In this document: piece after piece, positions 1 through 47,700 of the stretch | Layout: every line of letters starts with the position of its first letter | How positions within the stretch are numbered: position 1 is the stretch's first letter | Assembly (NCBI GenBank): GCA_009711295.1 | Contig: WLST01000007.1 | Coordinates: 1-47,700, forward strand | From: Actinomycetota bacterium | GTDB lineage: Bacteria > Actinomycetota > Acidimicrobiia > Acidimicrobiales > Ilumatobacteraceae | Direction of reading: 5' to 3' | DNA length: 47,700 nucleotides | Program-made: the position numbers and the translations under genes | Notes under the pieces: generated by a model | Seen by the model: the letters and a program-made list of their open reading frames with translations, nothing else | Database searches by the model: none | Told to the model about the DNA's origin: nothing

Positions 1-1
1 C

Positions 2-139
2 TGTACTCAATTCATCCGTTTCTGGGAATTGCATTCGCTTGCCTCCCGCTCTGCAGATCACGAACATCCAGAAATGGCATGCAGTGATGGCAGGGCTGTA
101 ATTACATTGCTGTCATTCTGCCAAATCCTTATGAAATAA
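2..139 (+). CDS. Possible 3' end of an ORF running in from the left edge (unknown product)
   Basis: Frame 2 is open from the window edge to TAA at 137-139, reading ...TQFIRFWELHSLASRSADHEHPEMACSDGRAVITLLSFCQILMK*. No recognised family; short. Confidence 0.25.
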   Translation, partial: CTQFIRFWELHSLASRSADHEHPEMACSDGRAVITLLSFCQILMK

Positions 140-207
140 GCAAGTGCGCAGATTTTGAGCCCGCCATGGCACCTCTGGCGAATTCTCTGTTGTTTCGACT
201 CGATGCC

Positions 208-275
208 AAAAAACCCTATATTTATTGATGTTTTACACCCACAATGCCCGATTTTGGCTCATTTATAGGGGTTTT
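208..275 (-). terminator. Possible long-loop rho-independent terminator downstream of the VWA gene
   Basis: Near-inverted repeat AAAAAACCCTATA (208-220) / TATAGGGGTTTT (264-275). On the minus strand it ends in a T-run just past the VWA stop at 289. The loop is long (~43 nt). Confidence 0.3.
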
Positions 276-288
276 CGGTATGTATGTA

Positions 289-2289
289 CTAGCGCGATCG
301 GCTGAGCCGACGCTTGTGCTCGATGAAGTCGACGAGCACATAGTCACCCAAAGTTTCCGGGGTCGTGAAAAAGGCCCGACCCTTATTGATCTCGGTGAGC
401 CGCTCGATGAACTGCCGTAGACCTCCGTTGGCGTCGAGCATGAAGGTGTTGATGACGATTCCCTCGCGGGTGCACTTCATCACTTCGGCCAAGGTTGACT
501 CCACCGTTTCTCGCACGGGTGGATAGTTAAAAAACACATCGCCATGCGGGGTGATATGTGCAGTGGGTTCACCATCGGTGATCATGATGATTTGCTTAGT
601 TCCGTGCTGCTTAGACAGCAGTTGACGAGCAAGTAAGAATCCGTGCTGCATGTTTGTTCCGTAGGCAAAATCCCATGAGACCGGCGGCAACTGTTCTGGG
701 GTCAATATGCGAGCAGTTTCACTGAACCCGACGAGCCCTAAGTAATCACGTGGATACTGCGATGTAATGAGTGAGTACAAGGCCATTGCAACTTTTTTTG
801 CAGGCAAGAAGTTATCGCGCATTGGCATTGACATGGAGAGGTCAATCATCACCACTGTTGATGAGGAAGTGACATGTTCTGTGCGTTCAATCTCAAAATC
901 TTCTGGAGAGAGCTGAACGGGAGTTCCCCCTCCCTGACGACGAATTGCATTGCGCAGAGTTTGCTGAAGATCGAGTCGGAATGGGTCGCCATACTCGTAC
1001 GGCTTTGTTTCGTAGCGCCGCTCATGGCCACCACCGCTTTCGCGCATTTGATGTTGACCAATTTTGTCTTTCGCCAACTTCCCAAACAGGTCGCGTAAAG
1101 CGTTCGCCCCGATTTTGCGTAGGCCCTTTGGTGTGAGTTCTAACTTGCCTTCTTTTTGATTAATTAAGCCTGATTCTTCAAGCATTTTGGTGAGTTCAGC
1201 CAGGCGCTCAAGTGAACGTGCGGAGTCTTCGCCCAGCAGTTCTCGCACCTTGTCGAGGTCGGCTTCAGCAAGCGCGCCAGGAGTGGTGGCATTACGCATA
1301 AAGCTTTCCATTTGGTCGAGTTCACCGAGTTCCTGCATGGTTTTCATGGCTTCACCCATACCCATTGGTTCATCGCCGCTGAACTGGTATTTGCGCTCCC
1401 ACCCAGCATCCGGAACAAGGTTTTGCAGTCGCTCGCTCAAACGATCGGCCTGCCACCGCAGATCCATGTCTTCGAGCAACTGCTCGGAGAGTTGTTGCAT
1501 TTGCGCCCTCTGCTCGGGGGTCATGGAGTTCATCATTGCCTGCATAGCTGCCATGCGTTGGGCCATGATTTCTAAAAGTTCATCGAGTGTCTGCGGGTTC
1601 TCGGGAAAGAAATCGCCGAATTCATTCATGAACTTTTCAAACTGCGGGTCTTCGCCCTGTTCACGCTTATCGAGCATGTCGTTCAAGGCAGCCATCATGT
1701 CTTTTGTACGCTGCAGATCTTCTGGCGACATATTCTGCATCTCGCCACTCATCTGATCGACATATTGCTGCATGAGTTGCTCACGAAGTTTTTCCATCAG
1801 TTCGTCAAAACGTGCTGCTGCTTCATTCGACTGGAAATCGTAATTTTGTAAACCCTTGACCTTGCCCGCAAGATCTTGTGGAAGCATTTCGAGTTCGAGA
1901 TGGTGTTCAACAGACGACTGCTGCGCTGTGTCGAGACGACGCTCATCACCACTTGCTTGCGCATCGGCCACGTTCTGGTCGAGCTTGTGACGTTCTTCGT
2001 CGATGATGTCGTCGAGTGCCTCGGAAATTTCGCTGTACACACCACCGAGATCGGAACGCTCTAAAAGCTCTTCACGACGCTCACGAATTTTGTTCATCAT
2101 GTCGCGCATGCCCTCAATGCGCTCGCCATTGCGGTCGGTGAGGCCCTGCTGCATGAGCCGCCTTAAGGCACTATTCACGTCTCCGTGGTACAAAAGATCG
2201 TCGGTGACCGCTTCCAAGAGCGACTCTGCATCGACCTCAAAGCCCTTTTGAGTGCCGTCCCAGCGGGAATAGGTGAACCTTGTGGTCAT
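289..2289 (-). CDS. VWA-domain protein (MoxR/Mg-chelatase-associated type)
   Basis: 666 aa ORF with MIDAS motif DLSMS (VVMIDLSMSMPMRDNF), later GTNMQHG and ITDGEPT. Long acidic/Met-rich N-terminal region typical of MoxR-partner VWA proteins. Confidence 0.85.
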   Translation of the reverse strand: MTTRFTYSRWDGTQKGFEVDAESLLEAVTDDLLYHGDVNSALRRLMQQGLTDRNGERIEGMRDMMNKIRERREELLERSDLGGVYSEISEALDDIIDEERHKLDQNVADAQASGDERRLDTAQQSSVEHHLELEMLPQDLAGKVKGLQNYDFQSNEAAARFDELMEKLREQLMQQYVDQMSGEMQNMSPEDLQRTKDMMAALNDMLDKREQGEDPQFEKFMNEFGDFFPENPQTLDELLEIMAQRMAAMQAMMNSMTPEQRAQMQQLSEQLLEDMDLRWQADRLSERLQNLVPDAGWERKYQFSGDEPMGMGEAMKTMQELGELDQMESFMRNATTPGALAEADLDKVRELLGEDSARSLERLAELTKMLEESGLINQKEGKLELTPKGLRKIGANALRDLFGKLAKDKIGQHQMRESGGGHERRYETKPYEYGDPFRLDLQQTLRNAIRRQGGGTPVQLSPEDFEIERTEHVTSSSTVVMIDLSMSMPMRDNFLPAKKVAMALYSLITSQYPRDYLGLVGFSETARILTPEQLPPVSWDFAYGTNMQHGFLLARQLLSKQHGTKQIIMITDGEPTAHITPHGDVFFNYPPVRETVESTLAEVMKCTREGIVINTFMLDANGGLRQFIERLTEINKGRAFFTTPETLGDYVLVDFIEHKRRLSRSR

Positions 2290-2323
2290 GAAACCAACCT
2301 AGTTCGCCTAACCTAGGGGGTGC

Positions 2324-2875
2324 ATGCGCGTGCCACGTACTTTCATTTTCGTCGACCTTTCCGGTTTCACGCATTTCACGGAAACCCAAGGGGACGACGC
2401 CGCCGGGCGGCTTTTGGCTGCCTTTCGGTCTGTGGCGCGCGACGTGGCTTCAGAGCGCGGCGTACGTATTGCAAAGTGGCTCGGAGACGGTCTCATGATC
2501 GTTGCCATGGAGCAGTCCGATGCCATTGTCTTTTCCATGGAGCTCCAGCGCCGCTCGGCAACCGCCTGTGCCCCGCTCACATTGCGTATTGGTCTTGCTA
2601 CGGGTTATGCACTGCTCTTTGAAGGCGACGACTACATCGGTTCTGCTGTCAACACTGCAGCGCGGCTCTGCGATGCTGCAGGTGCATTTGAAGTACTCAT
2701 TCCTACAGATCAAATTGAAGAGCTTCCTGAAGGCGTGCGCATCGTTGCTCACGAACCCCTCGTGTTGCGCGGATTCACTGAACCTGTTGAAGTGTGCTCT
2801 GTGACTGGCGACCCTGTTCTCACCGACCGTAACGACACCGGTGAATTATGGACGCGTTCACCGTTTGTGATGTAA
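2324..2875 (+). CDS. Class III adenylate/guanylate cyclase domain protein
   Basis: FVDLSGFT (metal Asp), KWLGDG, and GSAVNTAARL (transition-state Asn/Arg) motifs in a 183 aa ORF. Confidence 0.85.
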   Translation: MRVPRTFIFVDLSGFTHFTETQGDDAAGRLLAAFRSVARDVASERGVRIAKWLGDGLMIVAMEQSDAIVFSMELQRRSATACAPLTLRIGLATGYALLFEGDDYIGSAVNTAARLCDAAGAFEVLIPTDQIEELPEGVRIVAHEPLVLRGFTEPVEVCSVTGDPVLTDRNDTGELWTRSPFVM

Positions 2876-3840
2876 CGCACCTCGTGCCTATTTTTGGAAC
2901 CCATCTCACCTTTTCTCCAGAGCAGAACGTAGAGATCCTTCTTTCTGAATTGCTCGCACTCAAAGAACATGGTCTCACCTCGCTGCGTTGGCGCCTGTCG
3001 TGGAACGACGTATTCCCACAGCAAGGAAAACCGAGCGGGAAACATTTAGAGCTGCTTGAAGGTCACGCTTCTGCATTTGCCGATGCCGGCATAGAAACCT
3101 GGGTCACATTGTGCGGAAATACCCTGCCCCACTGGTTTTTGAACGAAGGTGCATTTTCCGACAACAAAGCAACCGAGAAGTGGTGGCCGCGGTATGTCGA
3201 CACCGTTGCCGAAGTAGTGGGCAACCACGTTGCTGGATGGATGCCTTTTGAAGCACCCATCGGCTTGGTCCATGACGGGTGGCGTATCGGAAGTATCGCT
3301 CCATTTATTTCCGACGATGGAAAATTTGCCGATGCATTCACTAACGTTTTGCATTCGTGGAATCACGCATGTCGATTACTGCACGGATCCCCAATTGCGC
3401 TCTCGTTAGACGCAACTCACCCGGGCGCAAACGCAGAGGTACGTACGGTATGGCAATCGGCAATTACGCGCGGCCGCGTTTCGCTACCTGGGCACTATGA
3501 ACGTGAACTCGACGGCTTGCTGCGCAGTGCCAGCGAAATTGCTCTGTCGCTCACACATCTGCCACCTCGTAGTGAACGGCTCGAGGCCCCGCGTTGGCGC
3601 GACCAGGCAATAGAAACACTGCAATGGGCATATGAAGCTTTTTCGGGAACACCGCTTAGTGTTTCCGGTGTTCCTTCAACAAGTGCCGACGGGGAACTCA
3701 CAGAGTTGCTCTCATTTACTTCTCAGATGGTGGACGATCTGAAGAGCGATGGTTTGGCGCTTCAACATGTTTGGATGAGCAGCCTTGAACGCACTGCGGG
3801 CCTTACCTCATTGCCTGTTTTCTCTTCGCCCGCAAAGTAG
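2848..3840 (+). CDS. Degenerate glycoside hydrolase family 1-like protein
   Basis: LRWRLSWNDVFPQQG...GIETWVTLCGNTLPHWFLNEGAF...WWPRYVDTVAEVVGNHVAGWMPFEAP...GWRIGSIAPF follows the GH1 fold order, but the catalytic motifs are not conserved. Confidence 0.6.
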   Translation: MDAFTVCDVTHLVPIFGTHLTFSPEQNVEILLSELLALKEHGLTSLRWRLSWNDVFPQQGKPSGKHLELLEGHASAFADAGIETWVTLCGNTLPHWFLNEGAFSDNKATEKWWPRYVDTVAEVVGNHVAGWMPFEAPIGLVHDGWRIGSIAPFISDDGKFADAFTNVLHSWNHACRLLHGSPIALSLDATHPGANAEVRTVWQSAITRGRVSLPGHYERELDGLLRSASEIALSLTHLPPRSERLEAPRWRDQAIETLQWAYEAFSGTPLSVSGVPSTSADGELTELLSFTSQMVDDLKSDGLALQHVWMSSLERTAGLTSLPVFSSPAK

Positions 3841-3857
3841 CTGTACCCTTTCGCATC

Positions 3858-5780
3858 ATGAGCACCCCTATTTGGCGAGTATCTGATGAGAAAAAATCAG
3901 GCCTTGCGCTCACCCAATTTTTTGCACAATATGGTCTCTCTTCTTTTGAAGATGCGATGGAATGGAGTTTGCGCGAACCAAACGAGTTCTGGCGAGCTGT
4001 GTGGAACACCACTGGAATTGTTGGCGTGCCAGGCGAACCTGCCGTTCGTTTCCCCTCCGAGAGCATTGTAGAAACTGAATTTTTCCCTCATGCCCTGCTC
4101 AATATTGTGGATACCTTTCTGCAACCACGCGACAATGCCACTGCTGACGCGATTGTTTACGTTTCAGAAACAGGCGAACGACACTCCATCACATGGAGTC
4201 AATTGCACACTGATGTCAATAGGGCAACTCATGCACTTCACCAATACGGGGTACAAGCAGGCGACCGCGTGGCCGCCTGGATGCCAAACAGGCCAGAAAC
4301 CATCGTTCTGTACCTTGCGACTCAAGCACTTGGTGCCATCTTCACCTCAACGTCATCAGACTTTGGAGTGCAGGGAGTTATAGACCGATTCAGTCAAACC
4401 ACACCTCGTGTTTTACTTGCCGCAGATGAGTACTCATATGGAGGAAAAAGCTTTTCCTGCAGAGACAGGTTGCAAGAAATTATCGAAGCTTTGCCCTCTC
4501 TTGAACATGTTATTTATGTCGAGACATCAAGCTCGCAAGAAAAACCTTTGCCGCTGACAAAAAGTTGGAACGAGTTTCTTGCATCGGGAAGCGAAGTTCC
4601 TTTTGAGCGGCCACGCTTCCCTTTCAATCATCCTGGTCTCATTTTGTACTCGTCAGGAACAACTGGGATGCCAAAGTGCATAGTGCATAAGGCCGCGGGC
4701 GTTCTTCTCACACACCTCAAAGAGCAGCAACTGCATTGTGATGTGCACCCCGGTGACACTGTTTTTTATTTCACCACATGCGGGTGGATGATGTGGAACT
4801 GGTTAACTTCTGCGCTTGCATCGGGTGCCACCATTGTGCTCTTCGACGGCAACCCCGCGTATCCCAATTTGAATACGTTATTTGACCTCTGCGAACGAGA
4901 AGACATCACGCTTCTTGGCACGTCGGCAAAATTTATCGACTCGTGTCGCAAAGCTGAACTTTCTCCCAGTAGTACGCACCGTTTCCCGGCCCTACGCACT
5001 ATCTGTTCCACTGGGTCTCCGCTCAACGCTGCAGGTTTTGAATGGGTATATGAATATTTTGCTCCGCAAGCACACCTTGCATCTATTTCAGGTGGCACAG
5101 ACCTCTGCGGATGTTTTGTAGGTGGCGACCCCACTCGCCCCGTTTATGCTGGTGAAATTCAAGGCGCCATGTTGGGAATGGATGTTTCCGTCTTCAACGA
5201 CATCGGCGAAGAACTCCTCACCGGCACAGGCGAGCTTGTTTGCCGCAATGCATTCCCCTCAATGCCCAATGGATTTTGGGGAGATACAACAGGTGAGAAA
5301 TATCACAACACGTACTTTTCTCGCTTCGAAAACACTTGGACACATGGCGACTTCGCATCACGTACTACACACGATGGCTTTGTCATTCATGGACGTTCTG
5401 ATGCCACGTTGAATGTTGGTGGAGTGCGCATGGGAACTGCCGAAATATATTCGCAAGTTGAGACGTTTGCAGAAATTATTGAGTCGGTTGCAGTTGCGCA
5501 AGAGTGGGACGACGACACGCGCATCGTTCTTTTTCTTCGCATGGCCAATAACACACAGTGCACACCAGAGCTAGAACAAGCTCTGCGCCTGCGTTTACGT
5601 CAGTTCATTTCGCCACGCCATGTGCCGGCACTCATCATTCCTGTTTCCGACATTCCCCGCACTCGCTCAGGAAAGATCAGCGAGTTGGCAGTGACCGACA
5701 TTGTCAATGGCCGCCCAGTGCGTAACACTGAGGCGCTAGCCAACCCAGAATGCCTCAAAGAATTTACAATTCCCACCTGA
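3858..5780 (+). CDS. Acetoacetyl-CoA synthetase (AMP-dependent)
   Basis: 640 aa; ANL motifs YSSGTTGMPKCIVHKAAGVLL, TTCGWMMWN, ASISGGTD, A10 lysine PRTRSGKISELAV. Length and N-terminal SFEDAMEWSLREPNEFWRAVWNTTGI are typical of acetoacetyl-CoA synthetases. Confidence 0.85.
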   Translation: MSTPIWRVSDEKKSGLALTQFFAQYGLSSFEDAMEWSLREPNEFWRAVWNTTGIVGVPGEPAVRFPSESIVETEFFPHALLNIVDTFLQPRDNATADAIVYVSETGERHSITWSQLHTDVNRATHALHQYGVQAGDRVAAWMPNRPETIVLYLATQALGAIFTSTSSDFGVQGVIDRFSQTTPRVLLAADEYSYGGKSFSCRDRLQEIIEALPSLEHVIYVETSSSQEKPLPLTKSWNEFLASGSEVPFERPRFPFNHPGLILYSSGTTGMPKCIVHKAAGVLLTHLKEQQLHCDVHPGDTVFYFTTCGWMMWNWLTSALASGATIVLFDGNPAYPNLNTLFDLCEREDITLLGTSAKFIDSCRKAELSPSSTHRFPALRTICSTGSPLNAAGFEWVYEYFAPQAHLASISGGTDLCGCFVGGDPTRPVYAGEIQGAMLGMDVSVFNDIGEELLTGTGELVCRNAFPSMPNGFWGDTTGEKYHNTYFSRFENTWTHGDFASRTTHDGFVIHGRSDATLNVGGVRMGTAEIYSQVETFAEIIESVAVAQEWDDDTRIVLFLRMANNTQCTPELEQALRLRLRQFISPRHVPALIIPVSDIPRTRSGKISELAVTDIVNGRPVRNTEALANPECLKEFTIPT

Positions 5781-5831
5781 AAGCCACCGCAGGCATAGCA
5801 ACGTCGAGTTGCACCACCTAACATCACCTGT

Positions 5832-7160
5832 ATGTCGACTTCCACCTTGCTTCACGGCGGCGCAGTTATTGATGGCACAGGTTCGCCTCCGCAGCTCAAT
5901 TCATCAGTTCTCATTGAAGGCGAAAAAATCATTGCGGTCGGTGCTGAGGCCGATGCTCTTGCTCAGTCCCATAAAGATGTTCAGAAAATTGATGTCTCTG
6001 GCCTCACCGTCATGCCCGGTCTTATTGACGCACACACACATGTGACCTTGGGGGAACCCGCCAGCAACGATGAACTCTTCCATCGTCGCGAACCAGCAAC
6101 CGCTGCTCTCATTGCTGCCCACAATGTCAAGAAAATATTGCAGGCAGGCGTTACCAGCATTCTCGACGTTGATGGCATTTTCAACATTGGGCCAGCCCTC
6201 CGCGATGCTATTAATGCAGGTATCACTGAAGGACCTTCAATGAAGTCGGGCACGTTTGCGCTCATGACCGCTGTAGGTGGCACTGCGGGTCGCATGATTC
6301 CCGACCATGGCACAGCTGGTTACGCCGAGGTTGTTCACAACCGCGACGAGATGGTGCGTGTTGTGCGCCGCCAAATTAAAGATGGCGCTGACATCATTAA
6401 AATTCATGTCACTGGCGTCATCCCTGCACGCAGTGGAGAGATCCAAGTGTGGACGCGTGACGAGTTGAAAACTGTGTGCGATACCGCACACGACCTCGGA
6501 GTTCCCGTTACCGCACATTGTCGTGGCGACCAAGCAACACTCGATGCCGTACTCGCTGGTGTCGACATTATTTGGCACGCTTCATTTCTTGGCGAGCGAG
6601 CACTCGAGGCAATTATCGATAAGAAGACTGCCGTTGGGCCGGTTTTTACCTTCCTCGCAAACCTTGCCGAATACGGCGCCAAAGTAGGAGCAACCGCAAG
6701 CGTGCAGTCCACTTTTGCCGGCGAGTTGGAACACACTGGCGCACGACTGCGCCAGGCGTACGACGCTGGTGTTCCACTCCTTTGCGGCTCAGAGAGTGGC
6801 TTCTCCATTACTCCTTACGGCAACTGGCATGCGCGTGAAATGGAAGTATTCGTGCAGCACATGGGTCTCACCCCACTGCAAGCAATTTCATGTGCCACGT
6901 ATACCAATGCTCATGCACTCCAGCAATTTGGTCAGGTAGGCATCATTGCCGCTGGTGCACAAGCCGACATTTTGGTGCTCGATGGCCACCCTGAAAAAGA
7001 TGTTGCTGTCTTGGGAAATAAGACTTCTTTTCGTCATCTTTTCAAAAAGGGACGTGCCATTACTTTGGCCGAAGTTCCTGAGCGCTCACTTTTGCGCGGA
7101 GAACGCGTTGAACCCTGGTCGGCTCAACTATTGAAATGGGATCTCATTCATCAGAAGTGA
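5832..7160 (+). CDS. Amidohydrolase family protein (imidazolonepropionase-like)
   Basis: VMPGLIDAHTHV (HxH), ADIIKIHVTG (Lys), VTAHCRGD, IIWHASF; C-terminal LTPLQAISCATYTNAHAL and ADILVLDGHPEKD. Confidence 0.85.
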   Translation: MSTSTLLHGGAVIDGTGSPPQLNSSVLIEGEKIIAVGAEADALAQSHKDVQKIDVSGLTVMPGLIDAHTHVTLGEPASNDELFHRREPATAALIAAHNVKKILQAGVTSILDVDGIFNIGPALRDAINAGITEGPSMKSGTFALMTAVGGTAGRMIPDHGTAGYAEVVHNRDEMVRVVRRQIKDGADIIKIHVTGVIPARSGEIQVWTRDELKTVCDTAHDLGVPVTAHCRGDQATLDAVLAGVDIIWHASFLGERALEAIIDKKTAVGPVFTFLANLAEYGAKVGATASVQSTFAGELEHTGARLRQAYDAGVPLLCGSESGFSITPYGNWHAREMEVFVQHMGLTPLQAISCATYTNAHALQQFGQVGIIAAGAQADILVLDGHPEKDVAVLGNKTSFRHLFKKGRAITLAEVPERSLLRGERVEPWSAQLLKWDLIHQK

Positions 7161-7536
7161 GAGCGTCGCCTAGGGTTTCGCGCCATTTCCCAATATCTAC
7201 GTAATCACGAAAAGCAGTAATTTTCTGCGCGACCAGGTCCACTTCAACCACACAATGGCACGGCACCGCATATTTGTGACCCTTGATCCAAAAACAATCG
7301 AGCCGCTCGCAATGCACGCGATGCTCAGCGGTCGCAATGGTGTGAATTTGCCATTCGATGCGTTCACTACGCGTCACAATGGGGCGAAACATTTCGATAA
7401 TCGCGTTTCTCCCGACGGCTGGCTCATAGGGAACGTTGCTATACGTAGCATTTTCGGCAAAATGGGCACCAATTGCGTCAAGATCGCCACTTTCCACCGC
7501 AGTAAATAGACTGAGCACAATCTGTTCAGGGGTCAT
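7144..7536 (-). CDS. Limonene-1,2-epoxide hydrolase-like / SnoaL-like NTF2-fold protein
   Basis: Likely start is ATG at 7536 (MTPEQIVLSLF...) within the 7144-7584 ORF. ERLDCFWIKG...VPCHCVVEVD...ITAFRDYVD retains the Arg-Asp...Asp arrangement of the epoxide hydrolase family. Confidence 0.65.
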   Translation of the reverse strand: MTPEQIVLSLFTAVESGDLDAIGAHFAENATYSNVPYEPAVGRNAIIEMFRPIVTRSERIEWQIHTIATAEHRVHCERLDCFWIKGHKYAVPCHCVVEVDLVAQKITAFRDYVDIGKWRETLGDALTSDE

Positions 7537-7571
7537 TGTCGACAGAGTACAACGAAACGCGAGGGGAACAT

Positions 7572-8357
7572 ATGAAACGAGCAATAGTCACTGGTGCTGG
7601 CCGTGGCATTGGGCTCGCCATTGCGCAACGACTCGCTGCCGAAGGTTGGGTTGTTGGTGTTCTCGATACCAATGAAGCCGATGTAAAAAAAGCCGTTGCC
7701 GACATTCCACATTCCATCGCACTCGTTGCCGACATTTCACAACCCGATTCCGTTACTGCTGCCCTCGAAACTTTTGGAGAAGCGCCGCACTGCCTGGTGA
7801 ACAACGCTGGCATCGTACGATTTGGGCCGCTCCTCACACTCAGCCATAGCGACTTCTCTGCCGTGGTCAACGTCAACCTCATTGGCACTTTCACTATGGC
7901 ACGCGCTGTAGCTCAAAAAATGATTGATGCACATATTCAAGGCACCATCATCAACGTCACTTCAATGAATGGTGTTGCACCTGGGCCAAATGCAGGTGCC
8001 TACGGCGCAACGAAATCGGCCATTGCACTCATGACCCAACAAATGGCAATTGAATGGGGCCCGTTAGGCATTCGTGTCAACGCCATCGCGCCAGGGCTCA
8101 TCCTTGCTGGCATGAGCGACCCCATTTATGCCGACCCCGTGGTGCGTGAAGCACGCGAGTCACGTGTTCCACTTGGCCGTTTAGGAACAGCAGAAGACAT
8201 TGCGAATACTGTTGTCTTTTTGTCATCCGACCAATCGTCTTATATGACTGGTCAGAATCTACTCATCGATGGTGGCGTCACCATGAGTGTGATTTCTAGC
8301 CTTCCGCGCCCTGCGAGTGTCGACTCCGTCGGCATTAAAGATTCTCAGAAGAAGTAG
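7572..8357 (+). CDS. Short-chain dehydrogenase/reductase
   Basis: Start ATG 7572 with GAGGGG upstream; TGAGRGIG, NNAG, YGATK motifs; C-terminal YMTGQNLLIDGG. Confidence 0.9.
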   Translation: MKRAIVTGAGRGIGLAIAQRLAAEGWVVGVLDTNEADVKKAVADIPHSIALVADISQPDSVTAALETFGEAPHCLVNNAGIVRFGPLLTLSHSDFSAVVNVNLIGTFTMARAVAQKMIDAHIQGTIINVTSMNGVAPGPNAGAYGATKSAIALMTQQMAIEWGPLGIRVNAIAPGLILAGMSDPIYADPVVREARESRVPLGRLGTAEDIANTVVFLSSDQSSYMTGQNLLIDGGVTMSVISSLPRPASVDSVGIKDSQKK

Positions 8358-8363
8358 GACACC

Positions 8364-9122
8364 ATGCGTTCAATGAAAGACATGTCTGTGCTCATTACTG
8401 GCGGTGGTTCAGGTATTGGCGAAGAGGCCGCTCGCTACTATGCAGAAAATGGCGCAAAAGTAACCATTTGTGGCCGGCGCGAAGAGAAAATTCGTGCGGT
8501 TGCCGAAAGTATTGGTCCACTGTGTGCATGGGTTGTGGCCGACGTAACAAAAACAGCCGATCTCAAAAAAATTGTTACTCGCTGCGTTGAACATGGTGGC
8601 GGCATCGATGCACTCATTTCGAATGCAGGAAATATGTTGCGTCGCTCTATTGGTGATTGGACCGAAGAATCATTACTCGATATTTTCCACACCAACGTGG
8701 TCGCTGGCATGCTGCTCAGCCAAGAAGCACTCCCACACCTCGTTCAAAGAAAAGGCTGCATCATTTTCATTGGCTCTGTATACACACAGCGTGCCTTTCC
8801 TGGTGCAGCACCATATGCCGCAACTAAAGGTGCTCTCGAAGCGCTCGTCAAAGTGCTTGCATCTGAAGTTGGTCCACAAGGTGTTCGCGTTGGTGCAGTT
8901 CGCCCCGGGGCGGTACTCACAGAAATTAATGAACGCTCTGGCGACTTCACCCATGAAGAAGCTGCGGCACGTTTAGAGTCGATGGCAAATCAACACGTAC
9001 TTGGGCGCACGGGAACAGCACGAGAAATTGCTGAAGGCATTGCCTATCTCACATGCGCCGAGTGGGTTACCGGAGACGTACTAGCAATTGACGGGGGCCT
9101 TGGCCTTGGCGTCACCATTTAA
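8364..9122 (+). CDS. Short-chain dehydrogenase/reductase
   Basis: TGGGSGIG, SNAG, YAATK motifs; WVTGDVLAIDGGLGLGV C-terminus. Confidence 0.9.
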   Translation: MRSMKDMSVLITGGGSGIGEEAARYYAENGAKVTICGRREEKIRAVAESIGPLCAWVVADVTKTADLKKIVTRCVEHGGGIDALISNAGNMLRRSIGDWTEESLLDIFHTNVVAGMLLSQEALPHLVQRKGCIIFIGSVYTQRAFPGAAPYAATKGALEALVKVLASEVGPQGVRVGAVRPGAVLTEINERSGDFTHEEAAARLESMANQHVLGRTGTAREIAEGIAYLTCAEWVTGDVLAIDGGLGLGVTI

Positions 9123-9138
9123 TGCGAATTGAGGCACC

Positions 9139-10347
9139 ATGAGCGAAGCACCAACACTAACTGTCAACACATTTGACGATGCAAAGGAAATTTATCGTCA
9201 AAAGAGTTTGCGCCAAGCCCTATACGACGCAGGCGAAATAGTGATGTCTGGAGTTTTAGTCAACCTTCATGGCGACGAACACCGCGCTCGGCGTCGACTT
9301 GAGAACCGTTTGTTTCGTCGCGAAACTCTGGTGAGTTACGAACGCGACTTTTTCCCATCCATCATCGATGCCACTTTAAAACCATATGTTGCTCAGGGTT
9401 CTGCAGAACTTGTACATATGTCGCATCAACTCATGATGAACCTCGCTGCACATAACGCAGGTGTCGACCGCCCCACAGGAACGCCTGAAGAAACTGACCG
9501 CTTGTACAGCTACATGATGAAATTCATTGAAGGGGCCACACTCGCGCACACCACACGCGACCCAGAAGTGGTGAAGGGTGAAGTGACCGAGTCGATGTCA
9601 CTATTTGATGCAGAGTTCATTGCACCATCTGTAGAGCGGCGTCAAGCACTTATTGCTGCCGTTGCAGCAGGCAATGCCCCCGAAAGCTCACTACCCCTCG
9701 ACATTCTCACTGTGCTGTTGCGCAACGAAGATGCGCTTCACATTGAGCACCACACGTTGGTTCGCGAAATTGCTTTTTTCCTTCTGGCTGGTGCACACAC
9801 GTCGGCAACTGCTTTTGTGCGCACACTCGACAACCTATTTACGTGGCTCGAAAAGCACCCTGAAGACAGCGAGCTTGTGCACACCAACCGTGAATTTGTT
9901 CAACACGCTGTTTACGAAACCATTCGCCTCAACCCTTCAAGCCCTATTGCAATGCGCCGGGCGCTTGAGGATGTCACTTTACGCAGCGGTCTCGTCATCA
10001 AAGAAGGCTCCACCGTCGTCATTGATCTCATGGCAGTGAACCGCGATGTCGCTATGTACGGAGCCGATGCAGCAGAGTTCAATCCACACCGCCAACCTGC
10101 CGATTCCACCGTCAGTCGCTGGGGTCTTTCCTTTGGCTCGGGTATGCATGCCTGCATTGGCCAAGAACTTGCGGCTGGCCTGAATGAACGTTCACAAGAA
10201 ACAGCCGACTACGAATACGGACTATCTACTGTTGCCGTGCAATCGATGTTCGACCGTGGTGTACGACCCGACCCAGCCAACCCACCACAAATGGACACCG
10301 CAACGAGCCGCCCCTACTGGGGCTCCTACTCAGTTCTCCTCGGCTAA
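9139..10347 (+). CDS. Cytochrome P450 (tandem copy 1)
   Basis: Heme loop WGLSFGSGMHACIGQELA, YETIR (ExxR), I-helix FFLLAGAHTSATAF. Confidence 0.9.
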   Translation: MSEAPTLTVNTFDDAKEIYRQKSLRQALYDAGEIVMSGVLVNLHGDEHRARRRLENRLFRRETLVSYERDFFPSIIDATLKPYVAQGSAELVHMSHQLMMNLAAHNAGVDRPTGTPEETDRLYSYMMKFIEGATLAHTTRDPEVVKGEVTESMSLFDAEFIAPSVERRQALIAAVAAGNAPESSLPLDILTVLLRNEDALHIEHHTLVREIAFFLLAGAHTSATAFVRTLDNLFTWLEKHPEDSELVHTNREFVQHAVYETIRLNPSSPIAMRRALEDVTLRSGLVIKEGSTVVIDLMAVNRDVAMYGADAAEFNPHRQPADSTVSRWGLSFGSGMHACIGQELAAGLNERSQETADYEYGLSTVAVQSMFDRGVRPDPANPPQMDTATSRPYWGSYSVLLG

Positions 10348-10351
10348 CTGC

Positions 10352-11551
10352 ATGCAACAGTCTGTCGTGCACCTCTCTACGTGGAATGAGGCTCGCGACG
10401 CTTTGCGTCATCGTGATTTGCGTCAAGGACTCTACGACGAAGGTAGCGCGCTCATGGATGGCGTCATTGTCAACCTTCACGGCAGCGATCATCTTGCTCG
10501 TCGGCGATTAGAAAACCGACTTTTCCGACGTGACACTTTCCTGGAGTGGGAACAACAACTGATTCCTCGGCTCATCAACGATGTTTTCAGCCAACTTGCA
10601 GACCCGACCGAAGGTGACATGGTGCAAATTGCACGTCGCACCATGATGCGCTTGTCGTCGCTCGTTGCCGGAATTGACATTGGTGCCGACCTTGCAAGCT
10701 TTGAGAAAATGAGCGGCCTCATGGCGAAACTTGCTGCAGCATCAACTGTTGTACATGCAACGGGAGACAAAAACGACATCATTAATGAAGGGAATGCGGC
10801 CTTAAATACTTTCCTTGCCGAATACTTTGCTGCGTCACGACATCGTCGGGAACATCTCATCGTGCAAGCAACCCAAGGTGAAATGGAGTGGAGTGATCTC
10901 CCTGCCGACGTACTAACGGTGTTATTAACAAACCAAGACAACCTCGACCTACCAGACAATATTATTGCACGCGAAATTGCTTACTTCCCGTGGGTTGGTT
11001 CTCATTCCACTTCTGCGGCCCTCGTGCATGCACTGCATCACTGTTTTACCTGGGAGTCAGAACACAACGGGACTTTGTCTGAGTTAGCTGCCAATGCTGC
11101 ACTTTTGCAACGCTTTGTTCACGAGTCGTTACGACTTCATCCTGCAAGCCCCGAAGCAACACGCATAGCAACAGCTGACGTTGATCTGCCCTGCGGTGTG
11201 CACATTCCAGCCGGCGCCACTGTTGTTATCAATATGGTAAGCGCCAACCGCGATCCTGAAGTTTTTGGCTCAACTGCCGATGCATTTGACCCGCATCGCA
11301 ATACCCCTCCACAAGCGCCACGTTGGGGTCTTACCTTTGGCACCGGGTTTCATGCATGTTTAGGTCAAGAACTTGCGGGAGGCCTCGGCGAAGACCAGCA
11401 ACAAGAAACACCTCTCTACGGCGCCATCGTTGTGATGTTGCAAGCGGTCATGCAACGCGGAGGAATACCTCACCTCACGCATCAACCAGAACTCGACGTT
11501 GCCACACGACGCCCCGTGTGGAAGCACTACCCAGTAAGTTTTGTTTCATGA
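10352..11551 (+). CDS. Cytochrome P450 (tandem copy 2, paralogous to the preceding gene)
   Basis: Start ATG 10352 (MQQSVVHLSTWNEARDALRHRDLRQGLYDEG) aligns with copy 1. Heme loop WGLTFGTGFHACLGQELAGG, HESLR; NLHGSDHLARRRLENRLFRRDT shared with copy 1. Confidence 0.88.
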   Translation: MQQSVVHLSTWNEARDALRHRDLRQGLYDEGSALMDGVIVNLHGSDHLARRRLENRLFRRDTFLEWEQQLIPRLINDVFSQLADPTEGDMVQIARRTMMRLSSLVAGIDIGADLASFEKMSGLMAKLAAASTVVHATGDKNDIINEGNAALNTFLAEYFAASRHRREHLIVQATQGEMEWSDLPADVLTVLLTNQDNLDLPDNIIAREIAYFPWVGSHSTSAALVHALHHCFTWESEHNGTLSELAANAALLQRFVHESLRLHPASPEATRIATADVDLPCGVHIPAGATVVINMVSANRDPEVFGSTADAFDPHRNTPPQAPRWGLTFGTGFHACLGQELAGGLGEDQQQETPLYGAIVVMLQAVMQRGGIPHLTHQPELDVATRRPVWKHYPVSFVS

Positions 11552-12567
11552 CTCTTGCAGACGCACATCACGAAGTGGTCGACGTACATGCCCACATCCT
11601 TTTAGAAGGAGTGATGAACACCTGCGGACACGCTGGCCCTGAAATGGGAGTTCGCGATGACGGTACTCAGTTCTTTCGCGCAGCAGATTACGTTTTAGAA
11701 AATGTGAAGTTTGTCAACAGTGCTTTTTCCAATGCACAGATGCGTATTGAACAGATGGATGCATTGGGTCTCGATAAGCAACTCGTTTCTCCAAACCCCA
11801 TCACGTACTTTTATCATCAGCCCATTGCCGATGCTCTCCAGTTCCACCAACGCACGAACGATGAAATTGCGCTCACCGGCGATCGTCACCCACGCCTTCT
11901 TGGTGCAGCCACGTTGCCAATGCAGAGCCCCGAAGAGGCATGCAAAGAACTGAACCGTGCAGTGAGTGAACTTGGCCTCTTGTGCTCATACATCGGTACC
12001 GATATCAACGGAACTCCCCTGTCGCATCCTCAATTTGAAGAGCTTTGGGCCGAACATGAACGCCTAGGTGTTCCGGTTGTCTTGCACCCCGAGCCACGTA
12101 CGGGATACGGGGGTTCCGACCCTTTCTTCGACCCCTGGGATCTCGACATCATTTTTGGCTTTGCCATGGATGAGGGCTTGGCTGTGGCCCATTTCCTCTT
12201 CAGCGGCATTCTCGATCGCCACCCCGGTTTGCACGTCCATGTGGCCCATGGAGGCGGCTTTGCGGCCTTCCAAAAGGGTCGCCTCGAGCAAGCCCTCGAG
12301 CGTCGCCCGTGGGGCAAGGGGCTCCTCACACGTCCCTTTGCCGACCAATGGGCTCAGATCTCTTTCGACACCGCTGTACATCGCCAAGATGCCTTGGCCT
12401 TTCTCGTGGAAACTGAAGGCCCCGACAAGGTGCTGTTGGGCAGCAACTTCGCGGGCTGGGACCTTGAAGACAAGTACATGGAGAAAATTGAAGCGTTGCA
12501 ATTGTCGTCGAGTGATACAGCAAAAATTCTTGGTGGAAACGCCAAACGCATTTTCAATATTGACTAA
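11548..12567 (+). CDS. Amidohydrolase_2 / ACMSD-like metal-dependent hydrolase or decarboxylase
   Basis: Start ATG 11548 overlaps the P450 stop (ATGA). VDVHAHIL, VVLHPEP, HVHVAHGGGF, KVLLGSNFAGWD; length and layout of the TIM-barrel amidohydrolase_2 family. Confidence 0.82.
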   Translation: MTLADAHHEVVDVHAHILLEGVMNTCGHAGPEMGVRDDGTQFFRAADYVLENVKFVNSAFSNAQMRIEQMDALGLDKQLVSPNPITYFYHQPIADALQFHQRTNDEIALTGDRHPRLLGAATLPMQSPEEACKELNRAVSELGLLCSYIGTDINGTPLSHPQFEELWAEHERLGVPVVLHPEPRTGYGGSDPFFDPWDLDIIFGFAMDEGLAVAHFLFSGILDRHPGLHVHVAHGGGFAAFQKGRLEQALERRPWGKGLLTRPFADQWAQISFDTAVHRQDALAFLVETEGPDKVLLGSNFAGWDLEDKYMEKIEALQLSSSDTAKILGGNAKRIFNID

Positions 12568-13274
12568 AACGCACGCACCGCACGCACCCACGATGCGTAA
12601 TATTTATCTAAGTGGTGGTCAAAAACGCCACAATATAAATGTAAATGCCAACCATATGATCCGGCATATTCAGACGAGGTCCAATATGCACCTCCAGTGA
12701 AACCACCTGTTGGCGTGTAATTGCCTCTGCATCCACCTATTTGAGTTTTTGTCCACCACCCTTGAGCGGCATAGACACTGTTCGGGTCGTTAGCAAATCT
12801 GAGACATAGCAATTCTGTTTCATCACGAGAAGGAAGGAACCAATCGTTATAGGTAGTTCCACTGACGGTTGTTGTGTAGGAACGTGCAAGATGTGCCGGA
12901 CTATTCGGCTTTTTACAACCATCCAGAATTTTGTCTGTATTGATTTCACCTGTTCCAATATCGGTGCTTGTGCCACCGATGAAGTCCCAACAGGTCCACG
13001 TTTGGGCAATACGAACCCCCTGAGATTGCACATCTTCTGGGGCCACTTCTAAATAACTACAGCGGCTCTTATTGAGCCCATCGTTGTCATCGCATATAAA
13101 CGGCGCTCGTGCCTTAAAAAATACAATTCCGCCACCAGGACCAATGTCGCCAACTTTATATATTTTGGGTGGCAGAGTTGTTGTGGTGCTTGCAGATGAT
13201 GCTCCGCCGCAGGAGGCAACCACAAGGAGCAACGCAACGAACCATGCTTTGCGCTTCAATAATGAAGGGGTCAT
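12564..13274 (-). CDS. Lipoprotein with DUF1566/Lcl-like C-terminal domain
   Basis: Likely start ATG 13274 (MTPSLLKRKAWFVALLLVVASCGG). Signal peptide with lipobox VVASC, Thr-rich linker STTTTLPPK, then YNDWFLPSRDETELL...GGAYWTSSEY...WVRAVRAF. Confidence 0.75.
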   Translation of the reverse strand: MTPSLLKRKAWFVALLLVVASCGGASSASTTTTLPPKIYKVGDIGPGGGIVFFKARAPFICDDNDGLNKSRCSYLEVAPEDVQSQGVRIAQTWTCWDFIGGTSTDIGTGEINTDKILDGCKKPNSPAHLARSYTTTVSGTTYNDWFLPSRDETELLCLRFANDPNSVYAAQGWWTKTQIGGCRGNYTPTGGFTGGAYWTSSEYAGSYGWHLHLYCGVFDHHLDKYYASWVRAVRAF

Positions 13275-13278
13275 TGTG

Positions 13279-13500
13279 TTAGTGCAATTCAATGACATCG
13301 TTGTTGTCGTCGTACAAAACAATTGCTTCACCTGGGCAATCACGAGCAATACGTATAAGTCTTTGCTCGCTCATTGTTGTCACACCGTCGAGAAGTTCTA
13401 CAAGTTCATCGGCGTCGAAACGAAAAGCGCTTGGCTCGTCACCAACACAGCGCCCAGAGCTAATACAACGATCTTTGAGAACCTCCGCACGAATAGTCAT
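13279..13500 (-). CDS. Ferredoxin, 3Fe-4S type (three-Cys motif)
   Basis: 73 aa; DRCISSGRCVGDEPSAF...IARDCPGEAI pattern. Confidence 0.8.
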   Translation of the reverse strand: MTIRAEVLKDRCISSGRCVGDEPSAFRFDADELVELLDGVTTMSEQRLIRIARDCPGEAIVLYDDNNDVIELH

Positions 13501-13502
13501 AA

Positions 13503-14324
13503 CTATTTTGAAGCGGTGGCAAATGCGCGTTGCGTGAGCACGCGTGCAAGATGCTGACGGTACTCCACAGTGGCATTGAGATCTTCTGGCGGGTTGGTGT
13601 TGTTGTTAATGACCGCAAGCACATCACTGATAGCTGCGCCCTTGGCAATTGCTTGAGATGCCGACTCGGCCAAATGTGGCTTGTTCGACATGTTGACCAA
13701 TGCAACACCAGGCTGTGAACCAAGTTGCAGAGCAACTCCAACAATTGCGTAGTCCATTGCCCTGCGAACAAACTTTTCATAAGCCCAACCTGCATTGGTG
13801 TGCTTTGGAAACTCAATTGCCGTGAGTATTTCACCTGGCTGAACAGCCGTTTCCAAAAAGTCAATGAAGAAATCTTGTGCCGCAATGCGCCGCTCGCCAT
13901 TTTGACCAACTACAACCATGGTGGCGCCTGTAGCCAGTGCAGCTGCAGGAAGATCTGCTGCTGGGTCGCCGTGAACCAACGAACCGCCAATGGTTCCGCG
14001 ATTACGCACTTGTGGGTCGCCCACTTCGCCAGCAACATGCGCAACAAGCGGAAGATGCTTCTTCACCAGCTCTGAAAGCTCTACATCGCGGTGACGCGTC
14101 AGGGCACCGATCACAATGTTGTTGCCATCTTCTTTGATATACGACAACTCTTTGATGTGCGTCACATCGATGAGTGTTGCTGGTGTCACCAAACGCAACT
14201 TCATGAGAGGAATGAGCGAATGCCCACCAGCAAGAAGTTTTGCTTCGTCGCCGTGTTCTGCAAGCAAACGAATTGCATCGGCCACAGATGTGGCTTCAAC
14301 GTAGTCAAATTGTGCAGGTATCAC
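13503..14324 (-). CDS. coxM: Molybdenum hydroxylase FAD-binding subunit (CoxM-like)
   Basis: GTG start overlaps the CoxS-like stop (GTGA). [58 protein letters not shown]. Confidence 0.88.
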
Positions 14325-14812
14325 TTGGCACCTCCAGATGTAAAGTTTGGATGTTCTGCAGCCCAGCGAACCGCATTAACAATCATTTCGTAACCAGTGC
14401 AGCGACAAAGGTTGCCTTCAAGCGCATGGCGAATTTCTTCTTCCGTTGGGTTTGGGTTTTCTGCCAATAAAGCAGTTGACGCCATAATCATTCCTGGCGT
14501 GCAGTAGCCACATTGCAGGCCGTGCTCTTGACGGAACCCCTCTTGCATCGGGCTAAATGACCCATCGGCTTGTGCTGCACCTTCGATGGTGGTGATATTG
14601 CAGTCGTGAACTTGCGCGGCAAGAACGGTGCACGACTTCACTGCTTCTCCGTCGAGAAGAACTGTGCATGCTCCGCAGTTTGAAGTATCGCAGCCCACAT
14701 GTGTTCCGGTGAGACCTAGGTCTTCTCGCAGGTAGTGAACAAGAAGCGTACGAGCTTCTACTTCACGCGATGTTTCTTTACCGTTCACTGTGATTGAGGT
14801 ACGAATAGTCAT
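14321..14812 (-). CDS. coxS: Molybdenum hydroxylase [2Fe-2S] subunit (CoxS-like)
   Basis: Start taken at MTIRTSI (ATG 14812, TGATG overlap with CoxL stop) rather than 14839. [15 protein letters not shown] and [11 protein letters not shown]...GNLCRCTGY. Confidence 0.9.
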
Positions 14813-17124
14813 CACTTTGCCCCTTCTAAGATGTTCCAAACTTTGATTGGTGTCACTGGCATGTCAATGTGCTTCACGCCAAGGTGACTGAGCGCATCGA
14901 CAACCGCATTCACCACTGCTGGCGGCGCGCCGACTGAACCCGACTCTCCTACGCCCTTAGCCCCAAGAGTGTTGCTCGGGTTAGGTGTATTAATGCGACC
15001 CGTGATGTACCCGGGCAGATCTGATGCAGCAGGGACGAGATAGTCCATGAGTGTTGACGTTCGCGGAACACCACTGGGGTCGTACAACATGTGCTCGTAG
15101 AGCGCCTGGGCGATGCCTTGCGCTACGCCACCATGCACTTGGCCTTCTACCAAGAGTGGGTTGATGACTGTTCCGCAATCGTCAACCAGATACATGTTGA
15201 CAATATTGACTGCGCCAGTTTCACGATCAATTTCCACAACACAGCAATATGCGCCCGAGGGGAAACTGAAGTTAGGAACTTGCTGGAAAACTGTTGAGTC
15301 GAGTGCCCCAGGTTCCATACCGCCAGGAAGTTCCAATGGTTGGAAACTCTTCCATGCCACTTCACTCCACGGAACGCTTCGCGCTGGTGTTCCTTTGACA
15401 AAGAATTTTTCGTCTTCAATGACAATATCTTCGGCACTTGCTTCCAATAAATGGGCAGCAATACGTTTTGCATTTTCATACACACGTCCGCTTGCTGTTT
15501 TCACACCTTCGCCACCAACAGCAACGGCACGGGAACCCATAGTTCCGATACCTTGCGGAACAACAGCTGTATCGCCGTGCTTCACGCTGATGCGATCGAA
15601 ATCGATGCCGAGTTCATCGGCCGCAATTTGCGCGTAAGTAGTAACAGTGCCTTGACCGTGTGGCGATGCACCGGTGAAAATAATGGCGCTACCGTCGGGC
15701 TGAATACGCACTTGAGCCGATTCCCACGACGCAAGATGGCCGAAGGCTTCCAGTGAACCCGGAGGGCCAAACCCAGCAATTTCCAACCATGAAGCGAAAC
15801 CGATTCCCAGAAGTTTTGCTGCAGGATCTTGACGACGCTTTTCTTGTTCCTTTTTCAATTCCTCATAGTTCACGTGCTTCAACAATTCGTCGAGCGCTCC
15901 AGCAAAGTTACCGCTGTCGTACATGGCAAGTGGGCTATGTGTTGCATAGGGGAATGCATCAACGGGAATAAAGTTGCGTCGACGCACTTCCACTGGGTCA
16001 ACACCAGTTTCATCGGCAATAAGGTCGATGAGACGTTCGATGGTGTACGACGCTTCTGGCCGCCCTGCGCCGCGATACGCAGCAACTGGAGTGGTGTTGG
16101 TAACAACATTTCGCCATGAAATGGCAACAGCTGGGATGCGATAGCAGCCAGCTGCCATTGCGGTGGTGAGAACAGGAAGACCCATGCCAGTGCCGTTCGG
16201 GTAAGCACCTTGATCTTGGGTAACTGTGAGCTTCAAAGCCAAAATACGACCGTCGTTGTCGAAGGCAACACTTGCATCGTGCTCTTGAGCACGGCCGTGC
16301 AACATTGCTACCAAACACTCGCTACGTGTTTGTGTGTACTTCACTGGCTTGCCAATTTCTTTTGACAATAATGCCGTTAAGAAAAATTCAGGGACGAAGT
16401 TAATTTTTGCGCCGAAGCCGCCACCCACGTCGGGGGCAACAACGCGAGTGGAGTCTTGTGGAATACCAAAGTATTGGGCAATGGTGTTGCGCAAATGGTG
16501 AGGAGCTTGAAACGCTGCCCACAGCGTGAGGCCACTGCGTCCCCAATCGGCAAGGCACACATTGGGTTCAATAGGCGTTGGTGCACAACGGTTATTCACA
16601 ATGTGTAGTGATGCAGTGCGAGGTGCTGCTGCAAAAACTTCATCGAGGGGGTTTTCAAAATCTTGGAAATGCACGGTGTTGCCGCCAAGAACTTCATGGA
16701 GCACTACAGCACCTGGTGCCATCGCTGCACTCAAACTTGCTACCGCAGGCAGTGGTTCATAATCGACAACGATGAGTTCGGCAGCGTCGGCAGCAATATA
16801 GCGATCGGTCGCAACCACTACCGCAACACCTTCGCCAACAAAACGCACAACATCTTTAGCAAGCAATGGTTGGTCGAGACCTGGCAACCCACCGGGGCAG
16901 TTTGCGAGTTGAGCAATATTTGCTGAGGTCCATACGGCAAGCACGCCTGGCAAGGCCAAGGCTTCAGCAGTATCTATTGACCGAATTTTCGCATGCGCTT
17001 CGGTTGAGCGAACAAAGACCATCGACGTACAACCCGCTGGTTGTAGGTCGTCGACATATTGCCCATTTCCTGTGATGAGATTTGGGTCTTCTTTACGAAG
17101 GACACGTGCTCCAACTAACGACAT
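14812..17124 (-). CDS. Molybdenum hydroxylase large subunit, form II CoxL-like
   Basis: 770 aa; [33 protein letters not shown], active-site loop [10 protein letters not shown] (form II), [21 protein letters not shown]. Confidence 0.9.
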
Positions 17125-17165
17125 TCAATTCCCCCTGTTGTAACAGACGTGTGAATGGTAGTTGC

Positions 17166-17900
17166 TTATTGCACCTCTCGTACAACGGTGTCGGAATGTT
17201 GCCCAACCCACGCGATGCTGCGGCGCAGGAGGCGGCCATGTTGCAGATTATTGAGCGACCTGTGGTCGTGCCCGAGTGAGCTGAAAACGGCGCGCGCCGA
17301 GCCCTGTTCATGTGTCCACATAGAGGCTTGAATACCCTCTGGGCCATCGGACTCTAAAAGAACCTGTGCTTGGGGCCCCACTCCAAGTTCACAGTAACGC
17401 TCATCTTCCACCACAATTTCGCCGAGGTCATGCACGATGGGATGCTGTTGTGGTTCGCGCAGTGTGCTTGCCCAGCGCGCAGCGAATACCTCAACAGCTG
17501 GATGCCACGATGATCCCCAGTTCCAACTACCACCCAAGTACTGCGGCCATTCGGGCCAGTCGGTGAAGCAAATGATGCCGGTGTGCAACACCAGCAACCC
17601 GCCACCTCGCTTCACGTGTGCTGCAATTTCCTCACGCAGTTCTACAGGTGTTGTTCTTGCCCACTGTGCGCGCTGCTCAGAGTTATACCTCTCATCGGTC
17701 ATGGTGAACCAACATGCATACACAGTGACAACATCGAATTGATTTTTTTGCAATGCGTGAATGGCCTTGTCGATGCCATCAACAACCGTGGAATGAACAG
17801 CACCACCGTTCACGGGTTGTGCTGCGAGAACTTTGCTCAGAACTTCAGCGCTATCGGAAAACTCATGCGCCCATCCACCAGTAATGATGAGGTTCTTCAC
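17166..17900 (-). CDS. ThuA-domain (trehalose utilization-like) protein
   Basis: KNLIITGGWAHEF..., GGGLLVLHTG, HPIVHDLGEIVVEDERYCEL, RAVFSSLGHDHRSL. Confidence 0.78.
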   Translation of the reverse strand: MKNLIITGGWAHEFSDSAEVLSKVLAAQPVNGGAVHSTVVDGIDKAIHALQKNQFDVVTVYACWFTMTDERYNSEQRAQWARTTPVELREEIAAHVKRGGGLLVLHTGIICFTDWPEWPQYLGGSWNWGSSWHPAVEVFAARWASTLREPQQHPIVHDLGEIVVEDERYCELGVGPQAQVLLESDGPEGIQASMWTHEQGSARAVFSSLGHDHRSLNNLQHGRLLRRSIAWVGQHSDTVVREVQ

Positions 17901-17916
17901 AAAATTCCCTGGCTAC

Positions 17917-19356
17917 TCACGCTTTGGCTCGATACGTAGCACGTACTCCTGAGGCATCTTTATTCAATCGTTTCGAGAGGTGCAGACCTTCAAGCACAAA
18001 CTCCACACCACTCGCCAAAACTGCCGGCGTTGCATTGGTGCCAACAAATACTTCTACTACCGACTTCAATGCAGGAATGTCGGAAAGTAGCTGAACTAGT
18101 TGTGCCGAGGTGATATCTTCACCGACATGAGCAAGTGTGCCTGACTCGAATGCGGCAAGAATTTCATTGACTTTGTCGATATGCACGGTTGCTGGTGTAG
18201 CAAGTCGTTTATACACCTGCAACACCGCAGCTTTGACGATTTGCTCGAGAATGACGCCTTCACGCCCCTCTTCAAGAGATTCAATTTCCACTTTTCCAGA
18301 AGTTGATGCAGCAAGTGCTTCCAAATCGCTCACGCGTGGCGCAACATTATTTTCACCAGCTCGCAATGCTCGACGCACAGCATTGGCGCACATGATTTCG
18401 TAGTTGCTTACCGATAAACGAACGCTCACACCGCTGCGTTGACTGATGTGATTGCTTTGTCGCGCAAGATGACTAAACGTTGCAATGACTTCTTTCATGA
18501 AGTCGGGAACGACAACCTCTACATTGCCGATGCTTGCTGGCCGAGACTCTTGTTCGATGATGGCAACTTCCGTTGCCACTTCGAGCGGGTAATGCGTGCG
18601 TATTTGACTTCCGAAACGATCTTTCAATGGAGTAATGATGCGTCCGCGGTTTGTGTAGTCATCGGGGTTTGCCGAAGCCACCAACATCACATCGAGTGGA
18701 AGTCGAATTTTGTAGCCACGAATTTGCACATCGCGTTCTTCCAAAACGTTTAACAGACCCACCTGAATACGTTCTGCAAGGTCTGGTAATTCGTTGATGG
18801 CAAAAATTCCGCGATTCGTGCGAGGCACTAACCCGTAATGCAAAGTGAGTTCGTCGCTGAGGTAACGACCCTCTGCAACTTTGATGGGGTCGACTTCACC
18901 AATGAGGTCGGCAATTGATGTGTCGGGTGTGGCAAGTTTTTCACCGAACCGCTCAGAGCGATGCACCCACGCAATAGGGGTCGCTTCACCCAACTGCTCA
19001 ACAAGATCACGCGCATGTCGCGAAACAGGGGCATATGGGTCGTCATTAATTTCGCTGCCCTCAATGATGGGCATCCATTCATCGAGCAGCCCAGTAAGCG
19101 AACGAATGATGCGCGACTTTGCCTGACCACGCTCACCAAGAAACACCACATCGTGGCCGGCAAGCAGCGCGTTTTCTAATTGCGGCATGACAGTGTTTTC
19201 ATACCCCATGACACCAGCAAAAAGTGGTTCACCCGCTGCAATTTTTGCAATGGCATTGCGGCGTAATTCCTCTTTGACTGGACGCGAGATCCAGCCTGAT
19301 GCACGAAGCCCACCTAGCGTGGTGGGTAAATGAGAAGGCGCGACATTGAGGGTCAT
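17917..19356 (-). CDS. MoxR/Mg-chelatase ChlI-like AAA+ ATPase
   Basis: 479 aa; Walker A-like GERGQAKSR, GIFAINELPDLAERIQVGLLNVLEERDVQIRGYKIRLPLDVMLVASANPDDYTNRGRIITPLKDRFGSQIRTHYP. Confidence 0.88.
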   Translation of the reverse strand: MTLNVAPSHLPTTLGGLRASGWISRPVKEELRRNAIAKIAAGEPLFAGVMGYENTVMPQLENALLAGHDVVFLGERGQAKSRIIRSLTGLLDEWMPIIEGSEINDDPYAPVSRHARDLVEQLGEATPIAWVHRSERFGEKLATPDTSIADLIGEVDPIKVAEGRYLSDELTLHYGLVPRTNRGIFAINELPDLAERIQVGLLNVLEERDVQIRGYKIRLPLDVMLVASANPDDYTNRGRIITPLKDRFGSQIRTHYPLEVATEVAIIEQESRPASIGNVEVVVPDFMKEVIATFSHLARQSNHISQRSGVSVRLSVSNYEIMCANAVRRALRAGENNVAPRVSDLEALAASTSGKVEIESLEEGREGVILEQIVKAAVLQVYKRLATPATVHIDKVNEILAAFESGTLAHVGEDITSAQLVQLLSDIPALKSVVEVFVGTNATPAVLASGVEFVLEGLHLSKRLNKDASGVRATYRAKA

Positions 19357-19373
19357 AGCCTCACGTTAGCCCA

Positions 19374-20150
19374 CTAGATTCGGCTAATGAATTTCCTGTT
19401 CTTAAGTTTTGCCTTGCGATAATCGGCATTTGCCAAGGCAATGACATCGATGGAAATCTCTTTTGGACATGCCGCTTCACATTCACCGTGGTTTGTACAT
19501 GAACCGAAATATTCATCCATTTTTTCGATCATTGATTCAGCACGCTTGTAACGCTCTGCTTGCCCCTGCGGGAGCAGGTTGAGGTGCGCAATTTTCGCTG
19601 AAGTAAACAAGTTTGCTGCTCCGTTGGGGCACGCAGCCACACATGCTCCGCAACCAATGCACTCGGCAGAGTCCATTGCGGAATCGGCTACTGGCTTTGG
19701 AATAGGTATGAGGTTGGCGTCGGGAGCACCACCGGTGACGGAGGTGATGAAGCCACCCGACTCGATAATGCGGTCAAATGCAGAACGGTCGACCATGAGG
19801 TCTTTAATGATGGGGAACGCTGCTGCGCGCCATGGCTCAATAACAATTTCAGCTCCGCTTGAGAACTTGCGCATATGCAACTGACATGTAGCAGTGCTGC
19901 GCTCTGGTCCATGTGCTTGACCATTGATCATGAGTGAACATGTTCCGCAAATGCCTTCACGGCAGTCGTGGTCGAAAACAATGGCTTCTTTTCCATCGGT
20001 GATGAGTTGCTCATTGAGATAATCGAGCATTTCGAGAAACGATGCTTCGTCACTGATTTCGTCAACTTTGTATGTTTCGAAATGACCTGTGTCTTTCGGA
20101 CCATTTTGACGCCAAATTTTAAGGATGATGTCCTTGAGATGATTACTCAC
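19374..20150 (-). CDS. sdhB: Succinate dehydrogenase/fumarate reductase iron-sulfur subunit
   Basis: [54 protein letters not shown] overlap with SdhA stop. Confidence 0.93.
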
Positions 20151-22069
20151 TTGTAGCTCCGTGTTGCGAGGTGGACATTTTCAAATTCAAGTTCTTCAAT
20201 ATTGCGTTTTGCGGTCATCGGGTCGCCCGACCATTCCCAGGCAGCTACGTGACAGAACTTGTCGTCGTCACGCAATGCTTCGCCTTCTTCTGTTTGGTAT
20301 TCCGCGCGGAAGTGACCGCCGCAACTTTCTTGGCGCTCGAGTGCATCGCGGCACATCAACATTCCGAGTTGGAAGAAGTCGTCGACGCGACCTGCTTTTT
20401 CTAATGTTTGGTTGAGGCTTTCACCATTACCTGTAACACGAAGATCTTTTTTGAACTCGTCGTACAAGGCAGGAAGTTCCGACAGGGCTTTTTCGAGACC
20501 TTGTTCGGTGCGCTCCATTCCGCAGTAGTCCCAAATAATTTTTCCTACTTCACGATGGAACCAATCGGGTGAACGTGTTCCACCAATATTGAGATAACCA
20601 GTGAATCGTTCACGTGCTGCCAATTCAGCAGCTTTAAATTCAGGATGATCAACACTCGGGATTGCCTTGTTCAACATTGGAGCCAAGTAGTTGCCAATGG
20701 TGTACGGCAACACGAAGTAACCGTCGGCGAGACCTTGCATGAGAGCAGAAGCTCCGAGTCGGTTTGCGCCATGGTCGGAGAAGTTTGCTTCGCCAGCTGC
20801 ATACAAACCAGGAATGCTGGTCATGAGTTCGTAGTCAACCCACAAACCGCCCATGGTGTAATGCGACGCCGGGTACATGCGCATTGGCATGTCGTAAGGG
20901 TTCTCTCCGGCAATGCGCTCGTACATGTCGAAAAGGTTGCCGTAGCGCTCTTTCACAACATCTTTGCCTAAACGCGCAATTGCATCGGCAAAGTCGAGGT
21001 ACACACCATTTTTCAAAGGACCAACACCTAGACCCTTGTCTACTGCGCGCTTTGCTGCTCGTGATGAAATATCTCGTGGTGCGAGGTTTCCATACGATGG
21101 GTACAAACGCTCGAGGTAGTAGTCGCGATCTTCTTCAGGAATGTCGGCTGCGCTGCGCTTCTCGTCTTGGTTCTTTGGAACCCATACCCGGCCATCGTTA
21201 CGGAGCGACTCTGACATGAGTGTGAGCTTCGATTGAAACTCATCGCTTTGAGGAATGCACGTTGGGTGAATTTGCGTGTAGCAAGGGTTCGCAAAATATG
21301 CGCCCTTGCGATGTGCGCGCCAAGCCGCAGTGACGTTGCACGACATTGCATTTGTTGACAAGAAGAATGCGTTTCCGTATCCACCGGTTGCCAACACCAC
21401 AGCGTGTGCTGCGTGAGAAGTAACTTCACCAGTGATCAAGTCGCGCACAACGATTCCTGCCGCACGACCTTCCACTGTGACTACATCAACTAATTCGCTG
21501 CGGTTGAACAGGCGCACGCCGCCCAAACCCACTTGGCGAGCAAGTTGCTGGTATGCGCCTAACAACAATTGCTGACCAGTCTGGCCGCGAGCATAGAAAG
21601 TTCTACTTACTTGAGCGCCACCAAAGGAACGGTTATCGAGAAGGCCGCCGTATTCACGAGCAAAGGGAACGCCTTGGGCGACCATCTGATCGATGATGTT
21701 GACAGAAACTTCAGCCAAGCGATGCACGTTTGCTTCGCGTGCACGGAAGTCTCCACCTTTAATGGTGTCGTGAAACAAGCGATGAACGCTGTCGCCGTCA
21801 CCTTGATAGTTCTTGGCAGCGTTAATGCCGCCTTGCGCTGCAATGGAGTGCGCACGACGAGGTGAGTCGTGAAAAGTAAATGCATCTACTTGGTAGCCGA
21901 GTTCCGCAAGCGTTGCTGCAGCAGAGGCTCCGGCAAGTCCGGTTCCCACCACAATTACTTTGAATTTGCGCTTGTTGTTGGGGTTCACCAACTTCACATC
22001 TTCTTTGTACGAGGACCACTTATCGCCTAGTGGGCCAGCAGGGATTTTTGAGTTCAATTGTGTGCTCAT
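20147..22069 (-). CDS. sdhA: Succinate dehydrogenase flavoprotein subunit
   Basis: [75 protein letters not shown]. Confidence 0.95.
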
Positions 22070-22093
22070 GATTTTTCCTTATGTCCTGCTCTC

Positions 22094-22858
22094 TCAGCCG
22101 CCCACGATGCCGGCAAGCACCGCAACGGGGAATGAAACGTTTCCTACAACAACAATGGTTGCGATTCCTGCTGCAATGGAACGTCGCCATTCATTGAAGC
22201 GTGGGTTACTCCAGCCCATCGACTGGAAAAGGCTCCATACTCCGTGAAAGAGATGGATGCCCAACATGATGTTGGCCAAAATATAAAACAACGCAACTGG
22301 CCAGCGATCAAAACTGCGCACCACGTTGTCGTAAACATCGGCCTTAATGAACTCTCCGTCAGCTCCGACGGTATTGACCACACCCCATGTGAGATCGAGC
22401 AAGTGCCATATAACAAACAACAGCACCGTGACACCGGTGTAGCGCATGGAACGACTTGCAAAACTTGCCACTTGGTAGTCGCGCTCACTTTGATACTTCA
22501 CTGGGCGCGCCTTGTGATTCAACTGCGTCAATGAATAGGCGGCATGAATGTGCAATGCCACCATGGTGAGGAGTCCGCCGCGCAAGAGCCACAGCACCAC
22601 GCCATGAGGCGCGATGGGATACAACAATTCTTTGAGGAACTCTGCGTAATGGTCGAGGTCTCCTTGACCTAGGTACATCTTCAGGTTTCCGATCATGTGG
22701 AAGACCACAAAACCAATGAGACCAATTCCGGTGAGCGCCATCACGTACTTCTTGCCCACAGCCGTGCTGTAGAGGTCGAGCAAGAATGGACGACGCTTCT
22801 TTTTCGCTACAGCGGTGCCCGTCACGGGTCCACGCTGTGATTCGAGTACTTGTGCCAT
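22094..22858 (-). CDS. sdhC: Succinate dehydrogenase cytochrome b subunit (single large anchor)
   Basis: Likely start ATG 22858 (MAQVLESQRG). Multi-TM protein with conserved His (VVFHMIGN, VALHIHAAY, VIWHLLDL, LGIHLFHGVWSLFQSMGW); lies directly upstream of sdhA. Confidence 0.88.
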   Translation of the reverse strand: MAQVLESQRGPVTGTAVAKKKRRPFLLDLYSTAVGKKYVMALTGIGLIGFVVFHMIGNLKMYLGQGDLDHYAEFLKELLYPIAPHGVVLWLLRGGLLTMVALHIHAAYSLTQLNHKARPVKYQSERDYQVASFASRSMRYTGVTVLLFVIWHLLDLTWGVVNTVGADGEFIKADVYDNVVRSFDRWPVALFYILANIMLGIHLFHGVWSLFQSMGWSNPRFNEWRRSIAAGIATIVVVGNVSFPVAVLAGIVGG

Positions 22859-22982
22859 CGAAGGGTGCCTTTCAAAAAAACTCGCCCGGAAAGCCGAGAA
22901 GAGCCATTGCGTTGAAAACGGTAGCCCCCACGGCCCGTCCAAGTGAACTTCTTCAAAAAGGGCGACACAATTCACGCTCTCC

Positions 22983-23002
22983 TTGTTACCGATGAGTAAC
23001 AA
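22983..23002. promoter_or_regulatory. Candidate palindromic operator in the sdhC/hppA divergent region
   Basis: Perfect inverted repeat TTGTTAC-CGATGA-GTAACAA. Confidence 0.4.
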
Positions 23003-23121
23003 AAGCGGGCTGTTTTGTGACCATATTCGCCCTGAGGTGGGTGAGTTACCTACACTCTCAAGGTCGGAAACAAACCCTGGGGAAGGTTCGCCTTACCCCT
23101 CCATATGAAAGGTCACCACAC

Positions 23122-25491
23122 GTGACAGGACTTCTCGCATCTGAAGGCGGTTGGCAGGATTTCACACTGCAAGGCGGAGAGTGGCTCATTTTGCTTCTCT
23201 CAGCATTGTCGGCGTTACTTGCTATTGCTGTTGGTTTTTACCTCATGAAATCGGTTCTCGCCGAAGACGAAGGTACGCCAAAAATGAAAGAAATCGCTTT
23301 GGCGATTCAAGAAGGCGCATGGGCATACCTCAAGCGTCAGTTTCGTACCATCGCAATCATCCTTGTTCCTGTTGCCATCGTGGTGTTTCTCACCTCGGCA
23401 TCAATTGAGAATGCAGACGGTGTCGAAAAACTGAGCTACATGGCCTCAGGAACATTCCGCACTATTGCGTTTATTCTTGGATGTTTTGCATCTGGTCTGA
23501 CTGGCTACATCGGTATGACCTTGGCAACTCGCGGCAACGTGCGCACAGCCGCTGCTGCATTAACTGGCTCCATGCCAAAAGCACTGAAAATTGCTTTCCG
23601 CACTGGCGGTATTGCAGGAATGTTCACCGTTGGTCTTGGCCTTCTTGGTGCAACACTCATCATTGCAGTGTTCCAAAACACATCATCAGCAATGCTCATC
23701 GGCTTTGGTTTTGGTGGATCACTCCTCGCACTCTTTTTGCGCGTAGGTGGCGGAATCTTCACTAAGGCTGCCGACGTAGGTGCAGACCTCGTGGGCAAAG
23801 TTGAAGCAGGCATTCCTGAAGACGACCCACGTAACCCAGCCACAATTGCCGACAACGTTGGTGACAACGTAGGTGACTGTGCTGGTATGGCTGCCGACCT
23901 GTTCGAGAGCTATGAAGTAACACTTGTTGCATCAATCATCTTGGGTGTTGCAGCATTCAAGTCGGTTGACATGAACCCAGCGCTCGGATTGGTCTTCCCA
24001 CTCGCCGCTCGCGCTATTGGTGTAATTGCATCAATCGCCGGCATCTTTGCCGTCAAGGCAAAAGAAGGCGAAACCAATGCATTGAAGCCCATCAACCGTG
24101 GATTCCTTACCGCAGGCATCATCACCGTTATCGGAACACTTCTCCTCGCTCTTGGGTATGTAGGTAACGACTCAACAGTGATGTCCAACGTTGGTTGGCG
24201 CGTCTTTGGTGCTGTACTTATCGGACTCATCCTTGCTCAAGCAGTAAGTCGTCTCACCGAGTACTACACCGGCACCGAATACGGTCCCGTTCAAGAAATT
24301 GCCGAGGCAACCCAAACTGGCCCTGCAACTGTTGTTCTCGCAGGAACTGCTTCAGGCCTCGAGTCTTCGGTATATGCAGTAGTTGCAATTGCTCTTTCAC
24401 TTGCTGGAACATTGATGCTCGGCGGCGGCAACTTGCAGTTCTCGCTTTACCTTGTTGCTTTGTGCGGCATGGGAATGCTCGCGACCACTGGTGTCATCGT
24501 TTCGGAAGATACGTTTGGACCTGTTTCAGACAATGCCGCAGGTATTGCTGAAATGAGCGGCGAGTTCCATGGTGAGCCAGAGCGCATCATGGTGAGCCTC
24601 GACGCAGTTGGTAACACTACAAAAGCTGTAACAAAGGGCTTTGCAATTGGCTCAGCCGTTATTGCAGCCGTGGCTCTGTTTGCTTCGTACATCGAAACCA
24701 TTGCTGGTGAACTTGGACTTCGTTACAGCGAAGGAAACCTCGCGCTGTACGGCAAGACCACTGATTTCATTGGCAAGCGACTTGAAGGCAGCGATGTTTT
24801 CAAAGCCATTGAAACGCAAATCAACGTTGCCGACGTGAAGACCTTTATTGGTCTCCTCATTGGTGGCTCGGTTGCATTCCTCTTCTCTGCACTTGCTATT
24901 CGCGCCGTTGGCCGTACTGCTGGTGTTGTTGTACAAGAAGTGCGTAACCAGTTTGCAGACGGTGGCATTATGGCCGGAACCAAGAAGCCCGACTACGGCC
25001 CAGTTATTGACATCTGTACAGCAGCATCTTTGCGTGAGCTCACCACTCCTGCACTTCTTGCAGTACTCACACCAGTCATCGTTGGATTCGGTATCAACTA
25101 CACCGCTCTTGGTGCATTCCTTGCAGCAGTAATTGTGACTGGCCAACTCATGGCGAACTACCTCAGCAACGCTGGTGGTGCATGGGACAATGCCAAGAAG
25201 TACATCGAAGACGGACACCATGGTGGCAAGGGCAGCGATGCTCACAAGGCCGCAGTTATTGGTGACACCGTTGGTGACCCATTCAAAGACACGGCTGGTC
25301 CTGCATTGAACCCGCTCATCAAAGTAATGAACTTGGTATCACTCCTCGTTTTGCCAGCTGTTATTAGCTTGCGCGACAACGATGGTGCACGGTTTGCTAT
25401 TGCCGGCGCCGCACTTGTGGTCTTGATTGGCGCACTCGCCTTCTCAAGTCGCAAAGCACCAGCACTTGCTAGCTCATCTGTAGCTAAGTAA
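23122..25491 (+). CDS. hppA: Membrane-bound proton-translocating pyrophosphatase
   Basis: Likely GTG start at 23122 with AAAGG upstream. DVGADLVGKVEAGIPEDDPRNPATIADNVGDNVGDCAGMAADLFE signature; GNTTKAVTKGFAIGSA; GGAWDNAKKYIEDG...GDTVGDPFKDTAGPALNPLIK. Confidence 0.96.
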   Translation: MTGLLASEGGWQDFTLQGGEWLILLLSALSALLAIAVGFYLMKSVLAEDEGTPKMKEIALAIQEGAWAYLKRQFRTIAIILVPVAIVVFLTSASIENADGVEKLSYMASGTFRTIAFILGCFASGLTGYIGMTLATRGNVRTAAAALTGSMPKALKIAFRTGGIAGMFTVGLGLLGATLIIAVFQNTSSAMLIGFGFGGSLLALFLRVGGGIFTKAADVGADLVGKVEAGIPEDDPRNPATIADNVGDNVGDCAGMAADLFESYEVTLVASIILGVAAFKSVDMNPALGLVFPLAARAIGVIASIAGIFAVKAKEGETNALKPINRGFLTAGIITVIGTLLLALGYVGNDSTVMSNVGWRVFGAVLIGLILAQAVSRLTEYYTGTEYGPVQEIAEATQTGPATVVLAGTASGLESSVYAVVAIALSLAGTLMLGGGNLQFSLYLVALCGMGMLATTGVIVSEDTFGPVSDNAAGIAEMSGEFHGEPERIMVSLDAVGNTTKAVTKGFAIGSAVIAAVALFASYIETIAGELGLRYSEGNLALYGKTTDFIGKRLEGSDVFKAIETQINVADVKTFIGLLIGGSVAFLFSALAIRAVGRTAGVVVQEVRNQFADGGIMAGTKKPDYGPVIDICTAASLRELTTPALLAVLTPVIVGFGINYTALGAFLAAVIVTGQLMANYLSNAGGAWDNAKKYIEDGHHGGKGSDAHKAAVIGDTVGDPFKDTAGPALNPLIKVMNLVSLLVLPAVISLRDNDGARFAIAGAALVVLIGALAFSSRKAPALASSSVAK

Positions 25492-25510
25492 TTCCGAACT
25501 ACGCAACACC

Positions 25511-26128
25511 ATGCTCGCCCTCTTCAACATTCAAAACTGGTTGGAGAGCGGCGGGCTGGTATTGCTCGGAGCAATTGTTTTTGCAGAGTCTGGTCTGCTC
25601 GTCGGATTCTTTTTACCCGGTGACTCCCTCTTATTTATTTCGGGGTTCTTGTCGTCAAGCGCAGGAAGCAACGTTCTTCCGCCACTCCCCCTCGTTGCTC
25701 TCGTCACCATGGTGTGCGCCATTGCAGGCGACCAAGTTGGATATTGGTTTGGACATCGTGTGGGGCCGGCAATATTCGACCGTCCCAAATCGCGCGTCTT
25801 TAATCCTAAAAATGTAGAAAAAGCCCACGCCTTTTTAGAAAAGTACGGCGCCAAAACCATCGTCCTCGCGCGCTTTGTTCCCGTAGTACGCACCTTCGCT
25901 CCCATTGTCGCCGGCGTCGGAAAAATGAACTACCGCACATTCGTTCTCTACAACATCATCGGCGGAATTGTTTGGGGTGGAGGCGTCACCACTCTTGGTT
26001 ATTTCCTCGGCGAAGTGGACTTCGTTAAAGAGAACATTGAAATAGCCAGCCTCGCCATTGTGGTGCTTTCTATTGCTCCTATTGCCATCGAATTCATTCG
26101 CCACCGGCGCCCTGCACACCAAAAGTAA
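25511..26128 (+). CDS. DedA-family membrane protein
   Basis: IVFAESGLLVGFFLPGDSLLF, GDQVGYWFGHRVGP, FLEKYGAKTIVLARFVPVVRTFAPIVAGVGKMNYRTF. Confidence 0.9.
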   Translation: MLALFNIQNWLESGGLVLLGAIVFAESGLLVGFFLPGDSLLFISGFLSSSAGSNVLPPLPLVALVTMVCAIAGDQVGYWFGHRVGPAIFDRPKSRVFNPKNVEKAHAFLEKYGAKTIVLARFVPVVRTFAPIVAGVGKMNYRTFVLYNIIGGIVWGGGVTTLGYFLGEVDFVKENIEIASLAIVVLSIAPIAIEFIRHRRPAHQK

Positions 26129-26133
26129 GGCAT

Positions 26134-26532
26134 ATGAATACCGTTCGCTACCTCAGCCTCGATTGGATTGAAGCAATCGGCACACGCGCCACGAAAAACG
26201 CCGAACTCCAATTACTTGGTTCCACTCTCAACATAGGCATTACCCAAATGGTGAGCGACGGCCCAGAAGATACTGTCTTGTATCACCTGCAAGTGAAAGA
26301 CAACGCCGTGACGTTTGGTGCCGGACCAGCCGACCCAGAACATGTTCGTCTTGAACAAGAATGGGAAACTGCCGTAGCAGTAGCTACTGGTGCAATGGCT
26401 GCAGAAGATGCATTTATCACTGGGGCGATACGCATCGGTGGCGATGCGCAAATGCTTCTACAAAGTCAAGAAATTTTTGCTGCTCTCGACCCCATCTTCG
26501 ACGAAGTCGCAAAAATTACCGTTTATAAATAA
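26134..26532 (+). CDS. SCP2 sterol-binding-like protein
   Basis: 132 aa; LGITQMV...VLYHLQVKDNAVTFGAGPADPEHVRLEQEWETAVAVATGAMAAEDAFITGAIRIGGDAQML layout of SCP2 proteins. Confidence 0.7.
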   Translation: MNTVRYLSLDWIEAIGTRATKNAELQLLGSTLNIGITQMVSDGPEDTVLYHLQVKDNAVTFGAGPADPEHVRLEQEWETAVAVATGAMAAEDAFITGAIRIGGDAQMLLQSQEIFAALDPIFDEVAKITVYK

Positions 26533-26957
26533 TTGCCCGACTTCAACGCAAGATACGTTGCCTCGGCATTATTGTCTTCCACTTGAACAGCGTCATCTGC
26601 GAGTGGGTTCACCCACACGGCCACGATAAGCGCTAGTTCATGTAAATCATTTGCACCAAAGACACCACTGTCGCGTGCTTTTTGCACACCCCTCGCTACA
26701 CCATGTTGAGCAGCTCCCCAGGTGAGATCTCCATGGCGTTCGGTGTCAATGGTTGCCTTGTTCACAAATAGCGTCATTGGTTGCAGTGGTTGGTTTGGCG
26801 CAGCGACCGCCACAAAACGGGTATGCCCGACGCTGGGGGTTGCTAGACCCGTTGCCCATGCAGTTCCCACTGCACCTTCTCGGTCGCCAAGCACTGTGTT
26901 GATGTGTGCGGCGTTGGCTCCTTCACCGACAAATGCTTCGCCATATTCTGGTTTCAT
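26523..26957 (-). CDS. Formaldehyde-activating enzyme (Fae)-like protein
   Basis: 144 aa; GEAFVGEGANAAHINTVLGDREGAVGTAWATGLATPSVGHTRFVAVAAPNQPLQPMTLFVNKATI...WGAAQHGVARGVQKA...NNAEATYLALKSG matches the Fae pattern, including the AHI catalytic His. Confidence 0.85.
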   Translation of the reverse strand: MKPEYGEAFVGEGANAAHINTVLGDREGAVGTAWATGLATPSVGHTRFVAVAAPNQPLQPMTLFVNKATIDTERHGDLTWGAAQHGVARGVQKARDSGVFGANDLHELALIVAVWVNPLADDAVQVEDNNAEATYLALKSGNYL

Positions 26958-27736
26958 TGAGGCAACCTTCCGTATCGCGCAAGCTTCAATTCATCTGATG
27001 AATCGGTTCCGCTCTGTGTGTCGTATGCCAACAGTGCAACGATGCGTACAGTGTTTCCCATAATTGGGGTCACCTTATGCAGTGATGTCCGGCCGTTAAA
27101 TATCATGAGCGTTCCGGCATGCATTGGCTCTACACGAACACAATGAGATGCATCGCCCGACAACACACTTTGCACACCTTCATAGTTCTCATCGGTCGCC
27201 GTGCGAAGTTTTTGTGCGTTTTCAAACTCGCCACCTGCTTGCGAAGGCTGTAATGCAAGTGACACGACGAAGTCGGTCATATCGAAATGCCAACCCAACT
27301 GATCGCCTGCGCGCATCACTGCAAGATTCAATGCACCAAAAGGGTCTGCATACCGGTAAAGCTTTTCTTGCCCCAGTACGCCGGCAACAAAAGTCATGAG
27401 TTCATCAGACTCATAGAGTTCACGCACTGCATGATGTGCGGGGATGTGGTCGTAGGCAATGACTTCCACTGCAGATGACTGCACCGTACGGCGGGGATGC
27501 CCCACAGGAAAAGAGTCGTCTGGTCTACTTAAATATGCGGTTTTGTGAGACTCAGAGCGGTGTGCCAACGCAACAAGCTCTTCTGTTTCTGTCACCATGC
27601 GCATCACTACTTCACGCGAAATGAACTCTGGCAACACCACAACCCCATCGCGTTGAAAAATATCTCGTAGGCGCGTAGTGGTCTGAAAATCAGAAAGCGG
27701 CCACTCGTTGGTATTGACGAGGGCCGCTACTGACAT
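26954..27736 (-). CDS. 2-oxoglutarate/Fe(II)-dependent oxygenase-like protein
   Basis: Facial triad HFD (GWHFDMTDF) ... SLHKVTP, Arg in NTVRIVALLAYD; the stop overlaps the Fae-like start (ATGA). Confidence 0.78.
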   Translation of the reverse strand: MSVAALVNTNEWPLSDFQTTTRLRDIFQRDGVVVLPEFISREVVMRMVTETEELVALAHRSESHKTAYLSRPDDSFPVGHPRRTVQSSAVEVIAYDHIPAHHAVRELYESDELMTFVAGVLGQEKLYRYADPFGALNLAVMRAGDQLGWHFDMTDFVVSLALQPSQAGGEFENAQKLRTATDENYEGVQSVLSGDASHCVRVEPMHAGTLMIFNGRTSLHKVTPIMGNTVRIVALLAYDTQSGTDSSDELKLARYGRLPQ

Positions 27737-27756
27737 TTTAATTATTTTTGATTGTT

Positions 27757-28743
27757 TTAGATGAGTCCAAGTTCACGCACAGCATCGCGCTCTTCAACGA
27801 GCTCTGCGACCGATGCGTCAATTTTTCCACGGCTGTATGCATCGATGTCGAGACCTTGAACGATCTTGTATTCACCGTTCTTGCACACACATGGGAATGA
27901 GGAAATGAGTCCTTCAGGCACACCATAAGAACCGTCGGAAGGAACTGCCATTGAGACCCAATCACCTTCGGGTGTATCGGTGGCCCATGAACGTACGTGG
28001 TCGATAGCCGCATTTGCTGCTGAAGCAGCCGACGACAAACCGCGAGCCTTAATGATTGCAGCACCACGCTTAGCAACGGTGGGGATGAAGGTCTCGTCGA
28101 GCCATTGTTGGTCGTTCACTGTTGCAGCCGCATTTTTACCATCAACTTCGCAATGAAAAAGATCGGGGTACTGCGTTGTGGAGTGGTTCCCCCAAATGGT
28201 CATCTTTTTAATCGACGACACTGGCTTGTTGAGTTTTGTTGCCAACTGTGAAATGGCACGGTTGTGGTCGAGGCGAGTCATTGCTGTGAACTGACCAGGG
28301 TTCATTCCCTTTGCGTTGTTCATTGCAATGAGAGCGTTGGTGTTTGCAGGGTTTCCCACCACAAGCACTTTGATGTTCTTTTTCGCATTCGCCGCAATTG
28401 CTTGACCTTGTGGTTTGAAGATGCCACCGTTTGCCGACAACAAGTCGGCACGCTCCATGCCGTCTTTGCGTGGCATTGCACCAACAAGAAGCGCAACGTC
28501 TGCGTCGCCGAAGGCAACGTCACCAGAATCGGTGCACACCACTTGTTGAAGAAGCGGGAATGCGCAATCTTCAAGTTCCATCTTGACGCCCTCAAGGGCT
28601 CCAAGTGCTGGGGTCACTTCAAGCAACTGCAAAATGATGGGGGTGTTTGGTCCCAACATTGCTCCAGATGCGATACGGAATAAAAGGCTGTAGCCAATTT
28701 GGCCTGCTGCGCCGGTGACGGCGACTCGTACGGGGGTTGTCAT
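27757..28743 (-). CDS. mdh: Malate dehydrogenase
   Basis: [67 protein letters not shown]. Confidence 0.95.
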
Positions 28744-28796
28744 AGACCCCCATCGTAGGTCGCACTTCCCCGCCTCCCAAGCCGGAGCGATACGAC

Positions 28797-30905
28797 CTAT
28801 TTCACGGAGGTGGTAGTTGCCCGCACCGTGGTGCTCGAGGTCGAACTCGATGTGCTCGCAGGCGTTGAACTCGAAGTAGTGGTGGTTTGCCCAGGAACCG
28901 ATAAGAGCGCCTCTTCAAACTGTGGCCCAGGGCGCCCTAAAGCCTCCATGATGAGCGCGGTGTACTTCCGCTGACCCATTGGCCGTAAGTGCGTGAGGTC
29001 GTCATAGAGCCATTTGGGGTGCTCTGAGGCGTACTTCTTCCAGTCGAGGACCTGGACGTTGGGATACCGATCGGGTAACGCCCGGATGAGGCGGTTATTT
29101 GACTCTTCCCAGTCTTTTCCGGGCACTGCGTTTGTCAACACCACGACCAGAGGAACATCGGCCAAAACGCTGATGATGCTGTCGATTGTTTCTTGAGATG
29201 TGCCGCTATTGGTTCCCAGGTGAATGACCACGGCGCTGCCCAGAGCATTGATGGACTTCACGTAGTTCACGATTGGCAAGGCAGCTTTAAACGGGCGGCT
29301 CTTTTGTGCATCGACCGTCACCCCATATTTTGTCATTTCAGGCGCAGCACCCAACATGACAGAGTCACCGATAGCCAAAATATCTATCCGTTCAGCCGGC
29401 ACTGTTGTTGGCGCCACCGTTGAAGTTGTTACCTGGCCCGCAATGGAACTTGTAGGGATTGTAGAAGGCACAGTGGTGGGCATGATGTTGGTGATGAACC
29501 CATCAGCATTAACCAAGCTTTGACTAATTGCATCAAGTTCAATTTTTGCTGTTGACAAATTTGCAATAGCAAAAACTGGCGCAAGAGCAAGCACTACTCC
29601 AGCACCCACCATTTTACGCCGATGCAACTTCCGCTCTGGAGTTGCTGCACCATGCCATGTACGCAACCAGACCCCGAGCTTGCCTTTTCTGATGGGCGTC
29701 TCGATAAAACGATACGACGCTTCAGTAACCAGCAATGTGCAGGCCATGAGAAATGCAAAACGTCCCCAACTCAGCGCGTTGCCAGCAATGTGGCGAGAGA
29801 TTTGGAAAATAGGCCAGTGGTACAGATACAAACCATACGAACGCACTCCAAGCCAAACAAAAACTTTATTTCCTAAAACAACTCTTCCGAGAAGAGTTGA
29901 CGGATGAGTAACTGCGGCAATAACGGCAACTGTGGCTAGCCCCACAAGGAAGAAGCCCCCACGATACAAAAGGTCATAACCATGGCTTCCCGTTTCCGCC
30001 CCAGTGACCACGTTGGTAAAGCGCCATGCCATGACGGCGAGCGCAGCAAGACCAAGAACTCCGATGACATCAACAAGTATTGACCGTTGCGCAATACGGG
30101 CCTCTGCGATATACCAAGGTCGCCACCACACACCAAGAGCGGCACCAAGAAACAAACCCCCCGCGCGAGTAATGGTGGAGAGATAAACAAAATCGATGCG
30201 GGCCACATCGCGACCAAGAAAGGAAAAGTATTGGTTCGCCGTATCTGCAGGGTTTGCTATTGGCCCCGTGCGATAAGTGACTGCGGTGAATACTGCTATT
30301 CCTACTGCAGAGAGAAAAAAACATAGTCCGATGAGCGGCAAGCGACGCCGTGCCAATTTCAACAATGCAAACATCAAAAGCGGCCAGATCAAATAAAATT
30401 GTTCTTCTACAGCTAACGACCACAGGTGGCGCAAAGGCGCAAAAGCAAATGCGCTGAAATACGAACTGCCGGTGTGGATTTGAAACCAATTGGAAATGTA
30501 GAAAAACCCTGCGAGCACGTCACCGCGCAAAGTTCCTAACTCGCTACGTTTGAACAAAGCGACATAAACAGTGATGCCCACAAGCAGTGTCCATAGCGCC
30601 GGCAAAAGGCGTCGTGCACGCCGAAGCCAGAATTCACGCAAATTTACCGTTCCAGTGCGCTGTGATTCAGCCACCAAAAGAAGCGTGATGAGATAGCCGC
30701 TAATAACGAAAAATACTTCAACACCTAAAAAGCCACCCTGCAACCAGGAATGGTTCGCGTGATAAAAGATGACTGCAATAACAGCTACGGCGCGCAGGCC
30801 ATCGAGACCAGGCAAATAGGGCACTACTGCTGCCGCGCGCAAGCCGCCCGTGGAATCAGGAGGCAGACGAGACAACCGGTAACCCCAAGTTTGCGTAGAT
30901 CTCAC
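28797..30905 (-). CDS. OafA/YrhL-like acyltransferase with C-terminal SGNH domain
   Basis: [45 protein letters not shown], then SGNH motifs [22 protein letters not shown]. Start may be GTG 30824, which would avoid the 50-nt overlap with metF. Confidence 0.9.
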
Positions 30906-31728
30906 GTGTGGCGCTTGACCGATTCAACGTATAAAAATGCAGTCCTGGTGCACCCGCATCGAGCAATTGGGCGCATAACTCAGTTGCAGCATCTACCCCA
31001 ATGCGTCGCACCTCTTCTGGGTCTTCAACCTTGGCGAGTCGTTCCGATAAATCTTGCGGGAAAGCCGCACCCGACATTTCAGCCATGCGCTGTACTTGAC
31101 TTTTATTAGTCACTGGCATGATGCCGGGAATAATTGGCTTATCAATTCCGAGCGCCGCAAGTTCTTCAACCAGGCGCACATAGTGTTCCACCTCAAAGAA
31201 AAATTGGGTGATGGCGAAATCGGCCCGACGTAGTTTTTGAGCGAGAAATTCCCGGTCTTCAGTACGTGATGAACTGCGCGGATGCACTTCTGGGTGTGCG
31301 GCAACACCAATGCTGAACTGGCCTGCAGCTTGCAATTCAGCAACGAGATCAGAAGCAAATTGGTAGTCGCTGGGGCGCACATCGGCAGGGTCGGTTGGTG
31401 GATCACCACCCAGAGCCAAAATGTTTTCTACTCCTGCATCTACATACGCCTGAAGAATTTCTTCAATATCGCTGCGCGTGTGCCCTACACAGGTGAGATG
31501 TGCCATCGGTGAAATTGTTGTTTCACGACGCATCCAAGTAACGAGATCGCGGGTGCGTTCACGAGTACTTCCACCAGCACCGTAAGTAACCGACACAAAA
31601 CTGGGATGCAAGGTTTCTAATTCTGCAATTGTTCGGCCTAAAGATAATTGTGCTGCATCGGTCTTTGGCGGAAAAAACTCGAAAGAAAAAGTGCGCCCGC
31701 GAGCGAGAAGTTCCGTAATGCGGGCCAT
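30856..31728 (-). CDS. metF: Methylenetetrahydrofolate reductase
   Basis: FSFEFFPPKTD, SVTYGAGGSTR, HLTCVGHTR, NILALGGDPP, DFAITQFFFE, PIIPGIMPVTN, GAPGLHFYTLNR. Confidence 0.95.
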   Translation of the reverse strand: MARITELLARGRTFSFEFFPPKTDAAQLSLGRTIAELETLHPSFVSVTYGAGGSTRERTRDLVTWMRRETTISPMAHLTCVGHTRSDIEEILQAYVDAGVENILALGGDPPTDPADVRPSDYQFASDLVAELQAAGQFSIGVAAHPEVHPRSSSRTEDREFLAQKLRRADFAITQFFFEVEHYVRLVEELAALGIDKPIIPGIMPVTNKSQVQRMAEMSGAAFPQDLSERLAKVEDPEEVRRIGVDAATELCAQLLDAGAPGLHFYTLNRSSATREIYANLGLPVVSSAS

Positions 31729-31737
31729 CGCAACAGT

Positions 31738-33222
31738 TTAGTGACGGAAGTGGCGTGTACCAGTGAAGATGAGCACAATGCCATGCTCATTTGCTGCAGC
31801 AATGACTTCCTCGTCGCGAACACTGCCCCCAGGCTCGACAACAACATGCACTCCAGCGGTTGCCAACATGTCGAGCCCATCACGGAAGGGAAAAAATGCA
31901 TCACTTGCCGCTACCCCACCAATGGCTCGGGTCCCTGCGCGTTCGCATGCCAACCGCGCCGCATCGAGACGGTTTTGCTGGCCCCCGCCAATGCCCACTG
32001 CTTCATTATTCTGCGTGACCACAATGGCATTCGAACTCACAGCAGCACATACCTTCCATGCAAAGTTGGCCTGCTGCAGCTGCTCTGGGGTGGGCTGGGT
32101 ACTACTTGCCACGGTCCATGTTGCCGGGTCATCATGCACGCCATCGGGGCTTTGTACAAGCACCCCACCACTCACACTACGCAACTCGAACTCAGGAAGC
32201 TGTGAGGCACTGGCACGCACGATGCGCAAGTTTTTCTTACCTTGAAGAGCACAAAGTGCCGACTCGGAATATGCCGGGGCAACAACTACCTCAGTAAATA
32301 CATTGCAGATTTCTTGAGCAGTTGCTTCATCAACCTCGCGGTTGAGAGCAATGATCCCACCAAATGCGCTCACTGGGTCACACGCATGAGCACGCTGATA
32401 CGCATCGAACAGTGTCGGCCCAGTTGCTACACCACAGGGGTTGGCGTGTTTCACAACGACCGCTGCGGCGTCGGAAAATTGATGCACCAGTTTCCAGGCG
32501 GCGTCGGCGTCGAAAACATTGAGATACGACATCTCTTTGCCGCCAAGTTGTTCGGCAGAATTCCACCAGCTGTGGCTCCCTTCAAGGCGATACAAAGTGC
32601 CCGTTTGATGGGGGTTCTCTCCGTAGCGCAAATCTGAAACATGCTCTAGCTGCAAAGACAATGCAGACTTCTCGTCTCCACTCATCCATTGTTCAATTGC
32701 TCGGTCGTAATCACGAGTGGCTGCAAAAGCTTCAGCCGAAAGCCGACGACGTGTTTCTAAACTCAACGCACCTTTCGCCGAAATTTCTGCAAGCACCGGT
32801 TCATACTGTGATGGCTCCACTACAACACCCACTCGCGCAAAGTTTTTTGCAGCAGCACGAATCATTGCCGGGCCACCAACATCGATGAGATCAACACTGG
32901 GGTTGCTGGAAAATGGGTACAGGTTCACCACAACGAGATCAATTGGTTCAATGCCGTACTCGGCCATGTCGGCTACATGCTGTGGCAGTGTGGTGTCGGC
33001 AAGGATTCCTCCATGCACTTTTGGGTGCAGTGTGACCACACGATGGTCGAGAATTGCGGGCACACCAGTGAGGTCGGCTACATCGGTGACGCTGATGCCT
33101 GCAGCGGTGAGCGCCTGTGCAGTTCCACCGCTCGAGATAATGCTCCATCCAGATGCAACAAGGCCCCGCGCTAGTTCCTCAATGCCTGTCTTGTTATAGA
33201 CACTGAGAAGGGCGCGGGGCAC
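31738..33222 (-). CDS. purH: Bifunctional AICAR formyltransferase / IMP cyclohydrolase
   Basis: ALLSVYNKTGIEELARGL, SSGGTAQAL, DHRVVTLHPKVHGGIL, DLRYGENPHQ, VVKHANPCGVA, DAFFPFRDGLD. Confidence 0.96.
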   Translation of the reverse strand: MPRALLSVYNKTGIEELARGLVASGWSIISSGGTAQALTAAGISVTDVADLTGVPAILDHRVVTLHPKVHGGILADTTLPQHVADMAEYGIEPIDLVVVNLYPFSSNPSVDLIDVGGPAMIRAAAKNFARVGVVVEPSQYEPVLAEISAKGALSLETRRRLSAEAFAATRDYDRAIEQWMSGDEKSALSLQLEHVSDLRYGENPHQTGTLYRLEGSHSWWNSAEQLGGKEMSYLNVFDADAAWKLVHQFSDAAAVVVKHANPCGVATGPTLFDAYQRAHACDPVSAFGGIIALNREVDEATAQEICNVFTEVVVAPAYSESALCALQGKKNLRIVRASASQLPEFELRSVSGGVLVQSPDGVHDDPATWTVASSTQPTPEQLQQANFAWKVCAAVSSNAIVVTQNNEAVGIGGGQQNRLDAARLACERAGTRAIGGVAASDAFFPFRDGLDMLATAGVHVVVEPGGSVRDEEVIAAANEHGIVLIFTGTRHFRH

Positions 33223-33252
33223 TGTTCAAACTCTCTGAATTACTTTGGTGAC

Positions 33253-34152
33253 TTACTTTAAGCCCTTGACAATTTCTGCCATGAGTGAGCCAGCTTCAGT
33301 TGGGTTCAATCCAATTTGTACGCCTGCTTCACGCAATGCGTCCATCTTGCCTTGTGCCGTTCCTTTACCGCCGGAAACAATTGCTCCGGCGTGGCCCATT
33401 TTCTTGCCTGCTGGCGCAGTAACACCGGCAATGTAGGCACTCATTGGCTTTGTGACATTGGCCTTAATGAATTCTGCAGCTTCTTCTTCTGCCGACCCAC
33501 CAATTTCGCCAATCATGATAATTGCGTGTGTCTCTGGATCTTTTTGGAACTCAGCAAGACAATCAACAAATGATGTTCCTGGTACTGGGTCGCCGCCAAT
33601 TCCTACGCAGGTGCTGACGCCAATACCTTGTTGCTTCAATTCATAGAGCGCCTGGTATGTGAGTGTTCCTGAACGCGAAACGATGCCCACGTTTGGACCT
33701 TTAGCTGAAGGCAACTCTGCAATTTCACCGGCAGTAATACCGATGTTGCATTTCCCTGGGCTAATGATTCCTGGGCAGTTTGGCCCGAGCAAACGTACTT
33801 TTGGATAATCGCGAAGAAGAGTGTTGAACACTTTTGCTTCGTCTTGGGCTGGGATGCCTTCGGTAATGCACACGATGAAAGTGATGCCGGCTTTTGCTGC
33901 TTCCAAAATTGCTGCAGCGGCAGCTTTTGGCGGAACTGCAATAAACGAAGCGTCTGCACCTGTTGCTTTGACTGCATCGGCAACGGAGTCGAAAACAGGA
34001 ATGCCTTCAACATCTTGCCCACCCTTACCTGGTGTTACTCCACCAACAACATTGGTTCCGTAAGCACGGTTACGTAGACCGTGAAACTTGCCTTGACCTC
34101 CGGTGAGTCCTTGGACAATCACCTTGGTGTTCTCGTTTACAAAAATGGCCAT
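33253..34152 (-). CDS. sucD: Succinyl-CoA ligase alpha subunit
   Basis: VIVQGLTGGQGKFH, LLGPNCPGIISPGKCNIGI, GIVSRSGTLTYQA, GIGGDPVPGTSF, GHAGAIVSGGKGTAQGK. Confidence 0.96.
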   Translation of the reverse strand: MAIFVNENTKVIVQGLTGGQGKFHGLRNRAYGTNVVGGVTPGKGGQDVEGIPVFDSVADAVKATGADASFIAVPPKAAAAAILEAAKAGITFIVCITEGIPAQDEAKVFNTLLRDYPKVRLLGPNCPGIISPGKCNIGITAGEIAELPSAKGPNVGIVSRSGTLTYQALYELKQQGIGVSTCVGIGGDPVPGTSFVDCLAEFQKDPETHAIIMIGEIGGSAEEEAAEFIKANVTKPMSAYIAGVTAPAGKKMGHAGAIVSGGKGTAQGKMDALREAGVQIGLNPTEAGSLMAEIVKGLK

Positions 34153-34160
34153 GGTGTTTT

Positions 34161-35312
34161 CTACTTTCCGTTCGCAAGTGCTACAGCAGCACGGGCTGCT
34201 TCGAGCATTGTTGGCTTACTCATTAATTTGGATTCTGGGATTCCTGCAGAAGCCAGAATTTCGCGTCCTTCTTCGGCGTTGGTGCCATCGAGTCGAATCA
34301 CAATGGGTGCGCGTAAGTTCACGCGCTTCATTGCTTCAACAATTCCCTTAGCAACTTCTTCGCCACGTGTGATGCCACCAAAGATGTTGATGAAAATGCT
34401 CTTCACATCTTTGTCGAAGTTGATTACTTCAAGTGCTGCTGCCATTTGGTCGGCATTTGCACCGCCACCAATGTCGAGGAAGTTGGCTGCAGTGCCGCCT
34501 ACTTGGTTCACAACGTCGAGCGTGCTCATTGCCAAGCCTGCACCGTTAGCAATGATGCCAACAGTTCCTGAAAGACCAATGTATTGCAAGCCCTTTTCGC
34601 GAGCGAGTTGCTCACGATCGTCAAGTTCTTCAGTTGCGCTGTATTCGGCCCACTCGGGGTGGCGATATTCAGCATTTCCATCGAGGCTTACTTTTGCGTC
34701 GAGTGCATGCACTTCGCCGGTTGGCTTCAAAATGAGTGGGTTGATTTCTGCGAGGTCACAGTCGCCTGCAGTGAAGCAGTCGTACAACTGAACCAAGATT
34801 TTTGCCACACCATCGAGTGCCTTTGCAGGGATCTTCGCATCGACTGCTGCCTGACGAGCAACTTTTTCACTGAGCCCATCAACAGGGTTGATATGCAACT
34901 TCACAATTGCATCGGGGTCTTTTTCAGCTACTTCTTCAATTTCCACGCCGCCTTGAGCCGACAACATCAAAAGATGCTTCTTCGCGGCACGATCGAGAGT
35001 GAATGATGCGTAATACTCTTCGTCAATATCGGACGCATGTTCTACCCAAATGCGCTTGACTACGTGGCCTTTAATATCCATTCCCAGAATATTCCCAGCG
35101 TGCAAACGCACTTCGTCGGCGTTGTTGGCCAACTTAATGCCACCAGCTTTTCCACGACCGCCTACCTGCACTTGAGCTTTTACTACAACTGGGTATTGCG
35201 ATGCCTCGGCAACTTTCACTGCTTCATCAACGGTGACTGCTACGCCACCGGCTGATACAGGAATACCGAACTTGGCAAAATACTGTTTGCCTTGATATTC
35301 AAAGAGGTCCAC
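34161..35312 (-). CDS. sucC: Succinyl-CoA ligase beta subunit
   Basis: MDLFEYQGKQYFAKFGIPV, VVKAQVQVGGRGKAGGIK, AEINPLI, NGAGLAMSTLDVV, FLDIGGGA, NIFGGITRGEEVAKGI. Confidence 0.96.
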   Translation of the reverse strand: MDLFEYQGKQYFAKFGIPVSAGGVAVTVDEAVKVAEASQYPVVVKAQVQVGGRGKAGGIKLANNADEVRLHAGNILGMDIKGHVVKRIWVEHASDIDEEYYASFTLDRAAKKHLLMLSAQGGVEIEEVAEKDPDAIVKLHINPVDGLSEKVARQAAVDAKIPAKALDGVAKILVQLYDCFTAGDCDLAEINPLILKPTGEVHALDAKVSLDGNAEYRHPEWAEYSATEELDDREQLAREKGLQYIGLSGTVGIIANGAGLAMSTLDVVNQVGGTAANFLDIGGGANADQMAAALEVINFDKDVKSIFINIFGGITRGEEVAKGIVEAMKRVNLRAPIVIRLDGTNAEEGREILASAGIPESKLMSKPTMLEAARAAVALANGK

Positions 35313-35375
35313 TCTTACTCCTTATTAATAATTGAGATCTTGATTGTAAAAATATTGTGTAACTACTTCAGAAAA

Positions 35376-35777
35376 TTACTGTGCTGCGTCGAGCGTTTCT
35401 TCAAGCCAAGCACAAATGGCTTTCAACGACGAGCCTGGTCCGAATACTTGGCCAACGCCTTGCTCTTTCAACGTTCGTGCATCGGCATCGGGAATGACTC
35501 CCCCACCAAAAATGAGAATGTCTCCAAGGTCACGTGCGCGGAGTTCTTCCATCACGCGAGGGAATAGTGTGAGATGAGCACCTGACAACAGCGACAACCC
35601 CACAGCATCGACATCTTCTTGGAGAGCAGTCTCTGCAATTTGCTCGGGGGTTTGGTGCAAACCCGTATAAATGACTTCGAATCCATGGTCTCGAAGGGCA
35701 CGCGTAATGGTTTTTGCACCACGGTCGTGACCATCGAGGCCAGGTTTAGCTACGACAACTCGGTAAGGCCTCTTCAC
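35376..35777 (-). CDS. Standalone B12-binding subunit of methylmalonyl-CoA mutase-type enzyme
   Basis: 133 aa; PYRVVVAKPGLDGHDRGAKTITRALRDHGFEVIYTGLHQTPEQIA (DxHxxG), LSLLSGAH, IFGGGVIPDAD. Confidence 0.9.
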   Translation of the reverse strand: MKRPYRVVVAKPGLDGHDRGAKTITRALRDHGFEVIYTGLHQTPEQIAETALQEDVDAVGLSLLSGAHLTLFPRVMEELRARDLGDILIFGGGVIPDADARTLKEQGVGQVFGPGSSLKAICAWLEETLDAAQ

Positions 35778-35828
35778 AAGAAAGAAACCCTACGCCGTTG
35801 TGGCATCTTCCTTCTAACCCGCCACACT

Positions 35829-36317
35829 ATGGGGGTGGCATCTTCCCGGCTCAAGTCCCCGCTCGCCAGAGCTTTTGCCCCCGTTGGGGCAGGAATTGTC
35901 TTTTTCGCCCTGCTCTTTTTGGCCTTATGGGGCGCGGCCGCGCTCATTTCGCGCCATCCCGAGAACATCACCAACCTGGGCGACCAGACCTTTCGCGTGG
36001 GCTCCGTCAGCCAAGTTGCGAAAACTGTCACAGAGTCAGGGCCTGTCCTCTACCCCGACCTGCGTGACCCCGACGGCAAGCGCAGCATTGTTCTCGACCA
36101 CCAAGGCTCCGACCCCGCTAAAGGGTGGCGGGTGTTCTACGCCTACCCAGCCGATCGTGATGAGGCCTGTCTTGCTACGCAAGTAAAAGAGACGCGCACT
36201 TTCACCGACTGTTCAGGTCGCAATGTGCAATTGGAAGATCTTGCAAAGCCCACTGATGTTCGGCCTCTCGTAGAGAACCGCACAACTTTATATATCGACT
36301 TGCGCGCTACGAAGTAG
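35829..36317 (+). CDS. Hypothetical single-pass membrane protein
   Basis: Likely start ATG 35829 (MGVASSRLKSPLARAFAPVGAGIVFFALLFLALWGAAALI): one TM helix plus an extracytoplasmic domain with two Cys (EACLATQ, FTDCSG). Confidence 0.7.
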   Translation: MGVASSRLKSPLARAFAPVGAGIVFFALLFLALWGAAALISRHPENITNLGDQTFRVGSVSQVAKTVTESGPVLYPDLRDPDGKRSIVLDHQGSDPAKGWRVFYAYPADRDEACLATQVKETRTFTDCSGRNVQLEDLAKPTDVRPLVENRTTLYIDLRATK

Positions 36318-36735
36318 CAAGTACCGACACTAAACGGTCGGCAAAAATTTCAGTGTGCTCGCCCAATTTGCCGCGATGCAGTGCAAGGCCACCTACCACT
36401 TCCGCACCACGTGATTCCAAAATACGTGTCATGGTGTCGAGAGTTTTTGCAGGGTTCAACGCAAACGTACAAAACGCAGCAACTTTTTTATCGCGCATGG
36501 CAGGAAGTTTCGCCAATGCACCTGCACCCCATGGTGCTTGCCCAACGACAAAAAGTCCATGCACCCAAGTTCCTACTAACACGATGTCGGCACTTTGAAT
36601 TGAGCCATGATCTGGTTTGCGAACCGGCGACAAACCCGTGATGCTCCATCCAGATTGTTGCAAGTTGGCGCCAATCATTTCAGCGGCCTTCCAGGTGTTT
36701 CCCGTCAAACTCTCTACAAGTAGTGCTGCCTTCAT
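36307..36735 (-). CDS. Flavodoxin-like protein
   Basis: MKAALLVESLTGNTWKAAEMI phosphate-binding loop, DIVLVGTWVHG, KVAAFCTFALNP. Confidence 0.8.
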   Translation of the reverse strand: MKAALLVESLTGNTWKAAEMIGANLQQSGWSITGLSPVRKPDHGSIQSADIVLVGTWVHGLFVVGQAPWGAGALAKLPAMRDKKVAAFCTFALNPAKTLDTMTRILESRGAEVVGGLALHRGKLGEHTEIFADRLVSVLATS

Positions 36736-36790
36736 AACTTCACTCTAGTTCTGATGCACCTCTGAGAAAGACACCACTAGCGCCTAAAAA

Positions 36791-39019
36791 TTAGGGCCTT
36801 TTCAGTGGCGCCCAGGCGAGAGCCAATATTTTTGTGCCCTTGTCGCGGAAGCGAATGGTCACTTCTGCCTTTTCGCCGGCACCTTTAATGTCGATAACGA
36901 CACCTTCACCGAAGGTTGGATGCATCACGTCTTCACCCACCTTGATATCGGTCAAAACATTGGCATTGACTACTGGTGCAGCGGTACGGCCCGCAGCGAT
37001 GGCCGCATCAACAACACGGTTCGTATGTTCTTCGGAAAATGAATTGCCATAGGTGCGCTCACGACGACTTGAGCCCCCAGACCCAAATGAAGAAGATCCG
37101 CTAGAAAAACTTTGAGCATTCGCATTGCCCTCAATGCGAAAGAGCTCGTGGGGAATTTCTTCCAAAAAGCGCGACGGCGGGTTGTATTGGGTGTTTCCGT
37201 ACAAGCTTCTGCTCCATGCATGTGAAACATTGAGCAGCTCACGAGCACGCGTAATGCCTACATACGCAAGGCGACGCTCTTCTTCCATCTCTTCGGGCTC
37301 TGCGAGGCTACGGCTGTGTGGGAATACGCCTTCTTCGAATCCTGCAAGAAACACCACAGGAAACTCCAAGCCTTTTGCAGCATGCAATGTCATGAGCATG
37401 ACGCGGTTGTCGCCATCTATTTGGTCGGTATCGGCCACGAGTGCAACTTGTTCAAGGAAGTCATCGACAGATTCAAACTCTTCTGCAAAACCAATGAGTT
37501 CTGCAAGGTTCTCTAAGCGGCCTGCCGACTCAACTGTGTCTTCATTTTCCAATTCCGTCATATAGCCCGAGCTCTTCAGCACTAAGCGCAATACTTCTGC
37601 CGGGCCTTCACTTTGATGGTTGCCTGCTTCATCGAGTGATGCAAGAAATGCGGTAATTCCTTTTAATGCCGCGCCACCAACCGAGGCCGCAGCCGCATTG
37701 TGAAGCGCAAAAGAAAACCCTTGGTCATGATTGCGAGCATATGTGTCGAGTTTGTCGACACTGGTGTCGCCAATTCCACGTTTTGGAACATTGAGCACGC
37801 GCTTCACATTGACTTCGTCGGCTTCGTTTATAGCTGCGCGCAAATAAGCAAGTGCATCTTTTACTTCACGGCGCTCATAGAAGCGAGTGCCGCCAATAAT
37901 TTTGTAGGGAACACCAAACCGCATAAGTGACTCTTCAAGAATGCGACTCTGTGCGTTTGCACGATAGAACACTGCCATTTCGCCCCATTGACGCGCATCA
38001 GTTTCATGTGCATCACGAATTTGCTGTGCTATCCATCGAGCTTCATCGTGTTCGTCATCGGCGTAGTAGCGCACGATGGGGTCACCTGTTCCGGAGTCAC
38101 TCCACAGGTTCTTCGGCTTGCGCTCAATGTTGTTGGAAATAACAGCATTAGCTGCATTCAAAATATTTTGTGTGCTGCGATAGTTCTGCGCCAAGACCAC
38201 CGTGGTGACATCGGGAAAAGCTTCCTCAAATTGCATGATGTTGCGAAAATCAGCTCCGCGAAAACGGTAGACCGATTGGTCGGTATCGCCCACAACACAA
38301 ACATTGTGATGCTTTGCCCCCAGCATGAGAACAATTTCATTTTGGGAAATGTTGGTGTCTTGGTATTCGTCTATCAAAATATGTTCAAAGCGCTCTTGGT
38401 ACATCGCGAGCACGTCGGGATGTTGCTTAAACAACTGCACGGTACGCATGAGCAAATCGTCGAAGTCCATTGCCCCGGCGCGCTCTAAACGCAACTGGTA
38501 TTCAATGTAAACATCGGCGTGCTTCGATTCAAGCATGCCACTGGCGCGATCTTTTACTTTACCTGGTGTGAGCAATTCGTTTTTCCACAAACTGATACGC
38601 GCTTGAACACCGCGCGCTGGAAAACGCTTAACGTCGAGGCCAAGGTCACGAATGACATAGCTCACCAAACGCTGTGCGTCTGACTGATCGTAAATTGAAA
38701 AAGTCTTAGGGAAACCTAAAAGATCGGCATGGGCGCGCAATATACGAACACAAGCTGCGTGAAACGTGCTCACCCACATTTGACGTGCAACTGGGCCAAC
38801 CAACGCTTCAACGCGATCACGCATTTCACCAGCAGCTTTGTTGGTGAAGGTAATAGCGAGAACGCGCATGGGGTGCACGCCGCCCTCAATGAGCCATGCA
38901 ATACGTTGAGTTAAAACGCGTGTTTTACCTGAACCAGCTCCGGCAACCACCAAGAGTGGCCCACCTCGGTGCACCACCGCATCGTATTGATCGGGGTTGA
39001 GAGAATCGAGGTCGAGCAC
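36791..39019 (-). CDS. pcrA: ATP-dependent DNA helicase UvrD/PcrA
   Basis: LNPDQYDAVVHRGGPLLVVAGAGSGKTRVLTQRIAWLI, FTNKAAGEMRDR, DEYQDTN, GDTDQSVYRFRGA, LAQNYRST, LMTLHAAKGLEFPVVFLAG, RRLAYVGITRA. Confidence 0.97.
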   Translation of the reverse strand: MLDLDSLNPDQYDAVVHRGGPLLVVAGAGSGKTRVLTQRIAWLIEGGVHPMRVLAITFTNKAAGEMRDRVEALVGPVARQMWVSTFHAACVRILRAHADLLGFPKTFSIYDQSDAQRLVSYVIRDLGLDVKRFPARGVQARISLWKNELLTPGKVKDRASGMLESKHADVYIEYQLRLERAGAMDFDDLLMRTVQLFKQHPDVLAMYQERFEHILIDEYQDTNISQNEIVLMLGAKHHNVCVVGDTDQSVYRFRGADFRNIMQFEEAFPDVTTVVLAQNYRSTQNILNAANAVISNNIERKPKNLWSDSGTGDPIVRYYADDEHDEARWIAQQIRDAHETDARQWGEMAVFYRANAQSRILEESLMRFGVPYKIIGGTRFYERREVKDALAYLRAAINEADEVNVKRVLNVPKRGIGDTSVDKLDTYARNHDQGFSFALHNAAAASVGGAALKGITAFLASLDEAGNHQSEGPAEVLRLVLKSSGYMTELENEDTVESAGRLENLAELIGFAEEFESVDDFLEQVALVADTDQIDGDNRVMLMTLHAAKGLEFPVVFLAGFEEGVFPHSRSLAEPEEMEEERRLAYVGITRARELLNVSHAWSRSLYGNTQYNPPSRFLEEIPHELFRIEGNANAQSFSSGSSSFGSGGSSRRERTYGNSFSEEHTNRVVDAAIAAGRTAAPVVNANVLTDIKVGEDVMHPTFGEGVVIDIKGAGEKAEVTIRFRDKGTKILALAWAPLKRP

Positions 39020-39021
39020 TC

Positions 39022-40263
39022 CTAGAGGGTACGGGCGTTAATGCGAACTGGCAATTCACGCGGACCGCGAATTTGGCCAACGCTCCATTTCACAACTTCA
39101 TCGGGCGCAAGTTCGAAATCGGGGAAGGCAGCAATGAACTCTTCTACCGCTACACGCAGTTCGAGTCGTGCCAAGTTTGAACCCAAGCAGCGGTGAATAC
39201 CAAGCCCAAATGCAGCATGGCGATTCACTTCGCGGTCGATGAGTACCTGATCGGCATTTTCAAATTCTTCCGGGTCGCGGTTTGCTGCAGGGAATGGCAA
39301 AAGCACCCAGTCGTTCTGCTTCATTTCATTTCCGTGGAAGTTGTAGTCGTCTTTCACCACGCGAGCCATGGTGACCGGCGCATATGCGCGAAGAAACTCT
39401 TCAATTGCTGTTGGCATGAGTGCAGGATTATCGACCAACCGGCGGCGGTCGACGGGGTTCGTTGCTAAGTGCCACAAGCTCGAGCCAATTGCACTCCACG
39501 TTGTGTCAATACCAGCGATGAGCAACAAGATGATGCTTCCACCGACATGTTGGAGGCTGAGTGGCTGATCATAAATTTTTGCATTCAACAAAAAATTCGT
39601 GAGGTCGTCGCGTGGGTTATCGATGTGATCTTGCACTTGCTTTGCGACATAGGCATCGAGTGCCATAAATGCTTCTGCCCGTTGCCCAGGGGCCAAGTTG
39701 ATGGACTCAAGAACATCGTGCACGAAACCACGGAAGATTTCACCGTCTTCTGGCGGGAAGCCCAACATGCGCGCAATGACGTTGACGGGAATGTGCTGTG
39801 CAAATTGCACTGCAGCATCGACCACGTCGGCTTTTTTCATGTCGGCAATGAGCTCACGACATAATTTGCGAATTTCTGGTTCCCATTGCTCGATGGTTTT
39901 GGGAGAAAACGCGGGGAGCATGATGCGACGTGCATCTTGATGGAACGGTGGGTCAGACGTAATTGGAGGTGCGCCACCAATGGGTGCAGGAATGGCATCG
40001 GGTAAATCACTTGGCTTGACGGTGGCAACTACTACGCCTCGGCTGGAAAAGTGCTCGGTGTCGTAGGCGATTTCATGCACGAGTTCATGAGTGACCGGCA
40101 ACCAAGTACCGCCGTAACGCTCGGTATGAGCGACCGGACACGTGCCACGTAGTTCGTTCCAAATTTCATGCGCATTTTCGTTGTACGAAGGGTCGGCATG
40201 ATCGAAGTCGGTTTTCCAACTGGTGACTGGCCCGTAGATGGATTTTTCATCAAGTGTTGTCAT
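39022..40263 (-). CDS. Cytochrome P450 (canonical motifs)
   Basis: I-helix LLLIAGIDTTW, EEFLR, heme loop AAFGLGIHRCLGSNLARLEL. Confidence 0.95.
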   Translation of the reverse strand: MTTLDEKSIYGPVTSWKTDFDHADPSYNENAHEIWNELRGTCPVAHTERYGGTWLPVTHELVHEIAYDTEHFSSRGVVVATVKPSDLPDAIPAPIGGAPPITSDPPFHQDARRIMLPAFSPKTIEQWEPEIRKLCRELIADMKKADVVDAAVQFAQHIPVNVIARMLGFPPEDGEIFRGFVHDVLESINLAPGQRAEAFMALDAYVAKQVQDHIDNPRDDLTNFLLNAKIYDQPLSLQHVGGSIILLLIAGIDTTWSAIGSSLWHLATNPVDRRRLVDNPALMPTAIEEFLRAYAPVTMARVVKDDYNFHGNEMKQNDWVLLPFPAANRDPEEFENADQVLIDREVNRHAAFGLGIHRCLGSNLARLELRVAVEEFIAAFPDFELAPDEVVKWSVGQIRGPRELPVRINARTL

Positions 40264-40274
40264 AAAAATTCTCT

Positions 40275-40472
40275 CTAGTCTTCAACGATACTGATGGCGT
40301 ATTCCGGACAATTGGCAACGGCAAGGCGAGCTTTCTCTACGAGTTGTGGCGAAACGACTCCATCACCAATTTCAAAAGCATTCCCCAAGTCATCGACATC
40401 AAAAAGCTCGGGGGCGATGGCATAGCATCGGTTGTGCCCTTGGCACTTCGATTGATCTACCTTTACTTGCAC
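40275..40472 (-). CDS. 3Fe-4S ferredoxin, likely partner of the adjacent P450
   Basis: 65 aa; KVDQSKCQGHNRCYAIAPELFDVDD...VANCPEYAISI. Confidence 0.92.
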   Translation of the reverse strand: MQVKVDQSKCQGHNRCYAIAPELFDVDDLGNAFEIGDGVVSPQLVEKARLAVANCPEYAISIVED

Positions 40473-40508
40473 AGCATGTCTCCTACCGTTGGAACCTTCT
40501 CCATCGTA

Positions 40509-40526
40509 TTACCCCTGGGTAGGTAA
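40509..40526. promoter_or_regulatory. Candidate operator in the divergent ferredoxin/YaaA promoter region
   Basis: TTACCCCTGGGTAGGTAA: perfect inner palindrome TACCC-CT-GGGTA (40510-40521) plus outer TTACC/GGTAA. Confidence 0.4.
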
Positions 40527-40563
40527 GTGGCATTCTGTGTCAAAAACGAGAGCAAAAAGGCCT

Positions 40564-41331
40564 ATGCCACCACAGAAAAACATGTTTGTACTTCTCCCGC
40601 CGTCAGAAGGTAAAGCTGAGGGTGGCACCCCCCGCACGAAATGGTCACCATCGCAGGGAACATTCGGGAAAGCATTGGGGCCTACGCGTCGGTTAATTGC
40701 AGCAACACTCGCTGCACAAGACGGTGGCTCGGCGGCACTTCTCGGAGTATCGGGCAAACATCTTGAACGCGCCCAAGCGGCAAACTCGTCTCTTGCCGGC
40801 TCAGCCACTCTTTCCGCCTGCGAGCGCTACACCGGGGTGGTGTGGGGACATCTTGATCTACCTACTCTCATAGCAGCACAGCGGAACTTCGCCTGTAACC
40901 ACATTGTTGTACTGAGCGGTCTACTCGGTGCGGTGCTGGGCGCCGACCCCACCCCCGACTACAAATTAAAAATGAGCGCCCGGCTTGCTGTTGAAAATAC
41001 TGCTGTGCAAACACTGTCGAAGCTGTGGCGAGAGTCCGTGTCAACGGCAATCAACAACTTTTGTGCTGGCCACATTGTTGTTGATGTGTTGCCGCAAGAT
41101 CACCGCGGAATCTTTCTTCCCAGCCAGGTGCAACTACAGGGTTATATTTCCATTGACCTTGTGACAAAATCGAACGGAAAAGCTGGCGGACACGATGCAA
41201 AAGCCGCCAAAGGGCTACTTGTACGTCATTTGTTTTCTACAACTAAAAATCTTCACAGCACTGACCAGATTCTTGATCGCATCGCAAGTTTTTCGCACCA
41301 GCAATTTAAGGTTGTGACAAAAGTCAACTAG
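40564..41331 (+). CDS. yaaA: YaaA (DUF328)-family protein
   Basis: FVLLPPSEGKAEGG, ERYTGVVWGHLDL, VVLSGLLGAVLGADPTPDYKLKMSARL, KAAKGLLVRHL. Start ATG 40564. Confidence 0.85.
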   Translation: MPPQKNMFVLLPPSEGKAEGGTPRTKWSPSQGTFGKALGPTRRLIAATLAAQDGGSAALLGVSGKHLERAQAANSSLAGSATLSACERYTGVVWGHLDLPTLIAAQRNFACNHIVVLSGLLGAVLGADPTPDYKLKMSARLAVENTAVQTLSKLWRESVSTAINNFCAGHIVVDVLPQDHRGIFLPSQVQLQGYISIDLVTKSNGKAGGHDAKAAKGLLVRHLFSTTKNLHSTDQILDRIASFSHQQFKVVTKVN

Positions 41332-41340
41332 ATTCCATTT

Positions 41341-42966
41341 ATGGAAAAACAGTTTGCAACCATTTGGGAATCTATTGCCGACTCCATTGGCGACTCACCT
41401 GCCGTCACTCAAGGAACCGTGACACGCACTTGGAGTGAATACGAGCAACGCGCCTCACGACTCGCTAGTGCGCTTGTTGACGCTGGCCTTCAGCCACAAA
41501 GCAAAGTGGGCCTCTACCTCTATAACTCGAATGAATACTTAGAGGCACAATTCGCCACATTTAAATTTCGCGGCGTGCCGGTCAACGTGAACTATCGCTA
41601 TCTCGACGAAGAGTTGCTCTACTTACTCGAGAACAGCGACGCTGAAGCACTCTTCTTTCACTCTTCGCTTGGCGATCGTGTTGCTCGCGTCGTCGACCGA
41701 CTTCCCAAATTAAAATTGCTTGTTGAGGTCAGCGACGACGGTGAGCACCATGTTGTTACTGCAGTGCCATACAACACTCTGCTTGCCGACTACGACCCCA
41801 TGCCACGCATTACACGTGATGAAGACGACATCTACATGCTGTACACAGGTGGCACCACCGGCATGCCCAAAGGTGTGATGTACCAAATGGGTTCGTTGGC
41901 TGAAGGTTTTGTGAATGGAGGTTTGGCTTTTATTGGCATGACCCCACCATCTGATATTTCGCAATTAGGCAACACTGTTCGCGATGCACATGCCAATGGC
42001 ATTCGACCCATCACCATTCCTGGTTGCCCCATCATGCATGGCACCGGAATGTGGATTGGCGCGATGATGCCGCAATCTGGTGGCGCACACGTGATTACTC
42101 TGCAAAAGCGCAGTTTCGATGCACACGAAATGTTCCAAGTTGTTCAAGAGAAAAAGGCAACACTTGCCGTTGTCGTTGGTGACTCATTTGTCAAACCCAT
42201 GATTCGCGCACTCGATGAGGCCATCGCCAAAGGAACTCCCTACGACGCAAGTAGTTTGAAAATGATTGCATCATCTGGAGTGATGTGGACTTCAGAAGTA
42301 AAAGAAGCCCTATTGGATCGCATCGAACACGTTGTACTTCTCGACGCGATGGGTTCAAGCGAAGGCTCAATGGGCACATCCATCAGCATGAAAGGTGTCC
42401 CGCCAAAAACTGCGAAATTCGCCGTTGCTCCTACAACAAAAGTTTTCACCGACGACGACCGCGAAGTGCAACCAGGCTCTGGCGAAATTGGCAAAGTGGC
42501 TGCAGGTGGAGCTGTGCCCATCGGCTATTACAAAGACCCCGAGAAGTCGAGCAAAACTTTCCGCACCATCAATGGTGTGCGCTATTCATTTCCTGGCGAC
42601 ATGGCAACAGTGGAAGCCGACGGTTCACTCACGCTTCTTGGCCGCGGGAGTCAGGTCATCAACTCTGGTGGAGAAAAAATCTTCCCTGAAGAAGTGGAAG
42701 AAGCAGTCAAGCGTGTTGAGGGTGTTCTCGATTGTCTTGTTGTTGGCATTGACGATGAAAAATTTGGCCAGGCAGTCACTGCCGTCGCTTCGCTCTCACC
42801 AGGGGCCAAGGTTGAAGAAGCCGCCATCATTGCAAACGTGAAAACTCAACTAGCGGGCTACAAAGCTCCGAAGCGCGTGGTGTTTGTGGCCCAAATTCCA
42901 CGGGCACCAAATGGCAAAGCCGATTACAAAACAGCGCGCGATATGGCTATTGCTGGGCTTTCGTAA
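41341..42966 (+). CDS. Acyl-CoA synthetase (FadD-like)
   Basis: 541 aa; YMLYTGGTTGMPKGVMYQ, DAMGSSEG, SFPGDMATVEADGSLTLLGRGSQVINSGGEKIFPEEVEEA, A10 PRAPNGKADYKTA. Confidence 0.93.
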   Translation: MEKQFATIWESIADSIGDSPAVTQGTVTRTWSEYEQRASRLASALVDAGLQPQSKVGLYLYNSNEYLEAQFATFKFRGVPVNVNYRYLDEELLYLLENSDAEALFFHSSLGDRVARVVDRLPKLKLLVEVSDDGEHHVVTAVPYNTLLADYDPMPRITRDEDDIYMLYTGGTTGMPKGVMYQMGSLAEGFVNGGLAFIGMTPPSDISQLGNTVRDAHANGIRPITIPGCPIMHGTGMWIGAMMPQSGGAHVITLQKRSFDAHEMFQVVQEKKATLAVVVGDSFVKPMIRALDEAIAKGTPYDASSLKMIASSGVMWTSEVKEALLDRIEHVVLLDAMGSSEGSMGTSISMKGVPPKTAKFAVAPTTKVFTDDDREVQPGSGEIGKVAAGGAVPIGYYKDPEKSSKTFRTINGVRYSFPGDMATVEADGSLTLLGRGSQVINSGGEKIFPEEVEEAVKRVEGVLDCLVVGIDDEKFGQAVTAVASLSPGAKVEEAAIIANVKTQLAGYKAPKRVVFVAQIPRAPNGKADYKTARDMAIAGLS

Positions 42967-43714
42967 GAAGTTTTTCTTGTAAAAACGCAATCACACGAGT
43001 GACGCCTTCGTCAACACGCTGCTCTGTGAGAACAGAATGATCTTTCTTTGAAGCAGAAGGATATTCAATGCCAATAAATGCGTCACCGAGCAGGGTGCGC
43101 AATGCTGAAAATCTGTCTCCCACCAGTTTGTCGTCGCTGAATTTCAAGCCCAACACCTGGCAACCTGCTGCTGCTCGGTTGGCAATCACCACCGCATCAT
43201 CTGCCGACAAGTTGAGGTCGCTCGATTTCTTTTTTCCAATAGCAAATGGAAGCGACGGCTGAGAGAGCACAGGAGCGATCATGCGTTCATCAAGCATCAT
43301 CCCCAATGCAAAACCACCACTAAAGCACATACCTATGGCGCCGACTCCAGGCCCACCCACTTCTTCATGCAGTTGTCGCGCTAGCGCACGTAACCATGAA
43401 ATCACAGGAGATGTTTGTTGAACAGCAAGCGTGGTGAACTCACGCGACACACAAATTTTCGACATGGATGATGCGATGTATTTTCCACTCACTTCACGGC
43501 CTGTTTCACCAACTAGCAGCGGCATCACCACAGTGAAACCTGCTTGCACAACTTCTTCAGCAAACCGCAGCACAGCAGGCGTAATGCCAGGTATTTCATG
43601 CACTACCACCACACCCGGCCCACTACCTTTGCGATAGGTCACGTGAGTGATGTTGGCAGATGAAAACGAACTGCGTTCCCAACCCATGAGTTCCTGTGTA
43701 TTTTCTTTGTTCAC
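42947..43714 (-). CDS. Dienelactone hydrolase family protein
   Basis: GPGVVVVHEIPGITP, VGAIGMCFSGGFAL (GxCxGG nucleophile). Confidence 0.85.
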   Translation of the reverse strand: MNKENTQELMGWERSSFSSANITHVTYRKGSGPGVVVVHEIPGITPAVLRFAEEVVQAGFTVVMPLLVGETGREVSGKYIASSMSKICVSREFTTLAVQQTSPVISWLRALARQLHEEVGGPGVGAIGMCFSGGFALGMMLDERMIAPVLSQPSLPFAIGKKKSSDLNLSADDAVVIANRAAAGCQVLGLKFSDDKLVGDRFSALRTLLGDAFIGIEYPSASKKDHSVLTEQRVDEGVTRVIAFLQEKLLTKAQQ

Positions 43715-44727
43715 TTTTTTCCTCCTTGCAGCGCATGTAGTGCCGACTCCACCATTACTTCAACAGAACGTTGCAGCGGTGCTGGGTCGTAGTCAGACTT
43801 CCCCATTGCTCCGTGCACATACCGGGCGTACACCCCTTCAGAAATGACTGCAAGACGCCACGAAGAAAATGCAACGTAATAGCCAATGTTGCTCACATCT
43901 CGACCAGATTTTTGCCCGTACATTGCAACCATTTCTTTATACGTAGGAAAACCCTCTAAGCCTGAAGGATCATTTTCCTTGCGAGCCTCTGCACCTGGGT
44001 CACTCCAATACACACCTAAATAGCCAATGTCGGCAAGCGGATCGCCCAAGGTGCACAACTCCCAGTCGAGAACTCCTTTAATTTCACCTGTTGATGTATC
44101 AGTCAGGCAATTTCCAAATCGATAATCACCATGAGCAATAGTTGCACCAAGTTGTTGAGGCATCCCTTCGCGCAACAACCTTTCCACTTCTTCCATTTCG
44201 GGAAGCTCGCGTTGCTTGGAATTTTCCCACTGAGCACTCCAGCGTTTAATTTGCCTTTCGATGTATCCGTCGCGCCGAGCAAGATCGCCAAGACCCACTG
44301 CGTCTATATCTACGTCGTGCAAAGCAACCATCACGTCAATGAGGTTCTCGCTTGCTGTACGACGCACCGCGGGAGTCATCACTCGTGCTTTTGTTTGTGA
44401 ATCGAGCACTTCGCCTTCTACATAACTCATGACATAAAAAGGCGAACCATTTACTTCTAGATCGGTACATACACCTAGCGTTTTGGGTACTGGCACCGCA
44501 GTTTTGCCCACAGCAGAAATGATGCGATGCTCTCGTGCCATATCGTGTGCTGTCGCCAACACATGACCTGTTGGGGGCCTGCGCAACACCACCTGTTTAC
44601 CTGTGGAATCGACAACGCGATACGTGATGTTGGAACGACCACCAGCAATCATGTTGAACTCAAATGGGCCGCGCAGACCTTCAATATGAGCCTCTAGCCA
44701 CGCGGAAACTCGATTGATCTCAATCAT
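43711..44727 (-). CDS. Aminoglycoside phosphotransferase-like (FadE36-type) kinase-fold protein
   Basis: NMIAGGRSNITYRVVDSTGKQVVLRRPPTGH, TIAHGDYRFGNCL, GVLDWELCTLGDPLADIGYLGVYW. Confidence 0.9.
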   Translation of the reverse strand: MIEINRVSAWLEAHIEGLRGPFEFNMIAGGRSNITYRVVDSTGKQVVLRRPPTGHVLATAHDMAREHRIISAVGKTAVPVPKTLGVCTDLEVNGSPFYVMSYVEGEVLDSQTKARVMTPAVRRTASENLIDVMVALHDVDIDAVGLGDLARRDGYIERQIKRWSAQWENSKQRELPEMEEVERLLREGMPQQLGATIAHGDYRFGNCLTDTSTGEIKGVLDWELCTLGDPLADIGYLGVYWSDPGAEARKENDPSGLEGFPTYKEMVAMYGQKSGRDVSNIGYYVAFSSWRLAVISEGVYARYVHGAMGKSDYDPAPLQRSVEVMVESALHALQGGKK

Positions 44728-44772
44728 GATGACTACCTTGCATCACTACAGATTACTGCAGCGCACGACGAC

Positions 44773-45843
44773 TTAACCCGGGCGTGTGACTCCAACGACC
44801 CGACCCCAATCGACCGGAGCAATGCGCACCACATCTCCACGACGAGGCGCATGTACCATTCGGCCGCCTCCGATGTATATGGCAACGTGCCCAATGGGTG
44901 TACGGCTAAAGATGAGGTCGCCTGGCTGTGCAGCAGAAATGGGAATCTTCGGCCCACGCTGAAACTGTGCACGTGAATAATGTGGCAGGCCGACACCTGC
45001 TTGACCCCATGCGTACAACGTGAGACCTGAACAATCGAATGCAACCCCTGGCGTGCTGCGGGCAAATTGATAAGGAGTTCCAATTTGTGCGAGCGCTGCT
45101 TGTACAGCGATTCCTGCACGCGAAGAGGGTGACTTCACTTTATAATTTGATGCCTGCGATTGATACTTCGCCGAAATAGCTCTCGACTGCTCTAATGCCA
45201 ACGCATCTCGGCGATTACGCTCGGCCTGCAATGCTTCACCCAAATCGGCTTGCGCACGACCTAACTTTGATTGATAGGAGTTGGCCAGATTTTCTGCAGC
45301 ATTGAAACGGCTTGTTGCTACTTGGGCTTGCTTTTCTGCGTCGGCTTTTTTCTTTTCCAACTTTTTACGTTCTAAGTTGAGATCTTCAACAAGGGCATCG
45401 AGCTCATCGCTCGAGTTTGCGCCGGCATTTACGGCAACCGATAAATAGTGTTCGCGCTGCACCATGGCGTTCAGCCCACCGGTATCGGTCAGGAGAGAAG
45501 TCAAACTGTTTGTACGACCACCGCTCATAAACGCCTGCTTGGCAACACCAAAGAGGTCTTTGCGCATTCCCGCTAGTTGGGCTTCTTTCAGCGCAACACT
45601 CGCCTTTGATGATTCAATTTCCGCAGCGAGGTCATCTTGCAGCGACAAAGCCGCCGCATAATCTTCGGAAATGGCGTCCATCTGCCCTTCGAGTTGGTCG
45701 AGCTCGTCCAAGATGGCATTCACCTGGTTTTGGATGTTGTTCGAGGAAGCTGACGCTGGGGCGGTGGCCCACAACGTAGGCCCAGCAAAACTGCTGAGAG
45801 CGACCACCAAGGCGATCAGTCGGGCGCGGGGGCGTACGAACAT
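44773..45843 (-). CDS. NlpC/P60 peptidoglycan endopeptidase with coiled-coil N-terminus
   Basis: Signal peptide, long coiled coil, then IGTPYQFARSTPGVAFDCSGLTLYAWGQAGVGLPHYSRAQ...QPGDLIFS...GHVAIYIGGGRMVHAP. Confidence 0.93.
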   Translation of the reverse strand: MFVRPRARLIALVVALSSFAGPTLWATAPASASSNNIQNQVNAILDELDQLEGQMDAISEDYAAALSLQDDLAAEIESSKASVALKEAQLAGMRKDLFGVAKQAFMSGGRTNSLTSLLTDTGGLNAMVQREHYLSVAVNAGANSSDELDALVEDLNLERKKLEKKKADAEKQAQVATSRFNAAENLANSYQSKLGRAQADLGEALQAERNRRDALALEQSRAISAKYQSQASNYKVKSPSSRAGIAVQAALAQIGTPYQFARSTPGVAFDCSGLTLYAWGQAGVGLPHYSRAQFQRGPKIPISAAQPGDLIFSRTPIGHVAIYIGGGRMVHAPRRGDVVRIAPVDWGRVVGVTRPG

Positions 45844-45942
45844 GACCCCCTGAGCCTACGAGCCGCTCCCCATGAGGGGTGATTTCAGGCTTAAATTTCT
45901 CATTATTTGTCCGAATAAGGCTAAAAATAACGAAAAATTGCC

Positions 45943-47502
45943 CTATTCCCACTCAATTGTGCCCGGCGGCTTCGAGGTCACGTCGTACACCACGCGATTG
46001 ATACCGGGCACTTCATTAATGATGCGGTTCGACATTTTCTCCAAGAGGTCATAGGGCAAACGCGCCCAGTCGGCGGTCATGGCATCGTCACTCGTGACAG
46101 CTCGAATAATGATGGGGTGCCCATAGGTACGTTCGTCACCCATCACGCCCACCGAGCGGATGTCGGCAAGAACAGCAAAGGCTTGCCAGATCTCTCGTTC
46201 AAGGCCAGCCAGACGTACCTCTTCACGCACGATGGCATCGGCTTCTTGCAAAGTTGCCACGCGCTCTGGAGTGACTTCGCCAATGATGCGCACGCCAAGC
46301 CCTGGGCCGGGGAACGGTTGACGCCACACCATTTCATCGGGCAGCCCAAGTTCGCTCCCCAACTTGCGCACTTCGTCTTTAAAAAGTGTGCGCAATGGCT
46401 CGACCAATTTGAGGGTCATATCTTCTGGCAGACCACCAACGTTGTGATGGCTTTTAATAACAGAAGCAGTACCATCGCTTCCACCACTTTCAATAACATC
46501 GGGATACAACGTTCCTTGCACCAAAAACTCTGCGTCGGTAACACCGCCTGTGTTTTCTTCAAAGATACGAACAAAGAGTTCACCGATTGCTTTACGTTTT
46601 GCTTCTGGTTCAACAACACCTGTGAGTTTGTCGAAAAACTTTTCGCCTGCGCGCACATGAATGAGCTCTATGCCCATATTGCGCTGGAACATTTCAACTA
46701 CTTGTTCACTTTCACCTTTGCGCATCAGGCCAGTGTCAACATAAACGCATGTGAGTTGGGCACCAATTGCTTTATGTACAAGAGCAGCAGCAACTGAAGA
46801 GTCGACACCGCCAGACAAACCACAAATTGCACGAGCATTTCCTACTTGTGCACGAATTGCGGCCACCTGAGTGTCGATAATGGAATCCATTGTCCAGTTA
46901 GGTGTACAACCTGCGAGCTGAATGAGAAAACGTTCCAGAATTTTTTGTCCGTACTCAGAGTGCACCACTTCCGGATGGAATTGCACTGCCCACACTTTGC
47001 GTTGAGCATTTTCCATTACTGCAATTGGTGCATCGGGGGTAGACGCCGACGAAACAAAACCTTCTGGCATGCGCGCAACAAAATCGAAGTGGCTCATCCA
47101 CACCGAATATTCAGATGGTAAATCACGCAACAATATTGAAGTGTCGTTTGTGCGAGTTAATAGTGCACGGCCATATTCACCACGACCACCTCGTGACACT
47201 TCGCCACCTAGCTGTTGCGCAATGAGTTGATGCCCATAACAAATACCGAAGATAGGAATACCGAGGTCATAGATAGCAGGGTCAAGTACCGGCGCACCTT
47301 CGACGTGCACACTTTTCGGCCCACCAGACAAAATGATGGCTCGCGGATTTTTCTTCTTCACTTCAGCAGCCGTGATGCGATGTGGAACGATTTCTGAGTA
47401 CACGTGGGCCTCGCGCACACGGCGCGCAATGAGTTGGGCATATTGAGCCCCAAAATCGACCACTAAGACGGTGTCATAAGTATCAGACATCGATAAGACC
47501 AT
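45943..47502 (-). CDS. guaA: GMP synthase (glutamine-hydrolysing)
   Basis: [99 protein letters not shown]-terminus. Confidence 0.97.
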
Positions 47503-47547
47503 AGTTCCCGCTTGCCATGAGCGACCTTGCCGTGTGACGATGGCGGA

Positions 47548-47700
47548 GTGCCATCTGTCGCTCTCCCCTCATCAGTGTCTGCCACCACCACCTACACATT
47601 GCGCTTCCCCCAAAGTCATCCTGCGAGTTCAGACACCCCCACCACCGACCCGCTATACACCTACGACATGGAGCGCGACCCCAGTGACTGCATCGGGCTC
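47548..47700 (+). CDS. Possible partial CDS running off the right edge
   Basis: Open frame from GTG 47548: [51 protein letters not shown]...; start uncertain, no family recognised. Confidence 0.4.

Follow-up and report, generated by a model that had tools for sequence, protein, structure and literature searches.

The canonical formaldehyde-activating enzyme (Fae, EC 4.2.1.147) of M. extorquens, with the structures PDB 1Y5Y and 1Y60, shares its Pfam family and conserved histidine, lysine and glutamine residues with the protein described here as FAE. FAE differs from it by an asparagine in place of an aspartate, by its separate branch, by its occurrence in genomes without markers of the tetrahydromethanopterin (H4MPT) pathway, and by a 2-oxoglutarate (2OG) oxygenase as partner. 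Fae2 and Fae3 of methylotrophs are likewise divergent Fae homologues, but their hosts possess the H4MPT pathway. Gfa of Paracoccus, which is glutathione-dependent, differs in its thiol carrier and represents a protein family other than Fae. Similar to the role proposed here for FAE, it speeds the condensation of formaldehyde with a carrier that is not H4MPT (PMC8879981). Members of the Fae family act on formaldehyde, and the condensation of formaldehyde with tetrahydrofolate is described as spontaneous (reviewed in PMC8879981). Single deletion of fae2 or fae3 in Methyloversatilis caused no growth phenotype on C1 compounds (PMC5023235), and a fae2 deletion in Methylobacterium aquaticum led to slower growth (PMC7356819). 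The oxygenase partner, termed OXY, resembles the BesD/HalD superfamily (BesD, HalA, HalB, HalD and the BesD-like lysine hydroxylase) in its PF23169 match and its nearest solved fold. It is only 16-20% identical to these enzymes, carries Asp in the iron triad and hence is no halogenase, scores far under the BesD equivalog cut-off and is accompanied by Fae.

A preliminary description of the locus had stated that no system with this pairing was known, and our literature search likewise found no description of it. The search found neither a paper joining Fae with Ilumatobacter nor one joining Fae with a 2-oxoglutarate dioxygenase in an operon. The pair is thus a genuine module, and the searched literature contains no account of it; because most papers in subscription journals lie outside this literature, this is weak evidence of novelty. 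The window, i.e. the whole analysed stretch of 47,700 nucleotides, carries the following features of the pair:

27736-26954, minus strand: OXY, Fe(II)/2OG oxygenase of the BesD/HalD superfamily, 260 aa (PF23169, E 8.7e-17; AlphaFold2 model and fold matches)
26957-26523, minus strand: FAE, Fae-family protein of the AHIN side clade, 144 aa (PF08714, E 2.9e-41; TIGR03126, 123.4 bits)
26954-26957, minus strand: ATGA overlap of the OXY stop TGA (26956-26954) and the FAE start ATG (26957-26955), read from the sequence
27281-27289, minus strand: OXY codons H150-F151-D152, iron-binding (H150 and D152 invariant in 38 sequences)
27077-27079, minus strand: OXY codon H220, distal iron ligand (invariant in 38 sequences)
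27044-27046, minus strand: OXY codon R231, presumed 2OG-binding Arg (invariant in 38 sequences)
26904-26906, minus strand: FAE codon H18, at the position of the presumed catalytic His in canonical Fae (aligned with 1Y5Y and related sequences)
26898-26900, minus strand: FAE codon N20, Asp in the three canonical Fae sequences compared (alignment)

Both reading frames and the stop/start overlap were found in the window as the preliminary description had given them, and profile matches confirmed the two families. OXY passes the cut-off of 26 for the HalD profile PF23169 with 61.7 bits. Its AlphaFold2 model has a mean pLDDT of 96.2, and the nearest solved folds to this model are a BesD-homologous lysine hydroxylase, BesD, HalA, HalB and HalD. 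All top PDB matches of the predicted structure fall into this group with TM scores of about 0.6-0.7. Solved members of this fold bind free amino acids. Residues H150 and D152 of the HxD motif, H220 and R231 are invariant among 38 sequences, some of them only about 30% identical, and OXY thus has an iron site of the hydroxylase type. R231 is taken to be the 2OG-binding arginine from knowledge of family and fold. With the HxD...H site and this presumed arginine intact, OXY retains the iron site and 2OG ligand expected of a 2OG-dependent demethylase. The earlier preference for a hydroxylase over a halogenase is borne out by the invariant aspartate ligand, whose retention rules out an Fe/2OG halogenase. 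A lysine chlorinase of the BesD type was rejected as well, since OXY reaches 25.6 bits against an equivalog cut-off of 450. As a separate observation, the OXY genes of two loci, L068 (G081) and L034 (G049), each contain one in-frame TAG, which may reflect a pseudogene or a sequencing error.

FAE passes the cut-offs of PF08714 (141.6 bits, cut-off 27) and of the NCBI Fae equivalog-domain model TIGR03126 (cut-off 118.05), and it matches 1Y5Y with E 4.8e-25 as a member of the same Pfam family across most of its length. Aligned with 1Y5Y and relatives, it retains the His (H18), Lys and Gln conserved in Fae; the catalytic role of the histidine is assumed from general knowledge of Fae. The canonical motif AHID reads AHIN in FAE, with Asn for Asp two residues past the His. 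In the tree, for which the program issued a long-branch caution, three canonical Fae sequences form a group of their own (support 100/99) and FAE stands outside it in a side clade (80/80). The Fae gene of one locus, L050 (G080), 4986-5324, has an internal in-frame gap of 31 residues, either a real deletion or an assembly error.

Conserved adjacency had been set beforehand as a test of the pairing, and it was observed in the family of the source genome. Among 224 genomes of this family, 65 carry Fae, and in 58 of the 65 OXY lies immediately upstream on the same strand. Conversely, Fae is present in 58 of 59 genomes with a strong OXY match, a set picked by hand from first-rank matches above about 230 bits plus the truncated copy of G071; the remaining OXY copy stops at a contig end. 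The match in G071 is itself cut at a contig end (182 bits) and was added because it adjoins Fae; leaving it out changes the counts to 57 of 64 and 57 of 58. OXY matches of lower score (E about 1e-31 to 1e-62), which were kept as a separate group, are present in many other family members, most of which have no Fae. The overlap measures exactly four bases in 23 of 34 scored pairs. The pair is kept in the genera g1, g6, g8 and g22 although its flanks differ. The gene mdh, which the preliminary description had placed directly upstream and joined to the module, is a malate dehydrogenase gene judging from its sequence. It does lie directly upstream in g1 and g22, but in g6 it is separated from the pair by a divergent deoD; in g8 neither of these genes was seen beside the pair, nor does mdh adjoin it in other phyla; its membership in the module was therefore dropped. 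A comparison of the neighbours of OXY loci revealed no third gene conserved with the pair across genera, and a further partner was rejected for this reason.

A scan of species genomes yielded 80 OXY loci, and Fae follows directly in nearly all of those from Actinomycetota. The same direct pair, with other flanks, is found in records whose titles read Proteobacteria PRO3, Myxococcota Prado149 and Parvibaculum; the phylum assignments rest on such titles, which can be wrong for metagenome bins, several of these being labelled Bifidobacterium breve. In the Rhodospirillales genome HOG25, OXY and an AHIN-type Fae share one operon without being adjacent; this operon also encodes a Dpp-type importer, an alcohol dehydrogenase and a kinase. 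When the search was widened to the order of HOG25, no further oxygenase reached the cut-off used. OXY relatives without Fae exist too, and in the oxygenase tree the pairing is scattered among deep branches and requires five changes or more, which means that it is either old with subsequent losses or has moved as a unit. The protein distances of OXY and Fae correlate (r 0.46, 24 pairs, 0 of 2000 shuffles as high), as expected under co-inheritance. The pairing is not due to chance.

A different arrangement is present in four genomes of the genus g10 (L043-L046), in which Fae adjoins deoD and has no OXY beside it. These four Fae proteins lack the catalytic His and the Lys of the FVNKA motif. They form one lineage in the tree (100/100), so the loss of active-site residues was a single event. 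One of the four genomes, like other g10 genomes, has only a distant OXY match elsewhere. The pattern may indicate that FAE depends on OXY, with which it is compatible without proving it; in G209 (genus g25), Fae likewise adjoins deoD with no OXY beside it, and its residues are intact.

The preliminary description had named H4MPT as the acceptor of formaldehyde, and this part is not supported. None of the family's 65 genomes with Fae, and none of 25 other genomes with OXY, yielded Mch, an enzyme of the H4MPT pathway. A search of 40 Fae genomes for FTR was negative in 39. Many of the genomes behind these counts are incomplete, but 18 of the 40 reach 90% completeness or more, with contamination no higher than 5%. 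The exception, HOG25, holds a separate canonical Fae near FTR. Together with the separate branch of FAE and AHIN in place of AHID, the lack of Mch and near lack of FTR make H4MPT a very unlikely acceptor. FAE does exceed the NCBI Fae equivalog-domain cut-off, as expected for an enzyme condensing OXY-derived formaldehyde with H4MPT, but against the marker counts and its position outside the canonical group we regard such a reaction as highly improbable. By elimination only, tetrahydrofolate appears to be the likeliest carrier. A mycothiol-dependent formaldehyde dehydrogenase passed its curated cut-off in 2 of 15 genomes; its absence elsewhere is weak evidence and was kept out of the argument. 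In HOG25 (L189, L213; G629 contig C398), the canonical Fae and FTR are accompanied by an apparent gene for a PQQ-type dehydrogenase, and Mch was not found in the 4.2 Mb of this genome.

The occurrence of the pair in distant bacteria apparently without the cofactor of known Fae points to an undescribed handling of formaldehyde or a similar small aldehyde. As a tentative preference, held well below even confidence, we propose that a small N-methylated compound is demethylated oxidatively and that the formaldehyde goes to a carrier different from H4MPT, most likely tetrahydrofolate. The conserved two-gene operon would supply the Fe(II)/2OG oxygenase OXY and an FAE of the non-methanopterin Fae branch. 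OXY would consume O2 and 2-oxoglutarate to hydroxylate an N-methyl group (less likely an O-methyl group) of a small amino-acid-like or betaine-like compound. Breakdown of the carbinolamine would then release the demethylated product and formaldehyde, and FAE would speed its condensation with the carrier, giving methylene-H4F in the case of tetrahydrofolate. The demethylation, the formaldehyde release, the acceptor and a direct hand-over from OXY to FAE are our inference. The mechanism put forward originally is half right at most. It seems nearly as likely, though still doubtful, that OXY attacks a carbon atom in an amino-acid-like substrate, yielding a hydroxylated product and no free formaldehyde, and that FAE processes this product, for instance by cleaving a hemiaminal or by handling a larger aldehyde such as a semialdehyde. 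In favour of this, the closest solved relatives of OXY hydroxylate or halogenate carbons of lysine and ornithine; against it, formaldehyde is the substrate of the characterised Fae enzymes, and FAE retains their catalytic His as well as the conserved Lys and Gln. Genes adjoining AHIN-clade Fae in Burkholderiaceae, Ensifer and Streptomyces encode aldehyde dehydrogenases (SSADH-type) and reductases (aldo/keto or hydroxyacid-type), so a larger aldehyde would be allowed; against this, no aldehyde dehydrogenase was found constantly beside the pair across genera. In the Burkholderiaceae (L198, L201, L202, L203), AHIN-clade Fae belongs to a recurring cassette that also encodes an aldo/keto reductase, an SSADH-type dehydrogenase and an MFS transporter. 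Furthermore, three OXY relatives without Fae (L124, L145, L146) are followed by a lyase of the aspartase/fumarase superfamily, and those of L145 and L146 stay below the curated aspartase cut-offs. The dehydrogenase cassettes of Burkholderiaceae and Ensifer and the aspartase-like lyase beside OXY speak against demethylation.

Demethylation is made plausible by betaine-linked neighbours, a hint taken from roughly ten neighbourhoods without a background rate and stemming from distant homologues (about 30-43% identity) or from Fae relatives without OXY. In Bdellovibrionaceae, an OXY with 44% identity and no Fae has its gene overlapping that of a betaine-type importer. The homologue of Mesorhizobium (33%) is flanked by MttB-like and Ldh-family genes and by a GbcA-like Rieske oxygenase, and one from Alisedimentitalea (30-35%) precedes a Dpp-type importer and an MttB-like gene. 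About 8 kb downstream of a Pseudomonas homologue (36-43% to two alphaproteobacterial queries), a betaine importer is encoded. The AHIN Fae of S. clavuligerus, which has no OXY, shares an overlap with an OpuAC-type betaine-binding gene, and a dehydrogenase pair follows it. No hint of this type was seen in other neighbourhoods, e.g. those on many Pantoea plasmids with a DUF2817 gene. The more specific proposal, that the AHIN clade activates formaldehyde with tetrahydrofolate or a carrier new to Fae and serves in freshwater Actinomycetota as dedicated acceptor for a new 2OG demethylase family acting on betaine-type compounds, is improbable as a whole. Less probable still is a non-enzymatic FAE that binds formaldehyde or a pterin as a sensor or as a shield of the oxygenase. 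The unaffected Methyloversatilis deletion strains (PMC5023235) and the persistence of g10 Fae without its catalytic His agree with such a role, but the catalytic residues are kept wherever OXY is adjacent and were lost in the one lineage whose otherwise intact Fae gene has no OXY beside it. That the two genes are neighbours by inertia, with no joint function, is hardly credible. The 58 cases within the family are not independent, because relatives share ancestry; nevertheless, the pair persists across phyla while its flanks change, HOG25 keeps both genes in one operon without adjacency, and active-site residues of Fae disappeared where OXY is missing.

Automatic annotation labels this clade "formaldehyde-activating enzyme" and thereby implies H4MPT-linked metabolism where no H4MPT markers show. 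If FAE uses tetrahydrofolate, a condensation regarded as spontaneous in the literature (PMC8879981) would gain an enzyme, and if OXY is a demethylase, lake Actinomycetota would possess an additional route of C1 release. The coupled pair makes both questions, the carrier of FAE and demethylation by OXY, directly testable.

With its 144 aa (window 26523-26957, minus strand), FAE of this genus is shorter than the proteins of about 161-186 aa in other genera and has no C-terminal tail. A weak SCP2-like gene (window 26134-26532, plus strand) runs towards FAE, and the ends of the two genes share 10 bases; this neighbour is also kept in g1 and g22.
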